From the NCBI RefSeq assembly GCF_030733745.1, contig NZ_JASHIK010000001.1:186001-250000 (forward strand): a DNA stretch of 64,000 bases, written 5' to 3'. The stretch is from Stappia sp. MMSF_3263 (lineage in GTDB: Bacteria > Pseudomonadota > Alphaproteobacteria > Rhizobiales > Stappiaceae). The position numbers and the translations under genes are program-made. Positions 1 through 64,000 of the stretch are shown piece by piece (position 1 is the first letter of the stretch; every line of letters starts with the position of its first letter). Under the pieces are notes generated by a model that was not told the origin of the DNA, did not search any database, and worked only from the letters and a program-made list of their open reading frames with translations.

Positions 1-402
1 GCGTTCGCCGATCTCCGCCTTCGGCATGCCTTCCTGCTTCAGGCCGAAGGCGACGTTCGCCTCCACGCTCATATGCGGGAACAACGCATAGGACTGGAAC
101 ATCATGTTGACCGGCCGCTTGTAGGGCGGCACGCCGGCAAGGTTCTGTCCGTCCAGGAAGATTTCGCCTGCATTCGGGGTCTCGAAGCCGGCAAGCATGC
201 GCATCATCGTCGTCTTGCCGCAGCCGGATCCGCCGAGCAGGGCGAAGAACTCGCGTTCGTAGATTTTCAGGCTAAGGTCGTCGACCGCGATGAAATCTCC
301 GAACGTCTTGGTAACGTTTCGAAATTCGATGTAGGGTCGCGCTTGCGGGTCATCCCAGGGTGCGAAGTCGCGGCGCACCGGTCCGATCGGTTTTTTTGCC
401 AA
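1..402 (-). CDS. potG: Polyamine ABC importer ATPase, PotA/PotG type (partial)
   Basis: Cytoplasmic ATPase subunit of an ABC importer, most likely for putrescine or spermidine. Only the first 134 codons are in the window; the gene runs off the left edge. Walker A GGSGCGKT is at about residues 57-64 and the Q-loop FQSYALFP at about 102-109; the signature and Walker B motifs lie outside. I place the start at a TTG because an AGGGGGC ribosome site precedes it and no better in-frame start is near. It lies just downstream of a PotF-like binding protein on the same strand, which is the basis for the polyamine assignment. The permease genes would be expected beyond the edge. Confidence 0.88.
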   Translation of the reverse strand, partial: MAKKPIGPVRRDFAPWDDPQARPYIEFRNVTKTFGDFIAVDDLSLKIYEREFFALLGGSGCGKTTMMRMLAGFETPNAGEIFLDGQNLAGVPPYKRPVNMMFQSYALFPHMSVEANVAFGLKQEGMPKAEIGER

Positions 403-431
403 GATCTGCCCCCTGTCTCGTTCGACGGGTC

Positions 432-460
432 CGGTCCGGCCGCGTGTCGCGGCCGGACCG
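432..460. repeat. Perfect 13-bp hairpin between potF and potG
   Basis: Arms CGGTCCGGCCGCG and CGCGGCCGGACCG flank a TGT loop. There is no T-run on the minus strand, so this is less likely a full terminator than a 3' stabiliser or partial attenuator that lets the binding protein be made in excess over the ATPase. Confidence 0.6.
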
Positions 461-471
461 TGCCGGCCATG

Positions 472-1563
472 TTACTGACCGGTTTTGACCTTGGTCCATT
501 CGCGCGTGCGCGACCGCATCGCCTTGGGCGACTTGGTCGTGGTGCTGAACAGCTTCTCGACCGTTTCCTCGGTCGGATAGATGGCCGGATCCTCCAGCAC
601 TTCCTTGTCGACGAAGGCTTGGCTCGCCTTGTTGCCATTGGCGTAGAAGACGTAGTTGGTGGCCTTGGCGACGACCTCCGGCTTCATGATGAAGTTGAGG
701 AAGGCGTGCGCTTCGTCCACATGCGGCGCATCGGCGGGGATCGCCATGTTGTCGAACCACATCATCGCGCCTTCCTTGGGAATGACATAGGCGACGGTGA
801 CGCCATTGTCGGCCTCGGAGGCACGGTCACGCGCCTGCAGCACGTCGCCCGACCAGCCAACGGCGAGGCAGATGTCGCCATTGGCGAGCGCGTTGATATA
901 TTCGGATGAGTGGAACTTCTGGATATAGGGCCGAATGGACAGCAGCAGCTCCGACGCCTTCTCGAAATCTTCCGGATTGCTGCTGTCCGGGTCGAGACCG
1001 AGATAGTTGAGCGCGGCGGGGAAGATTTCGTCCGCCGTGTCGAGCAGATGGACGCCGCAATCGGCGAATTTCGAGATGACTTCCGGCTTGAAGATCATGT
1101 CCCAGCTGTCGAGTGGCGCGTCGGGCATGCGCTCCTTGATCTTCTCGACATTGTAGCCGAAGCCGGTGGTGCCCCACATGTAGTTGATGGCGTGCTCGTT
1201 GCCCGGGTCGAATTTCTCGATGCGGCCCATGATCTGCGGCCACATGTTTTCAAGGTTCGGCAGCTTCGACTTGTCCAGCTTCTGGAACACGCCGGCCTGG
1301 ATCTGGCGGCCGAGGAACGTGCCGGTCGGGACGACGACGTCATAGCCGGTGCCGCCGGCCAGAAGCTTGGTCTCCAGCATCTCGTTGCTGTCGAAGACGT
1401 CGTAGACGACCTTGATGCCGGTTTCCTTGGTGAATTCCTCAAGCACGGACTCGTCGATATAGTCCGACCAGTTGAAGACCCGCACGGTGCGCTCCTGCGC
1501 GGCAAGCCCGGTTGCGGCGACCGCACCGATCAGCGCGACGCTTGCAAATAGAAACTTCTTCAT
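472..1563 (-). CDS. potF: Putrescine/spermidine periplasmic binding protein
   Basis: Exported solute-binding protein delivering polyamine to the ABC permease. The 363-residue product starts with a classic signal peptide (MKKFLFASVALIGAVAATG, cleavage near AAQ). The mature start VRVFNWSDYID is typical of PotD/PotF proteins, whose Trp-Ser-Asp lines the polyamine pocket, and the length matches the family. The ATG at 1563 is preferred over upstream starts because GGAGGG sits 5 nt before it and the signal peptide follows at once. It follows puuA after a 266-nt gap in which I see no gene, and precedes potG. PotF versus PotD substrate preference cannot be settled by eye; the adjacent catabolic genes favour putrescine. 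Confidence 0.92.
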   Translation of the reverse strand: MKKFLFASVALIGAVAATGLAAQERTVRVFNWSDYIDESVLEEFTKETGIKVVYDVFDSNEMLETKLLAGGTGYDVVVPTGTFLGRQIQAGVFQKLDKSKLPNLENMWPQIMGRIEKFDPGNEHAINYMWGTTGFGYNVEKIKERMPDAPLDSWDMIFKPEVISKFADCGVHLLDTADEIFPAALNYLGLDPDSSNPEDFEKASELLLSIRPYIQKFHSSEYINALANGDICLAVGWSGDVLQARDRASEADNGVTVAYVIPKEGAMMWFDNMAIPADAPHVDEAHAFLNFIMKPEVVAKATNYVFYANGNKASQAFVDKEVLEDPAIYPTEETVEKLFSTTTKSPKAMRSRTREWTKVKTGQ

Positions 1564-1829
1564 GTGTCCCTCCGTCTGGCCCTGTCCTGGCGCGTCATCT
1601 TGCGCGCCGTGTTTTCGATTGTCTTGTCTTGTTGCAGCAAAACAGTGTGCTGCGGGAACTGGTGTTTCCGGACGCGCCGTCCGCGTCATGGCAATCTGTC
1701 GCCAGCCTAGAAGCGATGGCCCGTCGCCTCAAGGGGAGGCGGGTTCTGCTCTTGCGAGAATTTCCCCGTAGTGCCAGACGCTTCTTCCGGTGTCGCGGCA
1801 ATTGGCCTTTTGTTTCCCAACTTGTCGGC

Positions 1830-3221
1830 TCACAGATATGTCTGGCGCTCCAGGGTCGAAATCTCGCGCCCGAATGCGAAGAGCTCGTGACGCTTGATGT
1901 CGACCAGCACCTTGTGCATTTCCTCGCCGACGGCATCCTGCATGTGTTTCGAGGCGGCGAAGGCGTCGATCGCCTCGTCCATCCATGGCGTCAGGCGAGG
2001 CGCGGTCTTCTCGTAGGCGTTGCCCTCCACTGGCGGTGGCGGGGCTGTCTCGCCGGCCACGCCCTGCAGCATGCCTGCCAGCACGCCCGTCAGCACCAGG
2101 TAGGGATTGGCGTCGGCGCCGGCGATGCGGTGTTCGATGCGGGCCGAGGCCGGCGTTCCGGCGGGAACCCGCAGCGCCACGGAGCGGTTGTCGAACCCCC
2201 AGCAGATCGAGGTCGGCGCATAGGAGCCGGGCTGCATGCGGCGGAAACCGTTGAAGGTCGAGACGAAAAGAAGATGCGCCTCGGGCATGGTGTCGAGCAG
2301 GCCCTTGATGGCATAGCCGAGCCGTGCCTCGCCCGTGTCCGGGTCGGCGAAGATATTGCCCGAGCCGTCTTCCATCGAGACATGCACATGCATGCCGTTG
2401 CCCGGCCATTCGACGAAGGGCTTGGCCATGAACGAGGCCTTGAGATTGTGCTTGCGGGCGACGCCGGCAACGAGCCGGCGCAGCAGCACGGCATCGTCGG
2501 CGGCGCGCAACGGATCGCGCTGGTAGTGCAGGTTGAGCTCGAACTGCCCGGGCGCCGCCTCGGAGACGGCGGCATCTGCGGGAATGTCCTGCGCGTCGGC
2601 GGAGCGGCGGATCTCGTCGACCAGCGGCATGAAGGCCTCAAGGTCGGACAAGGCATACATGTTCTGGCGCGCGGGCCCCAGATGGGTCGAGAAGACCGGC
2701 GTCGGCGCGCCGCTCCAGTCGCCGTCGTCCTGGTCCTCGAACAGATAGAACTCGAGCTCGAACGCGGCCGTCGCGCTCAACCCGTGTTCGCCAAGCCGAG
2801 AGGACATGCGCGAGAGCACATGACGCGGGTCGCACATGAAAGCGCCGCCCTGCCGGTCATGCATGGACAGTAGCACCTGCGCCGTCGGACGCTCCGCCCA
2901 GGGGACCGAGCGCAGCGATCCGGGCACCGGCCAGCACACGCCGTCCTTGTCGCCGGTTTCGATATGCATGCCGGTTTCCTCGACCTCGCGGCCCCACACG
3001 TCGAGGCCGAAGAGGGAGAAGGGCAGCGCGACACCGCTTTCGAAGACCTTGCGCAGCGCGCTTCCGGGCAACCATTTGCCGCGCAGGACGCCGTTGCTGT
3101 CGGGCAGGATCACCTCGAGCGTGTCGAGGTCGGGATGCTCGGCCTCGAAGCGGGCGACCTCCTCCTGCCAGTCGTCTCCGCCGGCCGGGCGCTGCCAGGC
3201 CGAGCGATGGGTCTGCAACAT
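1830..3221 (-). CDS. puuA: Glutamine-synthetase-family gamma-glutamylputrescine synthetase (copy 1)
   Basis: Probably ATP-dependent ligation of glutamate to putrescine, the first step of the gamma-glutamyl (Puu) route. The 463 residues show glutamine synthetase hallmarks: ELEFYL at 155-160, GQFELN at 225-230, FMAKP at 264-268, GNGMHVHVS at 274-282, NRSVALRVP at 345-353 and ADANPY near 369-374. A GGAGG ribosome site precedes the ATG. It heads a leftward unit with potF and potG. A TGTGATCACG palindrome lies about 62 nt upstream, next to the divergent GntR gene, suggesting polyamine-responsive repression. A glutamine synthetase homologue using another amine is the alternative. A second, diverged copy lies at 4181-5578. 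Confidence 0.85.
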   Translation of the reverse strand: MLQTHRSAWQRPAGGDDWQEEVARFEAEHPDLDTLEVILPDSNGVLRGKWLPGSALRKVFESGVALPFSLFGLDVWGREVEETGMHIETGDKDGVCWPVPGSLRSVPWAERPTAQVLLSMHDRQGGAFMCDPRHVLSRMSSRLGEHGLSATAAFELEFYLFEDQDDGDWSGAPTPVFSTHLGPARQNMYALSDLEAFMPLVDEIRRSADAQDIPADAAVSEAAPGQFELNLHYQRDPLRAADDAVLLRRLVAGVARKHNLKASFMAKPFVEWPGNGMHVHVSMEDGSGNIFADPDTGEARLGYAIKGLLDTMPEAHLLFVSTFNGFRRMQPGSYAPTSICWGFDNRSVALRVPAGTPASARIEHRIAGADANPYLVLTGVLAGMLQGVAGETAPPPPVEGNAYEKTAPRLTPWMDEAIDAFAASKHMQDAVGEEMHKVLVDIKRHELFAFGREISTLERQTYL

Positions 3222-3282
3222 GAAGTCCTCCGGTTGGGGTGGCGGATCGGCCAGGATGGACCGATTGCCGGATTGGTAAAAA

Positions 3283-3292
3283 TGTGATCACG
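3283..3292. promoter_or_regulatory. Putative GntR operator before puuA copy 1
   Basis: TGTGATCACG, core palindrome GTGATCAC, lies between divergent puuA and the GntR gene. The same sequence with one change recurs at 4098-4107 before the second puuA. Assignment to the neighbouring GntR protein is inference. Confidence 0.5.
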
Positions 3293-3349
3293 TAGCGGCA
3301 AGACTGTCAAGCAAGCCGGCCGAGGGGTCGGCTATCAGGGTTCTGGAAC

Positions 3350-4072
3350 ATGGCGGAGCCACTGTCGGGCCGGGCGGGCGTCCCTGCGACGCATGGGCGC
3401 GGCGAGCGTGTCACCGGGGATGAAGTGCCGCCGCGTGGCTCGGTTCGCGGCAGCGTGGAACGGGCCGTGCGCGAGGCGCTACTCACCGGGCGCTTCGTTC
3501 CGGGGCGCGCGGTGACCTTGCGGGGGCTGGCGCAGGAACTCGGCGTCAGCCCGATGCCCGTGCGCGAGGCCGTGCGTGCGCTGTCAGCGGGAAACGCTCT
3601 CGATATCCGCCCCAATGGCCGCATCCAGGTGCCGACAATGACCCGCCCGCGCCTGGAGGAAATCCTCAAGGCGCGGCTTCTTCTCGAGCCTGAACTCGCC
3701 GGACTGGCCGCGCCGGGGCTGAACCGCGCGGACGCCGCCGGGCTCGCAGAGATCGATGACAGGATAGATGCAAGCCTCGATGGGGGCGACGCGGAGACCT
3801 ACATGCGGCTCAACCATGCCTTCCACTTCCGGATCTATCGTGCGGCCGGATCGCAGGTGTTGTTGCCGCTTGTGGAAACTCTCTGGTTGCAGTTCGCCCC
3901 CTTCATGCGCACCGTCTACGGAAGGGTCGGCACGTCCGCGCTGGTGGATCATCACAAGGAGGCGGTCGATGCGATCCGTGCGGCTGATGCCCGGGCACTG
4001 CGGGACGCGGTCGCCGCCGATATTCGCTGCGGCATGGACCTGCTCGTCGAGGGCTTTCCGGCGCCGGGGTGA
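3350..4072 (+). CDS. GntR-family transcriptional regulator (FadR/FCD type)
   Basis: DNA-binding regulator, probably of the flanking polyamine genes. The 240 residues contain an N-terminal winged helix (VTLRGLAQELGVSPMPVREA, about residues 58-77) and a C-terminal all-helical FCD ligand domain. The first ~30 residues are Gly/Arg-rich and may not all be translated; the exact start is uncertain. It lies between two puuA-like genes, divergent from one and codirectional with the other. Two near-identical palindromes sit on either side of it, before each target gene, which is what a local repressor would use. The effector, perhaps putrescine or a gamma-glutamyl derivative, is not visible from sequence. 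Confidence 0.85.
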   Translation: MAEPLSGRAGVPATHGRGERVTGDEVPPRGSVRGSVERAVREALLTGRFVPGRAVTLRGLAQELGVSPMPVREAVRALSAGNALDIRPNGRIQVPTMTRPRLEEILKARLLLEPELAGLAAPGLNRADAAGLAEIDDRIDASLDGGDAETYMRLNHAFHFRIYRAAGSQVLLPLVETLWLQFAPFMRTVYGRVGTSALVDHHKEAVDAIRAADARALRDAVAADIRCGMDLLVEGFPAPG

Positions 4073-4097
4073 CGGAAAGCGAATTGCCGTTTATAAA

Positions 4098-4107
4098 TGT
4101 GATCACA
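4098..4107. promoter_or_regulatory. Putative GntR operator before puuA copy 2
   Basis: A perfect 10-bp palindrome TGTGATCACA lies 74 nt before the chosen GTG start of the second puuA. It matches 9 of 10 positions of the site at 3283-3292, on the other side of the regulator gene. Confidence 0.5.
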
Positions 4108-4180
4108 AATTGGCGTGGGAAAGACGGTTCATGGTCCGGGCATCGGGGCCGCTGGCCGGCACGCCCGAAAGGCGGAAGAC

Positions 4181-5578
4181 GTGAGCAAGAAGAAGAAGCA
4201 GGAGCCCAGGATCAACAGCCGTCGCGGCGTGAGCTCCTTCGAGGATGCGCGTACCTGGCTGTCGGAACGGGGCATCGAGGACATCGAATGTATCGTGCCC
4301 GATCTTGCAGGGGTTGCGCGCGGCAAGATGATGCCGACGGAGAAGTTCTTCTCCGGGCCGGTCATGACCATGCCCGCCTCGATCTTCGCGCAGACGATTT
4401 CCGGCGACTATCCGCCGGACGATGAGCGCTTCCAGCACAACGCGACCGACGGCGACCTGTTCTTCCGCGCCGACTATTCGACGCTGACGGCCGTGCCCTG
4501 GGAAAGCGATCCGACCGCGCAGCTCATTCACGATGCCTATACCCGCGAGGGCATCCCGGTCGAGACGGCCCCGCGCAATGTGCTCAAGCGTGTGCTGCAG
4601 CTCTACGAGGACGAGGGGCTGGAGCCGCTTGTGGCGCCCGAGATGGAGTTCTATCTGGTGCGCCCCAACACCGATCCGGACTATCCTCTGGAGCCGCCGA
4701 CGGGGCGCTCGGGCCGTCCCGAAGTGGGCCGGCAGTCCTATTCGATCTCCGCGCTGAACGAGTTCGACGACCTGATCGACGACATCTACGACCTGTCGGA
4801 AGCGCAGGGGCTGGAGATCGACACGCTGATCCACGAGGAAGGCGCGGCGCAGATGGAGATCAACCTGCGCCACGGCCGGCCGCTGGAGCTGGCCGACCAG
4901 GTGTTCCTGTTCAAGCGCACCATCCGCGAGGCGGCGCTGCGCCACGAGATGTACGCCACCTTCATGGCCAAGCCGATGTCGAACCAGCCCGGCTCCTCGA
5001 TGCATATCCACCAGTCGCTGGTCGACAAGGAGACGGGCGCCAACGTCTTCTCGTTGGAAGACGGCGAGGCGTCTCCCCGGTTCCTGTCCTTCATCGCCGG
5101 CCATCAGGCCTTCCTGCCGGCTGTGACCTGCATCCTGGCACCCTATGTGAACTCCTACCGGCGCTTCACCCGGGGAACGACGGCGCCGGTCAACGCCTAT
5201 TGGGGCTATGACAACCGCACCGTCGGCCTGCGCGTGCCCAATTCCAAGCCGGCGGCGCGGCGGCTGGAAAATCGGGTGCCGTCCTCGGATGCCAATCCCT
5301 ACCTTGCCATCGCCGCATCGCTTGCCTGCGGATATCTCGGCATGAAGCAGAAACTGACGCCGGACGAGCCGCGCAGCGGCAACTTCAGCGAGGACATGCA
5401 TGCGCTGCCGCGCGGGCTGCTCGAGGCGGTGGCGCTGTTCGGGGAGTGTGACGAGCTTATCGATGTTTTCGGGGAGAAGTTCGTCGCAACCTACCGGGCG
5501 ATCAAGCAGGAGGAGTTCGAAACCTTCATGAAGGTGATCAGCCCCTGGGAGCGGGAATACCTGCTCCTCAACGTCTGA
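4181..5578 (+). CDS. puuA: Glutamine-synthetase-family gamma-glutamylputrescine synthetase (copy 2)
   Basis: A second glutamine-synthetase-like ligase, 465 residues from a GTG preceded by AAAGGCGGAAG. An earlier in-frame GTG at 4115 has no good ribosome site and would push translation close to the putative operator. Family motifs are MEFYL, QMEINLRHG, FMAKPMSNQPGSSMHIHQS, NRTVGLRVP and SSDANPYLAIAA. It clearly differs from copy 1 (SSMHIHQS against GNGMHVHVS), so this is an old paralogue, not a recent duplication. It begins a rightward run with an aminotransferase and a PuuB-like oxidase. Which copy handles putrescine, and whether the other uses a different amine, is not decidable here. Confidence 0.85.
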   Translation: MSKKKKQEPRINSRRGVSSFEDARTWLSERGIEDIECIVPDLAGVARGKMMPTEKFFSGPVMTMPASIFAQTISGDYPPDDERFQHNATDGDLFFRADYSTLTAVPWESDPTAQLIHDAYTREGIPVETAPRNVLKRVLQLYEDEGLEPLVAPEMEFYLVRPNTDPDYPLEPPTGRSGRPEVGRQSYSISALNEFDDLIDDIYDLSEAQGLEIDTLIHEEGAAQMEINLRHGRPLELADQVFLFKRTIREAALRHEMYATFMAKPMSNQPGSSMHIHQSLVDKETGANVFSLEDGEASPRFLSFIAGHQAFLPAVTCILAPYVNSYRRFTRGTTAPVNAYWGYDNRTVGLRVPNSKPAARRLENRVPSSDANPYLAIAASLACGYLGMKQKLTPDEPRSGNFSEDMHALPRGLLEAVALFGECDELIDVFGEKFVATYRAIKQEEFETFMKVISPWEREYLLLNV

Positions 5579-5644
5579 CCGGAACGCTCTCACCCCCTCG
5601 CCGGATACGGGAACACATGAACGAAAATCGGGAGAGATGACGCC

Positions 5645-7042
5645 ATGAGCGGTGCATCCAACATCTATCCGACGGCCGAATTGCGCGCGCGCGATGCCGC
5701 CCACCACATGCATCCGTTCTCCGACACGGGTGCGCTGAACCGGGAAGGCGTGCGCGTCATCACCGGAGCGGAGGGCGTCTGGCTGACCGACAGCGACGGC
5801 AACCGCTACCTCGACGGCATGGCGGGCCTGTGGTGTTGCCAGGTCGGGCACGGGCGCGACGAGATCGCGGACGCGGTCAATCGCCAGATGCGCGAGCTCG
5901 ACTACTACAATACGTTTTTCAAGACCAGCCACCCCCCGGTCATCGCTCTGTCGGAGAAACTGGCCGAACTCAGCCCGCCGCAGTTCAACCGGGTGTTCTT
6001 CACCTCCTCCGGTTCGGAGGCCAATGACACGGTCTTCCGCATGGTCCGCACCTATTGGGACCTGATGGGCAAGCCGGAGAAGAAGACCATCATTGGCCGC
6101 TGGAACGGCTATCACGGCTCAACGCTTGCCGGTACGAGCCTGGGCGGCATGGCCGCGATGCACGGTCAGGGCGACCTGCCGGTTCCCGGTGTCCACCACA
6201 TCGCGCAGCCCTACTGGTTCGGCGAAGGCGGCGACATGTCGCCCGATGAATTCGGCGTCTGGGCGGCGGGCGAACTGGAACGCGCCATCGACCGGATCGG
6301 CGAGGACAAGGTCGCCGCCTTCATCGCCGAGCCGGTCCAGGGGGCAGGCGGCGTGATCATCCCGCCCGACACCTATTGGCCGGAGGTTTCGCGCATCTGC
6401 CGCGAGCGCGGGATCCTGCTCGTCGCCGACGAGGTGATCTGCGGGTTCGGCCGCCTTGGAAGCTGGTTCGGATCCCAGCATTACGGCATCGAGCCGGACC
6501 TGATGCCGATCGCCAAGGGACTGTCTTCCGGCTACCTGCCGATTGGCGGCGTGATGGTCGCCGACCGGGTCGCGGATGCTTTCATCGAGAAGGGCGGCGA
6601 GTTCTTCCACGGCTATACCTATTCCGGCCATCCGGCCTGCTGCGCGGCCGCTCTCGCCAATCTGGAGATCATGCAGCGTGAGAAGCTGGTGGAGCGGGTC
6701 GCTGACGACATCGGCCCCTACCTGCAGGCGAAATGGCGAGCTTTGGGTGACCATCCGCTGGTTGGCGAGGCCCGCATGGTCGGTCTTGTCGGAGCTCTGG
6801 AACTGGTGCCGGCCAGGGGCGACAGGTCGCGCAAGTTCGCTTCTCTCGGCGAGGCCGGGACGCTGTGCCGCGACCTGTGCTTCGACAACGGCCTGGTCAT
6901 GCGGGCGGTGCGCGACAGCATGATCATCTCGCCGCCGCTGGTGCTCAGCCATGAAGAGGCGGATGACATGATTGAGCGTATCGTCCGCACGCTCGACCAG
7001 ACCCATGCCGCATTGAAGAAGGACGGACGCCTCGCGGCCTGA
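5645..7042 (+). CDS. spuC: Class III aminotransferase, putrescine/omega-amine:pyruvate type
   Basis: PLP-dependent transfer of a terminal amino group from a diamine or omega-amino acid, probably to pyruvate. The 465 residues are of usual length. Fold-type I features are GSEAND (about 123-128), the cofactor Asp in ADEVICGF (D262) and the Schiff-base lysine K291 in IAKGLSSG. It sits 66 nt after puuA copy 2 and 25 nt before the PuuB-like oxidase, so the rightward operon could run transamination and gamma-glutamylation in parallel. It is close to SpuC and to beta-alanine:pyruvate aminotransferases; the polyamine context favours putrescine. Confidence 0.85.
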   Translation: MSGASNIYPTAELRARDAAHHMHPFSDTGALNREGVRVITGAEGVWLTDSDGNRYLDGMAGLWCCQVGHGRDEIADAVNRQMRELDYYNTFFKTSHPPVIALSEKLAELSPPQFNRVFFTSSGSEANDTVFRMVRTYWDLMGKPEKKTIIGRWNGYHGSTLAGTSLGGMAAMHGQGDLPVPGVHHIAQPYWFGEGGDMSPDEFGVWAAGELERAIDRIGEDKVAAFIAEPVQGAGGVIIPPDTYWPEVSRICRERGILLVADEVICGFGRLGSWFGSQHYGIEPDLMPIAKGLSSGYLPIGGVMVADRVADAFIEKGGEFFHGYTYSGHPACCAAALANLEIMQREKLVERVADDIGPYLQAKWRALGDHPLVGEARMVGLVGALELVPARGDRSRKFASLGEAGTLCRDLCFDNGLVMRAVRDSMIISPPLVLSHEEADDMIERIVRTLDQTHAALKKDGRLAA

Positions 7043-7067
7043 CGGCGAGGCGCCGGAAGGGACCCCT

Positions 7068-8360
7068 ATGGCCGACGCCACGCGTGCCCATGCCCCGTCC
7101 TACTATGCCGCGACAACGCCCGATCGCGCTTTGCGGCCGGCGCTTGCCGGGCAGGTACGGTGCGACGTGGCGATCGTCGGCGGCGGTTTCACCGGACTCA
7201 ACGCGGCCATCACCCTCGCCGAAGCCGGCCGGTCGGTTGTCCTGATCGAGCAGAACCGCATCGGCTGGGGTGCGTCGGGGCGCAATGGCGGCCAGTTGCA
7301 CAGCGGCCAGAGGCGCGATCAGCATCATCTTGAGCGAACCTGCGGGATCGAAACCGCACGCCGGCTCTGGGACATGGCGGAAGAGGCGAAGGCGCTGCTG
7401 CACGAACGCCGCATCCGCCATGCCATCGATTGCGACTGGATGCCGGGCCTCATCCATGCCGCCCACAAGGAGCGCTTCGTCGCCGAGGAATGGGACTATG
7501 CTGAGCATCTCTGCAAGGTCTATGGCTACGACCGCGTAGAGCCGCTCGAACGCGATGCGCTTGCAACGGCCATCGGTACGCCGAACTATTTCGGCGGCTC
7601 TCGTGACGCCGGGGCCGGGCATCTCCATCCCCTGAAGCTTGCGCAAGGGCTTGCCGATGCCGCCGAAGCCGGCGGCGTCGTCATCCACGAGGGGACGGCG
7701 GCGACCGCGGTCACGGATCGCGGCGGCAGGGTCGAGATCGGGACGCGGGAAGGGATGATCGACGCGGAGACGGTGCTGCTTGCCGGCAATGGCTATCTCG
7801 CCGGGATCGATCCCGACAGCGAGGCCCGCGTCATGCCGATCAACAACTACATCCTGACGACGGAGCCGCTGTCGCAAGAGGCCGCCGATCACCTGATCCC
7901 GGGACGGGAGGCGGTCTCGGACAGCCGCTTTGTCGTCTATTACTGGCGCCTGACGCCAGACCGGCGACTGCTCTTCGGGGGTGGCGAAACCTATCGGCGC
8001 GGCTTTCCGCCGGACATGGGCAGCTTCGTGCGCTCGCACCTGCGCAATGTCTATCCGCAGCTTGCCGAGGCACCGGTGTCGCATGTCTGGGGTGGAACGC
8101 TCGGCGTCACCCGCTCGCGCATGCCCTGCCTGCGTCGCACGCGGCCGGGCGTCTATGTCGCGGCGGGCTTTTCCGGCCACGGCGTCGCGATGGCGGGGTT
8201 CTGCGGCCATGTCGCGGCGCGGGCGATGCTCGGCGATGCGGAGCGTTTCGACGTCTTTGCAGGTCTTGCGCCGGGGCGCTTTCCCGGCGGGCGCACCTTG
8301 CGCTGGCCGATCCTGGTCCTGGCCATGAGCTGGTTCGCCCTGCGTGACCGTCTCGGCTGA
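7068..8360 (+). CDS. puuB: FAD-dependent oxidoreductase, gamma-glutamylputrescine oxidase type
   Basis: DAO-family flavoenzyme, predicted to oxidise gamma-glutamylputrescine to the gamma-glutamyl aldehyde. The 430 residues open with a Rossmann FAD motif, VGGGFTGL at about 37-44, followed by GWGASGRNGGQLHSG, typical of PuuB/OrdL proteins. A late GGFSGHGVAMAGF-like segment marks the second FAD contact. It ends the rightward polyamine operon and converges on the iron permease gene 15 nt away. No PuuC aldehyde dehydrogenase or PuuD hydrolase is in the window, so completing the route needs genes elsewhere. Confidence 0.85.
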   Translation: MADATRAHAPSYYAATTPDRALRPALAGQVRCDVAIVGGGFTGLNAAITLAEAGRSVVLIEQNRIGWGASGRNGGQLHSGQRRDQHHLERTCGIETARRLWDMAEEAKALLHERRIRHAIDCDWMPGLIHAAHKERFVAEEWDYAEHLCKVYGYDRVEPLERDALATAIGTPNYFGGSRDAGAGHLHPLKLAQGLADAAEAGGVVIHEGTAATAVTDRGGRVEIGTREGMIDAETVLLAGNGYLAGIDPDSEARVMPINNYILTTEPLSQEAADHLIPGREAVSDSRFVVYYWRLTPDRRLLFGGGETYRRGFPPDMGSFVRSHLRNVYPQLAEAPVSHVWGGTLGVTRSRMPCLRRTRPGVYVAAGFSGHGVAMAGFCGHVAARAMLGDAERFDVFAGLAPGRFPGGRTLRWPILVLAMSWFALRDRLG

Positions 8361-8375
8361 GGGACGGGGCCGACT

Positions 8376-10088
8376 TCAGGCGCGTTCGGTCGACTTGTCG
8401 CGAAAGCTGCGGGCCGATGTCCGTGCCAGCAGGATCGACGGCAGCAACCCGACCATGACGATGAGCAGTGCCGGCAGCGCACCGTCGGCGAAAGCCTCGC
8501 GCGAGGCGGCATTGTAGACGGTCGTTGCCAGGGTCTCGAAATTGAAGGGACGCAGCAGGATCGTTGCCGGCAACTCCTTCATGCAGTCGACAAAGGCGAG
8601 CAGCAGGGCGGTCAGCAACACCGGGCGGATCATCGGCAGATGCACCTCGAACAGGATGCGGCCGGAACTCCTGCCGAGGGTGCGCGCCGCCATGTCGAGA
8701 TGCGGCGTGACCTTGCCGAAGCCACCTTCGACCTGTCCGTAGGCGACCGCCAGAAAGCGCACCATATAGGCGTAGACCAGTGCCGTGCCTGAGCCGATCA
8801 GAAGCAGGCCGGTCGAGAAACCGAAGTTCGAGCGGGCGATCCCGTCGATAAAATTGTCGAAGGTCGCAAGCGGAATGAGGATGCCGACGGCGAGCACCGT
8901 GCCGGGGATGGCATAACCGATCGAGGCGATCCGTCCGAACAGCTGGGTTGCCCGGTTGGCCTGAACGCGCTGGGCATAGGTGAGCACGATGCCGATCGCC
9001 ACGGTAAGCAGGGCTGCGGCAACCGACAGCGACAAGGTGTTGACGACGGCCGCCGCGAGTGCCGGATCGCCCAGTTCGTCCAGCCGCCGGCTCGCATAGT
9101 CGACGAGCAGGGCGGCGGGAAAGACGAAACCGATCGCGACGGGCGCGGCGCAGGCTGCCGTCGCCAGTCCGGCGCGCCAGCCTGCAAGCCGGTAGCTTGG
9201 CAGGGCCAGATAGCGCGTCGAGGTGACGTGGAAGCGCTGCTTGCGGCGGGCGTGCCGCTCGATCCACAGAAGCGCGAAGACAAGGGCCAGCATCGCGCAG
9301 GCAAGCTGCGCGGCACCGGCCAGGCTCGAGCGGTTGATCCAGGTGTCATAGACGGAGAAGCTCATCGTGTGGACACCGAAGAAGGTGACCGCGCCGATAT
9401 CGTTGAGGCATTCCATCAGGGCAAGTGACACACCGACGACGATGGCCGGGCGCGCCAGCGGCAGCGCCACGCGGAAGAACAGGCGCATCGGACCGGCACC
9501 GAGCGTTCGCGAGACGTCGAGCGTGCAGGCCGATTGCAGCAGGAAGGACGCGCGCGTCGTCAGGTAGACATAGGGATAGAGCACGAACCCCATGACGAAG
9601 ACAGCGCCGCCAAGCGAGCGGATCTCGGGAAACCAGTAGTCCCGCGAGCTGCGGAAGCCGAAGATCTCCCGGATCGCGGTCTGTACCGGGCCGGTGAAAT
9701 CCAGGATTTCGACATAGGTATAGGCGATGATGTAGGTCGGCACCGCGAGCGGCACCAGCAGGGCCCAGTCGAAGAAGGCGCGGCCGGGAAACCGGCACAT
9801 TGTCACGAGCCATGCGGTTCCAACGCCGACGACGAAAGTGATCGTGCCGACCCCCGCCATCAGCAGCAGCGTTGTCCAGAGCGAGCGCGGCAGGACGGTT
9901 CCAACCAGATGTCCCCACACGTCCCCTGTGGGCTGCGCCGCGAGGACGGCGAGGGCCACGACGGGCAGCAACGTCAGCGCCGCGACCGCAAAGCCGGCAA
10001 CAAGCCAGATCCTGTCGGCCGGCGTGGCGGCGGAACGCGGTACGGGAGCCCCTGTCGTCAGGGTGTCCATGCGGGCAGTGTCGGTCAT
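8376..10088 (-). CDS. fbpB: Ferric iron ABC transporter permease (fused two-domain)
   Basis: Inner-membrane permease of a Fe(III) ABC importer of the FbpB/AfuB/SfuB type. The 570 residues hold two tandem MetI-like permease halves with about 12 membrane segments. Each half has an EAA-type loop for the ATPase: LGAGPMRLFFRVALPLARP in the first and LGRSSGRILFEVHLPMIRP in the second. The ATG at 10088 is preferred; a TTG at 10145 would add 19 polar residues, and neither has a strong ribosome site. It follows the iron-binding protein gene. No ATPase gene adjoins it, since the next gene converges from the other strand. Confidence 0.88.
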   Translation of the reverse strand: MTDTARMDTLTTGAPVPRSAATPADRIWLVAGFAVAALTLLPVVALAVLAAQPTGDVWGHLVGTVLPRSLWTTLLLMAGVGTITFVVGVGTAWLVTMCRFPGRAFFDWALLVPLAVPTYIIAYTYVEILDFTGPVQTAIREIFGFRSSRDYWFPEIRSLGGAVFVMGFVLYPYVYLTTRASFLLQSACTLDVSRTLGAGPMRLFFRVALPLARPAIVVGVSLALMECLNDIGAVTFFGVHTMSFSVYDTWINRSSLAGAAQLACAMLALVFALLWIERHARRKQRFHVTSTRYLALPSYRLAGWRAGLATAACAAPVAIGFVFPAALLVDYASRRLDELGDPALAAAVVNTLSLSVAAALLTVAIGIVLTYAQRVQANRATQLFGRIASIGYAIPGTVLAVGILIPLATFDNFIDGIARSNFGFSTGLLLIGSGTALVYAYMVRFLAVAYGQVEGGFGKVTPHLDMAARTLGRSSGRILFEVHLPMIRPVLLTALLLAFVDCMKELPATILLRPFNFETLATTVYNAASREAFADGALPALLIVMVGLLPSILLARTSARSFRDKSTERA

Positions 10089-10214
10089 GAAATCGTCGGG
10101 TCGCTTGCTGGCGGAACCGGTCGGACGGGTTGCATTCTCATCCAAAGGGGTCGCTGGCTGGAAACGGCGAACGGCGCGCCGCGCAGGAGCGGGTTGCGTC
10201 GGGACGCGGGTCCG

Positions 10215-11267
10215 TCAGCTTGCAGGACCGTCGTTGTAGCCGACCTTGTCGACCAGTTCACTGGCGGTCTTGCGGTTCTTGGCGATCTCGTCCAGCGGCA
10301 GCGTGTCGGCGTTCAACTCGCCCCAGGAGGCAACCATTTCCGAGATTTCCACGCCCGGCTTGACCGGATACTCGTTGTTGGCCTCGGCATAGATGTGCTG
10401 GGCTTCTTCCGAGGAGAGGAACTCGACGAGCTTCAGGGCCGCATCCGGGTTCGGGGCATGCTTGGCCATGACGACGCCGGAAATGTTCACATGCGTGCCG
10501 CGATCGCCGGCATTCGGGAACAGGATCTTGACCGAGTTGGCCCAGTCCTTCTGCTCCGGCTCTTTCTCGTTGGTCAGCATGGCACCCATGTAATAGGTGT
10601 TGCCGAGCGAGATGTCGCATTCGCCGGCAAAGATCGCCTGGACCTGGCCGCGGTCGTTGCCCGAGGGCTTGCGGGCGAGATTGTCACGCAGGCCGGCAAG
10701 CCACTTTTCCGCTTCCTCTGCGCCCAAGTGGGAGACCATCGAGGCGAACAGGGCGACGTTGTAAACGTGCTGGCCCGAACGGGTGCAGATCTTGCCCTTC
10801 CACTTCGGATCGGCGAGCTCCTCATAGGTAATCGTGTCCTGCTCGACACGCTCCTTCGAGGCATAGACGATGCGCGCGCGTGTGGTGAGGCCGATCCAGT
10901 GGCCCTCCGGATCGCGATAGGCGGCCGGCACGTTGCCGTTGACGACCTCCGAGGAGACCGGCTCGGTGATGCCAAGCTGCTTGGCACCGTCGAGGCGGCC
11001 GATGTCGACCGTCAGCAGCACGTCGGCGGGAGAGTTCGCGCCTTCCGCCTCGATACGCTCGGCAAGGCCGTCGGAGGCGAAGATCACGTTGGTCTTGATG
11101 CCGGTTTCCTTGGTGAAGGCCTCAAGCAGCGGCTCGATCAGGAACGGCTGGCGGTAGGAATAGATGTTGACCTCGCCTTCGGCGACTGCGGGTGTCGCGA
11201 TCGCGGCGGAAGCGAGCAGCAGGGCGGACAGAGCCGCGCCGCGCAGGGTGGCAACTTTCTGGATCAT
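10215..11267 (-). CDS. fbpA: Ferric iron periplasmic binding protein, FbpA/FutA type
   Basis: Periplasmic Fe(III)-binding protein feeding the downstream permease. The 350 residues begin with a signal peptide ending near TPAVAEG. The mature start VNIYSYRQ and the adjacent tyrosines in GNTYYMGA are family hallmarks; paired C-domain tyrosines coordinate iron in FbpA-like proteins. The start at 11267 has GGGAGAG upstream and the signal peptide directly after it. A candidate iron-responsive site lies about 150 nt upstream in an AT-rich stretch. Together with fbpB it forms a binding protein-permease pair without a linked ATPase. Confidence 0.9.
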   Translation of the reverse strand: MIQKVATLRGAALSALLLASAAIATPAVAEGEVNIYSYRQPFLIEPLLEAFTKETGIKTNVIFASDGLAERIEAEGANSPADVLLTVDIGRLDGAKQLGITEPVSSEVVNGNVPAAYRDPEGHWIGLTTRARIVYASKERVEQDTITYEELADPKWKGKICTRSGQHVYNVALFASMVSHLGAEEAEKWLAGLRDNLARKPSGNDRGQVQAIFAGECDISLGNTYYMGAMLTNEKEPEQKDWANSVKILFPNAGDRGTHVNISGVVMAKHAPNPDAALKLVEFLSSEEAQHIYAEANNEYPVKPGVEISEMVASWGELNADTLPLDEIAKNRKTASELVDKVGYNDGPAS

Positions 11268-11415
11268 GTGTCTCTCCCAGCACCCAGGGGACAAGGCCCT
11301 GATGTCGGTTTGCATTGGCGCGGGCATCTGCCGTTACGGCAGTATCGTCCCGCGCGCCTGCATCATAGAAACAGGAGTTTTTCTGTCAACAAATATCGCT
11401 TTTAATATCAATAGA

Positions 11416-11431
11416 TTAGAAGAGTTCAAAA
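11416..11431. promoter_or_regulatory. Possible Irr/iron-box-like site upstream of fbpA
   Basis: TTAGAAGAGTTCAAAA sits in an unusually AT-rich patch (about 11367-11440) upstream of fbpA. It loosely resembles the TTTAGAA...TTCTAAA dyad bound by Irr in alphaproteobacteria, but the match is imperfect and I did not test it. Confidence 0.25.
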
Positions 11432-11490
11432 CTAACCTGAATGTCGATTTCCGGTTTCCGGATAAGAGCTTGCGGGAGAGCCGGCCTCTT

Positions 11491-12453
11491 TCAGGGCGAT
11501 GGTGTGCCTCCGGCGAGCACTTCGCCCATCCAGGCGGTGTCGATATTCTGGCCGCAAAGGATGACGCCGGGTGTTTCTCCCCGCTTGCCGTCGGCCATCA
11601 GCGCCGCGAGGGGAGCGGCTCCCGCGCCCTCGGCAAGATTGTGCGTGCTGCGGTAATAGACGCGGATGGCCTCGGCCACCTGGTCGTCGCTGACGCGCAC
11701 GATGTCTTCCGCGCCGGCCCGGATCACGGCGAGCGCGGCTTCGTCCGGGCAACGCACCGCCATGCCGTCGGCAAAGGTGGTGGCACTGGCCATCTCGGTC
11801 AGCCTGCCCGTCTCGAGGGAGCGCGCATAGGCATCCGCCTTGTCGGAGACCACGCCGATGATTTTGGTCGTGAGGCCGAGGGCATTGCGTGCGGAGATGA
11901 GTCCGCAAATGCCCGATCCCAGCCCGATCGGCACATAGACCACATCGAGATCCGGCACCGCCCGCAGGAATTCCATCGCATAGGTCGCGACGCCGCGCAC
12001 GAGATCGGCATGGAAGCTCGGCACCATGTACAGGCCGCGCTCCTCGGCCAACGCCTTCGCATGCACCTTGGCCGCATCGAAATCCTCGCCCTCCTCGACG
12101 AGTTCTGCCCCGAAGGCCCGCATCGCGGCGTTCTTCTCCGTGGAGTTTCCCCGAGGAACGACGATCGTGCAGGCGATGCCGTGCCGGCTCGCGGCGAAGG
12201 CCAGGCTCTGCCCGTGATTGCCGCGCGTGGCCGAGACGATGCCGGTGCCGCGTGTCGACCGCCGGGCCAGTTCGTGCAGCATGACGAGGCCGCCGCGCAC
12301 CTTGAACGCACCGGTCGGCGTGTGGTTCTCGTGCTTGACCCAGACCGGCTTCCCCGTGTGCTCGGCGAGCAGCGGCCAGGCATATTGCGGGGTCGGACGC
12401 ATCGACCGGTAGACGATGTCGGCGGCGTCCTCGATGGCGGCAAGAGTGAGCAT
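11491..12453 (-). CDS. PLP-dependent threonine dehydratase-like enzyme
   Basis: Fold-type II PLP enzyme of the serine/threonine dehydratase group, about 320 residues. The cofactor lysine lies in TGAFKVRGG (about residue 50), the phosphate-binding glycine loop in GLGSGICG, and SATRGNHGQS is typical of catabolic dehydratases. There is no C-terminal ACT domain, so feedback-regulated IlvA is unlikely. Threonine, hydroxyaspartate or hydroxyectoine-route ammonia-lyases are all possible; a neighbouring ectoine cluster that would favour the last is absent. ATG 12453 is chosen because homology begins at once (LTLAAIEDAADIVYRSM), although its ribosome site is weak. Confidence 0.75.
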   Translation of the reverse strand: MLTLAAIEDAADIVYRSMRPTPQYAWPLLAEHTGKPVWVKHENHTPTGAFKVRGGLVMLHELARRSTRGTGIVSATRGNHGQSLAFAASRHGIACTIVVPRGNSTEKNAAMRAFGAELVEEGEDFDAAKVHAKALAEERGLYMVPSFHADLVRGVATYAMEFLRAVPDLDVVYVPIGLGSGICGLISARNALGLTTKIIGVVSDKADAYARSLETGRLTEMASATTFADGMAVRCPDEAALAVIRAGAEDIVRVSDDQVAEAIRVYYRSTHNLAEGAGAAPLAALMADGKRGETPGVILCGQNIDTAWMGEVLAGGTPSP

Positions 12454-12586
12454 GGCGTGTCCGCGAAAAAAGGGCGCGAGCCCGTAGGGGCGCGCCCGAA
12501 GGAGGGAGCACCACACTGGCAAGGAAGCGCGCGGGGGTCAATCCGCGCCGGCAGCAGGCCGGCGCGTGTCGCGGGGTCCGTTCAGA

Positions 12587-15500
12587 CTACTCGGCAAGCA
12601 CCCGTTGCGGGGGGAAGGTGACCTCGATCAGCGTGCCGTGATTGACTTCCGAATCGATGCGGAAGCTTGCCCGGTTCGCCTCGACCAGCGCCTTGGTCAA
12701 TGGCAGGCCGAGCCCCGTGCCGCCGCCGTGGCGTGCGGTGTGCAGCTGGCGGAAAGGCTCCATCGCCGCGGCCAGGTCCTGGTGGCTCATGCCCATCCCG
12801 GTGTCGCGAACCCTCAGGATCACCTCGCCGCTGTCCTCCAGCGCGGTCGAGACGATGACCTGGCCGCCGGGCTGGTTGAACTTGATGGCGTTGGACAGAA
12901 GGTTCAGCACGATCTGGCGCACCGAGCGACCATCGGCGACGATCTTCGGCACCGATGTGGGCAGGCTGGCGCGAATGATCACCCGCTCGCGGTTGGCCTG
13001 CGGCTGCATGAGGGCGACGCACTCGCGAATGATGTCGTTCGCCGAGACCGCTTCGAAGGTGAGATCGAGCTTGCCAGCCTCGATCTTCGACAGGTCGAGC
13101 AGGTCGTTGATCAGGCTCATGATATGCGAGCCGGAATTGTGGATGTCGCGCAGGTAGCCCTTGTAGCGGTCGTTGCCGACCGGACCGAAGCGCTCTTCCA
13201 TCATCACTTCCGAAAAGCCGATGATCGCGTTGAGCGGGGTGCGGATCTCGTGGCTGATCTTGGCGAGGAAGTCCGACTTCTGCGAGCTGGCGTTCTCCGC
13301 CTGCCGCTTTGCATCCGTCAGTTCCTCTTCCGCCGTCTTCCACTGGGTGATGTCGCGCAGCACCGTGCAGAAGCGCGGTCCTTCCGCCCCGTGGCCGACC
13401 CGGCCGATGGTCATGAACAGCGGGATCAGGCCGCCGGAGCGCAGCTGGCCGATCACCTCGCGCCCGTCGTTGAGCACGCTGGCGACGCCGTTTCGGGCAA
13501 GGCCGTCTAGATAGTCGCTGGCATCCCGATGGCTTTCGGGGGCCAGGTAGTCGCTGAGCGGCGCGCCGACCATGTCTTCTCGCGCCGCGTCGAACAAGGC
13601 CTCGGCCGAGCGGTTCACCTTCATGATGCGGCCGCCTTCGTCGAGGATCAGCACGCCGTCCGTCGCGGTCTCGAGCACCGCGTCCATTTCGGCGAGGTGT
13701 TCCTCTGCGAGCGACAGCGACGACTGCGTCTCGTGGAGCCGGTCGAGCGCCGCCTCCTGCGCCGGGTCGTGGCGGTCGAGCAAGGACATCATCAATGCCG
13801 TACCGTCCTTCCACGCGACGCTGTGCAGGCGTGACTTGACCGGCTTCGCCCCCCCGTCGGCAAGGCGGATGCGCATGGTCCGTTCCGTCATCGCGCCGGG
13901 CAGGGAACTGGGCCAGTCCTCGGGTTCGGCGAAAATGGCATCGAGCCCGCCGACTGCGTGCAGTGCTTCAAGGTCGGGATAGCCGAGCAGGTCGAGCAGC
14001 GTGGCGTTGGCGTAGTCGACATCCTCGCCATCGATGATGGCAACGCCCACCGGCAGCTTGTCGAGCAGGTTGGTGCGCGCCGCCCGTGGCGTCGCCGTTG
14101 CGGATGTGCGCGGGACGATGCCAAGGCTCGCGACATTGGCCGATGCCGGCATTCCCGTGGCATCGTCTTCGTCAGGAGAGGCGATGTCTTCCGTCGGCTT
14201 GGCAGCCTCCACGAGATCCGCGTCCGCTTTCGCATCATCCGTCGCAACGCTCGGCGTGCTGTCCTGCGGAGCGGCAGCAAGGACCTCCGGCTCGCCGGTT
14301 TCCGAACGCGCGCCAAGTGCCTCGGCGATCTTGCGGAAAGCTTCCCTTTCGGGTTTGGACAAGCGCGAGGTGTCGGCGTCCTCGGTCCTGTAGGATGAAG
14401 CGGACCGGACAGACGGCAATGGCTTTTCGTCTTCGGCCGTTTCGAAGTCTGCCGGCGCGTCGACCGGGTCTGGCGAAACATTGGCAACCGGGCTTTCGGG
14501 CGTGTTGCCCCGAGCGTTCGCGTCCGCATCACCGTCGGGTTGCGGGAGGGAGCCTGTCGTACGCTCGTCGTCGTTGCCGAAAGTGATTTCCGGTTCTTCT
14601 TCCAGGTCGTCTGCAGACGTCGCGTCCGCGAGCCCGGCGAAGGTGTTTTCCCGGTCGTCGGCTTCCGGCTCGGACGCATGGTCGTCAAGCGCGGGGAACG
14701 CGCCGGTCCCGGCGGTGTCCTCGACGAAACCTTCCACCCCGTCATCGGCGGCAAGACCGGATGCTGCGGGCTCTCCGGGCTCGGCAGCCGCATCGTCGTC
14801 CTCGTCGTCGGAGGCGGCGGGCTCCCCGGCGTCTGCCGTTGAAATGGCATCGGCCGCGGCCGTCGCGTCCTCCGGTGCCTCGGAGGGATCCGTCTCGGCG
14901 TCGGCAAGAACCGGCGGATCAAGCGTCAGCTCGCCGGCAACCGGCTCCTCCACGAGCATCACGTCATCCGTCTCCGCCGGATCTGCTCCGGCGGCGTCCA
15001 GGGGCGGGCGCATGACAATGCGCGTGCCGAGGGCGTCGGTGTCTTCCACCGCCTCGCCGGTGCGGCAGACGCCGAAACCGCGAAACCCCTCGAAGATACG
15101 CTGCCTGTCGAAGGCGGGCAGGGCTGCCATGTCGACCGGCACGCGCAGGGCCGCGCCGCTGACCGGCCACGCGACGGTACGTCCGCTCCAGGTGTCGCGC
15201 CGCCTGAGGGCTGCCGACACGCGGCCGTCGCGATCGAGATCGAAGCGTTCCGCCACTTCTTCCCAGGTCAGCCCGACGACATCGGCAGCTTCGGGACCGA
15301 GCGTCTCGGCAAACTCCGGAGACAGGAAAGTGAAGCGCCGGTCGATGTCCATCTTCCACGCAAACCGTACCGGGCGCTCGCGCGCATCGAACCGGAAGCC
15401 GGAAGCGGCCGCCGCCGGCAGGTCAACGGCGGGAACGGCGTCGTCCTCATGATCCGGTCCCGCGTGAGGGGAAACCGGGGCCTCGTCTTCTTCTGCCGTC

Positions 15501-16924
15501 ATCTCGTCGGCCGCGTCGACATCGGCCTGCCCGTAGACTGCCGTGTGGGCTTCCTCGCCGGTGGCGGCGAGGTCGTCGAACGTCAGCTCTTCAGCGTCCA
15601 GGATGTTGCCGGCAATCGTGCTCTCGTCTGCATCCTCGGCAGGAGAGCTGAAAAGCCCTGCATGAGCTCGCGTGCCGGCATCCTCTTCATCCTGGCCCGC
15701 ATTCTGGCTGGCGTCCTCGTCGTCGACCCCGACGAGATCGAGAGCGTCGTCGGCATCCGCCGGGAATTGTGGGTCGCGCTCGGTATCCGCCCGCTCCGTG
15801 CCGGCGGCAGCGGTTTCCGTGTCCTCGTCGGCGCGATCCGGCACCGGCGACAGCCCTTCCGGCTGGCGGACGGTCTCAAAGTCGCCGCTTGCGTCGTCGT
15901 CTCCAGGATGCGTCTCATGGGCAGGCTCGGCGCCTGCCGGTGGCAACTGCGTGGCGTCCCCGGAGGTCTCGTCCGCAGGCCTGTCGGTCGCGCGCGAGGC
16001 GGAGAGGAACCGGGTTCCGCTGGCGAAGGCAAACAGACCACCCTGTGCCCAGCGTCGACGCGGGGCTGCCGGTTCGCTTTCCTCCGCTTCGGCATCTGTT
16101 GCGGCTGGCAGGGGCGGCGGGGTCTCTTCCTGCGGGGCTTCTTCCTGTGAAATCGGAGCGCCCGTCAGCGCCTCGGCTTCCATTGAAGCAGTGTCCCCGG
16201 CGGTTTCCGGCTCGAACCCGTCCGGATCTTCGGACGAGACGGCCATTGCCGCCGCCGCATCAAGTGCGGGCTTGTGCGTGTCGGCGGCGTTCGTCATGTC
16301 GGCGAGCAGCAGGATCGAGCCGGTGTCGAGCATCAGAACGCTGGCGTCCCGATCGGCGCCCTCGATCTCGAAGCTCCGGCGCAAGGGGGCATGCTTGGCG
16401 CTGCGCAGCGCCGTCTTGACGATGTCGAGAGCGGGACCGGCGAGCCCGGCTTCGCCGGACTGCACGCTGCCGTCGCGGCGGTAGAGAAACGCCGCATGCG
16501 AGGAATGGGAGATCAGGGCGAGCAAAGCGCTTTCATCCTGCGTGCCGGTGGCGCCAGGGGCATCAAGCGCCACGATAAGCGCGCCATTGCTACCGTCTGC
16601 AAGCACGAGGCGGCGGCAAGCACAGGTGAGCAGCATCACCCGCAGTCCGCGATAGAAGCGCAGGCGATCGGTCGTGTCGCGGTCGATGGGGCCGGATGTG
16701 GCGACACGGGCGATGTGGGGACGTGCCGGTGCGCGCGCCAGACCGGTGAGATCGGCAAGCTCGGACAGCCCCTTGACGCCGAAAAACGCCGCGCCCGCGG
16801 GATTCGCCCAAAGGATGCTCTTTCCGTCCTCCGCCCATATCCAGGCGGGGCGGGGATCGGTGAGATAGATGTTGGCGGCAGCGAGGCCGCTCAACGCCAT
16901 GAAGGTGCTCAACTGGCTGTTCAT
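12587..16924 (-). CDS. PdhS/PleC/DivJ-like PAS sensor histidine kinase with a long acidic middle region
   Basis: Predicted cell-cycle histidine kinase, 1445 residues. The C-terminal core is intact: H-box SHEIRTPLNAIIGFSEVMM (His about 1225), N-box LNLLSNAIKF, G-box DTGMGM and GGGTGLGL. The segment MMEERFGPVGNDRYKGY after the H-box is characteristic of the PdhS/PleC/DivJ group, which acts on DivK/PleD in alphaproteobacteria. PAS-like folds are visible near the N-terminus, around residues 530-640, and twice before the kinase core. Long Ala/Glu/Asp-rich low-complexity stretches (roughly 240-520 and 640-960) link them, making it longer than most relatives. No membrane segment is evident. ATG 16924 has GGAGAG upstream; a GTG two codons earlier is possible. 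Confidence 0.8.
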   Translation of the reverse strand: MNSQLSTFMALSGLAAANIYLTDPRPAWIWAEDGKSILWANPAGAAFFGVKGLSELADLTGLARAPARPHIARVATSGPIDRDTTDRLRFYRGLRVMLLTCACRRLVLADGSNGALIVALDAPGATGTQDESALLALISHSSHAAFLYRRDGSVQSGEAGLAGPALDIVKTALRSAKHAPLRRSFEIEGADRDASVLMLDTGSILLLADMTNAADTHKPALDAAAAMAVSSEDPDGFEPETAGDTASMEAEALTGAPISQEEAPQEETPPPLPAATDAEAEESEPAAPRRRWAQGGLFAFASGTRFLSASRATDRPADETSGDATQLPPAGAEPAHETHPGDDDASGDFETVRQPEGLSPVPDRADEDTETAAAGTERADTERDPQFPADADDALDLVGVDDEDASQNAGQDEEDAGTRAHAGLFSSPAEDADESTIAGNILDAEELTFDDLAATGEEAHTAVYGQADVDAADEMTAEEDEAPVSPHAGPDHEDDAVPAVDLPAAAASGFRFDARERPVRFAWKMDIDRRFTFLSPEFAETLGPEAADVVGLTWEEVAERFDLDRDGRVSAALRRRDTWSGRTVAWPVSGAALRVPVDMAALPAFDRQRIFEGFRGFGVCRTGEAVEDTDALGTRIVMRPPLDAAGADPAETDDVMLVEEPVAGELTLDPPVLADAETDPSEAPEDATAAADAISTADAGEPAASDDEDDDAAAEPGEPAASGLAADDGVEGFVEDTAGTGAFPALDDHASEPEADDRENTFAGLADATSADDLEEEPEITFGNDDERTTGSLPQPDGDADANARGNTPESPVANVSPDPVDAPADFETAEDEKPLPSVRSASSYRTEDADTSRLSKPEREAFRKIAEALGARSETGEPEVLAAAPQDSTPSVATDDAKADADLVEAAKPTEDIASPDEDDATGMPASANVASLGIVPRTSATATPRAARTNLLDKLPVGVAIIDGEDVDYANATLLDLLGYPDLEALHAVGGLDAIFAEPEDWPSSLPGAMTERTMRIRLADGGAKPVKSRLHSVAWKDGTALMMSLLDRHDPAQEAALDRLHETQSSLSLAEEHLAEMDAVLETATDGVLILDEGGRIMKVNRSAEALFDAAREDMVGAPLSDYLAPESHRDASDYLDGLARNGVASVLNDGREVIGQLRSGGLIPLFMTIGRVGHGAEGPRFCTVLRDITQWKTAEEELTDAKRQAENASSQKSDFLAKISHEIRTPLNAIIGFSEVMMEERFGPVGNDRYKGYLRDIHNSGSHIMSLINDLLDLSKIEAGKLDLTFEAVSANDIIRECVALMQPQANRERVIIRASLPTSVPKIVADGRSVRQIVLNLLSNAIKFNQPGGQVIVSTALEDSGEVILRVRDTGMGMSHQDLAAAMEPFRQLHTARHGGGTGLGLPLTKALVEANRASFRIDSEVNHGTLIEVTFPPQRVLAE

Positions 16925-17338
16925 GGGCACGCTCTCTCCGCCGTTGCGGTGCTCGCCGGTGGTCCCGTCATTCGCGGTAGGCGGCCGGAACCCGGGCGGG
17001 GGGCGGGCAGCAAGGCCGAAAACCCTCTCGATCAGGGGCCTCGGCGCAAACCCGCACGCACATACCGCATTCCGTTAACGCCTCACGCGGTAAACAAAGA
17101 GTAAATATCGTTTCAAATCCGAGTCGTCCACGCCAAGCGCCCCGAATGCCGTCATTCTCTTCAAGTGTGGTTAATCGCGGGAATCGAGCATTGACGTGGC
17201 GGCGGCGCCCGGCAGCAAGGCGCGGTGAGATCTGGGGCTCCCCTTTAACGCTATTTCCTCTAGGATCGAAGGCCGGTGCCGGTGGGCGGCGACCCCCTGG
17301 CGTCTGGGCAGATAACGAAAACGGCAAGGAGAAGCATC

Positions 17339-17725
17339 GTGGCGAAAGGCGACAAGAGCGGCTTTGAGATCCCTGAGCAGATGCGTGAGATGGCCGACCA
17401 GAGCGTTGGCCAGGCGCGCAAGGCTTTCGACGACTACATGAGCGCGACACGCAAGGCGGTCGGCAGTGCCGAGGATACGGCGCAGACCGTGAAGGCCGGC
17501 GCCGACGACATGGGCCGCACCGCGCTGGAATACACGGAGGAGCATGTCTCCGCCGCATTCGATCTCGCGCAGAAGATGGTGCGGGCCGGCGATGTTCAGG
17601 AAATGATGCAATTGCAGAGCGAGTATCTGCGCAAGCAGATGGAGGCGCTCGGCGAGCAGGTCCGCGATCTCGGCGACAAGGCGGCAAGGACGGCGCAGGA
17701 TGCCGCCAAGAAAACGCGCGGCTGA
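17339..17725 (+). CDS. Phasin family protein (short)
   Basis: Predicted coat protein of polyhydroxyalkanoate granules, 128 residues, mostly amphipathic helix. EIPEQMREMADQSVGQARKA matches the conserved start of Phasin_2 proteins, and QLQSEYLRKQMEALGEQVRD matches the later helix. The GTG start has AAGGAG nearby and lies directly before the conserved segment. A longer paralogue follows 358 nt downstream on the same strand, so the two form a phasin pair. The role is inferred from family membership; some Phasin_2 proteins have no known PHA link. Confidence 0.82.
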   Translation: MAKGDKSGFEIPEQMREMADQSVGQARKAFDDYMSATRKAVGSAEDTAQTVKAGADDMGRTALEYTEEHVSAAFDLAQKMVRAGDVQEMMQLQSEYLRKQMEALGEQVRDLGDKAARTAQDAAKKTRG

Positions 17726-18083
17726 AGACAGGCGAGCGAAGACTGGCGGTTGACGGCGACGGGCTGAAGAGGCGCGGCGCGCACTGCGGATATCGCGGCG
17801 GGCCGCCACCCCACGACCGCCGGTCGCAATACCGGCTTCCCGACAAGACAGGTATGTTGGCGCACGCGGCGGCCCGGCCAGGGCCGCCGCGTGCGGCCGT
17901 TTCCGGCCCGGTTTTCGGGGGCGTGATCTTGTGCGTCGCAATATTTATGTTGCAATGCACAATGGTCGTTGCTATATGTCGTTCTGTAGATGGCGATCGG
18001 CGCGTTGGCGTTGAGATCGCAAAAAATTCCCCGCAAGGCGCGGGACGCAGCTCAAGCGCGCCCCGGCCAAAGGAGTTGAGATC
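17726..18083. other. Intergenic region between the two phasins
   Basis: 358 nt without a convincing gene. The left half is GC-rich; the right half has an AT-rich promoter-like patch with the inverted repeat at 17929-17962 and an AAAGGAG ribosome site just before the second phasin. Confidence 0.6.
17929..17962. promoter_or_regulatory. Inverted repeat with TGC-N3-GCA arms, possible PhaR operator
   Basis: Arms TTGTGCGTCGCAA and TTGCAATGCACAA are separated by 8 bp. Each contains TGC-N3-GCA, the kind of motif reported for the PHA-responsive repressor PhaR at phasin promoters. It lies about 120 nt before the second phasin. The assignment is inference from motif and position. Confidence 0.45.
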
Positions 18084-18599
18084 ATGACCGAGACGAAGAC
18101 CGCAGCCGCAGCGCCGAAGGCGCCGCGTGCAAAGACCGCCAAGACCGTCGATGCGACGGTGACCGCATTCCCGAACTTCGAGGCTTTCAACATGCCCAAG
18201 ATGGAAATCCCCGCCGCGACGCGCGAAATGGCCGAGAAGAGCATCGAGCAGGCCCGTGAGGCCTACTCCAAGCTCAAGACGGTTGCCGAGGACGCGACCG
18301 ACCTCATGGAAGACGGTTTCGAGACCACCCGCCGCGGTGTCCTCGACTTCAACCACAAGGCCGTCGATGCCGCCAAGTCGAACACCGACGCGACCTTCCA
18401 GTTCGTCAAGGACCTCTTCGAGGTGAAGACGCTGGCCGAGGCGATCGAGCTGCAGACTTCCTTTGCCCGCAGCCAGTTCGACGCGTTCAGCGCCCAGGCC
18501 AAGGACATGCAGGAGCTGTCCTCCAAGCTTGCCGGCGAAGTGACGGAGACCTTCAAGGGTGCCGTCGAGAAGACGACCAAGGACTTCAAGGCGGCCTGA
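18084..18599 (+). CDS. Phasin family protein (long)
   Basis: Predicted PHA granule-associated protein, 171 residues. An N-terminal Lys/Ala-rich tail (about 1-25) precedes the Phasin_2 core, with ATREMAEKSIEQAREAYSKL near 55-74 and LAEAIELQTSFARSQFDAFS near 130-149. AAAGGAG stands ahead of the ATG and a strong terminator follows 28 nt after the stop, so it is probably a single-gene transcript. The inverted repeat upstream suggests control by PHA status. This is the more typical, probably main, phasin of the pair. Confidence 0.9.
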   Translation: MTETKTAAAAPKAPRAKTAKTVDATVTAFPNFEAFNMPKMEIPAATREMAEKSIEQAREAYSKLKTVAEDATDLMEDGFETTRRGVLDFNHKAVDAAKSNTDATFQFVKDLFEVKTLAEAIELQTSFARSQFDAFSAQAKDMQELSSKLAGEVTETFKGAVEKTTKDFKAA

Positions 18600-18626
18600 C
18601 CACGGGCCTGACCTGAAGCACACAGG

Positions 18627-18659
18627 AACCCGGGCCGCCCACGGCCCGGGTTCTTTTTT
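18627..18659 (+). terminator. Rho-independent terminator of the second phasin
   Basis: An 11-bp stem AACCCGGGCCG/CGGCCCGGGTT with a 4-nt loop is followed by CTTTTTT. Confidence 0.88.
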
Positions 18660-18720
18660 GTGGGCCGGCTTGCCGCGTCGCGTCTGCGATCTGGCATTTG
18701 GGCAAGGTCCTGCGGAGAGG

Positions 18721-18759
18721 GCGCGGGATGCGTTTCTCCCGCTTTTGCCCGCGCTTTTT
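18721..18759 (+). terminator. Weaker stem plus T-run before tRNA-His
   Basis: GCGCGGG and CCCGCGC pair across about 20 nt and are followed by TTTTT. It may be a backup terminator of the phasin transcript; the long loop makes this tentative. Confidence 0.35.
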
Positions 18760-18799
18760 CATACTGTGGATGAGTGCAGCGAATGCTCGGCACTGCCTC

Positions 18800-18828
18800 T
18801 TGCATTCCCCCGCTTTTCAAACTAGGTT
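18800..18828 (+). promoter_or_regulatory. Candidate promoter of tRNA-His
   Basis: TTGCAT and TAGGTT are spaced 17 bp apart, ending 18 nt before the tRNA. The match to the housekeeping consensus is only moderate. Confidence 0.35.
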
Positions 18829-18846
18829 CCGCCACCGAATTGACGT

Positions 18847-18923
18847 GCAGACGTAGCTCAGTTGGTTAGAGCGTCGGATTGTGGCTCCGAAGGTCGTTGG
18901 TTCAACTCCAACCGTCTGTACCA
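18847..18923 (+). tRNA. tRNA-His (GTG anticodon)
   Basis: 77 nt including an encoded CCA. All arms pair: acceptor GCAGACG/CGTCTGT, D stem GCTC/GAGC, anticodon stem TCGGA/TCCGA with loop TTGTGGC, T stem GTTGG/CCAAC. The discriminator is A73 and position -1 is T, so the usual G-1:C73 identity pair is absent. This is the known unusual tRNA-His type of many alphaproteobacteria, matched by a divergent HisRS. Confidence 0.97.
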
Positions 18924-19198
18924 TTCGCCTCCTTCTCCCTTCTCTCCTGTCCTGTCGAGCGCGTTGCCTCCGGCCCCCACCGGGCCTTGCGCTGGTGCTT
19001 GCGCGGCGCTGCCGGTTTTCCTCCTTTAGCGACCTCCTGCCGAGACGTCCGCGCGGGCCCTTGGGTTGTGCCCGGCTTGCGTCGCCGGGCGCTCTTGAGG
19101 CACCCTTGAACCTGCGTGCAAGCGTCGCGTGACCGCAGATGGCCAGCTCTCACTGGAGGCCGCCTGTTCGCGGGGCCGATGTTACGCGGGGAGGGGAC

Positions 19199-19618
19199 AT
19201 GGACAGTGAAGCGGAAACCCCGGTGGCGGCCGGTGGCGTTGCGACCGCCTACCGCATGCGGCGCCTGCTCGAAACCTACTACGACCTGACATTGCAGATC
19301 AGCGATCGGTTCGAGGTGCGTGACGTTGCCGACGTGCTGCTGCTGGTGCTCGTCGCCATCGCGGATCTGCGGGGCGCGCCGATGGATGCCGAACTGCTGG
19401 CGGAAAAGCTCGGCACGTCGCGCTCGACCGTCGAGCGACGCTTGCGCCCTTATCTGGATGACGGCCGGATTGCCAAGGAACGACGCGGAAAGTCGGTCGT
19501 TTATCTGTGGTCGACGGAAATGGCTTGCGGAAAATCCGCCGAGCGCGCGGATCCCGACATGAGCGTCGACATGGTTCGGGCGGTGATGGCGATGGTTTTC
19601 GACGTGGCGAACGATTGA
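19199..19618 (+). CDS. Small winged-helix DNA-binding protein (paralogue A)
   Basis: Unassigned 139-residue protein with a central winged-helix-like segment: DAELLAEKLGTSRSTVERRL reads as helix-turn-helix and the following DDGRIAKERRGKSVVYLWS as the beta wing. A short helix ends the protein. ATG 19199 is preceded by GGGGAGGGG. It is clearly related to the next gene over about 100 residues (EVRD/EVKD, STV, DG.I, S.EM at matching positions), but its codon use is GC-rich like the surroundings. A MarR- or PadR-like sensor or DNA-binding regulator is the likeliest class; no ligand or target is evident. Confidence 0.7.
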   Translation: MDSEAETPVAAGGVATAYRMRRLLETYYDLTLQISDRFEVRDVADVLLLVLVAIADLRGAPMDAELLAEKLGTSRSTVERRLRPYLDDGRIAKERRGKSVVYLWSTEMACGKSAERADPDMSVDMVRAVMAMVFDVAND

Positions 19619-19747
19619 GGCAGCGCAAGGCCGAGTTGGTTAAAATTTGTGGAAAAACTGAATCTAAGCCCGAATTACCCTGGGGAATATGAAGCCAAGT
19701 CGAGAACCGGTTGTTGCATGCGTGCGAATCCATGCGCAAAGCGGGCA

Positions 19748-19770
19748 ACATTCGTCAAAATGACGAATGT
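19748..19770. promoter_or_regulatory. Perfect 10-bp inverted repeat before paralogue B
   Basis: ACATTCGTCA and TGACGAATGT flank AAA and end 20 nt before the start codon of the AT-rich winged-helix gene. This is a strong operator candidate for autoregulation or regulation by paralogue A. There is no T-run to suggest termination. Confidence 0.6.
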
Positions 19771-19790
19771 AAGGCACCAAGGAGGCGCCG

Positions 19791-20213
19791 ATGTCATCAC
19801 AAGATGAAGAACTTTCGACTCAGGCTCACCGGATACTCCGCCTCTATGAGATGTTCTTCAGTCTCATGTTCCGGTTTATGGAGGAGTATGAAGTAAAAGA
19901 CCTGGGTCAATTGATGATACTGACGACAATTTCGATTGCAAATGCAAACAAAGTAGATCCGGATATTGAGATAATATCTGAAGAAACAGATATACCGTAT
20001 TCGACGGTACGCAGAAAAATCGAGAAAATGTGTGAAGATGGAATGATTTGCGTTAGGAAATCTAATAGCAAGCTTTTGTTTTCTATATCTCCTGAGATGA
20101 AGTTTGCTCATCCTGAACAAAGTGAAGAAAAATCAAATAAAAATTTTCAGAATGATGTATTAGACATTGTAGTAAAATCACTTACATCAATAATACTTGA
20201 GAAAAATAAGTAA
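19791..20213 (+). CDS. Small winged-helix DNA-binding protein (paralogue B, AT-rich)
   Basis: 140-residue protein homologous to the preceding gene. EIISEETDIPYSTVRRKIEK is the helix-turn-helix and EDGMICVRKSNSKLLFSI the wing, followed by a polar linker (about residues 107-119) and a hydrophobic C-terminal helix. The gene is strikingly AT-rich, about one third GC in its second half by eye, against well above 60% around it, and uses AAA/AAT/ATA codons. This suggests transfer or relaxed composition. AAGGAGG lies before the ATG, and a perfect inverted repeat lies 20 nt upstream. It is followed by the gcrA promoter region. Function unknown. Confidence 0.7.
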   Translation: MSSQDEELSTQAHRILRLYEMFFSLMFRFMEEYEVKDLGQLMILTTISIANANKVDPDIEIISEETDIPYSTVRRKIEKMCEDGMICVRKSNSKLLFSISPEMKFAHPEQSEEKSNKNFQNDVLDIVVKSLTSIILEKNK

Positions 20214-20246
20214 AAACCAAAGTGAAAATTTGTTTAGATTGACCTG

Positions 20247-20261
20247 TTAAGGATTTGTTCA
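20247..20261 (+). promoter_or_regulatory. CtrA-box-like sequence upstream of gcrA
   Basis: TTAAGGATTTGTTCA matches TTAA-N7-TTAA except for one base, in the AT-rich region before gcrA. CtrA controls gcrA in Caulobacter, so the position is plausible, but one near match is weak evidence. Confidence 0.3.
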
Positions 20262-20476
20262 CTATAAATTACGCATAGTCGATGGCGAGTTCATCGAACG
20301 GCACGTGGCCCTAAGGCGGCATCCGCCAGGGCCCCCATCAGGGCGATCTCGGTCGCTATCGCAACAGAAACGAGTTGGCGGCCTTCGGCACCCCAGGAAA
20401 GGGTTTCGAGGGAACGGGAGAGATGTGTACCCGCGTAACCGTCTCCGCCAGGTGACAAGAAGAAGTGGGGCTGAAC

Positions 20477-21022
20477 ATGGCTTGGACACAGGAACGCGAA
20501 GATCTGCTCAGGAAGCTCTGGCTGCAAGGCCTCAGCGCAAGCCAGATTGCCTATGTTATGGCGGGCGTGACCCGTAACGCGGTGATCGGCAAGGCTCATC
20601 GCATGGGTCTGCCCAAGCGTTCGCCGGCCACCAGCCACCGTCCCAAGCCCCGCGTGCAGCGCGGCAAGCCCTCGCTCGCCTTTGTCGGCGGCAAGCCGGC
20701 AGCGCGCGACACCGCGTCCGATGTTCAGTATCGCCGTGGCCTCGACTTCGACACCGCGCACAAGAGCTTCGATGTTGCGCACTCCGATGTCGCCGCGGAA
20801 GACCGTATCACGCTGATGACGCTGACCAGCCGTACATGCAAGTGGCCGATCGGCGACCCGGCAGACGCGGATTTCCACTTCTGCAGCCAGGATGCGGAAA
20901 ACAACCGCTCCTACTGTGAGTTCCATCACCGGCTCGCATACCAGGGTGTGCGTCGCCGCCGCCCGGCGGAGAAGACGGCCTCGGCGCCTGTCGCCCTCCC
21001 GCTGCGCGCCATCGCGGTCTGA
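20477..21022 (+). CDS. gcrA: Cell cycle regulator GcrA
   Basis: Sigma-70-associated cell-cycle regulator conserved in alphaproteobacteria; in Caulobacter it acts at promoters carrying GANTC sites methylated by CcrM. The 181 residues show the signature N-terminus WTQEREDLLRKLWLQGLSAS, then GVTRNAVIGKAHRMGLPKR, and the C-terminal CKWPIGDP, FCSQ and SYCEFHHRLAY motifs. I use ATG 20477 because family members start at the MxWT motif; an in-frame GTG four codons earlier is possible. The preceding 263 nt are AT-rich and contain the presumed promoter. A tandem array of terminator-like repeats follows. Confidence 0.96.
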   Translation: MAWTQEREDLLRKLWLQGLSASQIAYVMAGVTRNAVIGKAHRMGLPKRSPATSHRPKPRVQRGKPSLAFVGGKPAARDTASDVQYRRGLDFDTAHKSFDVAHSDVAAEDRITLMTLTSRTCKWPIGDPADADFHFCSQDAENNRSYCEFHHRLAYQGVRRRRPAEKTASAPVALPLRAIAV

Positions 21023-21098
21023 GCCCAAAGGTTCGGGCCCGACAGTTCGGGTACGACGCTCCCTGCTTCCTCCCTCCCAGGCAGATGCGTTTGCCCCA

Positions 21099-21129
21099 GG
21101 CGGGGCCGGTGTTCCGGCCCCGCCTTTTT
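21099..21129 (+). terminator. Terminator of gcrA (first unit of the array)
   Basis: An 11-bp stem GGCGGGGCCGG/CCGGCCCCGCC with a TGTT loop is followed by TTTTT. Confidence 0.88.
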
Positions 21130-21286
21130 CATGTCCGGCTTGAGCCGGAAGGGGCCGGTGTTCCGGCCCCGCCTTTTTCATGTCCGGCTTGAGCCGGAAG
21201 GGGCCGGTGTTCCGGGCCTGACCTTTTCATGTCCGGCTTGAGCCGGAAGGGGCCGGTGTTCCGGCCCTGACCTTTTCATGTCCGGC
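21102..21286 (+). repeat. Tandem 49-bp repeat array of terminator-like hairpins (3.8 copies)
   Basis: Units start at 21102, 21151, 21200 and 21249, an exact 49-bp period; the last stops at 21286. Each has GGGGCCGG-TGTT-CCGG plus T-run, and units 1-3 then have CCGGC-TTGA-GCCGG. Units 1 and 2 have CCGGCCCCGCCTTTTT, while 3 and 4 drift to GGCCTGACCTTTT or GCCCTGACCTTTT. Confidence 0.93.
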
Positions 21287-21396
21287 AGATCCGTGCGACT
21301 GGCATTGCGGCAGATTTGATTTCGCTCATTGCGGGATGCCCGATCCCGTTGAAACTGCTAATATTCGCCGAGCGGAAAGCAGGAGCCCCGACACCC

Positions 21397-21777
21397 ATGA
21401 CCACCCATTCAGGCCTCAAGAAGATCCGCCTCAACCTGGCGCGCACCCGGGAGTTCCCGAACGGCTCGGCGCGGCATGGCTACGAGTTCATTGCGCCGCT
21501 GGATGCGAACGATCACATCGACGCCGGGGAGTGGCGGAAGCACCGGGCCCAGTGCCGGGTGCGCCGGTTCTGGGCCGACGAGGAAGAGGATATCGGGCAT
21601 CTCCGCCATCGCCCGGGTGGCTCCTGGGCCTTCCATTACGACATCGACGGTGATGAGGACGACGAGGCGGGATACCGTTTCGGCGCCCATCCCTTCCGCC
21701 CCGGGGAGTACGTTTCGATCAAGGACGAGGACGGCGAGTTGCATACGTTCCAGGTCGTGACCGTGCAGGATCTGTGA
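21397..21777 (+). CDS. Conserved hypothetical protein
   Basis: A 126-residue soluble protein I do not recognise by function. It opens with basic KKIRLNLARTREFPNGSARHGYEF, has RAQCRVRRFW in the middle, an acidic DIDGDEDDEAGYRF loop (about 86-99) and ends with HPFRPGEYVSIKDEDGELHTF. No signal peptide, membrane segment or cysteine pair is visible. ATG 21397 fits the basic start; an AGGAG lies 11 nt upstream. It is alone on its strand between gcrA and the ThDP enzyme. Good codon bias supports a real gene. Confidence 0.7.
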   Translation: MTTHSGLKKIRLNLARTREFPNGSARHGYEFIAPLDANDHIDAGEWRKHRAQCRVRRFWADEEEDIGHLRHRPGGSWAFHYDIDGDEDDEAGYRFGAHPFRPGEYVSIKDEDGELHTFQVVTVQDL

Positions 21778-21905
21778 ATTTCAATCAGGAGGGATGAAGT
21801 TCATTCCGCCTCGGAATTGGAAACGGAGTCTCGTGCCTTTGCGCCGATCCGGGCCGTCGTTGTATATCGGCAGGGCAACACTCTGCTTGATCGGGGACAA
21901 TCGAC

Positions 21906-23579
21906 ATGGAAAAGCGTGCGGCGCGCCGGCTCACCGGCACCGGTGGGGTCCTGCTTGTCAGGGCACTCGAGCAGTTGGGTGCCGAGCGCGTCTTCTGCGT
22001 TCCCGGTGAGAGCTACCTGCCGGTTCTCGACGCGTTGCACGACGCATCGATCCCGGTGACCGTCTGCCGCCAGGAGGGCGGCGCCGCGATGATGGCGGAG
22101 GCCTTCGGCAAGATGACGGCGCGCCCGGGCATCTGCATGGTGACCCGCGGTCCCGGCGCGACGAATGCCGCCGCCGGCGTCCATGTGGCGCAGCAGGATT
22201 CGACACCGATGATCCTCTTCGTCGGCCAGATCGAGACCGGCATGCGGGGGCGCGACGCCTTCCAGGAGGTCGATTACCGCCAGTTCTTCGGCGGCATGGC
22301 CAAATGGGTGGCCGAGATCGAGGACCCCGCCCGTATCCCCGAAATGCTGTCGCGGGCCTATCATGTGGCCACGTCAGGCCGCCCCGGCCCGGTCGTTCTG
22401 GCGCTGCCGGAGGACATGCTGGCGCAGACTGCCGAGGTCGCCGAACTGCCGGCCTTCGTTCCGCTTGAAACGCATCCCTCGCTTGCCCAGATGGCGGATC
22501 TGCAGAAGCGCCTTTGGGCGGCGAAGCGCCCGCTCGCCATTCTCGGCGGCAGCCGTTGGAGCGAGGGCGCGCGGGCGGCCTTCACCCGCTTTGCCGAGCG
22601 CTTCCAACTGCCCACCGCCTGCTCCTTCCGCCGCCAGATGCTGTTCGACAACCTGCATGGAAACTATGCCGGCGACGTTGGTATCGGCATCAACCCGAAG
22701 CTGGCGGAGCGCGTTCGCGAGGCCGACCTGCTGTTGCTCGTCGGCGGCCGCCTGTCGGAAATGCCCAGCCAGTCCTACGGGCTGCTGGACATTCCGCAGC
22801 CGCGCCAGACCCTGGTGCATGTCCATGCCGGGGCCGAGGAACTCGGCCGTGTCTATCTGCCGGATCTCGCCATCCATGCGACGCCGAACGGGTTCTGCGC
22901 GGCGCTCGAGGCGCTTCAGCCGCCGAACGCGATAGCCTGGGAAGGGGCGGCCGCAACCGCTCACGACGATTATCTTGCATGGTCCGGGGCGCGGCCGCAG
23001 GTGCCCGGCGCGCTGCAGATGGCGCAGGTGATGGACTGGCTCGAGCAGCACTTGCCCGAGGATGCGATCCTGGCCAATGGCGCTGGCAATTACGCCACCT
23101 GGGTGCACCGCTTTCACCGCTTTCGCCGCCTCAACACACAACTTGCGCCGACCAGTGGCTCGATGGGCTACGGCCTTCCCGCCGCGGTTGCCGGCAAGCT
23201 GAAATATCCGGAGCGCATGGTGGTCTGTTTTGCCGGCGATGGCTGCTTGCAGATGACCATGCAGGAGTTCGGCACGGCGGCGCAGGAGGGGGCCGCGATC
23301 ATCACCATTGTCGTCGACAACGGCATGTACGGCACCATCCGCATGCACCAGGAGCGCGACTTCCCCGGGCGTGTCTCGGCGACAACGCTGGTCAATCCGG
23401 ACTTTGCTGCCTTCGCTCGCGCCTATGGCGCCCATGCGGAGATGGTGGAAACGGCGGCTGAATTCGCGCCGGCCTTCGAGCGCGCGGCAGCATCCGGCAA
23501 GCCGGCCTTGCTGCATCTGAAGCTCGATCCGGAGGCGATCACGCCGGTTCGCTCGCTCAGCCAGATCCGCGCCGGCTGA
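21906..23579 (+). CDS. Thiamine-diphosphate enzyme, acetolactate synthase-like large subunit
   Basis: ThDP-dependent enzyme of the acetolactate synthase/benzoylformate decarboxylase superfamily, 557 residues. The cofactor-activating glutamate is in RQEGGAA (E57), and the ThDP/Mg motif starts at GDG 444-446 and ends at DN 471-472. No small regulatory subunit gene is adjacent and there is no other branched-chain gene nearby, so I read it as a catabolic or specialised homologue, not IlvB proper. Oxalyl-CoA decarboxylase and sulphoacetaldehyde acetyltransferase are less likely from the motifs but cannot be excluded. It converges on the acyl-CoA synthetase/GNAT gene. Confidence 0.78.
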   Translation: MEKRAARRLTGTGGVLLVRALEQLGAERVFCVPGESYLPVLDALHDASIPVTVCRQEGGAAMMAEAFGKMTARPGICMVTRGPGATNAAAGVHVAQQDSTPMILFVGQIETGMRGRDAFQEVDYRQFFGGMAKWVAEIEDPARIPEMLSRAYHVATSGRPGPVVLALPEDMLAQTAEVAELPAFVPLETHPSLAQMADLQKRLWAAKRPLAILGGSRWSEGARAAFTRFAERFQLPTACSFRRQMLFDNLHGNYAGDVGIGINPKLAERVREADLLLLVGGRLSEMPSQSYGLLDIPQPRQTLVHVHAGAEELGRVYLPDLAIHATPNGFCAALEALQPPNAIAWEGAAATAHDDYLAWSGARPQVPGALQMAQVMDWLEQHLPEDAILANGAGNYATWVHRFHRFRRLNTQLAPTSGSMGYGLPAAVAGKLKYPERMVVCFAGDGCLQMTMQEFGTAAQEGAAIITIVVDNGMYGTIRMHQERDFPGRVSATTLVNPDFAAFARAYGAHAEMVETAAEFAPAFERAAASGKPALLHLKLDPEAITPVRSLSQIRAG

Positions 23580-23590
23580 GAGGTGCCGTC

Positions 23591-26305
23591 TCAATCGGCA
23601 GGCCGTCCGGCCGGGGACACCGGCAGCGTCACCTCGGCGATGGCATCGTCGTCAGGCGAGGAGCGGACGGAAAAACCGAGCGCCGTGCACATGGCGAGCA
23701 TGGTGGTGTTCTCCTTCAGCACCTCGCCCTTGATCGTCTCGATGCCGTCGGCAGCGGCATAGTCGATGATCATCTGCATCAAGGCCCAACCGAGCCCCTG
23801 TCCCTTCAGCGAGGACTGAACCAGGATCGCGTATTCGCCGGTGCGATGATCGGGGTCGGCATGCAGTCGCACCACGCCGAGAATGTCGCCGGTCTCCGGG
23901 TCGGACGCGGCGAAGGCCATGGCGCGCGAATAGTCGAGTTGCACGAGACGCGCCATGAAGGCGTGGTTGAATTCCTTGACCGGCGCGAAGAAGCGCAGGC
24001 GCAGGTCCTCCGGGGACACTTTCTCGAAGAAACGACGATAACGCTCCTCGTCCTCCGGCCGGACCGGGTGAATGTCGACGCGCGTGCCGTCCTTCAGCGC
24101 CAGGTCCCGTTCCCACTCCTTGGGATAGGGAGCGATCGCCAGCCGTGACGTCGGGCTGCGGCCGGGATGCACGCGCGCCTCGCAGATGGCGATGCGGGCA
24201 TCGAGCACCGTCACACCACTTCTGTCGGCAATCAGCGGGTTGAGGTCGAGCTCGCGGATTTCGGGAATGTCGACAGCGATCTGGGCCACCTTGACCAGCG
24301 TCAGGGCGATGGCGTGCATGTCCGCCGCCGGGCGGTTCCGGAAACCTTCGAGCAGGTGGCTGACGCGGGTCCCGCGCACTATTGCCTCTGCAAGGTTGAG
24401 ATCGAGGGGCGGCAGTCCGATTGCGATGTCTCCCATCACCTCGACGCCGGTGCCGCCATGGCCGAAGAGCAGGACCGGGCCGAACGTCGGGTCGTCGGCG
24501 AGGCCGATGAACAGCTCGCTCGAATGGGCGTGGTGCAGCATCGGCTGCAGCGTGATGCCGGTGATCTCGGCGCCGGGATGGGTTTCGGCGATGCGGGCGA
24601 GCAAGTCCCTTGCAGCGTTCTCCACCGCCTCCGGCGTGTCGAGGTCGAGCAGGACGCCGCCAACGTCCGACTTGAAGGGCAGTTGCGGGGATACGAGCTT
24701 TGCCGCGACCCTGTCGCCGGCTCGTATCAGGTCCGCGGCAATGGACGCCGCCTCTTGCGGATTTCGCGCCAGTCGGGTCTCCACCTGCGAGATGCCGTAG
24801 GCTGCCAGCATCCTGTGGATTTCCGGCGGGGTAAGCCATTGCTGCCCGCGCGAAAGAGCCATGCGCACCACGTCGCGGGCCGTTTCCGGGTCGGGCTGGA
24901 AGTCAGCCGGCAGGCTGGGCGGTGCGGCCATCAGCATGTCGCGACCATCGGCATAGCGCACCAGATGCATGAAGGCGCGCACCGCCTCCGACGCGCTGCC
25001 ATGGCAGGGGATGCGCGCCTGGTCGAGCGATTTGCGCGGCAGCGGTGCGCCGGCTGTCAGGGCCACCAGCAGCGGTTTTCGTCGCCCATACGCCGATCCT
25101 CCGGTGGAGCCGACCTGCGCCAGCGCGTTGGCGGTGTCTTCCAGCGATGTGAAGGCGGACGGGGCGACGACCGCGAGCACCGCATCGACATTGCGGTCCG
25201 CCAGCAATGCGCCGGCGGCTTGCGCATACGCCTCCGCGCCGGCGGTCTCGCACAGGCACAGGGGGTTCGATGTGGGATGTCCGGGGCGCTGGCTGGCCGC
25301 GAGTGCGCCAGCCGTGTCGGGGTGAGGTTCGGCCAGGACCCCGCCCTGCCGCTGCAGCTGGTCGGCGGCCAGCGTCGCAAGGCTGCCTCCCGTTGCGACG
25401 ATGGCTAGCCGTCGTCCGCTGACCGGCTTCACCCGGCTGATCGTCTCCACCGCCTCGAACATCTCGTCGATATCCTCGACCCGAAGAACGCCGGCGCGTG
25501 CAAGGGCAGCGTCGTAGACCGCATCGGCCACCGCGATCCGCCCTGCATGGGTGACGCGTTCGCCGCTTACTTCCCGGCTGGCGCCGGACCGCAGCACCAC
25601 CACCGGTTTGGAACGGGCGGCGGCGCGCGCCGCCGACAGGAACTTGCGCGGATTGGCGATGGTCTCCAGATGAACCAGGATGGCGCGCGTGCGATAGTCG
25701 AGCGCGAACCAGTCGAGCAGGTCCGAGACGTCGATATCGGCGCGCTGCCCGAGCGATGCGACGCCTGAAAAGCCCACTCCGTTCGCCGCCGCCCAGGAAA
25801 GGGTGGCGTTTGCCACCGTGCCGGAGCGGGCGATGAAGGCCAGGTCGCCTGGGCGCGCGTCGCAGGCACCAAGATGTGCGGAGAGCTTTGCGACAGGAGA
25901 GGCGAGGCCAAGGCTGCCAGGTCCCAGGAGACGCATCGTCGCCGGCCGTCCGGCCTGCAGCGCCGCCGTGATATCGGCATCGCGCCATCGGTCGTAATGC
26001 GGCGAAAGGGCGACGGCCGCGCGCGTTCCCGATGCCGCGAGCGCCTTGACGGTGGCTGCGGCCTCGTTCGGCGCGCCGAGCAGGATGGCAAGCTCCGCCC
26101 CTTCCTGCATGTCCGCAATGCGCCGTTTCGGGCGAAAGCCTTCCGGCAGGTCCTTGCCGCATCCAACCACGGTCTTCGTGCCGGAAAAACCGCCCTCGGC
26201 GATCCGTCGCAGCAACAGTTCCAATGCCCCCGCGCCAAGGCGATTGGGGCCGGCAACGACGATTGACCGCGGCCGAAACAGGGCGTCGAGATTGCGGATC
26301 GTCAT
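23591..26305 (-). CDS. ADP-forming acyl-CoA synthetase-like/GNAT fusion (Pat-type protein acetyltransferase)
   Basis: A 904-residue fusion: CoA-binding domain (about 1-130), ligase-CoA domain, ATP-grasp-like domain (about 490-700) and a C-terminal GNAT acetyltransferase (about 740-890, with GQGLGWALM as the acetyl-CoA loop). This is the layout of PatZ/Pat enzymes, which acetylate lysines of acetyl-CoA synthetase and other metabolic enzymes. THAGRIAVADAVYDAA near residue 260 falls where ADP-forming synthetases carry the catalytic histidine. Whether this protein is also a working acid-CoA ligase is open. It follows a universal stress protein gene on the same strand after a terminator. Confidence 0.85.
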   Translation of the reverse strand: MTIRNLDALFRPRSIVVAGPNRLGAGALELLLRRIAEGGFSGTKTVVGCGKDLPEGFRPKRRIADMQEGAELAILLGAPNEAAATVKALAASGTRAAVALSPHYDRWRDADITAALQAGRPATMRLLGPGSLGLASPVAKLSAHLGACDARPGDLAFIARSGTVANATLSWAAANGVGFSGVASLGQRADIDVSDLLDWFALDYRTRAILVHLETIANPRKFLSAARAAARSKPVVVLRSGASREVSGERVTHAGRIAVADAVYDAALARAGVLRVEDIDEMFEAVETISRVKPVSGRRLAIVATGGSLATLAADQLQRQGGVLAEPHPDTAGALAASQRPGHPTSNPLCLCETAGAEAYAQAAGALLADRNVDAVLAVVAPSAFTSLEDTANALAQVGSTGGSAYGRRKPLLVALTAGAPLPRKSLDQARIPCHGSASEAVRAFMHLVRYADGRDMLMAAPPSLPADFQPDPETARDVVRMALSRGQQWLTPPEIHRMLAAYGISQVETRLARNPQEAASIAADLIRAGDRVAAKLVSPQLPFKSDVGGVLLDLDTPEAVENAARDLLARIAETHPGAEITGITLQPMLHHAHSSELFIGLADDPTFGPVLLFGHGGTGVEVMGDIAIGLPPLDLNLAEAIVRGTRVSHLLEGFRNRPAADMHAIALTLVKVAQIAVDIPEIRELDLNPLIADRSGVTVLDARIAICEARVHPGRSPTSRLAIAPYPKEWERDLALKDGTRVDIHPVRPEDEERYRRFFEKVSPEDLRLRFFAPVKEFNHAFMARLVQLDYSRAMAFAASDPETGDILGVVRLHADPDHRTGEYAILVQSSLKGQGLGWALMQMIIDYAAADGIETIKGEVLKENTTMLAMCTALGFSVRSSPDDDAIAEVTLPVSPAGRPAD

Positions 26306-26417
26306 GGGCCCGTCTCCTGCAAGGCGCGCGATGCGTGCCAGGGACGTCGAAATCCCCGCGCCGTGCCGGGGGTGGTTCTCCTGACCCTAATGCGGCGGCC
26401 GGAGGGAGCAACTGAAA

Positions 26418-26447
26418 GGCGCCGCCATCCCCCCGAATGGCGGCGCC
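26418..26447 (-). terminator. Hairpin after the universal stress protein gene
   Basis: An 11-bp stem GGCGCCGCCAT/ATGGCGGCGCC with an 8-nt loop; on the minus strand it is followed by TTTCAG, a weak tail. Confidence 0.6.
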
Positions 26448-26508
26448 CTCCCGCCACGCCGGCCGCCGGAAGCGGCCTTGCGTGAGGGGAAACGCGGTCT
26501 TGTCCGGT

Positions 26509-27336
26509 TCAGTGTGCCATCAGCACGGGAACGGTCATCGAGGCGAGAATGTCGCGGGTCGCTCCGCCGAACAGGAACTCGCGCATGCGCGAATGGCCGT
26601 AGCCACCCATCGCGATCATGTCGACGGCATGGTCCGAGACATAGTTCAGGATCGCGTCGGCGACGCCTGAATGCGGGCGCGGGACCACGTCGATCGTGAC
26701 CGACAGGCCGTGCCGGGCCAGATATGTGGCGATGTCGGCGCCCGGTTCCCCCTCGTGGCGACGTCCGGTCTCGACGATCATCACGGTGACCTTCTTCGCC
26801 ATCTGCAGCATCGGCATCGCGGCATGCACGGCCCGGCTTGCCGTCGGGCTGCCGTCCCAGGCGACCATCACATTGTTCATCGGCAGGCCGCCGCCGATAT
26901 AGGGCACCACCAGAACCGGTACTCCCGCTTCGAACAGCACCGTCTCGATGAGCATCTCGCGCATGGGTTCCGGTTCGTCCGGATTGTCCTGGCCGACGAC
27001 GACAAGATCGGTCAGCCGGCAATGGGCCAGCACCGCTTCCGCCGAGCCGCCGGTAATCACCTCGGCAGTGCGTGTCTCGGAGGGGACGCCGGCCTTGCGC
27101 GCCAGTTCGGAGAAGGCCTCGCCGGCCGTATGCGCGGCCCGCAAGGCCTGGTCGCGGGCGATGGCGACATAATCCGCCGGCATCGGGCCGGCGATGAAGC
27201 CGGGGACGACCGGCTCGAAGGCGACGGTCAGGCCCGTCGCATGTGCCCCGGTGCGGCTGGCCAGTTGCAGGGCCACCTGTGCCGCCTGCTGCTTGCCGGC
27301 GAGATCGACCAGCGTGAGGATGTCCTTGATCGCCAT
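26509..27336 (-). CDS. Universal stress protein (tandem UspA domains)
   Basis: A 275-residue double UspA protein. The first half has a degenerate nucleotide site; the second keeps the ATP-binding pattern GGYGHSRMREFLFGG near the C-terminus. Such proteins bind ATP and respond to starvation or redox stress, but the precise role is unknown. A GGAGGG ribosome site precedes the ATG. It is upstream of the Pat-like acetyltransferase on the same strand; USP and Pat functions are linked in some bacteria, where a cyclic-nucleotide domain controls Pat, but no such domain is seen here. Confidence 0.88.
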   Translation of the reverse strand: MAIKDILTLVDLAGKQQAAQVALQLASRTGAHATGLTVAFEPVVPGFIAGPMPADYVAIARDQALRAAHTAGEAFSELARKAGVPSETRTAEVITGGSAEAVLAHCRLTDLVVVGQDNPDEPEPMREMLIETVLFEAGVPVLVVPYIGGGLPMNNVMVAWDGSPTASRAVHAAMPMLQMAKKVTVMIVETGRRHEGEPGADIATYLARHGLSVTIDVVPRPHSGVADAILNYVSDHAVDMIAMGGYGHSRMREFLFGGATRDILASMTVPVLMAH

Positions 27337-27460
27337 GAGATACGTCCCTCCTTGAACGGAGGCTTCGGCGCGATGCCGCAGCCTCCATGAAAGTTGCCTA
27401 TATCTAGGACGAAGACGAAGGCCGATCTTTGACCGGGATCAATCCGAAAGCAATCGCCTG

Positions 27461-28615
27461 CTAGACGGACTTGAGCGCTTCGCGGGCGATCACCAGGCGC
27501 TGGATCTCCGAGGTACCTTCGTAGATCGTCGTGATCCGCGCGTCGCGGGCCAGGCGTTCCAGCGGATAGTCCTGGATGTAGCCGGCGCCGCCATGCAGCT
27601 GCAGCGCGGTGTAGGTCGCCTTCTGCGCCGCCTCCGAGGCGAACAGCTTGGCCATCGACGCTTCCCGGGCGAAGGGCTTGCCGGCATCCTTGAGTGCGGC
27701 CGCCTGCAGGATCAGGAGCTTTGCCGCCTCGAGTTCCGTCTCGCGGTCGGCGATCATCCATTGCACGCCCTGCATCTCGGCGATCGTCTTGTCGAACTGT
27801 CGGCGTTCCTTCACATAGGCCTTGGCCCGCTCCATCGCGGCGCGGGCGATGCCAAGCGACAGCGAGGCGATGCCGATCCGCCCGCCGGCAAGTTCGCCGA
27901 CGGCGATCCTGAACCCGTCGTTCGGGCGCCCCAGGATGGCGCTTTCCGGCACGCGGCAATCCTGGAACAGCACTTCGTTGGTCGCCGAGCCCGTCTGGCC
28001 CATCTTCTTCTCGGCCTTGCCGATGACGAGACCGGGCGTGCCCGCCTCGACCAGGAAACAGGTGATGCCCTTGCCTTTCGGCGCGCTCTTGTCCGTGACG
28101 GCCCAGACGACGAAGACGCCGGCATACTCTGCCGAGGTGATGTAGAGCTTGGCGCCGTTGAGGACGTAGTCGTCCCCCTCGCGCACGGCCTGCGTGCGCA
28201 TCGAGGACGGGTCCGAACCGGCGCCGGCCTCCGTGAGGCAAAAGGCGCCGGCGGAATAGGTGCCGTCCGTCAGCTTCGGCAGGTAGGTGGCCCGCTGCTC
28301 ATCGGTTCCCACGGCCTGGATGACTTCCGCGACCATGTTGGAGACCGACACAGTCACCCCGGTCGAGGCGCAGGCACGTCCGAGCTCCTCCACGGCAAGC
28401 GCGAAGGCGACCGTGCCGGCGCCCGTTCCGCCGTGGTCCGGCGACACGTTGAGGCCCATGAAGCCGTTTTCCGCAAGCAGCTTCAGGTTGGCGAGAAAGG
28501 CTTCCCGGCCCTCACCCTTGTCCAGTTCGTCGGCCAGTGGCGCGATCCTGTCCTCGGCGAGCTTTCGCGCCGTATCCTGGATGAGATACTCTTCCTCGCT
28601 CAATGAAAACTGCAT
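27461..28615 (-). CDS. Acyl-CoA dehydrogenase
   Basis: FAD-dependent alpha,beta-dehydrogenation of an acyl-CoA, passing electrons to ETF. The 384 residues have the family length and motifs: FCLTEAGAGSDPSSM (flavin side), QLHGGAGYIQDYPLERLARD and IYEGTSEIQR with the catalytic glutamate near the C-terminus. ATG 28615 has AAAGGA before it; the track-length ORF would add 13 residues of unlikely sequence. It stands alone and divergent from dctB. Short- or branched-chain substrates are likely but not determinable. Confidence 0.9.
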   Translation of the reverse strand: MQFSLSEEEYLIQDTARKLAEDRIAPLADELDKGEGREAFLANLKLLAENGFMGLNVSPDHGGTGAGTVAFALAVEELGRACASTGVTVSVSNMVAEVIQAVGTDEQRATYLPKLTDGTYSAGAFCLTEAGAGSDPSSMRTQAVREGDDYVLNGAKLYITSAEYAGVFVVWAVTDKSAPKGKGITCFLVEAGTPGLVIGKAEKKMGQTGSATNEVLFQDCRVPESAILGRPNDGFRIAVGELAGGRIGIASLSLGIARAAMERAKAYVKERRQFDKTIAEMQGVQWMIADRETELEAAKLLILQAAALKDAGKPFAREASMAKLFASEAAQKATYTALQLHGGAGYIQDYPLERLARDARITTIYEGTSEIQRLVIAREALKSV

Positions 28616-28671
28616 CTGCGTCCTTTCAGGGCAATGGTGGCAACCGGGGGCCACGGCCGCTACGATTGATC

Positions 28672-30537
28672 ATGACAACAGCAAATTCATACGGGCAGGC
28701 TCCGGCCGTGTCCACGCCCGAGGGGACGGTGGTGGATGCAACCGGTGCGAGCGCCGCCCGGCCGGATGCGTCATGGCCGGTCCTGGGCCTGCGCCTGTCG
28801 CGGCGGGTCTTGCGCAGGCTGGTGCTTGTGTTGCCGCCGCTGGCGGTGCTCGCCGCCGCCGTCCTTGCCGCGGACTGGGCGGAGGAACGCTCGCGCGAAC
28901 GCAGCGACGCGGGTGCCCGCGAGCGGTTGACGCTCTACCGGGAGACAATCCTGAGGGAGCTGGAGAAATACCGCTACCTGCCCTACATCGTTGCCCGCGA
29001 TCCGCGTGCGGTCGGGGTGCTATCCGATCCGGCGCAGACGGACGCGGCCAATCGCTTCCTCAAGGACCTTGCCGCGACCACGGGGGCGGACGCCCTTTAC
29101 GTCATGGACCGGAACGGCCTGACGGTTGCCGCCAGCAATTTCGATACGGCCAATTCGTTCATGGGCCGCAACTATGCCTTCCGGCCCTATTTCCAGGCGG
29201 CGCTCGACGGCGAGGAGGGGCGTTTCTTCGCCGTCGGCGCGACGACCGGCGAGCCCGGCTTCTTCTTCGCGCGTTCCACGCCCTCCGGTGTGCGGCCGCG
29301 CGGCGTGGTGGTGGTCAAGGTCGACATGGACAGGCTCGAGCGCAACTGGCTCGAGGGAGGCGAGACGGTGATCGTCACCGACGTCCACGGCGTTGTCTTC
29401 CTCGGCACCCGCGACGACTGGCGCTATGCCTCGATCGCGCCGCTCGATGACATGGTCGTCGCCGCCATCCGCTCCGACCGCCAGTATGGCGGCGAACGGC
29501 TGCAAAGCCTTCAGGAGGGACCGGCGCATGCAACCGATCTCGAGATCGGCGGAACGGCCTATCGGCAGGCCCGGCTGAGGGTCGGCCTGCTCGACTGGTC
29601 GATCCACTACTTCACGCCTCTTGCGGAAGTGCGTGCCCCGCGCCGGACGGTGTGGGCGGCCGCCTTCGCGCTGATCCTGGTCTATGCGGTCGCGCTGCTC
29701 TTCCTGCGCAGCCGGCGGCTTGGCCGGGTGACGGCCGGTCTGCGCCAGGACGCGGCGAGCCTGCGTGATCTCAACCGGCGGCTTGTCGACGAGGTCGACG
29801 AACGCCGCCGCGTGGAGCGCGAATTGCGCGAGACCCAGGCGGATCTGGCGCGGGCAAGCCGGCTTGCGGCGGTCGGCCAGATGTCGGCGGCGGTGGCGCA
29901 TGAGCTCAACCAGCCTTTGGCCGCGCTTGGCATGTTCGTTTCCGGGGCGCGGCTCTATCATCAGCGCGGCGAGGCGGCGGAAGTGCTCGAAAACCTGGAC
30001 GAGATCGACGCCCTGCGCCTGCGCATGGCGAGCCTGACGCAGGAACTCAAGCGCTTCGCCCGGCCGGGAGAATCGCGCATCGAGACGGTCGACCTGCGGG
30101 ACTGCCTCAAGACGAGTGCCAAGCTGGTGCGCCCGCGTGTCGAGGAGACCGGCGTGGCGCTGCACCTGCACCTGACCTCCGCCGACCTTCTGGCGACCAC
30201 CGCGCCACTCAGGGTCGAGCAGGTTCTGGTCAACCTGATCCGCAATGCCATCGATGCCTGCCAGGGTGAAGCCGAGCCGCGTGTCGAGGCACGTGCCTGG
30301 AGCGAGGGAGGGAGCGCCATGATCGAGGTTGCCGACAATGGGGCCGGCATTCCCGAGGAGCTGCGCGAGCGGATCTTCGAGCCCTTCTTCACGACCAAGC
30401 CCGCGGCAGCCGGTCTCGGACTGGGGCTTGCGATTTCCGCAAGGATCGTCGAAGACCTCGGCGGCGGCCTGAGCGTGCGCGGGGGCCGGTCGGGCGGGGC
30501 CTGCTTCGTCCTGTCATTGCCGCTTGCGCGGCAATGA
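28672..30537 (+). CDS. dctB: C4-dicarboxylate sensor histidine kinase
   Basis: Membrane sensor that detects external C4-dicarboxylates and phosphorylates DctD. The 621 residues have a TM helix near residues 38-58, a periplasmic double-PAS sensor, a second TM (about 315-337), a coiled coil (HAMP-free, DEVDERRRVERELRETQADL) and a kinase core: H-box AHELNQPLA, N-box NLIRNAIDAC, DNGAGIPE and GLGLGLA. The H-box HELNQP is typical of DctB/NtrB-type kinases. It lies 50 nt before dctD. Start is uncertain: ATG 28672 has a poor ribosome site; ATG 28603 would overlap the divergent gene. Confidence 0.9.
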   Translation: MTTANSYGQAPAVSTPEGTVVDATGASAARPDASWPVLGLRLSRRVLRRLVLVLPPLAVLAAAVLAADWAEERSRERSDAGARERLTLYRETILRELEKYRYLPYIVARDPRAVGVLSDPAQTDAANRFLKDLAATTGADALYVMDRNGLTVAASNFDTANSFMGRNYAFRPYFQAALDGEEGRFFAVGATTGEPGFFFARSTPSGVRPRGVVVVKVDMDRLERNWLEGGETVIVTDVHGVVFLGTRDDWRYASIAPLDDMVVAAIRSDRQYGGERLQSLQEGPAHATDLEIGGTAYRQARLRVGLLDWSIHYFTPLAEVRAPRRTVWAAAFALILVYAVALLFLRSRRLGRVTAGLRQDAASLRDLNRRLVDEVDERRRVERELRETQADLARASRLAAVGQMSAAVAHELNQPLAALGMFVSGARLYHQRGEAAEVLENLDEIDALRLRMASLTQELKRFARPGESRIETVDLRDCLKTSAKLVRPRVEETGVALHLHLTSADLLATTAPLRVEQVLVNLIRNAIDACQGEAEPRVEARAWSEGGSAMIEVADNGAGIPEELRERIFEPFFTTKPAAAGLGLGLAISARIVEDLGGGLSVRGGRSGGACFVLSLPLARQ

Positions 30538-30587
30538 GCGTCGGGGATTGAAACAGGCGGCCGATCCGCGTCACGGGGCTGGGATCA

Positions 30588-32012
30588 ATGAGCAGGGACA
30601 CTGACACGACATCGGGGGCAGCATCGGTCGCGGCCGACCGGACGCCGGTGCTGGTCGTCGACGACGATCCGTCGATGCGCGCCGGCCTGCGCCAGTGGAT
30701 GCGGCTCGCCGGGTTCGAACCGGTCGAGGCTGTCGATGCGGAAGCCGCGCTCGGGCGGATCGATGCCGCCTTTCCCGGATGCATCGTGTCCGACGTGCTG
30801 CTGCCCGGTGCCAGCGGCGTCGATCTCCTGCGCCGGGTGAAGGAGATCGACAGCGAGTTGCCGGTGGTGCTGATGACCGGCCATGGCGACGTACCGATGG
30901 CGGTCGAGGCCATGCGCCAGGGAGCTGCCGACTTCATCGAGAAGCCGTTTGATCCCGACCTTCTGGCTGCCGTTGTCCGCCGGGCGGTCGAGCGCCGCCG
31001 CCTGGTGCTGGAAAACCGCGCCCTGACCCGCCGACTCCAGGATCTGAACGGCCTTGCGGCACGGTTGATCGGGGAATCCGCACAGATGCGCGCGCTGCGC
31101 GAGCAGATCTCCCATTTCGCGGCGACCGATGCCTCGGTGATGATCGTCGGTGAAACGGGAACCGGCAAGGAAGTCGTGGCGCGCGCGCTGCACGACCTGT
31201 CGGCCCGCGCCGGCGGCCCCTTCGTCGCCCTGAACTGCGCCGCATTGCCGGAGACCATGGTCGAGGCGGAGCTTTTCGGCCACGAGGCCGGCGCCTTCAC
31301 GGGCGCGGGCCAGGCACGTGCCGGCCGCATCGAGCAGGCCGAGGCGGGCGTGCTCTTTCTCGACGAGATATCGGCGATGCCGCTGGCGTTGCAGCCCAAG
31401 CTGCTGCGCGTCCTGCAGGAACGGGAGGTCGACAGGATCGGCGGGCGTGGCACGACACGCGTCGATATCCGGGTTGTCAGCGCCGCCAACATGGACCCCC
31501 ATCGAGCGGTCTCGCAGAACCTGCTGCGGCAGGACCTGCTCTACCGGCTCAACGCCGTCGAGATCCGTATTCCGCCCCTGCGCGAACGCGGCGGCGACGC
31601 GCGCCTCCTGTTCGACAGTTTCGTCAATCGCTTTGCCTCCGACTACGGGATCGAGCCGGCGCCGCTTGCGGCGGACGATGCCGCCTTCCTGCTGGCCCAT
31701 GACTGGCCGGGCAATGTGCGCGAGTTGCGCAACGCGGCGGAACGCTACGTCCTCAACACGCCGATGGGCGCTCCCGCCTTGCGGACATTGGCGGGCGGTG
31801 CGCGGGACATGGAGGACATGCGCCGGCATGGGCGCCTGCGCGACCTGATGGAGGGCTATGAGCGGCGGGTCATCGCGGATGCGTTGCGCCGCCACGGCGG
31901 CAGCGTCGCCGCGGTTCTGGCCGAGCTGGACCTGCCGCGGCGCACGCTCAACGAGAAGATGACGCGCCTTGGCCTCACCCGCGGCGACGTCGACCCTTCA
32001 ATGGATGCGTGA
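30588..32012 (+). CDS. dctD: C4-dicarboxylate response regulator, sigma-54 activator
   Basis: Enhancer-binding AAA+ activator of sigma-54 transcription, 474 residues. Receiver domain (about 20-135) with phosphoacceptor Asp in SDVLLPG and the DDDP acidic pocket; AAA+ domain with Walker A GETGTGKE, the sigma-54 contact loop GAFTGA and Walker B LFLDEI; C-terminal Fis-type helix-turn-helix GGSVAAVLAELDLPRRTLNE. It is cognate to the adjacent DctB. Its targets are almost certainly the two palindromes and the -24/-12 promoter directly downstream, before dctP. Confidence 0.93.
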   Translation: MSRDTDTTSGAASVAADRTPVLVVDDDPSMRAGLRQWMRLAGFEPVEAVDAEAALGRIDAAFPGCIVSDVLLPGASGVDLLRRVKEIDSELPVVLMTGHGDVPMAVEAMRQGAADFIEKPFDPDLLAAVVRRAVERRRLVLENRALTRRLQDLNGLAARLIGESAQMRALREQISHFAATDASVMIVGETGTGKEVVARALHDLSARAGGPFVALNCAALPETMVEAELFGHEAGAFTGAGQARAGRIEQAEAGVLFLDEISAMPLALQPKLLRVLQEREVDRIGGRGTTRVDIRVVSAANMDPHRAVSQNLLRQDLLYRLNAVEIRIPPLRERGGDARLLFDSFVNRFASDYGIEPAPLAADDAAFLLAHDWPGNVRELRNAAERYVLNTPMGAPALRTLAGGARDMEDMRRHGRLRDLMEGYERRVIADALRRHGGSVAAVLAELDLPRRTLNEKMTRLGLTRGDVDPSMDA

Positions 32013-32016
32013 GCGT

Positions 32017-32036
32017 ATCGGCAAGATCTTGCCGAT
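32017..32036. promoter_or_regulatory. DctD enhancer site 1 (perfect 20-bp palindrome)
   Basis: ATCGGCAAGATCTTGCCGAT is perfectly self-complementary. It starts 4 nt after the dctD stop. The second site lies 32 bp further on, centre to centre, which is three helical turns. Confidence 0.75.
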
Positions 32037-32048
32037 TGCACGGGGACT

Positions 32049-32068
32049 ATCGGCAGGATCTTGCCGGG
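32049..32068. promoter_or_regulatory. DctD enhancer site 2
   Basis: ATCGGCAGGATCTTGCCGGG repeats site 1 with three changes. Its centre is about 75-100 bp upstream of the sigma-54 promoter, a normal enhancer distance. Confidence 0.72.
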
Positions 32069-32142
32069 GGCGGACAGCGGTTCCGGTCGAGCGTTAATCT
32101 TTCGTTGAGGATTGGCGCGGGTTGCGCATGCCGGCAGCCAAC

Positions 32143-32158
32143 TGGCATGGTGATTGCT
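32143..32158 (+). promoter_or_regulatory. Sigma-54 promoter of dctPQM
   Basis: TGGCATG-GTGA-TTGCT carries the invariant GG and GC at the -24/-12 spacing. It predicts a start near 32168-32170 and a leader of about 95 nt before dctP. Confidence 0.85.
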
Positions 32159-32261
32159 GATGGAATTGCAATCGCCTGCCTGGGAGGGCTGGCGAGAATG
32201 GCAAGACAGGCCGCGACGGGGCCAACCCGCCGGGCCGGAAATTATCCTTGGGAGGACTGAT

Positions 32262-33272
32262 ATGAACATTTCCCGCAAGCTGGTCGTGCTGGGCACGGCC
32301 ACTATTCTCGGTTTTGGCTTTGCCAGCGAGACCATGGCGCTTGAGTGGAACGTCTCCGTGTGGGGCAAGCGCCGTGCCTTCACCGAGCACATTGAGAAGC
32401 TTGCCGAGCTGGTCAGCGAGAAGACCAATGGCGAGTTCACCCTCAACATTGCCTATGGCGAGGCCCTGTCCAAGTCGCGTGAGAACCTCGACGGCATCTC
32501 CATCGGCGCCTTCGAGATGGCGCAGATCTGCGCGTCCTATCACGAGGACAAGAACCCGACCCTGACCGTCATCGAGCTGCCGTTCCTCGGCGTGCCGGAC
32601 CTGCCCACGCAGATCGAGCTCGACAAGGCGATCTACTCGCATCCGGCAGTGGTAAAGGACCTGATGCGCTGGGATGCCAAGCTGCTGATGTCCTCGCCGA
32701 TGCCGCAGTACAATTTTGTCGGCAAGGGCGAGGTCCCCACCAAGGTGTCGGACTTCGAGGGCATGCGCGTGCGTGCGCTTGGCGGCATTGGCCAGGCCAT
32801 GCAGACCATCGGCGCGGTTCCCACCACGGTGACCGCATCGGAGACGTTCCAGGCGATCGACTCCGGCACGGTGCGCGCGGCATCCTTCGCGCCCCATGCC
32901 CATCTGTCGTTCAAGACGGTGGAGGCCGGCAACTGGTGGACCACCAACATGAACCCCGGCACGGTCAGCTGCCCGGTCGTCGTCAGCGCGGCCGCCTATG
33001 ACGCCCTGCCGGACAATTTCCGCGAAGCCCTCGACAGCTCCGTCGACGCCTCGCTGGATCACTACCTTGCCACCTACGACAAGGTCTACGAGAAGTGGTA
33101 CCCGACCCTGGACGAGATGAAGATCCAGAAGGTCGAGTTCACCAAGGAAGAGCTTGACGCCTTCAAGGCGAAGGCCGGCAAGCCGCTCTGGGACGCCTGG
33201 GTCCAGAAGATGAATGCCCAGGGCATTCCCGGTCAGGAGCTTCTCGACCTGGCCCTGTCCAAGCTCAACTGA
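32262..33272 (+). CDS. dctP: TRAP transporter C4-dicarboxylate-binding protein
   Basis: Periplasmic solute-binding subunit of a TRAP transporter, 336 residues, with signal peptide MNISRKLVVLGTATILGFGF ending near ETMALE. The DctP fold is shown by EWNVSVWG at the mature start, the GMRVRALGG ligand-arginine segment (about residues 166-174) and FQAIDSGTV. GGGAGG precedes the ATG. Genetic context (dctBD, sigma-54 promoter, dctQM) points to succinate, malate or fumarate. It differs from classic DctP in several segments, so a related diacid is possible. Confidence 0.85.
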   Translation: MNISRKLVVLGTATILGFGFASETMALEWNVSVWGKRRAFTEHIEKLAELVSEKTNGEFTLNIAYGEALSKSRENLDGISIGAFEMAQICASYHEDKNPTLTVIELPFLGVPDLPTQIELDKAIYSHPAVVKDLMRWDAKLLMSSPMPQYNFVGKGEVPTKVSDFEGMRVRALGGIGQAMQTIGAVPTTVTASETFQAIDSGTVRAASFAPHAHLSFKTVEAGNWWTTNMNPGTVSCPVVVSAAAYDALPDNFREALDSSVDASLDHYLATYDKVYEKWYPTLDEMKIQKVEFTKEELDAFKAKAGKPLWDAWVQKMNAQGIPGQELLDLALSKLN

Positions 33273-33289
33273 TCGCACGCCGATGCAAC

Positions 33290-33318
33290 GGGCCGTCCGC
33301 ACGAACCGCGGGCGGCCC
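33290..33318. repeat. Hairpin after dctP
   Basis: GGGCCGTCCGC and GCGGGCGGCCC pair (one G-T) around a 7-nt loop, 17 nt after the stop. There is no T-run. It lies in the 258-nt dctP-dctQ gap and probably limits readthrough or stabilises the dctP message. Confidence 0.55.
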
Positions 33319-33530
33319 GCCGCACGGGTTGCCCCGGCCTTGCGACCGGCGCCGCGTGTGACCTGAGTTCCGCCCAGACCCTTGAAGCCGTTTCACCGCC
33401 CGCAACGGGACCAGTGCCTCAGGCCCTGCCTGCGATGCCGGTTTCCGGGCAGGGGAGCCGCGTGCGCACCGCTGTTTGCGGGTGCGTCTCGGCACCAGCC
33501 TGACGAGCGGCCGCACGGCCGGAGTTAGCC

Positions 33531-34178
33531 ATGACATCGCCATCCGCACCAAGCGGCCGGCCGGGCACCTATATCCGCTTCGACGGATGGCTGCGCGGTC
33601 TGGAAAACGCTTTCAATCTCGTCGCCGCCGCCAGCATCCTGTTGCTGATGATGCTGGCCGTCGTCCAGATCGTCGGTCGCAACGCCTTCAACTGGCCCGT
33701 TCCCGGCTTCATCGACATCACCGAACAGGCCATGGCCGTGTTCGCCTTCATGGGCATCGCCTATTGCCAGCGCGTCGGCGGTCACATCCGCATGGAGCTG
33801 TTTCTCGGCAAGCTTTCCGGCCGCGCCATGTGGATCGCCGAGATGATCGGCATCATCGGTATCTGGATCGTCGTCGCCGCCCTCATCTACGGCTCGTGGT
33901 TCCATTTCGAGCGCTCCTGGTCGTTCGGCGACAGCACCATCGACATCGGCCTGCCCACCTGGCCGTCGAAACTGGTCATTCCCGTCGCGCTGTCGCTGCT
34001 GCTGCTGCGCCTGACGCTACAGCTTTACGGATACTGGCGGCTGGTGCGCGACCCGTCGGCCGAGCCGATCGCCGTTCCGGTGATCAGCGATGTCGAATCG
34101 GTTGCCAAACACGAGATCGAGGAAGCGCTCGGCGACGATGCGGACGAGGCCTCCGGCAAGGAAGGAACGCACCGATGA
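33531..34178 (+). CDS. dctQ: TRAP transporter small permease
   Basis: Small integral membrane subunit of the TRAP transporter, 215 residues. Four membrane segments are visible between about residues 28 and 165, with the typical GRNAFNWPVPGFIDITEQAMAV region after the first. A 45-residue acidic cytoplasmic tail (EIEEALGDDADEASGKEG) is longer than usual. The ATG follows GGAG. Its stop overlaps the dctM start by ATGA, so the pair is translationally coupled. Confidence 0.9.
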   Translation: MTSPSAPSGRPGTYIRFDGWLRGLENAFNLVAAASILLLMMLAVVQIVGRNAFNWPVPGFIDITEQAMAVFAFMGIAYCQRVGGHIRMELFLGKLSGRAMWIAEMIGIIGIWIVVAALIYGSWFHFERSWSFGDSTIDIGLPTWPSKLVIPVALSLLLLRLTLQLYGYWRLVRDPSAEPIAVPVISDVESVAKHEIEEALGDDADEASGKEGTHR

Positions 34179-35542
34179 CCCCGTTCGATATCGGTCTCAT
34201 CATGACCGGCTTGCTCCTGGTTCTGGTTGTACTCGGCATGCGCGTCGCCTTCGCTGCAGCGCTCGTGGGCACGCTCGGCCTGATCGCCATCTTCAGCATG
34301 CGGATGGGTTTCGAGCGCGGCGTCGTAACCGCGCTGAAGATGGCCGGCACCATCCCGCACTCCAAGTCGGTAACCTATTCGCTGTCGGTGCTGCCGACCT
34401 TCATCCTGATCGGCTTTCTGGCCTTCTATGCCGGCTTCACCCGCCAACTCTTCGAGGCGGCCAAGCGCTGGCTCGGCTGGCTGCCGGGCGGCATGGCGGT
34501 CGGCACGGTCTTCGCCACCGCCGGCTTTGCCGCCGTCTCCGGCGCGTCGGTCGCAACCGCTGCCGTCTTCGCACGTGTGGCGATCCCGGAAATGCTTGCA
34601 GTCGGCTATTCCAAGCGGCTGTCGGCGGCCGTCGTTGCCGCCGGCGGCACGCTTGCCTCGCTGATCCCGCCCTCGGCCATCCTCGTCATCTACGCGATCC
34701 TGGTCGAGCAGTCGGTGGCCAAGCTGCTGCTTGCCGGTTTCCTGCCGGGCATCTTCTCGGCCCTGATCTACATTCTCATCATCATCGGCATGGCGATGTG
34801 GAAGGGCGATGCCCCGGCTGTCGGTGGCTTCACCTGGAAGCAGCGCTTGGTCTCGGTTCCCGGAACGCTGCCGATCATCGCCGTCGTGGTGATCATCTTC
34901 GGCTCGCTCTACTACGGTTATGCCACGCCGACGGAAGCCGGTGCCCTGGGTGCCTTCGTCGTGCTCGTCTCGGCCTTCGTCAACGGCATGCGCGGCAAGC
35001 AGTTGTGGCAGGCCCTGCACGAGACGGCCAAGCTCACGGTGATGATCTTCACGCTCATCTGGGGCGTGCTCGTCTATGTTCGCTTCCTCGGCTTTGCCGG
35101 CCTTCCCGAAGCGTTCGAGCAGTTCATCGTATCGCTGCATTTCTCACCCTGGCTGATCCTGATCATGATCCTGTGCGTCTATGCGCTGCTCGGCATGTTC
35201 ATGGACGCCATCGGCATGCTGATCCTGACCTTGCCCGTGGTCTATCCGGCGGTGATGGCGCTGAATGGCGGGGAAAGCGTCGCCGCGGCGGACAGCACCT
35301 TCGGCATGTCCGGCGAAATGTGCGCGATCTGGTTCGGCATCCTGGTGGTGAAGATGGCCGAGCTCTGCCTGATCACACCGCCGATCGGGCTGAACTGCTT
35401 CGTCGTCGCCGGCGTGCGCGACGACATTCCGGTGCAGGAAGTCTTCCGGGGCTGCACGCCCTTCTTCGTTGCCGACATCCTGACCATCGGCGGGCTGGTC
35501 GCCTTCCCGGCGATCGTCACCTTCCTGCCGTCGATCATGTAA
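34175..35542 (+). CDS. dctM: TRAP transporter large permease
   Basis: Large membrane subunit that carries sodium-driven transport, 455 residues with about 12 hydrophobic segments. Family features include TAGFAAVSGASVATAAVFAR, AAGGTLASLIPPSAILVIYA, GYATPTEAGALGAF and LITPPIGLNCFVVAG. I start it at the ATG overlapping the dctQ stop, with GGAAGGA upstream; the long upstream extension of the open frame reads through dctQ in the wrong frame. A strong terminator follows, closing dctPQM. Confidence 0.93.
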   Translation: MTPFDIGLIMTGLLLVLVVLGMRVAFAAALVGTLGLIAIFSMRMGFERGVVTALKMAGTIPHSKSVTYSLSVLPTFILIGFLAFYAGFTRQLFEAAKRWLGWLPGGMAVGTVFATAGFAAVSGASVATAAVFARVAIPEMLAVGYSKRLSAAVVAAGGTLASLIPPSAILVIYAILVEQSVAKLLLAGFLPGIFSALIYILIIIGMAMWKGDAPAVGGFTWKQRLVSVPGTLPIIAVVVIIFGSLYYGYATPTEAGALGAFVVLVSAFVNGMRGKQLWQALHETAKLTVMIFTLIWGVLVYVRFLGFAGLPEAFEQFIVSLHFSPWLILIMILCVYALLGMFMDAIGMLILTLPVVYPAVMALNGGESVAAADSTFGMSGEMCAIWFGILVVKMAELCLITPPIGLNCFVVAGVRDDIPVQEVFRGCTPFFVADILTIGGLVAFPAIVTFLPSIM

Positions 35543-35566
35543 GGGCGGGCAACAGTCCAAACATCG

Positions 35567-35593
35567 AAGGGGCGCCCACCGGGCGCCCCTTTT
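35567..35593. terminator. Terminator after dctM (bidirectional)
   Basis: AAGGGGCGCCC/GGGCGCCCCTT with an ACC loop and TTTT. It lies between convergent dctM and xseA and can serve both. Confidence 0.85.
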
Positions 35594-35618
35594 CGTTGGT
35601 GCCGTCCAAAGCGCGCGG

Positions 35619-37064
35619 TCAGAACAACGAGCCCTGTCCCTTGCTCTCGGCCTTTGCGGTCTTGCCGGTCTTTCTGGGACGCCCGGCGGCCGGCGGCGTG
35701 GAAGGGGCGGCGGCACCATCCCCGCCCGCAATGGCGGCAAGCCGTGTCTCGTCGCCGAACTCGATCGAAAGCGCCGCGCCGGCGGAAACGCCCGTGGCCG
35801 AGCGCAACGGCTCGCCGTCGCCGCCGCGCACCAGCGCGTAGCCGCGCCCCAGCACGTTCTTGTAGGACAGGCTCTCAAGCAGTTTCACCGTTGAGGACAG
35901 TCTTGCCCGCTCCGTCGCGAGCCGCTGCAAATGCGCCCGCTGTGCCCGCGCCTCGAGACCGGCGAGCCGCTCGCGCCCCAGCGAGACGCCGCGCGACAGG
36001 GCATGGGGGGACAGGCGCGCGGAGGCGGCATCGCAGCGCCCGCGCTTGTCGCGAAGCCCGGCGCGCAGGGCCGGTGCGAGCCGTTCGCCGTAGGTATCCA
36101 GCCGTTGCCTGGGCAGCGCCAGCAGGTCGCGCGGCGAGGGCAGGGCCGCCGACGCTGCCCGGAGTTCGGTGCGCCGCCCGGCGATCAGCCGAAGCAGTCC
36201 GGAAATGGTGCGCCGGGCAAGGTCGTCGAGCGAGGCGATCAGTTCGCCGCGCACCGGCACGGCAATCTCGGCCGCACCCGTCGGTGTCGGCGCGCGCAGG
36301 TCGGCGGCATGGTCGATCAGGGTCCAGTCGGTCTCGTGGCCGACCGCGGAGACCAGCGGGATCTGCGAGGCGGCGGCGGCGCGCACGACAACCTCCTCGT
36401 TGAAGCCCCACAGGTCCTCGATGGAGCCGCCGCCGCGCGCCACGATGATGAGGTCGGGACGCGGGATCGCGCCGTCCGGCTGCAAGCGGTTGAAGCCTTC
36501 GATGCCGTTCGCCACCTCTCGCGCCGAGGTCTCTCCCTGCACGCGGACCGGCCAGACCAGCACATGCAGAGGAAACCGGTCGGAGATGCGGTGCAGGATG
36601 TCGCGAATGACGGCGCCGGTCGGCGAGGTGACAACCCCGATGACACGCGGCAGATAGGGTAGTGGGCGCTTGCGCGCCTCGGCGAACAGGCCCTCGGCGG
36701 CGAGCTTCTTGCGCCGTTCCTCGAGCAGCGCCATCAACGCGCCGACGCCGGCCGGCTCGATCGAATCGATCACCATCTGGTATTTCGACTGCCCCGGAAA
36801 GGTGGTGACCTTTCCGGTCGCGATCACTTCCAGTCCCTGTTCGGGCTGGATCTTCAGCCGCGATGCCTGGCCGCGCCAGATGACGCCCGAGAGCACCGAC
36901 TGGGCGTCCTTGAGGTCCAGATAGATATGGCCGGACGCCGGGCGCGAGATGCGGCCCAGTTCGCCGCGCACGCGCACATAGCCGAACGTGTCCTCCATCG
37001 TGCGCTTGATCGCGCCGGAAATCTCTGACACCGAGTATTCGGTAATGTTGCTGTCGTCGGACAA
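35619..37064 (-). CDS. xseA: Exodeoxyribonuclease VII large subunit
   Basis: Catalytic subunit of exonuclease VII, which with XseB degrades single-stranded DNA from both ends. The 481 residues show an N-terminal OB fold (about 1-100), [49 protein letters not shown] and APTPTGAAE, all standard, and a coiled-coil C-terminal region. It ends in a basic/polar tail. The start is a TTG at 37064 with a weak ribosome site; no in-frame ATG lies just upstream, and homology begins at once (TEYSVSEIS). It is divergent from rsmE. Confidence 0.95.
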
Positions 37065-37172
37065 GGTTCGTATCCATTCGCTGTCTGGTTCCCGCGAGGG
37101 GACCGTACCCGGGCGCCGCCGTCAAGACCGCGCGCCCGCAAGTCCACGCAAGCTTTGAGGACCGGCTCCCCG

Positions 37173-37922
37173 ATGCCCCGCTACGAATTCCGCATGCAGC
37201 GTCTTTTCGTCGAACCGGATCTCGGGCCGGGCGCGGCACTGCCACTCGACCGGGCGCAGTCGAATTACCTGCTCAACGTGCTGCGGCTCAAGGACGGCGA
37301 CGAGGTGCTTCTGTTCAACGGCCGGGACGGAGAATGGCGCGCGGCGATCCGCCAGGAGGGACGCAAGCAGGCGTCCCTGGTCGTCGGCGAGCGCACCCGC
37401 GCGCAGGCGCCGCTTCCCGATCTCCACTATCTCTTCGCCCCGCTGAAACATGCGCGCCTCGATTACATGGCGCAGAAGGCGGTGGAGATGGGGGCAGGCA
37501 TGCTGCGACCCGTCGTCACCCGTCACACCCAGTCGGCGCGGGTCAATCTGGAACGCATGCGTGCCAATGCGGTCGAGGCCTGCGAGCAATGCGGTGTTCT
37601 CGCCGTGCCGGAGATCCGCGAGCCGGTCTCGCTGGAGGTGCTGCTTCAGGGATGGGAGGCGTCGGAGCCGGGGCGCCGTCTCGTCTTCTGCGACGAGGGC
37701 GAGGCGAGCCAGAACCCCCTCGATGCGCTTCAGGGGCTGGAGCGCGGGCCGCTCGCCGTGCTGATCGGGCCGGAAGGGGGCTTCTCGGAAGAGGAACGGA
37801 CCCTGCTGCGCGCCCGTCCTTTCGTCACGCCGATGCCGCTGGGGCCACGGGTGCTTCGCGCCGACACCGCGGCCGTCGCCGCGCTTGCCGTTCTCCAGGC
37901 TGTCCTCGGCGACTGGCGATAG
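37173..37922 (+). CDS. rsmE: 16S rRNA m3U1498 methyltransferase
   Basis: SPOUT-family methyltransferase modifying U1498 of 16S rRNA, 249 residues. An N-terminal PUA-like domain (about 1-80) precedes the knotted SAM-binding domain with [12 protein letters not shown] and [27 protein letters not shown] is also typical. ATG 37173 is chosen; the family also often starts at a later MQRLF-type methionine, so seven residues are uncertain. It precedes gshA, 118 nt apart. Confidence 0.95.
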
Positions 37923-38040
37923 GCGCTTTTTTGCCGCGATCAAGCGCAGAACATTGATAGGTCATCACAAAAAAACGCGTTTGTTTTGATCCGGGCGCCT
38001 GAGTAAGGTGCGCGCCAACAGCGCGAAGGAACCCATCTTC

Positions 38041-39414
38041 ATGGCCCGCGATACCATTGATTCGACCCCAGTATCCGGGGTTTCTGAACTTGCCGCTACA
38101 CTTGAGGCGGGGTGCAAGCCGGAAAGCGATTTCCGCATTGGCACCGAACACGAGAAATTCGGATTCAATCTCTCCGACAATTCCCCCATTCCCTATGAGG
38201 GACCGCGCGGCATCGAGGCGGTTCTCAAGGGCATGGAGGGGTTGCTCGGCTGGGAGCGCATCGAGGACAACGGCCTGATTATCGGGCTAGCCGATCCGGT
38301 CGGCGGGGGAGCCATTTCCATCGAACCGGGCGGACAGTTCGAGCTGTCGGGCGCGCCTCTGGAGAACCTGCACCAGACCTGCCGGGAGACGAACTGTCAT
38401 CTTGCCCAGGTGCGCCAGGTTGCCGAGCCGCTCGGCATCGGGTTCCTTGGGCTCGGCATGACGCCGACCTGGGCCCGCGAGGACGTGCCGGTGATGCCCA
38501 AGTCGCGTTACCAGATCATGACGCGCTACATGCCCAAGGTCGGTTCGCTCGGCCTCGACATGATGTACCGCACCTCGACCATCCAGGTGAATCTCGACTT
38601 CTCCTCGGAAGCCGACATGCGGGCCAAGATGCGCGTCGGTCTGGCGCTGCAGCCGGTCGCCACCGCGATCTTCGCCAATTCGCCTTTCACCGACGGCAAG
38701 GTCAACGGCTTCAAGTCCTTCCGCGCCGAGATCTGGAAGGACACGGACAACGATCGCTCGGGGCCGCTGCCGATCGCCTTCCAGGACGGGTTCGGCTTCG
38801 AAACCTATGTCGAGTGGGCGATTGACGTGCCGATGTATTTCGTCAAGCGCGGCACCACCTATCACGACGTCACCGGCACCACCTTCCGAGCCTTCATGAA
38901 CGGCGCGCTCGAAGGCGTGATCCCGGACGCCCGCCCCACTCTGGGCGACTGGAACAACCACTTGTCGACGCTTTTCCCAGATGTCCGGTTGAAGAAATAT
39001 CTGGAAATGCGCGGCGCCGATGGCGGCCCGTGGCGGCGGATCTGCGCGCTGCCCGCGCTCTGGGTCGGGCTCCTCTACGACCAGGGCATGCTCGACCAGG
39101 CGGAGGAGATGATCCGCGACTGGACCGCCGAGGAGCGTGTGCAGCTTCGTGACGAGGTGCCGCGCCTCGGGCTGGAGACGCCGTTCCGCAACCGCACGGT
39201 CCGCGATCTCGCCAAGGACATGGTCGCCCTGTCCCGCGAGGGCCTGAAACGCCGCGCCCGTCTTAACGATGGCGGTCAGGACGAGCGGGTTCATCTGGCG
39301 GCGGTCGAGGAGACGCTGGCAAGCGGCATGACGCCGGCCGATGTCATGCTGCGCCGCTATCACGGTGAATGGGGCGGCGATCTCTCGAAAGTGTTCCAGG
39401 CCTACGCCTATTGA
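38041..39414 (+). CDS. gshA: Glutamate-cysteine ligase (proteobacterial/plant type)
   Basis: First enzyme of glutathione synthesis, joining glutamate and cysteine with ATP. The 457 residues match the class shared by alphaproteobacteria and plants. IGTEHEKFGF, IEDNGLIIGLAD, GGAISIEPGGQFELSGAP and MYRTSTIQVNLDFSSE are conserved. The ATG is preceded by GAAGGA. An inverted repeat follows the stop. No gshB is adjacent, so the second step is encoded elsewhere. Confidence 0.96.
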   Translation: MARDTIDSTPVSGVSELAATLEAGCKPESDFRIGTEHEKFGFNLSDNSPIPYEGPRGIEAVLKGMEGLLGWERIEDNGLIIGLADPVGGGAISIEPGGQFELSGAPLENLHQTCRETNCHLAQVRQVAEPLGIGFLGLGMTPTWAREDVPVMPKSRYQIMTRYMPKVGSLGLDMMYRTSTIQVNLDFSSEADMRAKMRVGLALQPVATAIFANSPFTDGKVNGFKSFRAEIWKDTDNDRSGPLPIAFQDGFGFETYVEWAIDVPMYFVKRGTTYHDVTGTTFRAFMNGALEGVIPDARPTLGDWNNHLSTLFPDVRLKKYLEMRGADGGPWRRICALPALWVGLLYDQGMLDQAEEMIRDWTAEERVQLRDEVPRLGLETPFRNRTVRDLAKDMVALSREGLKRRARLNDGGQDERVHLAAVEETLASGMTPADVMLRRYHGEWGGDLSKVFQAYAY

Positions 39415-39420
39415 AAACCC

Positions 39421-39458
39421 GTCCATGCGGACGGGCCATTTGACCCGCCCGCATGGAC
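39421..39458. terminator. Long inverted repeat after gshA
   Basis: GTCCATGCGGACGGG and CCCGCCCGCATGGAC pair at 14 of 15 positions around an 8-nt loop, 6 nt after the stop. A terminator or 3' stabiliser; no clear T-run. Confidence 0.6.
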
Positions 39459-39495
39459 GTCGGAAGATGCGCCATTCCAAGCGGAGAGGCGCAGC

Positions 39496-40275
39496 ATGAC
39501 CGACCGATTCCCCACCTTCGGCGCCTTCGACCCGGCCTCCGTCAGCGAAGCCATGCAGCGTCAGTTCGGCTGGGGCGATGCCGATGTCGCGCGGGCTGCC
39601 GAGGCGTTGATGCCTGCCGCCCTCGCCGGAATGCGCCGCTACGCGGCCACCCCGTCCGCCTTCGAGGCGCTGCTCGCCTTTCTGCCGGGCCCGGGGCGGG
39701 CAACCGCCATGCCCGGGCCGGAAAGCCTTGTCGGTGAGCCCCTGGCCCTGATCTTCGGTCCGGCCGAGGTCCAGCGATCCGTTGCCCGCTACGTGTCCGA
39801 GCAGACCGGGCTCGAGCTCCCCGGCGTCGAGACGATGATGCCGGTCGTCGCCACGCTGGCGCTCGGCCAGGCCGCTCGCGGGTTCACCGTAGGCCCGGCA
39901 CGGGAGCTGCTCGACGCGTTCCTGGCCGGCTACGCGCGCGGCCGGCCGAAACCCGTTCCCAATCCGATGCGGATGATGGCGCCCTATACGGAGGCGATGC
40001 GCTCCTTCTGGGATGGCTATCTCGGCCTTGTCGGGGCCGCCACAGCCACCGGCATTGCCGCGCAGCAGGGAGAAGAAGAGGAACCCGCGCCGGAAGTCTC
40101 GCCCGAGCCTGCTTCAGAGCCCGCCCTTGAACTTGGCGATGAACCCGCTGACGACACCGCTGCGGATGCCGGATCGGCCCTTGTCGACAGCTGGCTCTCG
40201 CTCGGCCGCGATATCCAGGAGCGGCAGATCCGCAGCTTCGAGACCCTGTTCGAGCAGGCGGCGAAGAAAGACTGA
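39496..40275 (+). CDS. Hypothetical protein, DUF937-like region
   Basis: A 259-residue protein of unknown function. The N-terminal part is helical and Ala-rich (AAEALMPAALAGMRRYAATP). Residues about 75-130 (LVGEPLALIFGPAEVQRSVA and onward) have the feel of DUF937/YidB-like proteins. An acidic Pro/Glu/Ala linker spans about 195-230, followed by a helix SWLSLGRDIQERQIRSFETL like those of phasins. No signal peptide or clear membrane segment. It stands alone after gshA, convergent with the histidine kinase gene. Function cannot be assigned. Confidence 0.65.
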   Translation: MTDRFPTFGAFDPASVSEAMQRQFGWGDADVARAAEALMPAALAGMRRYAATPSAFEALLAFLPGPGRATAMPGPESLVGEPLALIFGPAEVQRSVARYVSEQTGLELPGVETMMPVVATLALGQAARGFTVGPARELLDAFLAGYARGRPKPVPNPMRMMAPYTEAMRSFWDGYLGLVGAATATGIAAQQGEEEEPAPEVSPEPASEPALELGDEPADDTAADAGSALVDSWLSLGRDIQERQIRSFETLFEQAAKKD

Positions 40276-40305
40276 CAAGACCGACTGAGCTGCCGGCGTA
40301 CCGCT

Positions 40306-41283
40306 TCAGGCTTGCGGAAATTCGATCCGGAAGGCTGCGCCGCTGCCCTCCGTTGCCGGCTCCAGCAGGATGCGCCCGCCATGGGCGCGCAGCAGGCTGG
40401 CAACGATATGCAGCCCCATGCCGGTGCCGCCGCTTTCCCGCCGGGTGGTGAAGAAGGGCTCGAAGATCCGCTCGCGGTTGCCGGCCGATACGCCGCGCCC
40501 GTCGTCGCGCACGACGACGAGGAGCCCCGCCTTGCTCCGCGTTTCCACGCTCACCGTCTTCGCGCCGTGGACGGTCGCATTCTCGAAAAGATGCGAGAAG
40601 ACGATCTCCGCCCCCTCCATCGTCAGCGGCAGAAGGACATCATCGCCGTGCTGGCTGATCCGCAGGCCGGGGTGGCGCGGCGCCAGCCCTGCGATCACCT
40701 CAGGCAGCCGCGTATGTCCGCGATAGTCCGTCTCGCGGGCCGCCGCCACCTGGCGCAGTGCCTCCATCTGCCGGTCGAGCTGCTGTCCGGCGCCGCGGAC
40801 CTGGGCCACCAGATGCCGGTCGGCCGGGGACAGATCCGCGCTGTCCTCCAGCAGTTCGGTCGCTGCACGCAGTGTCGAGATCGGTGTGCGCAACTCGTGC
40901 GTTACATGATTGGTGAAGCTGCGCACGGTGGTCTCGCGATTGCTCAGCGTCGCGGCCATGTCAATCACGCTGAGGCCCATGTCGTGCAGCTCGCGCGTGC
41001 CGAAATGCTCCGGAGGGGCGACCGCCTCGCGGCCCGGCGCGCGCATCGCGGCGGCATAGGCGGCAAGGGCCGTCACCGGCCGCAGCAGCACGCGCAACAG
41101 CATCAGCCACAGGATGGCGGTCAGAAGGCCGATGATCGCCGCCAGCAGGACCGCCGCGTGGCGGAAGCCGATTTCCGGGCCGAGATAACGCAGTGCCACG
41201 ATGCCGGCGAGCGAGAGCGCCAGTGTCCCTGCCAGCGCGCCGCCCAGCACCAGCCAAAGCGAGGGGCGCCACTTGCGGGTCAC
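40306..41283 (-). CDS. Two-component sensor histidine kinase
   Basis: Membrane kinase, 325 residues. Two TM helices (about 9-29 and 40-62) lie close together, so there is almost no periplasmic sensor; it may sense within the membrane or through a partner. H-box THELRTPISTLR, N-box HLFENATVHG, DDGRGVSAGN and GGTGMGLHIVASLL are intact. I start it at a GTG overlapping the stop of the response regulator (GTGA); a TTG three codons earlier is possible. It is third in an operon with a DUF4173 membrane protein and a response regulator, and the membrane protein could supply the missing sensory function. Confidence 0.85.
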   Translation of the reverse strand: MTRKWRPSLWLVLGGALAGTLALSLAGIVALRYLGPEIGFRHAAVLLAAIIGLLTAILWLMLLRVLLRPVTALAAYAAAMRAPGREAVAPPEHFGTRELHDMGLSVIDMAATLSNRETTVRSFTNHVTHELRTPISTLRAATELLEDSADLSPADRHLVAQVRGAGQQLDRQMEALRQVAAARETDYRGHTRLPEVIAGLAPRHPGLRISQHGDDVLLPLTMEGAEIVFSHLFENATVHGAKTVSVETRSKAGLLVVVRDDGRGVSAGNRERIFEPFFTTRRESGGTGMGLHIVASLLRAHGGRILLEPATEGSGAAFRIEFPQA

Positions 41284-41957
41284 GGCGCGCAATGTCCCAT
41301 GCGGATGCCGACGCCGTGCACCGTCTCCAGAGCCTCGCCGCCGCCGGCGCCCGCGAGCTTCTGGCGCAGGTTCCGAACATGGCTGTCGAGCGTGCGGTCC
41401 GACACCTGGCTTGCCGGTCCCCAGACGATGTCGACGATCCGCGCCCGAGACACCGTGCGTCCCGGGTCCTGCATCAGGGCGGCAAGGATGCGCATCTCGG
41501 TCGACGTGAGGGCGACGGCGGTGCCGTCCAGCCGGCAGTCATGCGCCTGCGGATCGAGCTCGAGCGCCCCATGCCGCATCACGCGCGAGCTTGCAGCGCC
41601 GTTTCCGCGCTTGAGGATCGCCCGGACCCGTGCGACGAGCTCACGCGGGCTGAACGGCTTGGTGACATAATCGTCCGCGCCCAGCTCCAGACCGACCACC
41701 CGGTCGATCTCCTCGTCCCGCGCGGTCAGGAACAGCACCGGCACCTCGGACTTCGTCCGCAGCCTGCGGCAGACCTCGAACCCGTCGATCTCCGGCAGGC
41801 CGACGTCGAGGACGATCAGGTCCGGCCGCTCGCGGGCCGCATGGGTGAGGGCGATCTGCCCGTCCGCCGCGGTCAGCACGTCGAAGCCGGAGCGCTGCAG
41901 CGTGATCGACAGCAGGTCCCGCAGATGCGGGTCGTCATCGACGACCAGGATTTTCAT
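41280..41957 (-). CDS. OmpR-family response regulator
   Basis: DNA-binding response regulator, 225 residues. Receiver domain with DDDPH, phosphoacceptor in IVLDVGLPEIDG (about D51) and lysine in DYVTKPFSP; C-terminal winged helix with LTSTEMRILAALMQDPGRTVSRARI and RTLDSHVRNLRQKL. GGAGGCGC stands ahead of the ATG, which lies inside the end of the DUF4173 gene (23-nt overlap). Its own stop overlaps the kinase start. The tight overlaps on both sides argue for one functional unit. Confidence 0.92.
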   Translation of the reverse strand: MKILVVDDDPHLRDLLSITLQRSGFDVLTAADGQIALTHAARERPDLIVLDVGLPEIDGFEVCRRLRTKSEVPVLFLTARDEEIDRVVGLELGADDYVTKPFSPRELVARVRAILKRGNGAASSRVMRHGALELDPQAHDCRLDGTAVALTSTEMRILAALMQDPGRTVSRARIVDIVWGPASQVSDRTLDSHVRNLRQKLAGAGGGEALETVHGVGIRMGHCAP

Positions 41958-43539
41958 GCATGCGCCTCCGGACCTTTTCCGCCTCCAGATAGCCGATGGT
42001 TCTCCAGGTGCGAAAGTCCCAATCGCGCCAGGTGTCGATCCGCGGTCGTACGGTCCGGCACCAGGCCTCGGAGGGAGCATAGCTCGGGGCCACCGGATAG
42101 CCGGTCTCGCAGATGGGCTCGCCCGGGCCCTTCAGCCGGGCGATATTGTGGCTGGCGACGATATGTCCGAAATTGACGAAGGAGCAGAGATAGAGCGTTG
42201 CCAGCGCCAGCGCAGCAACCCGCGCGAGCAGCCACCCCGTCGAGCGCTCCTGCCGGATCTGCCAGGCGATCAGCACGAGGCCGAGACCGACCAGTACCGT
42301 CCAGATCGCCGCGTGGATGCGCAAAGTGGTCAGCCCGTAGGCCTCGATATAGATCCATAGCCGGTAGCCGGCCGCTGCCGTCAGGACCAGATTCTGGACA
42401 AGCCACAGATACATCAGGCCGCGCAGCTGCGGCCGCTTTCCGAGATACGGGCGCGCCAGCACGGCAAAGGCACCGGCCAGCACGGCCGTTGCCATCAGCG
42501 CGAAGGCGCCGCGCCGGGCATAGGCCGAATAGGTGAGCCCCTCGGGCAACTCGCCACCGGCGAGCAGGTAGCGGGCATCCGTGCCGACCTGCACCAGCAG
42601 CATCGCGTTGAACAGGAAGAGCGCCAGGCTCACCGAGCCGGCATTGAGGCCGAGCCAGCGGCCGACAGGTTCGCCGGCATCCATCTCCCGCTTTGGCGGC
42701 AGGACGCCGGACCACGCCAGGAACGGCCAGACCAGCGAGGCGACAAGCGATAGGAACACCAGCCGCCAGAGCAACGGAACGAGGTGGATGTCCAGGACAA
42801 GCAACTGGCCGAGCCAGCCTTCGATGACGGGATTGGCCACGGCCAGCAGCACCAGCAGCGCCGCTGCACCCAGCAGCGGAAAGGCGAGCCTACTCGCCGC
42901 TTTCAGCACCGTCGTCCCGGTGCTCTCGCCCCGGTTTCCCGCCTGCAGGGCGAGGGAGGCGAACCGGATCGCCCTGAAGGGCTGTTTCACCGACGAGAGC
43001 AGCAGAAGGATCGCCCGGGCGATGACCTGCGCCGCTCCAGGTCTTGCGGCGGAGCGTGCCCATACGAGGCTGGCGGCGAGGCCGGCGATGGCGAAGGCGA
43101 CGGCGAGCAACTGCTGGTACTCGATCAGCGGCAGCTGGCTCGCCAGGAGCAGCAGCGCCGGCCCGCGCGGGATCCTGCGGCCGGGCAGGGTGGCGACCAT
43201 GGCGAGGAAGACGGTGACGGCGAACGGCACGAAGGCGAGCCCCGGCCAACGGTGATAGAGCAGCAGGTTCGCGGCGACGATGCAGACAATGAGCGCGGCA
43301 AGGCTTGCCTGCGGCGGCCAGCCGAAGCGCTCGTCCGGCGGTCCCTGTCGTTCGGCCGGTGCGGCCCGCGGCGCGGATGCGTCGTCCGCCCCGGCTTCGG
43401 GTTCCGTGGTGCCCGTCTCGGCCGGGGCCGTGGTCTCCGGTGCTTCCGCCTGTGACGGGGCGGCGGCGGTGACCAGCCACCATGCCTCCCGTTGCAGCGG
43501 GCGGGGCAGGCTGCGGTCCAGTGTTGCTGCAAGCGTCAT
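41935..43539 (-). CDS. DUF4173/DUF4153-type multi-spanning membrane protein
   Basis: Integral membrane protein of unknown function, 534 residues. A cytosolic Ala/Pro/Glu-rich N-terminus (about 1-75) precedes at least ten hydrophobic segments. LTYSAYARRGAFALMATAVLA resembles the conserved YA..G..AL segment of DUF4173. The C-terminal 90 residues are soluble, with two cysteines (GEPICETGYP and SEAWCRT) that could form a disulphide if periplasmic. AAGGAAC precedes the ATG. It overlaps the response regulator gene, and CreD-like accessory proteins in other CreBC-type operons make a sensory or regulated role plausible. Confidence 0.75.
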   Translation of the reverse strand: MTLAATLDRSLPRPLQREAWWLVTAAAPSQAEAPETTAPAETGTTEPEAGADDASAPRAAPAERQGPPDERFGWPPQASLAALIVCIVAANLLLYHRWPGLAFVPFAVTVFLAMVATLPGRRIPRGPALLLLASQLPLIEYQQLLAVAFAIAGLAASLVWARSAARPGAAQVIARAILLLLSSVKQPFRAIRFASLALQAGNRGESTGTTVLKAASRLAFPLLGAAALLVLLAVANPVIEGWLGQLLVLDIHLVPLLWRLVFLSLVASLVWPFLAWSGVLPPKREMDAGEPVGRWLGLNAGSVSLALFLFNAMLLVQVGTDARYLLAGGELPEGLTYSAYARRGAFALMATAVLAGAFAVLARPYLGKRPQLRGLMYLWLVQNLVLTAAAGYRLWIYIEAYGLTTLRIHAAIWTVLVGLGLVLIAWQIRQERSTGWLLARVAALALATLYLCSFVNFGHIVASHNIARLKGPGEPICETGYPVAPSYAPSEAWCRTVRPRIDTWRDWDFRTWRTIGYLEAEKVRRRMHENPGRR

Positions 43540-43666
43540 CGGGAGTTCCTTCGGCAGGGACGAGGCAGGACCGGTCCGGTCGGATCGGTTGGCATTCCCG
43601 TGCCATGGCGCTTGCGGAGTTCGCCTGAAGGAGTTCTGCAGATTTCGTGCAGATGCTGGCGGAGGC

Positions 43667-43694
43667 AAAAAAAACCCGCCTCCGGAGAGGCGGG
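43667..43694 (-). terminator. Strong Rho-independent terminator of the DUF1127 gene
   Basis: On the minus strand an 8-bp stem CCCGCCTC/GAGGCGGG is followed by eight T residues. It lies about 150 nt after the DUF1127 stop, giving a long 3' untranslated region. Confidence 0.88.
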
Positions 43695-43810
43695 CAAGGT
43701 GCGTCGGCGAGGGGCCGACAGGGCCTCGGCACGGGGCGGTGGGAGAGGGTCGTCAACCCGGCCCGGTGCGAAGAAGGTCAGGAAGGCGGGGCGCTTCCCA
43801 AGATGCGAAC

Positions 43811-43837
43811 GGCGCGCTGCAGGCGGTGCAGCGCGCC
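43811..43837. repeat. Perfect 11-bp hairpin after the DUF1127 stop
   Basis: GGCGCGCTGCA/TGCAGCGCGCC with a GGCGG loop, only 8 nt from the stop codon. No T-run; likely a 3'-UTR stem. Confidence 0.6.
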
Positions 43838-43844
43838 GCGCGCC

Positions 43845-44153
43845 TTACCGACGGCGGAGCCGCCTTGTGGACAGTGTCGACGAACGGCGCTCGTTGCGCA
43901 GGCGGGCGAGCTGCAGGCTCGGGTCCATGTAGTCGCTGCCATACAGGGAGGCGGCCACGTCGCTGCGGGTCACGCCGAGGTCGGCAAGCATGTGCTCGTC
44001 GAGTTCGAGCAGTCCGGCGACGGCCTTCCGGTTGCGGTAGCGTCGCCATGCGCTGGCCAGCGCGAGGTAGAAGCTGGACCCGGCGGCAGCGGCAACGGCG
44101 CTCGCGGAGAAACGGTAGGATCTGACAGTCTGGGTATCGCATGCCTGTGTCAT
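43845..44153 (-). CDS. DUF1127 (YjiS-like) small protein
   Basis: A 102-residue protein carrying a DUF1127 motif: WRRYRNRKAVAGLLELDEHMLADLGVTRSDV spread over about 37-68, with the conserved LDEHMLADLG core. An N-terminal hydrophobic stretch (ASAVAAAAGSSFYLALASAW) and a basic Arg/Ser-rich tail (NERRSSTLSTRRLRRR) make it longer than the minimal ~50-residue form. DUF1127 proteins have been tied to RNA maturation and phosphate or stress physiology in other bacteria. AAAGGAGAG precedes the ATG. It is divergent from a LysR gene, 224 nt apart. Confidence 0.85.
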   Translation of the reverse strand: MTQACDTQTVRSYRFSASAVAAAAGSSFYLALASAWRRYRNRKAVAGLLELDEHMLADLGVTRSDVAASLYGSDYMDPSLQLARLRNERRSSTLSTRRLRRR

Positions 44154-44377
44154 GGCAACACTCTCCTTTCCGGCGCCCGGGGTTCCGGAGCCTGGTATTT
44201 GAACGGCGACGGCTGCCCGTCGCCTCTGGTCGTTTCGTATGAATAGAGATTAGGCGGGAGCGATAGATTTAACAAACGAATGTTTTCGATGGATATCAAT
44301 CTTCATCTGTGATGTATTGCAGGTCAGGGAAATTGACGCAGCGCCCGCAAGGGCTGCGCGAGCGAGGATCATCCGTC

Positions 44378-45262
44378 ATGGCCCATGCACTCGATATCGA
44401 CCAGTTGCGCACCTTTCTCGCGATTGCCGAGCTTGGCAGTTTCACAAAGGCCGCCGACGCGGTGAACAAGACCCAGTCCGCCGTCTCCATGCAGATGAAA
44501 CGCCTGGAGGACCGGGTCGAGAGGCCGATTTTCGTCAAGGACGGGCGGCAGTCGCGCCTGACGGAGGACGGCCACCGCCTGATCGAGTTCGCGCAGCGCA
44601 TGATCCGTCTCAACGACGAGACGATGACCGCCTTTGCCGAGCCCTCGATCGTTGGCCGGGTCCGTCTCGGGCTCCCCGACGATTACGCCGAACGGCTGCT
44701 GCCACAGGTTCTCGCCGCCTTCGCCCGCCTCAATCCGGCCATCGAGATTGCGGTCCAGTGCCAGGGCTCGACCGTTACCGGCGACATGATAGAGCGCGGC
44801 GACCTGGATCTCGCGATCGTCACCTCCGGCGATTGCGTCAAGGTCCAGGGCGAGGTGATCCGCCGCGAACCGTTGCACTGGGTGGCACCGGCGAACATGT
44901 GCATCCATACCGAGGATGTCGTCCGCCTTGCGCTCGGACCGACAAGCTGTGCCTGGCGCGCCCAGGCCGTTTCGCTGCTCGACCGGATCAATCGCCGGCA
45001 CGTCATCTCCTATACCTCGTCGAGCGCCGCCGCCCTGATCGGCGCCGTCCAGGCGGGTCTCGCCGTCGCGGTCCTGCCGGAAAGCGCGGTGCGATCAGGC
45101 ATGCGCATTCTGAGCGAGAGCGACGGCTTCCCGATGTTGCCGCCCTGCGACATCACGATGATCCGGGCCGCCGCGGCGACCGATCCGGTGCATGATGCGC
45201 TCTGCTGTCACATTCGCGCGGCGATCGGCAACGTCGCGGCGGAGCTGATGGCCGCCGAGTAG
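44378..45262 (+). CDS. LysR-family transcriptional regulator
   Basis: A 294-residue LysR regulator. The helix-turn-helix is at about 7-65 (LRTFLAIAELGSFTKAADAV, then QSAVSMQMKRLED). The effector domain follows, with a cysteine-rich feel (CQGST, SGDCV, NMCIH, SCAWR). ATG 44378 has GAGGATC upstream. Being divergent from the DUF1127 gene, it likely controls that gene and itself through the shared 224-nt region. This LysR-DUF1127 pairing is common in the Rhizobiales by recollection. The ligand is unknown. Confidence 0.88.
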   Translation: MAHALDIDQLRTFLAIAELGSFTKAADAVNKTQSAVSMQMKRLEDRVERPIFVKDGRQSRLTEDGHRLIEFAQRMIRLNDETMTAFAEPSIVGRVRLGLPDDYAERLLPQVLAAFARLNPAIEIAVQCQGSTVTGDMIERGDLDLAIVTSGDCVKVQGEVIRREPLHWVAPANMCIHTEDVVRLALGPTSCAWRAQAVSLLDRINRRHVISYTSSSAAALIGAVQAGLAVAVLPESAVRSGMRILSESDGFPMLPPCDITMIRAAAATDPVHDALCCHIRAAIGNVAAELMAAE

Positions 45263-45286
45263 GCCCGCGCAGTCCGGCGGGCGGCG

Positions 45287-46228
45287 TCAGCCGCGCGTCT
45301 TGCCGGTGCGCAGCACCAGCAGGTTGCCGGCGAGCACGCAGGCAAGACCGGTCAGCGCCGCCGCGCCCCAGTGAAAATTCTCAAGCACGGTCGAAACCAG
45401 CAGCGCCACGACCGGGAACATCACGGTCGAATATCCGGCGCGCGCCGACCCGATGCGGCCAAGCAGCGTCAGGTAGCAGGCGAAGGCGACCACGGACGCG
45501 AAGACGGAGAGATAGACCATCGCGCCGAGATAGGTCGGCGTCCACTCGATGGCGAAGGACGCGCCGCGCGCGCTGGCGAACAGTCCCAGGAAGATCGCGC
45601 CGTAGACCATGCCCCAGGCGCTCGCCGAAACGATGGAGATACCGTCCCGCTGGTTCGCTGCCGAGACCATGTTGCCGAAGCAGAACGACAGCGTTCCTCC
45701 GATACACAGCGCCAGGCCGAGCAGGGCTTGCCCGTCGAAGCCGCCGCCCGCCTGGTCCGAGATCTGCGGCCAGAACAGAAGCGCGATCCCGGCAAAGCCG
45801 AGCACGCCGCCGATCAGCACGCGTCGGCTGATCCTTTGACGGAAGATGACGAAGCCGAGAACCATGTTGAAGATCGAGGTCAGGGAGAACACCACCGACA
45901 GGAGGCCGGAGGGGACATACTGGCCGCCATAGTAGAACAGCGTGAAATTGGTTGAGAAAATGAACAGTCCGAGACCGGCGAAACGCAGGTGCGTCATGAC
46001 CGGGAAGCGCAGTCTTGCGCCGCGCGCCAGCGCCCAGCCCATCATGATCGCCGCCGCCACGACGAAGCGCCAGAACACCGAGACTTCCGGCGGCACGGTG
46101 CCGAGCTGCAGCTTCAGCGCGTACCAGGAAAACCCCCAGGCGAGGACGGTCAGGCCGTAGAGGCCAAGGTCGGCCGGGGTCAGGGAAGGGGCATCGCGCG
46201 TCGGCGCGCCGGTGGCGAGCGAGGTCAT
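45287..46228 (-). CDS. EamA/DMT-family transporter
   Basis: Drug/metabolite-type exporter of the inner membrane, 313 residues with ten membrane segments in two EamA repeats. VLAWGFSWYALK opens the first; the second begins after FDGQALLGLALCIGGTLSF. Substrate unknown; such proteins often export amino acids or other metabolites. ATG 46228 fits the first TM after a short polar leader; an earlier in-frame start would add 27 residues. It converges on the LysR gene. Confidence 0.88.
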   Translation of the reverse strand: MTSLATGAPTRDAPSLTPADLGLYGLTVLAWGFSWYALKLQLGTVPPEVSVFWRFVVAAAIMMGWALARGARLRFPVMTHLRFAGLGLFIFSTNFTLFYYGGQYVPSGLLSVVFSLTSIFNMVLGFVIFRQRISRRVLIGGVLGFAGIALLFWPQISDQAGGGFDGQALLGLALCIGGTLSFCFGNMVSAANQRDGISIVSASAWGMVYGAIFLGLFASARGASFAIEWTPTYLGAMVYLSVFASVVAFACYLTLLGRIGSARAGYSTVMFPVVALLVSTVLENFHWGAAALTGLACVLAGNLLVLRTGKTRG

Positions 46229-46365
46229 GTGGTCCGGAAAATCCTTTGGGAGATCAGGCCCGCAGGATGGCCCAACCGGTCCATGCGGACAAGTCATGAT
46301 TATTGACACGATCCATGCCTTTTGCTGATGGATCGCGTCTCATGTCCCTGTGATCCTGCACCGGC

Positions 46366-46626
46366 TCAGGCGCCTCCGCGTGACCGCCAGCGGGAGCGGA
46401 TCCCCTCCGATGTCAGATAGACGAGGCCGAAGAGGTAGAGCCCCGTCATCGACAGCATCGTGACGATCAGCAGGGGGTAGCCGATCCAGATGACGGCCAG
46501 CAGCCAGAGCGCGAGGATGTTGAGCACGAAGGCGAGCCGCTCCGCATAGCCGCCCAGCCTGGCGCTGCGCAGGAAGGCGCCGAACACGGGGATGTATTCG
46601 AGAAGGCGGATGAGCCTGTTCGTCAT
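46366..46626 (-). CDS. Small membrane protein of unknown function
   Basis: An 86-residue protein with two adjacent hydrophobic segments (about 28-47 and 49-70) and a basic Arg/Ser C-terminus. It begins MTNRLIRLLEYIPVFGAFLRS. No recognisable family. ATG 46626 has AGGACGG upstream. It is alone, with the EamA gene downstream and a hypothetical gene upstream on the same strand. Too small for confident assignment. Confidence 0.6.
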   Translation of the reverse strand: MTNRLIRLLEYIPVFGAFLRSARLGGYAERLAFVLNILALWLLAVIWIGYPLLIVTMLSMTGLYLFGLVYLTSEGIRSRWRSRGGA

Positions 46627-46785
46627 GAATTGTCCGTCCTGTTGTCGCGGCGCCCGGCGGGCCGCGGCTGGCGGCCTGCCCTCCACGGGCGCGAAGGCGG
46701 CACCTTAGCCGCGAGCCCCGCGCCCGGTCATGCGACGGCCTGTCCCTGCGACAATCTCGACCGGCTTGCCCGGGGCACGCGCGTC

Positions 46786-47403
46786 TCAGCCCGCGATGCT
46801 GCCGGCGCTTTCGTGCCAGCGCGGCCTGTAGCCGGCGGCGAGCACCGACACGATGGCCGGCGGGGTGAGGAGTTCCGCCAGTGCATCGGGATCCGGTTCC
46901 GGCGCGGGTGCGTAGCCGTCGAAGCTCCAGCCGAGCAGGCGCCCCTTGCAGGGCGTGGCGACCACGTCGCCGATACGGGCCATTGCCCCGTCCGGCAAGG
47001 CGCCGAGCCGCGTCAAGGGGCGCTCCCCGGTTCGCTCGCCGTGCAGCCTGACATCCATTTCGGCGGCTCTTGGTTCTGGCCGGGTGCCCTCCGCCCTGGC
47101 CCAGGCCTCGCGGAAGCGCAGCGCATCGGCGCGCCGGCACTCGAAACAGGGACGATGACCGGCGGCGAGCGCGGTCACCTCGTCAAGGAAGAAGAACTCC
47201 GTGTAGCCGGAGCCCATCACGCTGCGATGCCGGTCCTTGAAGGCGATCTCGCAGCAGATCCAGGCGCGCGAGCGCCAGCGTGCCCGGCCGAGAGTTCGCG
47301 TTAGCGGGTCGTGCAGCCGGCCGCCGCGATTGCCCATCAGGGTGCCGCGCGCCGTCACCGCGTGGAGGGTGCCGTCCGGCGCGACCCGGTTTCGCAGCAC
47401 CAC
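46786..47403 (-). CDS. Conserved hypothetical protein with a CFEC motif
   Basis: About 205 residues, starting at one of two tandem GTG codons (47403 or 47400). RNRVAPDGTLHAVTARGTLM, NRGGRLHD and RSRAWICCEIAFKDRHRSVM lead into GYTEFFFLDEVTALAAGHRP and CFECRRADALRFREAW. The CFEC pair plus WICC could bind a metal or take part in redox chemistry. I recall similar unnamed proteins in Rhizobiales, but have no function for them. The start lies 5 nt after the stop of the thioredoxin-like gene, implying translational coupling. The much longer open frame on this strand merges it with an out-of-frame shadow of that gene. Confidence 0.75.
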   Translation of the reverse strand: MVLRNRVAPDGTLHAVTARGTLMGNRGGRLHDPLTRTLGRARWRSRAWICCEIAFKDRHRSVMGSGYTEFFFLDEVTALAAGHRPCFECRRADALRFREAWARAEGTRPEPRAAEMDVRLHGERTGERPLTRLGALPDGAMARIGDVVATPCKGRLLGWSFDGYAPAPEPDPDALAELLTPPAIVSVLAAGYRPRWHESAGSIAG

Positions 47404-47407
47404 CGGC

Positions 47408-48037
47408 TCAGCCCAGCCGCCAGTCCTCGGTCTCCACGCCCTTTTCCCGCAACTGGTTGACGCGATCGTTGGAGTAGCGCTGGAAACCTTCGCTCTGATG
47501 CGCGCCGCTGCGCACCCATTCGAAGAAATGGTAGAAGTAGAAAGGCGGAAGGTAGCCTTGGATGCGGGCCAGTTCCGCCGAGCGCCCGTCCTTGCCCTCC
47601 ACCGCCTCGATGCTTTTGGGGAACAAGACGATTGTCGGCGTGAAATTGACCAGCCAGCGCCGCGCCAGTGCCCGCTCCTCCATCGCCTCGCCGTCGAAAT
47701 CCGTGGTCTCGCGGGCGCCGAACAGGTCAAGCTGGATGAAGGCGAAATTCTCCTTGAGATAAGGGAGATAGTCCTCGCGCGCGAGGTTGATCTCGTGGGT
47801 CTTGCGGCAGAACGGACAGCCGCCCTGTTCGAACATGACCACCAGATGCTTGTCCGCCGCATGCGCCTCGGCGAGGTCCTCGCCCAGATCGAGAAAACTC
47901 TCGACGAACCAGTCCTGCTTGTAGAGCCCGTCATCGCCAAGTGTCGCGGCGCGGGCAGGGCGCGCAGGGGCTGTGGACAGGGTCGCCGCCGTGCCGGCGG
48001 CCAGCGCGCCAAGGCCGAAGTGCCGTCTTGTGATCAT
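47408..48037 (-). CDS. soxW: Tat-exported thioredoxin-like protein, SoxW type
   Basis: Periplasmic thioredoxin-fold protein, 209 residues. It begins with a Tat-like leader (TRRHFGLGALAAGTAATL). The active site is GGCPFCRKTH with C74 and C77, and FTPTIVLFP supplies the cis-proline loop. SoxW-like proteins keep periplasmic thiols reduced, but no sox genes are near, so the partner is unknown. GGGAGGAC precedes the ATG. It is directly upstream of, and coupled to, the CFEC hypothetical gene. Confidence 0.85.
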   Translation of the reverse strand: MITRRHFGLGALAAGTAATLSTAPARPARAATLGDDGLYKQDWFVESFLDLGEDLAEAHAADKHLVVMFEQGGCPFCRKTHEINLAREDYLPYLKENFAFIQLDLFGARETTDFDGEAMEERALARRWLVNFTPTIVLFPKSIEAVEGKDGRSAELARIQGYLPPFYFYHFFEWVRSGAHQSEGFQRYSNDRVNQLREKGVETEDWRLG

Positions 48038-48131
48038 GATGTGTCCTCCCGACATATTCCGTGTCGGGAATGTATCAGGTCTTTGGCGCCTTGCCATCCG
48101 GCGAAATCGCGAGGGTAGAGGGAACGATGCT

Positions 48132-48809
48132 TTACTCGCCAACGACAAGAATGTGCAGCGCCCGCGGGCCGTGCGCGCCGAGCAGCAGGGTCTGCTCGAT
48201 ATCCGCCGACCGTGATGGGCCGGTCACAAGGTTCACCGTGCGCGGCATGACGCCTTTGCCGTGTATCTCCCTGACACGGTCCCACAGCGTCTCGTAGTCG
48301 CCGGCAATGTCGGCGGCCCGAAGCACCACGATGTGATGTTCGGGAACGAAGTTCAGCGTCGTCGGATTGTCCGGCCCGGAGGTCAGCATCAGGGTTCCGG
48401 TCTCGGCGACGCCGCCGAGCGCGTGCGAGACGCTGGCCATGTCGTCGGCCTGTGCTGGACCGTGCGCCACTTCCAGATGTGCCTGGCCCTGCCAGGGCAG
48501 GCCGGCAAGGCGGGTATCGGCGCCGGTGCGCACGCGCGCCGGCAGGTTCTTCGATTTCAGATAGTCGCTGACCGCGGCCGGAACATCCGCGCTGCTTGGG
48601 AGCCGGGCTATGCTCGCCTGCACCTTCTCCGCCATTTCGCAGAAGAGGTCGATCCGGCCGGCGGGGTCAAGCTGGCCGCGTGCGGGGATCAGGCCGCGGG
48701 GGCTGCGCTGCAGCCGGTCGGTGACGGCGGCGCGGCGTGCGTCGTCGTCTCTTCCCCGTCCCATGGCGGCGCGCATCTTGGCCAGGATGGCGGCTCGTGC
48801 ATCGCTCAT
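48132..48809 (-). CDS. lutC: L-lactate utilisation protein LutC (LUD domain)
   Basis: Third subunit of the LutABC L-lactate oxidase, 225 residues. The LUD domain occupies the C-terminal two thirds, with LGGVAETGTLMLTSG and the conserved EHHIVVLRAADI; the N-terminus is a short helical part. GGAGAGG precedes the ATG. It overlaps the end of lutB by ATGA, so it is co-translated. It is the last gene of the lutR-lutA-GNAT-lutB-lutC operon. Confidence 0.92.
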   Translation of the reverse strand: MSDARAAILAKMRAAMGRGRDDDARRAAVTDRLQRSPRGLIPARGQLDPAGRIDLFCEMAEKVQASIARLPSSADVPAAVSDYLKSKNLPARVRTGADTRLAGLPWQGQAHLEVAHGPAQADDMASVSHALGGVAETGTLMLTSGPDNPTTLNFVPEHHIVVLRAADIAGDYETLWDRVREIHGKGVMPRTVNLVTGPSRSADIEQTLLLGAHGPRALHILVVGE

Positions 48810-50245
48810 CGGGTGCCTCTCCTGCTGTTGCCGTGCCGTTTCGCCCATTGGGCCTGGAATGTTCCTCCTTCGGGAGCGGGCAGGTCGCGGTAGCGGGTCC
48901 ATCCGCCGGCAAGCGGCATCGCCCGGAAGCGCCCGCGTGCGCGGCCCATGAGCCCGAGCGTGCCGATGGCGACCCGGGTAAGCGCCTGGTAGAGCGCCGG
49001 ACGCTTGGCGAAGAAGGCCCACAGGCCGAGACCGTAGCGGGCCGCCGCCGGATTGAGGTTGCGGGAGAACTCCCGCTCGCGCCAGTGCCGCATCATCTTC
49101 GGCAGGGGGATCCGCATCGGGCAGACGCTTTCGCAGCGCCCGCAGAAGGTGGATGCATTGGGCAGGTGGCCGGACTGGTCGACGCCGATCAGCGAGGGGG
49201 TCAGCACCGCGCCCATCGGGCCTGGATAGACCCAGCCATAGGCGTGGCCGCCGACCGCGTGATAGACGGGGCAATGGTTCATGCAGGCGCCGCAGCGAAT
49301 GCAGCGGAGCATGTCCTGGAACTCCGTGCCGAGCATCGACGAGCGGCCGTTGTCGAGCAGCACGACGTGGTAGTCCTCCGGCCCGTCGGGGTCTGCCTCG
49401 CGGCGCGGGCCGGTGGAAAAGGTCGTGTAGACGGACATGTCCTGGCCGGTTGCGGAGCGGGCGAGCACGCGCAGGATCTGTGACACGTCCTCCAGCGTCG
49501 GCACGATCTTCTCGATCGAGGCGACCACCACATGCGTCTTCGGCAGCGACTGGGTCAGGTCGCCGTTGCCTTCATTGGTGACGATGACCGACGTGCCTGT
49601 TTCGGCGACGAGGAAATTCGCGCCGGTGATGCCGATATCGGCCTGGAAATACTTCTCGCGCAACACGGCCCGGGCCTCGCCCAGCAGCGTCGTCGGCTCA
49701 TCGAGATTGCGATCCGGGTCGAGATGGGTATGGACGCGGCGGAAGTCGGCTTCCACCTGGTCCTTGTTGACATGCACGGCCGGCGCGATGATGTGGCTGG
49801 GATGCTCGCCGCGCAGCTGGATGATGTATTCGCCCAGATCGGTCTCGACGGGCGCCACCGAATGCTCCTCGAGAAAGGCGTTGAGGCCGATCTCCTCGGT
49901 GATCATCGACTTGCCCTTGGTCACCGTGCGGGCGTTCTTGCTGCGACAGATGTCGAGGATGATGCGCCGCGCGTCCTCGGCTGTCTCGGCCCAGTGCACA
50001 TGGCCGCCCGCCGCCTCCACCTTGTCCGCATAGGCTTCCAGGTAGAGATCGAGATGGGCGAGTGCGTGGTCCTTGATGTCGCGTGCATTGTCGCGGAGCC
50101 TGTCGAACTCGGGCAGGGCCTCGGCCGCGACCGCGCGCTTGGCGATGAAGCCGGATCGCACATGGCCGAGCGCCCGCTGGAGGGGCGCATCCGCGAGCGC
50201 CTCGCGGGCATTGGCCTTGAACGCCGGGGAGGTGATCTCAACCAC
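48806..50245 (-). CDS. lutB: L-lactate utilisation iron-sulphur protein LutB
   Basis: Large subunit of LutABC, 479 residues, converting L-lactate to pyruvate with electrons to the quinone pool. An N-terminal LUD domain (about 80-285: TVTKGKSM, GITGANFLVAETGTSVIVTNEG) is followed by two 4Fe-4S binding motifs: C315, C318, C321, C325 in CIRCGACMNHC, and C368, C371, C375 in CGRCESVC. The helical C-terminus has WREREFSR. It begins 8 nt before the stop of the upstream acetyltransferase gene. Confidence 0.94.
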   Translation of the reverse strand: MVEITSPAFKANAREALADAPLQRALGHVRSGFIAKRAVAAEALPEFDRLRDNARDIKDHALAHLDLYLEAYADKVEAAGGHVHWAETAEDARRIILDICRSKNARTVTKGKSMITEEIGLNAFLEEHSVAPVETDLGEYIIQLRGEHPSHIIAPAVHVNKDQVEADFRRVHTHLDPDRNLDEPTTLLGEARAVLREKYFQADIGITGANFLVAETGTSVIVTNEGNGDLTQSLPKTHVVVASIEKIVPTLEDVSQILRVLARSATGQDMSVYTTFSTGPRREADPDGPEDYHVVLLDNGRSSMLGTEFQDMLRCIRCGACMNHCPVYHAVGGHAYGWVYPGPMGAVLTPSLIGVDQSGHLPNASTFCGRCESVCPMRIPLPKMMRHWREREFSRNLNPAAARYGLGLWAFFAKRPALYQALTRVAIGTLGLMGRARGRFRAMPLAGGWTRYRDLPAPEGGTFQAQWAKRHGNSRRGTR

Positions 50246-50786
50246 AGGGCTTTCCTTCCTCGTCGATCAGTTTCTCGACGATCACGGTGTCGCGCCAGCG
50301 GCCATCGAGCTTGCCGTGACGGGTGTAGGTTCCGACCTCGCGAAAGCCGAGACTGCGGCACAGCGCCAGGCTGGCAGTGTTTTCCGGGAAAATCCGCGAC
50401 AGCAGCTTCCATGCGCCGCCCATGCGGGCCGCCTCGATCAGGCCGGCGAGCGCCGCCCGGCCGCACCCCGTGCCTCGGGCGTCACGGCGGACATAGACGG
50501 AAAACTCCCTGACCCCTTCGTAGCAAGGGCGGGTGCGGTAGGGGAAGGCGACGGCATAGGAGACAATGCTGCCGCTTGTATCCTCGACCACCACGAGCGG
50601 ATGGCCGGCCTTGAACCAGGCTGCGATGGCGTCGGCATCGCGATGCTCGGTCTCGAAGGTCGCGACCCGGTCGTCGATGCCCTGGTTGTAGATCGCGGCG
50701 ATCGCGGCCGCATCGGCCGGGCGAGCGGCACGCAGGGTGAAGGGCGTCGCGGCCACGGCATCTGCGGCGGGGGCGGAGGCCGTCAT
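50238..50786 (-). CDS. GNAT acetyltransferase inside the lut operon
   Basis: A 182-residue GNAT protein. IYNQGIDDRVATFETEHRDA resembles the amine-pocket start of phosphinothricin/ArsN-like acetyltransferases; the acetyl-CoA loop is RRDARGTGCGRAALAGLI, followed by FPENTASLALCRSLGFREVG. Such enzymes acetylate small amines, but substrate cannot be told. It lies between lutA and lutB, separated by 3 nt from lutA and overlapping lutB, so it is translated as part of the operon. This insertion is not part of the standard lut arrangement. Confidence 0.85.
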   Translation of the reverse strand: MTASAPAADAVAATPFTLRAARPADAAAIAAIYNQGIDDRVATFETEHRDADAIAAWFKAGHPLVVVEDTSGSIVSYAVAFPYRTRPCYEGVREFSVYVRRDARGTGCGRAALAGLIEAARMGGAWKLLSRIFPENTASLALCRSLGFREVGTYTRHGKLDGRWRDTVIVEKLIDEEGKPCG

Positions 50787-50789
50787 GGT

Positions 50790-51611
50790 TCAGCCGCGCC
50801 TCTTCTCGCCGATCGCCGGTTGGTCGGTCATGCCGGCGAGCACCTCGGCGACATGCCGTACCTCGATGGCCGATCCCTCGCGCTTCAGCTTGCCAGCCAT
50901 GTTCATCAGGCAGCCGAGGTCTCCGGCCAGCAGCAGCGACGCGCCGGCCTCGCGGATGGTCCTGGTCTTCTCCTCGACGATCTTGTTGGAGATGTCCGGA
51001 TACTTGACGCAGAACGTGCCGCCAAAGCCGCAACACACGTCGGAATCCTTCATTTCCTTCAGTTCCAGCCCCTCGACGGAGCGCAACAGCCGTCGCGGCT
51101 GCTGCCGGATGCCCAGTTCGCGCAGGCCCGAGCAGCTGTCGTGATAAGTGACCGTTCCCTCGTGTTGTGCGTTCACCTCGGTGATGCCGAGCACGTCGGC
51201 GAGGAAGCTGACCAGTTCGAACACCTTGGCGGAGAAGGCCTCGGCGCGGGCGCGGGCCTCGTCATCGTCGTCGAACAGCTCGGCGTAATGCTTCTTCAGC
51301 ATACCGGCACACGAGCCCGACGGGGCGACGACATAGTCGTAGTCCTCGAAGGAGCGGATCACGCCTTCGGCGATCGCGCGGGCATCCTTGCGGTCGCCGG
51401 AATTGAAGGCCGGCTGGCCGCAGCAGGTCTGCGCGGCCGGCACGTCGACGCGGCAGCCGGCATCTTCCATGAGCTTGACCGCGGCGAAACCGACGCTGGG
51501 CCGGAACAGATCGACGAGGCATGTCACGAAGAGGCCGACACGTGGCGCCTTTCCGGCCTCGGAACGGCCGTTGGGGCTTTGCTGCGCGTCGTGCTGCGCG
51601 TTGGCTGTCAT
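50790..51611 (-). CDS. lutA: L-lactate utilisation protein LutA (CCG domains)
   Basis: First subunit of LutABC, 273 residues with two CCG (Cys-Cys-Gly) domains: AAQTCCGQPAFNSG near residue 60 and DVCCGFGGTFCVKYP near 190-205. VTCLVDLFRPSVGFA and YHDSCSGLRELG are typical. It overlaps the end of lutR by ATGA. A short N-terminal extension (about 20 residues) precedes the conserved RVGLFVTCLVD. It probably scaffolds the iron-sulphur part of the lactate oxidase. Confidence 0.93.
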   Translation of the reverse strand: MTANAQHDAQQSPNGRSEAGKAPRVGLFVTCLVDLFRPSVGFAAVKLMEDAGCRVDVPAAQTCCGQPAFNSGDRKDARAIAEGVIRSFEDYDYVVAPSGSCAGMLKKHYAELFDDDDEARARAEAFSAKVFELVSFLADVLGITEVNAQHEGTVTYHDSCSGLRELGIRQQPRRLLRSVEGLELKEMKDSDVCCGFGGTFCVKYPDISNKIVEEKTRTIREAGASLLLAGDLGCLMNMAGKLKREGSAIEVRHVAEVLAGMTDQPAIGEKRRG

Positions 51612-52438
51612 GGAGTGGTGGCTTCCTCTGTCGAGCGGCGCTGCGGGCGGCGCCTCTTGCTGTCGTCCTGTTCGCTCTCGATGCGTTGTTCGAGACGCAG
51701 GGCGGAGACGTTGTTCCAGCTGCCCGTCCGCGCCATCGCGTGGGCAATCTGTTCGACATAATCGATATGCGCGCCGGCCGCCTCGGTGGCCGCGGCCGCG
51801 TCGCCGGACATCACCGCCTCGTAGATCGCCCTGTGCTGGGCAAGCAGCCGCTCGCGCGATCCCGGATAGCGGTAGAGCTGCACGCGGCTGTAGAACACGC
51901 CGTCGGCCAGCAGCCGGTAGCAGGAGCGCAACGTGTGCAGCAGCACGATATTGTGCGCGCTTTCGCCGATTGCCTGATGGAACTCGACGTCCAGCTCCGC
52001 CTCGGTGTCGAAATTCTCGCTGTCGTGGGCGGCTTCCATCGCGTTGAAGATGCGGCTGATGATCTCGCGGTCGGCCTCGGTCGCGCGAAGGGCGGCGAGG
52101 CGCGTCGTCATCCGCTCGATCTCGCGGCGGTATTCCAGGTAGTCGGCAATGGCCGGCGGGTGACGGCGCACCAGCTCGACGATCGCGTCGGAGAACACGG
52201 TTCCGATGACATCGGCGATGAACGTGCCGCCGCCATGACGGGTGACGAGCAGCCCGCGCTCCTCCAGCGTCTTGATGGCGTCGCGCAGAATGGGACGGGA
52301 GACGTCAACTTTTTTGGCCAGATCGCGCTCGGCCGGCAACCGGTCGCCAGGGCGCAGCACGCCCTGGAGGATGAGCTCCTCAACCTGGTCGACAACCGAA
52401 TCTGCTGTCCGGTTGTGTTGGATCTTTCGGAATACCAT
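51608..52438 (-). CDS. lutR: GntR-family regulator of lactate genes (LldR/FadR type)
   Basis: GntR regulator with an FCD ligand domain, 276 residues. The winged helix spans about 12-75 (ILQGVLRPGDRLPAERDLAK, then SRPILRDAIKTLEERG). FCD metal/ligand positions include EFHQAIGESAHN and HRAIYEAVM. The C-terminus is a basic Arg/Lys tail. It is first in the lut operon and faces a divergent TRAP operon, so a role as a lactate-sensing repressor of both is likely. No lctP permease gene is seen nearby, in line with use of the TRAP system. Confidence 0.88.
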   Translation of the reverse strand: MVFRKIQHNRTADSVVDQVEELILQGVLRPGDRLPAERDLAKKVDVSRPILRDAIKTLEERGLLVTRHGGGTFIADVIGTVFSDAIVELVRRHPPAIADYLEYRREIERMTTRLAALRATEADREIISRIFNAMEAAHDSENFDTEAELDVEFHQAIGESAHNIVLLHTLRSCYRLLADGVFYSRVQLYRYPGSRERLLAQHRAIYEAVMSGDAAAATEAAGAHIDYVEQIAHAMARTGSWNNVSALRLEQRIESEQDDSKRRRPQRRSTEEATTP

Positions 52439-52801
52439 TTTCCCGTTCGTTTTTATTGCGGCGCCAAAAGATAATATTGCATTGCAGCAAGTAGCGTTCG
52501 CTCGCGGCGCGGACCAGCAATCTATTCTGTGTTGCGTTGAGTGGTCAATATTGTTATCCAGTTAGGGCGAGGTGATTGCTCCGGTTGGGAGGCCGGGGGA
52601 GCATCATTCGTTCCGGATGGAGAATGGGACATGTCTGCGCCTGACCGGGCGGCGTCGGTTGGGCTGGTCTGAGGCGTGTCTCGTGATGTGCCGGCGCGGA
52701 AGGCTGTCACCTTGTGCCGACCCGCTGCGAATTGGGACCGCGGCGGTTTGACGTACGTGCGGGCAAACGCCCGTATGTCTGTTCCTAGGGAGGACATCAA
52801 C
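52439..52801. other. Divergent promoter region between lutR and the TRAP operon
   Basis: 363 nt without a convincing gene. It is AT-rich at its left end. TTGAGTGGTCAA lies at 52537-52548, and AATATTG occurs twice (about 52473 and 52548), which are candidate LutR sites but not compelling. A possible promoter and an AGGGAGG ribosome site serve the TRAP binding protein. Confidence 0.55.
52748..52776 (+). promoter_or_regulatory. Candidate promoter of the monocarboxylate TRAP operon
   Basis: TTGACG and CCGTAT are 17 bp apart, about 25 nt before the GTG start codon. The -10 match is weak, and an extended hairpin GGGCAAACGCCC overlaps. Confidence 0.3.
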
Positions 52802-53848
52802 GTGAAATCATTTCTTTCAGCAGTTGCCGTAACGGCGTCTCTTGCGGTAGGCGCGGCTTCGCCGGCCGTCGCGCTCGACAAGCTCGACTGGGACATGCAG
52901 TCCACCTATCCCGGGTCGCTGACGCAGCTCGGCACCCTCGGAAAGGTTCTGTCGGAGCGTCTCAACGCCGTGTCCGGTGGCGAGATCAACCTGAAATTCC
53001 AGGAGCCGGGTGCGATCGTTCCGGCGCTGGAGGCGTTTGACGCCGTGGCAAGCGGCGCCGTCCAGGCGGCGTGGTCGACGCCGGGCTACTGGACCGGCAA
53101 GGACAGCTCTCTGGCGCTCTTCGCGGCCGTGCCCTTCGGTCCGAGCACGCCGGAATACGTGTCCTGGCTCAAGTTCGGCGGCGGCCAGGAGCTGCTCGAC
53201 GAGATCTACGCCGCATACGGCATCAAGTCGCTGATCTGCGCCGTCATCGCGCCGGAAGCGGCTGGCTGGTTCCGCAAGGAGATCAAGTCGGTCGACGACC
53301 TCAAGGGCCTGAAGATGCGTTTCTTCGGTCTTGGCGCCAAGGTGATGCAGAAGCTCGGCGTCTCGACGCAGCTGCTCGCCGGTGGCGACATCTTCCCGGC
53401 GCTCGAGCTCGGCACCATTGATGCGACCGAGTTCTCGATGCCGGCGATCGACCTGAAGCTCGGCTTCTACCAGGTCGCCAAGTACTACTACTTCCCGGGC
53501 TGGCACCAGCAGTCGACCATGTTCGAGCTGATGCTCAACAAGGCCGAGTGGGACGGCCTCGACGACCAGACCCGCTCGATCTTCGAGACGGTCTGCGATG
53601 CCAACATCGTCTACGGCATGGCCGAAGGCGAGGCGATCCAGGCTTCGGCTCTTGCCGAGCTGAAGTCGAACGGCGTCAACATCATGGAATGGGACGACGC
53701 CACGCTCGAGGCGCTCGAAGCCGCATGGCTCGAAGTCGTTGAAGAAGAGAAGGCCGCAAACCCGAACTTCGTCAAGGCCTGGGACTCGCTGACCAAGTTC
53801 CGCGAGGAATACAAGATCTGGTCCGACATCGGTTACCTGAAGAGGTAA
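52802..53848 (+). CDS. TRAP transporter binding protein, TakP/lactate-type
   Basis: Periplasmic solute-binding protein, 348 residues, with a signal peptide ending near PAVALDK. It starts at a GTG with AGGGAGGAC before it. GLKMRFFGLGAKVMQKLG carries the conserved arginine, and DATEFSMPAIDLKLGFYQVA plus KYYYFPGWHQQ are typical of the TakP group, which binds 2-oxo and hydroxy monocarboxylates, often through a metal ion. Its position divergent from lutRABC suggests L-lactate or pyruvate. The substrate is inference. Confidence 0.85.
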   Translation: MKSFLSAVAVTASLAVGAASPAVALDKLDWDMQSTYPGSLTQLGTLGKVLSERLNAVSGGEINLKFQEPGAIVPALEAFDAVASGAVQAAWSTPGYWTGKDSSLALFAAVPFGPSTPEYVSWLKFGGGQELLDEIYAAYGIKSLICAVIAPEAAGWFRKEIKSVDDLKGLKMRFFGLGAKVMQKLGVSTQLLAGGDIFPALELGTIDATEFSMPAIDLKLGFYQVAKYYYFPGWHQQSTMFELMLNKAEWDGLDDQTRSIFETVCDANIVYGMAEGEAIQASALAELKSNGVNIMEWDDATLEALEAAWLEVVEEEKAANPNFVKAWDSLTKFREEYKIWSDIGYLKR

Positions 53849-53865
53849 TCCGGACGGCAAGAAAC

Positions 53866-53893
53866 GGTCGCGCGGCCTTCGGGTCGCGCGACC
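53866..53893. repeat. Hairpin after the TRAP binding-protein gene
   Basis: A 9-bp stem GGTCGCGCG/CGCGCGACC with a 10-nt loop, in the 143-nt gap before the small permease gene. No T-run. Same position as the hairpins after potF and dctP. Confidence 0.55.
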
Positions 53894-53991
53894 CTGCGTG
53901 CGCGGATCGCGGGTGACGGACTGCGCGTCCCCCGGGTCTGCCGCCGGTGTCCCTGTCGTGTCGCGATACCCCAGTCGGGAGTAAGGTCTTC

Positions 53992-54954
53992 ATGTCAACT
54001 CTGCTTTGCCTTGCCGGCATTGCGCTGTCCGTGGTCGCGCTGTTCGGGCTGGGCGTTCCCGCCTACATCCTTTGCCCGGCCGCATTCGTCATCAGCGCGA
54101 TCGGCGGTCTTGCCCGCGGCCGGCTGTCGCTGGCAATGGCGGGAATGGTGTTGAGCGCGTTCGTTTTCGCCATCACGCTGGATGGCATGACGGCCCTGCT
54201 GACGTCGCTCGACGTCAATCCGCGCAATTTCTTTCGCCAGTATGACGGTCTTTCCGGCCTGATCGGCGCCCTTCTGATTCTCGCCCTGACCCTGCTGATG
54301 GCACGGCGTCACGCGCCGCAGGGGTTCGAGACCATGCTCGGCGCGTCCGACGATATCGACCGCGTGGTCAACGGCGTCGGCAAGGTGGCCTCCTGGCTCT
54401 TCGTGCCGATGATGATCGTGATCTTCTACGACGTCAGCCAGCGCAAGCTGCTCGATTTCGACAATTCGATCATCGATTCACCCTTCTATTTCGACAGCAC
54501 CAAGCTGCAGGAGCTGGAATGGCACCTGCACGCCACGCTGTTCCTGCTCTGCCTCGGCTTCGGCTACCGCTACGATGCCCATGTGCGCATCGAGCTGGTT
54601 CGCGACCGCCTCCGCCAGCGGGCCCGCGTGTGGATGGAGCTGGTCGGCATCATCTTCTTCCTGCTGACCTACTGCTACCTGACGGTCGAATTCGGTTGGG
54701 TGTTTGCCTCCAAGTCGTACCAGATCGGGGAGGTGTCGGCGGCCCAGACCGGGCTCAGTCACCGCTGGGTCATCAAGGGAATGCTGCCCGTCGGCTTCGC
54801 GCTGCTCTTCGCGGCTGGCGTTTCGGCAGCCTTCAGATGCGCCGTCTACCTGTTCGGTCCGACCTACCTCAACGAACGCTCCGGCGACTACGCGGGGACC
54901 CATCACGCGGACCTGCCCAAGGATGTCGCCACCAATGGGCCGATAACGGACTGA
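53992..54954 (+). CDS. TRAP transporter small permease with N-terminal extension
   Basis: Membrane subunit of the second TRAP transporter, 320 residues against about 170-220 for a usual DctQ. The C-terminal part is DctQ-like: VASWLFVPMMIVIFYDVSQR, then four hydrophobic segments with GYRYDAHVRIEL. The N-terminal ~125 residues add about four more hydrophobic segments (LLCLAGIALSVVALFGLGVP through LIGALLILALTLLMA). Such extensions occur in some TRAP subfamilies. The ATG has GGGAGTAAGG upstream. It follows the binding protein and precedes the large permease. Confidence 0.82.
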   Translation: MSTLLCLAGIALSVVALFGLGVPAYILCPAAFVISAIGGLARGRLSLAMAGMVLSAFVFAITLDGMTALLTSLDVNPRNFFRQYDGLSGLIGALLILALTLLMARRHAPQGFETMLGASDDIDRVVNGVGKVASWLFVPMMIVIFYDVSQRKLLDFDNSIIDSPFYFDSTKLQELEWHLHATLFLLCLGFGYRYDAHVRIELVRDRLRQRARVWMELVGIIFFLLTYCYLTVEFGWVFASKSYQIGEVSAAQTGLSHRWVIKGMLPVGFALLFAAGVSAAFRCAVYLFGPTYLNERSGDYAGTHHADLPKDVATNGPITD

Positions 54955-54970
54955 TCGGGGATTTCGCATC

Positions 54971-56353
54971 ATGACATTTGTGGAACTTCTGCCGGTCTTC
55001 ATGTTCCTGGCGCTCGCGCTGCTGCTGTTCACCGGTTTTCCCGTCGCCTTCATCCTTGGCGGCGTGGGTCTTGGCTTCGCCTTCCTTGCGCAGGAGCTGG
55101 GCACCTTCAACGTCGCCCGGCTCGTAATCATCCCGAACCGCATCTTCGGCGGGACGATGGAAAATCCCGTCCTCGTGGCCATTCCCATGTTCATCTTCAT
55201 GGGCACGATGCTGGAGAAATCCGGCGTCGCCAAGGATCTGCTCCACTGCTTGCAGGTGCTGACAAGGCGCATCCCCGGCGGTCTCGCGCTGTCGGTCACG
55301 CTGATGGGCACCATCATGGCCGCCACCACCGGCATCATCGGTGCCTCGGTGGTGATGATCACGCTGCTGGCCCTGCCGGTGATGCTGGAGCGCAACTACA
55401 ACATTCCGCTGGCAACCGGCACGATCGCCTCGTCGGGAACCCTCGGCATCCTCATTCCGCCATCGATCATGCTGGTGATCATGTCGGACCTGATGTCGAT
55501 CCCGGTCGGCACCGTCTTCGTCGCCGCCATTGTTCCGGGACTTCTGCTTGCCGCGCTTTATGCGATCTACATCATCGTCCTCTGCCGGTTGAAGCCGCAT
55601 CTTGCTCCGCCGCTGCCGGACGATATCGGGCCGACCAACCGGGCCGAGTTCTGGGCGATGATCTTCAAGAGCTTCATTCCGCCGGTCTTTCTGATCGTCA
55701 TCGTCCTCGGCTCGATCTTCGCCGGTCTCGCCACGCCCACCGAGGCGGCGGGCGTGGGTGCCGCCGGCGCCACACTGCTGGCGCTGCTGAACAGGAAGCT
55801 GTCGACCAACGTGATGAAGGAGGTGTGCCATCGCTCGGCGCTCACCGGCGCCATGCTGTTCGGCATCTTCCTCGGCGCCACCTGCTTCTCTCTGGTGTTC
55901 CGCTGGCTTGGCGGCGAGGCGCTGATCGACGAGTTCATCGCCTGGGCCGGTGTCGGTCCCTGGGGCATCCTCTTCGTTCTGATGGGGATGATCTTCTTCC
56001 TCGGCTTCTTCTTCGACTGGGTCGAGATCACCCTGATCGTCCTGCCTGTCTTCGGCCCGATCGTCGCCAGGCTTGACTTCGGCACCCATCTCGCCGGTTA
56101 CGAGGGGGTTGGCGAGGTGGCCCTGATCTGGTTCACGATCCTGGTGTCGACCAACCTGCAGACATCCTTCCTGACGCCGCCATTCGGCTTCGCGTTGTTC
56201 TACATGAAGGGTGTGGCGCCTCCCGGCGTCACCATCCAGCACATCTACAAGGGCATCATCCCCTTCGTGCTGTTGCAGCTGATCGGCCTTGGACTGTGCA
56301 TCCTGTTCCCGGACCTGGTCCTGTGGCTGCCTAACCTGTTGCTTGGCAAGTGA
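54971..56353 (+). CDS. TRAP transporter large permease (second system)
   Basis: Large membrane subunit, 460 residues with about 12 hydrophobic segments. IPMFIFMGTMLEKSGVAKDL, TMGIIGASVVMITLLALPVM-like and GTLGILIPPSIMLVIMSDLM segments, plus GLATPTEAAGVGAAGA and SFLTPPFGFALFYMKG, define the DctM fold in the TakP/SmoM-type branch. Starts 16 nt after the small permease stop. A perfect 12-bp hairpin follows. Together with the two upstream genes it forms a complete importer divergent from lut. Confidence 0.93.
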   Translation: MTFVELLPVFMFLALALLLFTGFPVAFILGGVGLGFAFLAQELGTFNVARLVIIPNRIFGGTMENPVLVAIPMFIFMGTMLEKSGVAKDLLHCLQVLTRRIPGGLALSVTLMGTIMAATTGIIGASVVMITLLALPVMLERNYNIPLATGTIASSGTLGILIPPSIMLVIMSDLMSIPVGTVFVAAIVPGLLLAALYAIYIIVLCRLKPHLAPPLPDDIGPTNRAEFWAMIFKSFIPPVFLIVIVLGSIFAGLATPTEAAGVGAAGATLLALLNRKLSTNVMKEVCHRSALTGAMLFGIFLGATCFSLVFRWLGGEALIDEFIAWAGVGPWGILFVLMGMIFFLGFFFDWVEITLIVLPVFGPIVARLDFGTHLAGYEGVGEVALIWFTILVSTNLQTSFLTPPFGFALFYMKGVAPPGVTIQHIYKGIIPFVLLQLIGLGLCILFPDLVLWLPNLLLGK

Positions 56354-56367
56354 TGCCTGTGAACTAA

Positions 56368-56397
56368 TGGTTCTCCGTCTTTCGTGACGGAGAACCA
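56368..56397. terminator. Perfect 12-bp hairpin after the second TRAP operon
   Basis: TGGTTCTCCGTC/GACGGAGAACCA with a 6-nt loop, 15 nt after the stop. No T-run on either strand, so factor-assisted termination or transcript stabilisation. Confidence 0.6.
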
Positions 56398-56423
56398 GCC
56401 GGCAGCACGGGAGGCGCCAGACC

Positions 56424-57791
56424 ATGGCGGACAGGGACGAGGAGCTTGCGCCACAGGCCGTTCGGGCCGCTGGCGGGGATCGCCATGGACCCGAACGGCT
56501 TCCCGCCTTTGCGGCGCATCCCGCGCGGGACCTTGTCCTGGGCGAGGTGCATGCCCGTCCGTTCCACCCGCTCGCCGGACCGCGTGTCTTCCTGCGTTAC
56601 GGTTTCGTCGTCGACGAGGCGTCGGTCGAGCGCGACCGGGAATGGTTTTCCGGCTATTGCCGCTCGATCGGCATGCCCGGCCCGGCGGCGGCCGAGCGGC
56701 ATCATCTCCTGCGCCTCGGCGAGACAGTGCTTCGGCGCGAGCGCCATGGCGAGTTCATTACCTACACATGGGACGGGCCGCTCGATGCCGCGGCGAACGG
56801 CGAGGCTCCCCCCGAAGGTCATCCCTTCGGCGCGCGCTTCCAGGCACCGGGGCCGTTGATGGTCGCGATCCGATGCGATTTCGTTCCCGCTGCCAGCGCC
56901 GCCTTCGAGCGCCGGTTCGAACGTTTCGATCAGGCCAGCCTGTCGGTGGCGGAAACCGACGGCGGCGCGGCGGTGATCGCGACCGATTTCCGGCAGGACC
57001 GCGACGGCCTCACCCGGCTTCTGGTCGGGGACCAGTCGCTCAACGCTGTGCAGGCGGGGGCGTTGACCCAGCGCCTGCTGGAGCTGGAGACCTACCGCAC
57101 CTTCGCGATGCTCGGACTGGCCGAGGCCAACCGGCAGGCGCCGCGGGTTTCGGAGATCGAGGCCGGTCTTCTGGCGATCACCGAGAGGATGCGCGCCAGT
57201 GTCGGCCTTGATGCCAACCGCCTGCTGCTCGATGAATTGACGCGACTTGCCGCCGACCTGGAAGCCGGCGCGGCAGCGAGCGCCTACCGTCTTGGAGCCA
57301 GCCGCGCCTACTATCAGATCGTCAAGCAGCGGCTGGAGGTCCTCGGCGAGCACCCGCGTGGCGGCTATTTCACCTTTACCCAGTTTCTCAACCGCCGGCT
57401 GGCACCGGCCATGCGCACCTGCGAGACCCTCGACGAGCGCCAGGCGAACCTGTCGCGCAAGCTCGCCCGTGCCGCGACGCTGCTGCGCACCCGGGTCGAT
57501 GTCGAGTTGCAGGAGCAGAACCGCACGCAGCTTGAAGCGATCAACCATCGCGCCCGCTTGCAGTTGCGCCTGCAGCAGACGGTCGAGGGGCTGTCGGTTG
57601 CCGCCATCAGCTACTATGTGGTCGGCCTGATCGCCTATCTGGTGAAGGGCATGAAGAGCGGCCCGCTCGCGACTTTCCTGCCATCGCCGGAGGTCATGGC
57701 CGCTGCCTCGGTGCCTGTCGTCCTGGCCGCCGTCTATCTCGTCGTTCGGCGCATTCGCCGCCATCACGGAGACGCGGACGGGCGCGAATGA
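56424..57791 (+). CDS. DUF3422 family membrane protein
   Basis: A 455-residue DUF3422 protein, function unknown. The conserved entry HPARDLVLGEVHARPFHPL (about 32-50) begins the domain; GDQSLNAVQAGALTQRLLEL and MRTCETLDERQANLSRKLAR follow, and helical segments around 260-390 may form coiled coils. Two hydrophobic segments near the C-terminus (about 388-410 and 424-443) anchor it in the membrane. Start chosen at the ATG after the hairpin, upstream of the conserved domain. It is alone, converging on the cytochrome c gene. Confidence 0.85.
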   Translation: MADRDEELAPQAVRAAGGDRHGPERLPAFAAHPARDLVLGEVHARPFHPLAGPRVFLRYGFVVDEASVERDREWFSGYCRSIGMPGPAAAERHHLLRLGETVLRRERHGEFITYTWDGPLDAAANGEAPPEGHPFGARFQAPGPLMVAIRCDFVPAASAAFERRFERFDQASLSVAETDGGAAVIATDFRQDRDGLTRLLVGDQSLNAVQAGALTQRLLELETYRTFAMLGLAEANRQAPRVSEIEAGLLAITERMRASVGLDANRLLLDELTRLAADLEAGAAASAYRLGASRAYYQIVKQRLEVLGEHPRGGYFTFTQFLNRRLAPAMRTCETLDERQANLSRKLARAATLLRTRVDVELQEQNRTQLEAINHRARLQLRLQQTVEGLSVAAISYYVVGLIAYLVKGMKSGPLATFLPSPEVMAAASVPVVLAAVYLVVRRIRRHHGDADGRE

Positions 57792-57848
57792 CCACGATCT
57801 CCCCCACTTCGTCCGGAGCGCCGTCCGGCGGGACCTTGGATGTGAAAA

Positions 57849-57870
57849 GGGCCGGACAATGGTCCGGCCC
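57849..57870. terminator. Bidirectional terminator between DUF3422 and cytochrome c genes
   Basis: GGGCCGGAC/GTCCGGCCC with an AATG loop; on the minus strand it is followed by TTTTC, which fits the cytochrome gene best. Confidence 0.7.
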
Positions 57871-57922
57871 CTTCCTGTCGCGCTTGATCGGCAGCCGCCG
57901 GACCCTGGCCCGGCGGCCGGCG

Positions 57923-58321
57923 TCACTTGGTCGTGCCGTCCGCGTTGAACTGCGCCAGATAGGCGATGACGTCGGCGCGCTCGTCTTCCTTCTTGAGACC
58001 GGCGAAAGCCATCTTGCCCTTCGGGATCACCTTCTTGGGTGCCTCGAGATAGGCACTGAGCGTCTCCGCGTCCCAGACCTTGCCGGCTTCCTTGCCCTCA
58101 AGCAGCGGCTTGGAATACTTGTAGTCGTCGGCATGGCCCCAGGGACCGTCGATGACGCCGTTGAGTGCGGGGCCGACCTTGTTCTTGGCGCCTTCTCCCA
58201 CGGCATGGCAGGCCATGCACTTGCGGAAAACCTTCTCGCCGGCGGCTGCGTCGCCTTCGGCATGCGCGTTCGCCGAAAAAGCCAGAATGGCGGCGCCGGC
58301 AAGCAGAATCAGACGTTTCAT
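57923..58321 (-). CDS. Cytochrome c, class I (c2/c550-like)
   Basis: Small periplasmic electron carrier, 132 residues. The signal peptide (MKRLILLAGAAILAFSANAHA) is followed by the haem motif CMACH (C35, C38, H39); the axial methionine is probably in PKGKMAFAG. VGPALNGVIDG and YLAQFNADG are typical of c2/c550 cytochromes. The second of two neighbouring ATGs (58321) fits the GGGAGA ribosome site best; the first, at 58327, is too close. Electron partners are not visible nearby, though glycolate oxidase genes are close. Confidence 0.92.
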   Translation of the reverse strand: MKRLILLAGAAILAFSANAHAEGDAAAGEKVFRKCMACHAVGEGAKNKVGPALNGVIDGPWGHADDYKYSKPLLEGKEAGKVWDAETLSAYLEAPKKVIPKGKMAFAGLKKEDERADVIAYLAQFNADGTTK

Positions 58322-58477
58322 AAGCATGTCTCCCGAAACTCTCTTGTTCCTCCGTCCGGGCGCAGGTCGCCCGAAGGCCTGTCGGACAGGTTCCTGAAGA
58401 CTAACATGCTCCACGATGGCGTCACCCCGCAAGGGCAGGGTCAGTATGTCGCATTGGCGCTGGCGGGCCGCTCGTCG

Positions 58478-59434
58478 TCAGCCGGCTTCCGCAGTTGCCG
58501 GGGCGCTGTCGGGGATCGTCAGCCACTGGTCGAGCCCCTGGTCCCAATAGGGAGCGGGGCCGTAGAGCTTGGCGAGAAAGTCGATGAAAACGCGAACTTT
58601 CGCGGGCAGGAAGCGCCGGCTCGGATAGACCGCGTGCAGGCCGACATTCTTCGAGGCGCGGTAATGCGGCAGGACGATGCGCAACCGGCCGTCGCGCAGT
58701 TCCGGGCCGATGTCCCAGGTCGACCTGAGCGCGATGCCGAGCCCGGCCAACAGCGCTTCGCGCACGACTTCGCTGGAATTGGTGCGGATCGGACCGCCGG
58801 TGCGCACCATTTCGATGCCGTCGGGACCGGCCAGCCGCCAGATGTCCTGCTGGGTGGTCGAGATGCACGAATGGTTGGCCTGCAGATCCTCCACGGATCC
58901 CGGCGCGCCGCAGCGCTCCAGATAGGCGGGGGCGGCGCACAGCACCCTGTGGACCGGGGCCAGCCGCCGCGCGACAAGGCTGGAATCCTCAAGTTCCGCG
59001 ATGCGTATGGCAAGGTCGTAGCCTTCGCCGACGATGTCGATCAGTTCGTCGGACAGGTCGAGATTGAACGACAGGTCCGGATTGTCGGCAAGAAAGGCTC
59101 CCAGGTGCGGGGCGACATGCATGCGGCCGAAGGCCGTCGGCGCGCTCACCTTCAATGTGCCGCGCGCGATCGCCGAGCGCCGGGTGACGAAGGCTTCCGC
59201 CTCCTCCACAGACGCCAGAATGGCGACGACACGCTTGTAGTAACCCTGACCCGCCTCCGTCAGCGCCAGCTGCCGGGTGGTGCGCTGGAGCAGCCGCGTG
59301 CCAAGGCGATCCTCGAGCCGGCGCAGGCGTTTCGAGACCACCGCCGGCGAGAGGCCCATTTCCCGGCCCGCCGCCGACATGCTGCCGGCCCCGACCACGC
59401 GGGCGAAAATCTCCATGTCTGGGAAACTGCTCAT
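58478..59434 (-). CDS. LysR-family transcriptional regulator (CrgA-like)
   Basis: A LysR regulator of 318 residues. The helix-turn-helix is about 5-60 (MEIFARVVGAGSMSAAGREM, SPAVVSKRLRRLEDRLG), the effector domain follows, with GYDLAIRIAELEDSSLVARR typical of the CrgA/DsdC branch. ATG 59434 is preferred to a TTG two codons earlier. It is divergent from glcD with 187 nt between, so glcDEF could be its target; regulation by glycolate is not established here. Downstream on the same strand is the cytochrome c gene. Confidence 0.88.
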   Translation of the reverse strand: MSSFPDMEIFARVVGAGSMSAAGREMGLSPAVVSKRLRRLEDRLGTRLLQRTTRQLALTEAGQGYYKRVVAILASVEEAEAFVTRRSAIARGTLKVSAPTAFGRMHVAPHLGAFLADNPDLSFNLDLSDELIDIVGEGYDLAIRIAELEDSSLVARRLAPVHRVLCAAPAYLERCGAPGSVEDLQANHSCISTTQQDIWRLAGPDGIEMVRTGGPIRTNSSEVVREALLAGLGIALRSTWDIGPELRDGRLRIVLPHYRASKNVGLHAVYPSRRFLPAKVRVFIDFLAKLYGPAPYWDQGLDQWLTIPDSAPATAEAG

Positions 59435-59621
59435 TTTCAACGCACCGGACTTGGTTCTTGTCTGCTTTCAAAGATTCATGACAGACGCAGGACATGTAAA
59501 CTGGGTCAAGCGCCAGTTCCCTCCCGAGGTCGCCAATTTTCGCTCTTCGGGATATATACGTGCGCCCCGTCCGGGTGGATTTGTTGACGCCGCATCTTGA
59601 ACCGAAAGGAAGGACAACGCC

Positions 59622-61118
<1,497 letters not shown>

Positions 61119-61167
61119 CCACCCGTTTCCGACAGAGCCGAACCGCTAGCCAGGACGAGAAGACACC

Positions 61168-62385
61168 ATGCCAGACACGTTCAAGCCGCGCACGGCCGAG
61201 GAGGCCCGCGACGTTGTCCGCTGGGCGGCGGCCGAGCACGAGCCGCTGGAGATCGTCGGCCAGGCCTCCAAGCGCGCCCTCGGGCGCCCGGTCCAGGCCG
61301 GCCATCTGCTCGACATGTCGCAGCTTTCCGGCATCGAACTCTACGAGCCGGCGGAACTGATCCTGACGGCATTGCCCGGCACGCCGATCGCCGAGATCGA
61401 GGCCGCCCTTGCCGCCGCCGGCCAGGAACTCGCCTTCGACCCCCTCGACTATGGCCCGCTGCTCGGCCAGCCGGCGGGACTCGGCACGCTCGGCGGCGTC
61501 GTCGCGGCCAACCTTGCCGGCTCCAAGCGGCTCAAGCACGGCGCGGCGCGCGATCATGTGCTCGGCATGGAGGCGATCTCCGGACGCGGCGAGATCTTCA
61601 AGTCGGGCGGCCGGGTGGTGAAGAATGTCACCGGCTACGACCTGCCGCGCACGCTCACCGGGTCCTGGGGCACGCTGGCCGTCGCCACCTGCCTGACGCT
61701 GAAGGTGCTGCCGCGTGCCGAGACCGAGGCGACGTTCCTGCTTTCGGGCCTTTCCGATGCCGACGCCGCGCTGGCGATGACCGCCGCCATGGGCGCGTCG
61801 GCCGAGGTCTCCGCCGCCGCGCATCTGCCGGAGAACGCCGCCAACCGCCTTGCCGCGCGTGGTCATGCGCTCCCGGGCCCCTCCACCTTGTTGCGGCTGG
61901 AAGGCTTCGGCCCCTCCGTTGACTACCGTTTCGAACAATTGCGCGGCCTGCTTGGCGCGCGCGCCGGCGTCACGCGGATCGAGGTCGAGCCCTCGCGCGC
62001 CCTGTGGCGGGCCGTGCGCGATGCGGAAGCCTTCGCCGGTACCGGCGATCTCGTCTGGCGCATCTCTGTTGCCCCGACCGCCGGCCCCGCCGTGGTCGCG
62101 CAACTGGCGGAGGCCTTTGCCTGCACCGCCTTCTACGACTGGTCGGGCGGTCTCGTCTGGCTCGCCGTTCCGGGCGAGGAGGCCCGCGCCGAGGAGATCC
62201 GCGCCGCCATCGCGGCCGTCGGCGGCGGACATGCGACCCTGGTGCGCGCGCCCGCGCCGTTGCGCTCCGCCATCCCCGTGTTCCAGCCGCAGCCGGCGCC
62301 GCTCGCCGCCCTTTCGGCCCGGCTGAAGGAACAGTTCGATCCACACGGCATCCTCAATCCGGGCCGCATGACCGCGGGACACTGA
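61168..62385 (+). CDS. glcE: Glycolate oxidase FAD-binding subunit GlcE
   Basis: Second FAD-binding subunit, 405 residues. VVRWAAAEHEPLEIVGQASK and LGTLGGVVAANLAGSKRLKH match GlcE, as do KSGGRVVKNVTGYDLPRTLT and the C-terminal DPHGILNPGRM. The C-terminal half has the partial oxidase fold typical of GlcE. Starts 49 nt after glcD, ends 1 nt before glcF. CAGGACGAG precedes the ATG. Confidence 0.94.
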   Translation: MPDTFKPRTAEEARDVVRWAAAEHEPLEIVGQASKRALGRPVQAGHLLDMSQLSGIELYEPAELILTALPGTPIAEIEAALAAAGQELAFDPLDYGPLLGQPAGLGTLGGVVAANLAGSKRLKHGAARDHVLGMEAISGRGEIFKSGGRVVKNVTGYDLPRTLTGSWGTLAVATCLTLKVLPRAETEATFLLSGLSDADAALAMTAAMGASAEVSAAAHLPENAANRLAARGHALPGPSTLLRLEGFGPSVDYRFEQLRGLLGARAGVTRIEVEPSRALWRAVRDAEAFAGTGDLVWRISVAPTAGPAVVAQLAEAFACTAFYDWSGGLVWLAVPGEEARAEEIRAAIAAVGGGHATLVRAPAPLRSAIPVFQPQPAPLAALSARLKEQFDPHGILNPGRMTAGH

Positions 62386-62386
62386 T

Positions 62387-63730
62387 ATGCAGACCAGCTT
62401 CTCCATCCACCAGCTTGCCGATCCGCACATGGCGGAATCGGAAAAGATCCTGCGCAAATGCGTGCATTGCGGCTTCTGCACGGCCACCTGCCCGACCTTC
62501 ACGCTGCTGGGCGACGAGCTCGACAGTCCGCGCGGGCGCATCTACCTGATCAAGGAGATGCTCGAGAACGACCGGCCGGCGGATGCGCGCACCGTGCGTC
62601 ATGTCGACCGCTGCCTGTCCTGCCTTTCCTGCATGACGACCTGCCCCTCGGGCGTCCATTACATGCACCTGGTCGACCATGCCCGCGCCCATATCGAGCA
62701 GACCTACAAGCGTCCGCTCGCCGACCGGCTGACGCGCGAGTTGCTCGCCTTCGTGCTGCCCAATCCGGGCCGTTTCCGCATGTCGCTCGTTGCCGCTTTC
62801 TTCGCCCGGCCCTTCGCCGGACTGCTGAAGGCGCTCGGCGGTCCTTTGAAGCCGCTTGGCGCCATGCTGGAACTGGCGCCGGCCCGCGCGCCGCTTCGCT
62901 CCGCGATGGAAGGGCCGGGGAGTTTCCCGGCGACAACGGCGCGTCGCGGCCGTGTCGCCATGCTGTCCGGCTGCGCCCAGCCGGTGCTGGCGCCGCAAAT
63001 CAACGAGGCGGCGATCCGCCTGCTCACCCGCGCCGGCATCGAGGTGGTGCTGCCGGAAGGGGAGGGCTGCTGCGGCGCGCTCGTCCATCACATGGGCAAG
63101 GAGGAGCGGGCGCTCACTGATGCGCGGCGCAATGTCGACGCGTGGTGGCGCGAGATCGAGGGCGAGGGGCTCGACGCCATCCTGATCACCGCGTCCGGTT
63201 GCGGCACCACGATCAAGGATTACGGCTTCATGCTGCGCGGCGATCCCGCCTATGCCGAAAAGGCCGCGCGCGTATCAGAACTGGCCAAGGATATCAGCGA
63301 GTTCCTGCCGTCCCTGGAGCTCGGCGTGCCGGAACGGCCGGGCGGGCTTGTCGTTGCCTACCACTCCGCCTGCTCGATGCAGCACGGCCAGAAGATCACA
63401 CGCCAGCCGAAGGACCTCTTGAAGGCGGCCGGTTTCACCGTGCGAGATGTGCCCGAGGGCCATCTGTGCTGCGGCTCCGCCGGCACCTACAACATCCTGC
63501 AGCCGGATCTCGCCCGCCGCCTGCGCGACCGCAAGGTCGCCAATATCGAGAAGACGGCGCCCGACCTCGTCGCCACCGGCAATATCGGCTGCATGACCCA
63601 GATCGGCGGCGGCACCGGCCTGCCGATCGTCCATACGGCGGAGCTTCTTGATTGGGCCTATGGCGGACCGGTGCCGCTCGCCTTGCGCGAGACCGCATTG
63701 GCCGGGGATGTCGTGGAGGCGGCCGAGTGA
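62387..63730 (+). CDS. glcF: Glycolate oxidase iron-sulphur subunit GlcF
   Basis: Iron-sulphur subunit, 447 residues. Two 4Fe-4S motifs: C25, C28, C31, C35 (CVHCGFCTATC) and C76, C79, C82, C86 (CLSCLSCMTTC). Two CCG-type motifs follow at GEGCCGALVHHMG and HLCCGSAGTYN, as in GlcF. It overlaps the glcE stop by one spacer base (TGATATG), implying coupling. Its last codons, GCC GAG TGA, form the first copy of a 14-bp tandem repeat. Confidence 0.95.
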   Translation: MQTSFSIHQLADPHMAESEKILRKCVHCGFCTATCPTFTLLGDELDSPRGRIYLIKEMLENDRPADARTVRHVDRCLSCLSCMTTCPSGVHYMHLVDHARAHIEQTYKRPLADRLTRELLAFVLPNPGRFRMSLVAAFFARPFAGLLKALGGPLKPLGAMLELAPARAPLRSAMEGPGSFPATTARRGRVAMLSGCAQPVLAPQINEAAIRLLTRAGIEVVLPEGEGCCGALVHHMGKEERALTDARRNVDAWWREIEGEGLDAILITASGCGTTIKDYGFMLRGDPAYAEKAARVSELAKDISEFLPSLELGVPERPGGLVVAYHSACSMQHGQKITRQPKDLLKAAGFTVRDVPEGHLCCGSAGTYNILQPDLARRLRDRKVANIEKTAPDLVATGNIGCMTQIGGGTGLPIVHTAELLDWAYGGPVPLALRETALAGDVVEAAE

Positions 63731-63790
63731 CGCTGGCCGAGTGACGCTGGCCGAGTGACGCTGGCCGAGTGACGCTGGCCGAGTGACGCC
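63721..63790 (+). repeat. 14-bp tandem repeat starting at the glcF stop codon (about 5 copies)
   Basis: GAGTGACGCTGGCC begins at 63725, 63739, 63753, 63767 and 63781; four full copies, with the fifth diverging to GAGTGACGCC. The first copy contains the last codon and stop of glcF, so each repeat carries a GAG-TGA. Confidence 0.95.
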
Positions 63791-63830
63791 TGCCTTGCAC
63801 GGATCGACCGGCCGGCCGTCACGACATATG

Positions 63831-63864
63831 AAAAGCCCCGCGATGAGGCCACCGCGGGGCTTTT
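63831..63864. terminator. Bidirectional terminator between glcF and the L,D-transpeptidase gene
   Basis: A 12-bp stem AAAAGCCCCGCG/CGCGGGGCTTTT with a 10-nt loop; T-run on both strands. Confidence 0.9.
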
Positions 63865-63900
63865 GCTTCGTTTGCGGTGAGTGCCGCTGCTGCGAAACCG

Positions 63901-64000
63901 CTAGATCACCTGGACCTTGGCCCCGACCGGCACGCGCTGGTAAAGGTCGATCACGTCCTCGTTGCGCATCCGGATGCAACCCGAGGAGACGGCCTTGCCG
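63901..64000 (-). CDS. L,D-transpeptidase (YkuD), C-terminal end only
   Basis: The last 33 codons of a gene running off the right edge, ending in TAG. Translation gives KAVSSGCIRMRNEDVIDLYQ and then VPVGAKVQVI, the catalytic SxGC(I/V)R motif of YkuD L,D-transpeptidases, with the catalytic cysteine in SSGCIRM. Such enzymes cross-link peptidoglycan (3-3) or attach proteins to it. The rest of the gene is not seen, so subfamily is unknown. Confidence 0.88.
   Translation of the reverse strand, partial: GKAVSSGCIRMRNEDVIDLYQRVPVGAKVQVI

Follow-up and report, generated by a model that had tools for sequence, protein, structure and literature searches.

The activator GcrA governs the cell cycle globally and reads the methylation of DNA. 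Its domain limits are given as residues 1-45 for the N-terminal DNA-binding domain and residues 108-173 for the C-terminal sigma-interacting domain (PMC7403470). In Caulobacter, CtrA is described to bind at the start of gcrA and to repress this gene (PMC3556154). Next to GcrA, Caulobacter crescentus is reported to possess the paralogue GcrB (CCNA_01269), which is 44% identical to GcrA and whose ectopic gene partly compensates for the loss of gcrA (PMC3885167). GcrA homologues are also carried by phiCbK-like Caulobacter phages (PMC3556154). Moreover, GcrA-family genes are present in plasmid records of several alphaproteobacteria, from a collection without any match to the proteins A and B described below. 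In three Caulobacter plasmids (L244, L246, L247), the GcrA-family gene is followed shortly downstream by a DUF2493 gene and has ssb within a few kb. Taken together, GcrB and the phage and plasmid genes mean that extra GcrA proteins are already known. In the literature we found no study of a GcrA paralogue besides GcrB, nothing on GcrA in Stappia or on CtrA in Stappiaceae, and no account of winged-helix partners, a private operator or an AT-rich gene such as B beside GcrA.

The locus presented here is part of the window, as we call the whole stretch of 64,000 nucleotides that was analysed. Its left border is formed by a tRNA-His (gtg; positions 18847-18923, plus strand, by tRNA call and Rfam), the sole Rfam match in the region. 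Two genes follow on the plus strand, the GC-rich gene A (19199-19618, 139 amino acids; assigned by open reading frame, alignment and AlphaFold model) and the AT-rich gene B (19791-20213, 140 amino acids; assigned by open reading frame, GC3 and AlphaFold model), and the sequence AGGAGG at 19780-19785 (plus strand) is likely the ribosome-binding site of B. The initial annotation of this DNA had described the two as adjacent, diverged winged-helix paralogues of unequal GC content, and this description holds. Both open reading frames are present where it had placed them, and the homology on which it hinged is significant, since the proteins align over about 117 positions with 25% identity (E 9e-12) and a comparison of profile against profile gives a probability of 97.9% (E 4.6e-13). 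The sequence motifs it had listed as common to A and B are all visible in the pairwise alignment. The GC content drops from 0.63 in A to 0.35 in B, and the two halves of B have 0.40 and then 0.31, close to the one third that had been estimated for the second half. The B region also contains the lowest-GC 300-bp stretch of the window (0.29), the minimum elsewhere being 0.53. An AHPxQ motif is invariant in the B proteins of all 17 loci discussed below and missing from A, and a cysteine (C81), found in 16 of the 17, is a possible sensing residue.

The AlphaFold monomer models, which are of moderate confidence (pLDDT 75 for A and 77 for B), predict the same element order helix-helix-HTH-wing-helix for both proteins. 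Among the PDB matches listed by Foldseek and VIA-align, most are generic winged-helix proteins of the MarR, ArsR and DtxR types, with best Foldseek E-values of 3.3e-4 (A) and 1.4e-3 (B) for these monomer models. The matches listed include no family that is closer than these generic types, although a family missing from such lists is not thereby excluded. In the comparison with MarR folds that the annotation had suggested, MarR chains are among the matches and the element order fits, but ArsR and DtxR chains are mixed in. The annotation had named membership in a well-characterised family as a point that would speak against it. In the domain searches, A and B of the window stay below the cut-off of every Pfam family, neither of the MarR models (MarR, MarR_2) is listed for them at E-values up to 1, and NCBIfam contains nothing near cut-off. 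Below the cut-offs, TrmB (PF01978) reaches 19.5 bits with B of the window (cut-off 25.6) and matches 15 of the 17 B members weakly (best E 3.6e-4), HVO_A0261_N (PF25213) reaches 22.5 bits with A of the window (cut-off 35) and matches 16 of the 17 A members (best E 5e-8), and MarR_2 is reported for a single one of the 17 A members (E 1.2e-4). The DnaD-like helicase loader profile phrog_7498, a PHROG profile without curated cut-off, matches the winged-helix part of B only (residues 61-118, E 2.8e-5). A and B look like MarR-type repressors by their predicted anatomy, not by a Pfam match.

The gene downstream of the pair, gcrA2 (20477-21022, plus strand), encodes a GcrA-family protein of 181 amino acids, as judged from Pfam, tree and alignment. 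The Pfam GcrA model (PF07750) matches positions 20480-21022 of the window with 145.2 bits (cut-off 26.9, E 2.7e-42), and at the sequence level both domains of C. crescentus GcrA (5yiu, 5yix and the full chain 7ye1) can be aligned with GcrA2. All 17 genomes that carry A and B possess two GcrA genes; the copy beside the pair is 55-100% identical to GcrA2 of the window, the copy elsewhere 42-47%. In the genome of the window, the canonical gcrA lies on the same contig (C11:473602-474138), 0.27 Mb away from gcrA2, and the two proteins are 46% identical. The initial annotation was therefore right in placing the pair between tRNA-His and a GcrA-type gene, but this neighbour is a diverged second copy and not the master cell-cycle regulator that it had been taken for.

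Among 19 of the 20 family genomes without the pair (G032 was left out), 18 gave one GcrA match each, and G028 gave three partial ones with 40-55% identity over the matched parts; a GcrA2-like gene is present in none of the 19. In a GcrA tree of 70 rows, the 17 GcrA2 proteins form one clade on a long stem (support 100/100), and the canonical copies of the pair-bearing genomes, of which 13 of 17 were included, nest within the family (two of the three G028 rows were omitted). A canonical ortholog should be placed with the family's single GcrA, and GcrA2 is not. A GcrA match is present in 390 of 397 genomes of the order, but among the matches listed, those with at least 55% identity to GcrA2 come only from the eight sampled pair-bearing genomes, all others being at or below 50%. 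On the grounds of sequence, the gene beside the pair is a second, deeply diverged GcrA that is distinct from the canonical gcrA and that may have arisen by duplication or by transfer. In one genus from another family of the order (g42, family f36), two to four GcrA matches per genome were seen among the matches listed, so that multiple GcrA proteins arose elsewhere too.

The pair was found in 17 of 61 relatives, that is in all 14 members of the genus, in all three of its sister genus (g7) and in none of the 44 others (in the relatives, a script chose where each of the two genes starts), and all 17 genomes keep the gene order A-B-gcrA2. The named records with B comprise eight Stappia, one MAG labelled Rhodobacteraceae and the three sister-genus members Hongsoonwoonella zoysiae, Stappia sediminis and S. 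albiluteola. Profile scans of the 397 genomes of the order gave matches in 9 genomes for B and 13 for A, eight of each belonging to the module's own family. The remaining matches (one for B, five for A) were rejected as homologues, because by eye they look like winged-helix proteins of the ArsR or GntR type. These profile scans listed the cognate gene alone for each pair-bearing genome, and single-sequence scans listed both genes. A class-wide scan of 385 genomes with B matched its own genome only. The question raised by the annotation, whether both genes co-occur and always flank gcrA, is answered in the affirmative at 17 of 17 loci with the neighbour being a gcrA-family gene, but the wider homologues that a profile search might have revealed did not appear in the order and class scans. 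Genera outside the sample may carry the module as well.

The cluster of A, B and gcrA2 is real and has been conserved by vertical descent. Its most plausible interpretation is that of a regulatory module, a function that we infer. The complete explanation that we prefer, an inherited module in which A and B would exert feedback on a private operator beside an alternative GcrA, has in our view about an even chance of being correct. Co-inheritance of the three genes is no proof of a functional link. It is a serious possibility, although an unlikely one, that A and B together are a self-contained, ligand-sensing feedback regulator of something else and that GcrA2 is a passenger by vertical descent. 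Such a passenger would explain that the gcrA2 promoter has its own conserved elements and no good palindrome (see below). Moreover, in three regions of the genus the gene order matches that of the window over most of 19.6 kb, which makes co-inheritance of gcrA2 with the pair cheap. However, the three genes occur together in every one of the 17 genomes from two genera, and the 19 pair-less family genomes have no GcrA2-like gene. They are also set apart from their downstream neighbours, gene X (21316-21777) and gene Y (21906-23579): in the five regions with all five genes, X and Y are 79-88% identical and A, B and gcrA2 46-81%, meaning that the latter evolve faster than their syntenic neighbours.

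The surroundings of the tRNA-His bear on a further alternative. A tRNA-His precedes A at 10 of the 17 loci, and the other seven have none within about 0.9 kb upstream; two loci (L005 and L010) show apparently coding sequence directly upstream of A, where others have the tRNA-His. At 13 of 19 family loci, 10 of those being pair-less, phasin genes were found no further than 1.5 kb upstream of the tRNA-His. In nine pair-less regions downstream of tRNA-His, gene X was detected in four and gene Y in five, starting 4.8-8.7 kb into the region, and the three such regions that were inspected contain other open reading frames in between. The module thus occupies a place beside tRNA-His where pair-less relatives carry different genes. 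One could assume from this that the three genes go back to a piece of a phage or island that was inserted here and domesticated, all the more since GcrA relatives are encoded by phages and viral contigs and since the best Foldseek match of B in a viral structure library is a Pseudomonas phage protein without known function (E 9.3e-5, 16% identity). Several results speak against such an insertion, which we regard as doubtful. The window contains no repeat of the tRNA-His of at least 12 bp that could represent an attachment repeat, and inspection by eye of the corresponding stretches in three relatives revealed no integrase. A tblastn search with A and B in phage and plasmid collections matched nothing, the B profile confirmed none of 41 candidate stretches in viral contigs, and the open reading frames at 35 viral-contig loci with a GcrA2 match include no relative of A or B. 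Twelve phage records match GcrA2 over most of its length, with 24-35% identity. In a tree of chosen subsets (14 of the 17 GcrA2, 23 canonical and 34 viral proteins), GcrA2 does not join the viral rows with support, the root being open and seven viral rows lying among cellular GcrA. A viral origin of GcrA2 is unsupported in this tree.

A palindrome in the leader of B suggests how the pair might act. The spacer between A and B is 156-172 bp long in the genus and 165-166 bp in the sister genus, and at all 17 loci it contains the 17-bp sequence TTCGTCA-N3-TGACGAA at 21-28 bp before the start of B, with 11 exact copies and six with one mismatch. In the window, the palindrome reads TTCGTCA-AAA-TGACGAA (19751-19767, strand-neutral). 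Not one of 200 dinucleotide shuffles was as good at any of the 17 loci. If only exact copies with an A/T spacer are counted, 11 of the 14 genus genomes have a single site each, always at this locus (in the genome of the window the single site is the B leader), and in none of the 47 other genomes; those without it are three genomes of the genus and three of the sister genus, which have the one-mismatch forms, and the 44 pair-less ones. Since the strict site is confined to the pair's own spacer, the palindrome is best read as a putative private operator of the pair.

The uniqueness holds for the strict form. If any spacer and one mismatch are allowed, the mean is 4.0 sites in pair-bearing genomes and 3.9 in pair-less genomes of the family (1.1 in the order), with 2-8 sites in 15 pair-bearing and 0-7 in 22 pair-less genomes. 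Relaxed sites are thus equally common in the pair-less family genomes, it is the strict form that carries the signal at the genome level, and no wider regulon attributable to the pair is visible. We therefore rejected the idea of such a regulon. In most genomes searched, pair-less ones included, sites resembling TTCGTCA-N3-TGACGAA outnumber a reversed-pattern control, which means that something else favours such sites too. At least three pair-less genomes (G014, G016, G021) have the exact arms with another spacer. These related sites would suit a different transcription factor that binds the palindrome in place of A or B, whose own binding is inferred. We consider such a factor improbable, because among the 61 genomes the exact A/T-spacer site is confined to this locus and to pair-bearing genomes, and more sites would be expected of a regulator with a broader role. 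It is also quite improbable that the palindrome acts as an RNA hairpin controlling the translation of B, although it could form a stem of 7 bp with a loop of 3 nt and its position 21-28 nt before the start codon, beside the ribosome-binding site, would be suitable. The arms conserve letters and not pairing: each of the six variants has one change and none a compensating one; by eye, four of the six break a pair and two give G-U. This points to a DNA site rather than to an RNA hairpin, as does the recurrence of identical bases in both genera.

In the promoter of gcrA2, no palindrome was found within three mismatches at the 17 loci, save one weak site in L018, so any control of gcrA2 by A or B would have to act without a visible site. 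The gene instead appears to have a promoter of its own, as the element TTGACC-18-TATAAA (20239-20268, plus strand) is conserved in the alignment and likely serves this purpose, although a consensus promoter scan did not call it. Between its -35 and -10 parts lies a CtrA-like box, TTAA-N7-TTCA (20247-20261, plus strand), with one mismatch to TTAA-N7-TTAA, which we take to be the consensus of the CtrA box. All 17 loci have this box with at most one mismatch (eight exact, nine with one mismatch), and in all 17 TTGAC stands at a fixed offset, the box always starting eight bases after it. Shuffled sequences equalled the box in 5.5-14.5% of cases in eight tested one-mismatch loci and in 0-1.5% in exact loci. 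In AT-rich DNA, lone CtrA-like matches are not rare, and the stronger point is the constant position at 17 of 17 loci, not the single matches. CtrA control of GcrA was predicted to be absent in most Rhizobiales (PMC2877005); a functional CtrA-like box of gcrA2 would contradict or bypass this prediction, as far as the cited part of that study goes.

GANTC sites are no conserved feature of the module and were rejected as such. They occur upstream of gcrA2 at five of the 17 loci and in the spacer between A and B at ten, in six of these at -65. Canonical gcrA has two conserved GANTC sites at 10 of 13 loci examined (10 genus loci), near -186 and -108 (in two loci, -195 and -117), and thus differs in its upstream layout from gcrA2. 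A block resembling a DnaA box, TGTGGAAAA (19648-19656, plus strand), is present at 11 of the 14 genus loci and was not found in L016, L017 and the three sister-genus loci. The variant in L014 is TGTGGATAA, whose reverse complement fits the DnaA consensus given for Caulobacter (PMC2877005). Compared to this consensus, the block fits in one locus, is one base off in 11 and absent in five, so that the reading as a DnaA box is a weak one. Downstream of gcrA2, a terminator-like hairpin (21098-21125, plus strand) was called by consensus match only, with four such hairpins found in the region and 3.0 expected. The stretch 21098-21200 contains near-identical, GC-rich hairpin units repeated 3' of gcrA2, two of which are terminator-like.

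The AT-richness of B persists in all pair-bearing genomes. Across the 17 genomes, GC3 is 0.35-0.60 for B, 0.67-0.82 for A and 0.62-0.87 for gcrA2, and the GC content of four-fold sites is 0.49, 0.80 and 0.84, respectively. Codons among the 16 rarest of the window, according to a codon table from 20 hand-picked window ORFs that also served for comparison of GC3, number 22-46 per gene in B, 2-12 in A and 1-28 in gcrA2. The codon-usage scan that the annotation had proposed places B below both neighbours, and its suggestion that the pair diverged under different constraint gains support. At the same time, synonymous differences between the B genes have reached saturation (mean pS of 0.71 in the genus and 0.83 between the genera), with conservation of the protein (median dN of 0.18 in the genus). 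At such a divergence, no trace of an incomplete amelioration should be left. A recent acquisition of B from an AT-rich source, to which its GC content of 0.35 and a share of 36% FYMINK (AT-coded) residues within a window of 66% GC might point, is hardly credible, as B is present in all 17 genomes of both genera and AT-rich throughout despite saturated synonymous sites. Nor is there support for the other suggestion of the annotation, by which A would be an older copy that ameliorated and B an acquired gene, since A as well as B is present in all 17 genomes. Weak codon selection or a role in cis are candidate causes; most likely, the AT-rich coding keeps B poorly translated or serves to keep the stretch AT-rich for a reason in cis.

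The module that we favour would have been inherited vertically in Stappia and its sister genus, with A and B as MarR-like paralogues of the winged-helix type that arose when an ancestral gene was duplicated, before the two genera split. A and/or B, presumably as dimers, would bind the single palindrome in the B leader and repress B, a feedback that would be local rather than part of a wide regulon. GcrA2, which appears to have kept both GcrA domains and to have its own promoter, would come under the control of CtrA through the CtrA-like box. The pair would then set the timing of GcrA2 action, which would run as a side channel beside the canonical GcrA/CcrM circuit. The AT-rich coding sequence of B is not a relic of acquisition. 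A more elaborate version, which we put forward tentatively and which is unlikely to be right in every part, would give Stappia a parallel GcrA channel, i.e. an alternative methylation-reading sigma70 cofactor that is timed by CtrA and gated by a switch of A and B, with homodimers or heterodimers on one private operator and the AT-rich gene body of B as a throttle in cis.

For the marine bacterium Stappia and its sister genus, the arrangement points to a genetic switch of its own that may have been built onto the usual cell-cycle circuit. Across two genera, a second GcrA is tied to two dedicated regulators and a single candidate operator, which makes the module a small, genetically accessible case of a core cell-cycle circuit gaining a branch. 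Moreover, B is a clean natural case of a gene that stays AT-rich after synonymous saturation, with GC-rich genes at most 300 bp away on either side, and it can be used to test what holds base composition in place.

Compared to known systems, A and B share with winged-helix repressors of the MarR and ArsR types the predicted element order, the size of 139-140 amino acids and an adjacent palindromic site. In contrast to these, they stay below every Pfam cut-off and are confined to two genera in the sample. GcrA2 resembles GcrA, the sigma70 cofactor of Alphaproteobacteria, in its match to the Pfam GcrA model and in both domains that can be aligned to C. crescentus GcrA, but it forms a distinct clade on a long stem and has no GANTC upstream at 12 of the 17 loci. 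The GcrA proteins of phiCbK-like phages (PMC3556154) are, like GcrA2, extra GcrA proteins outside the canonical gene, as far as they are described there. However, in the 12 phage records matched over most of the length of GcrA2, the identity to it is 24-35%, and the 35 GcrA loci in viral contigs have no relatives of A or B. GcrB of Caulobacter (PMC3885167) can be compared by its description, in which it is, like GcrA2, a second GcrA beside the canonical one, with a similar degree of identity to the GcrA of its own genome (44% for GcrB, 46% for GcrA2). The cited part of this description mentions no winged-helix partners or private operator for GcrB, whereas the GcrA2 locus has both, the operator being a putative one.
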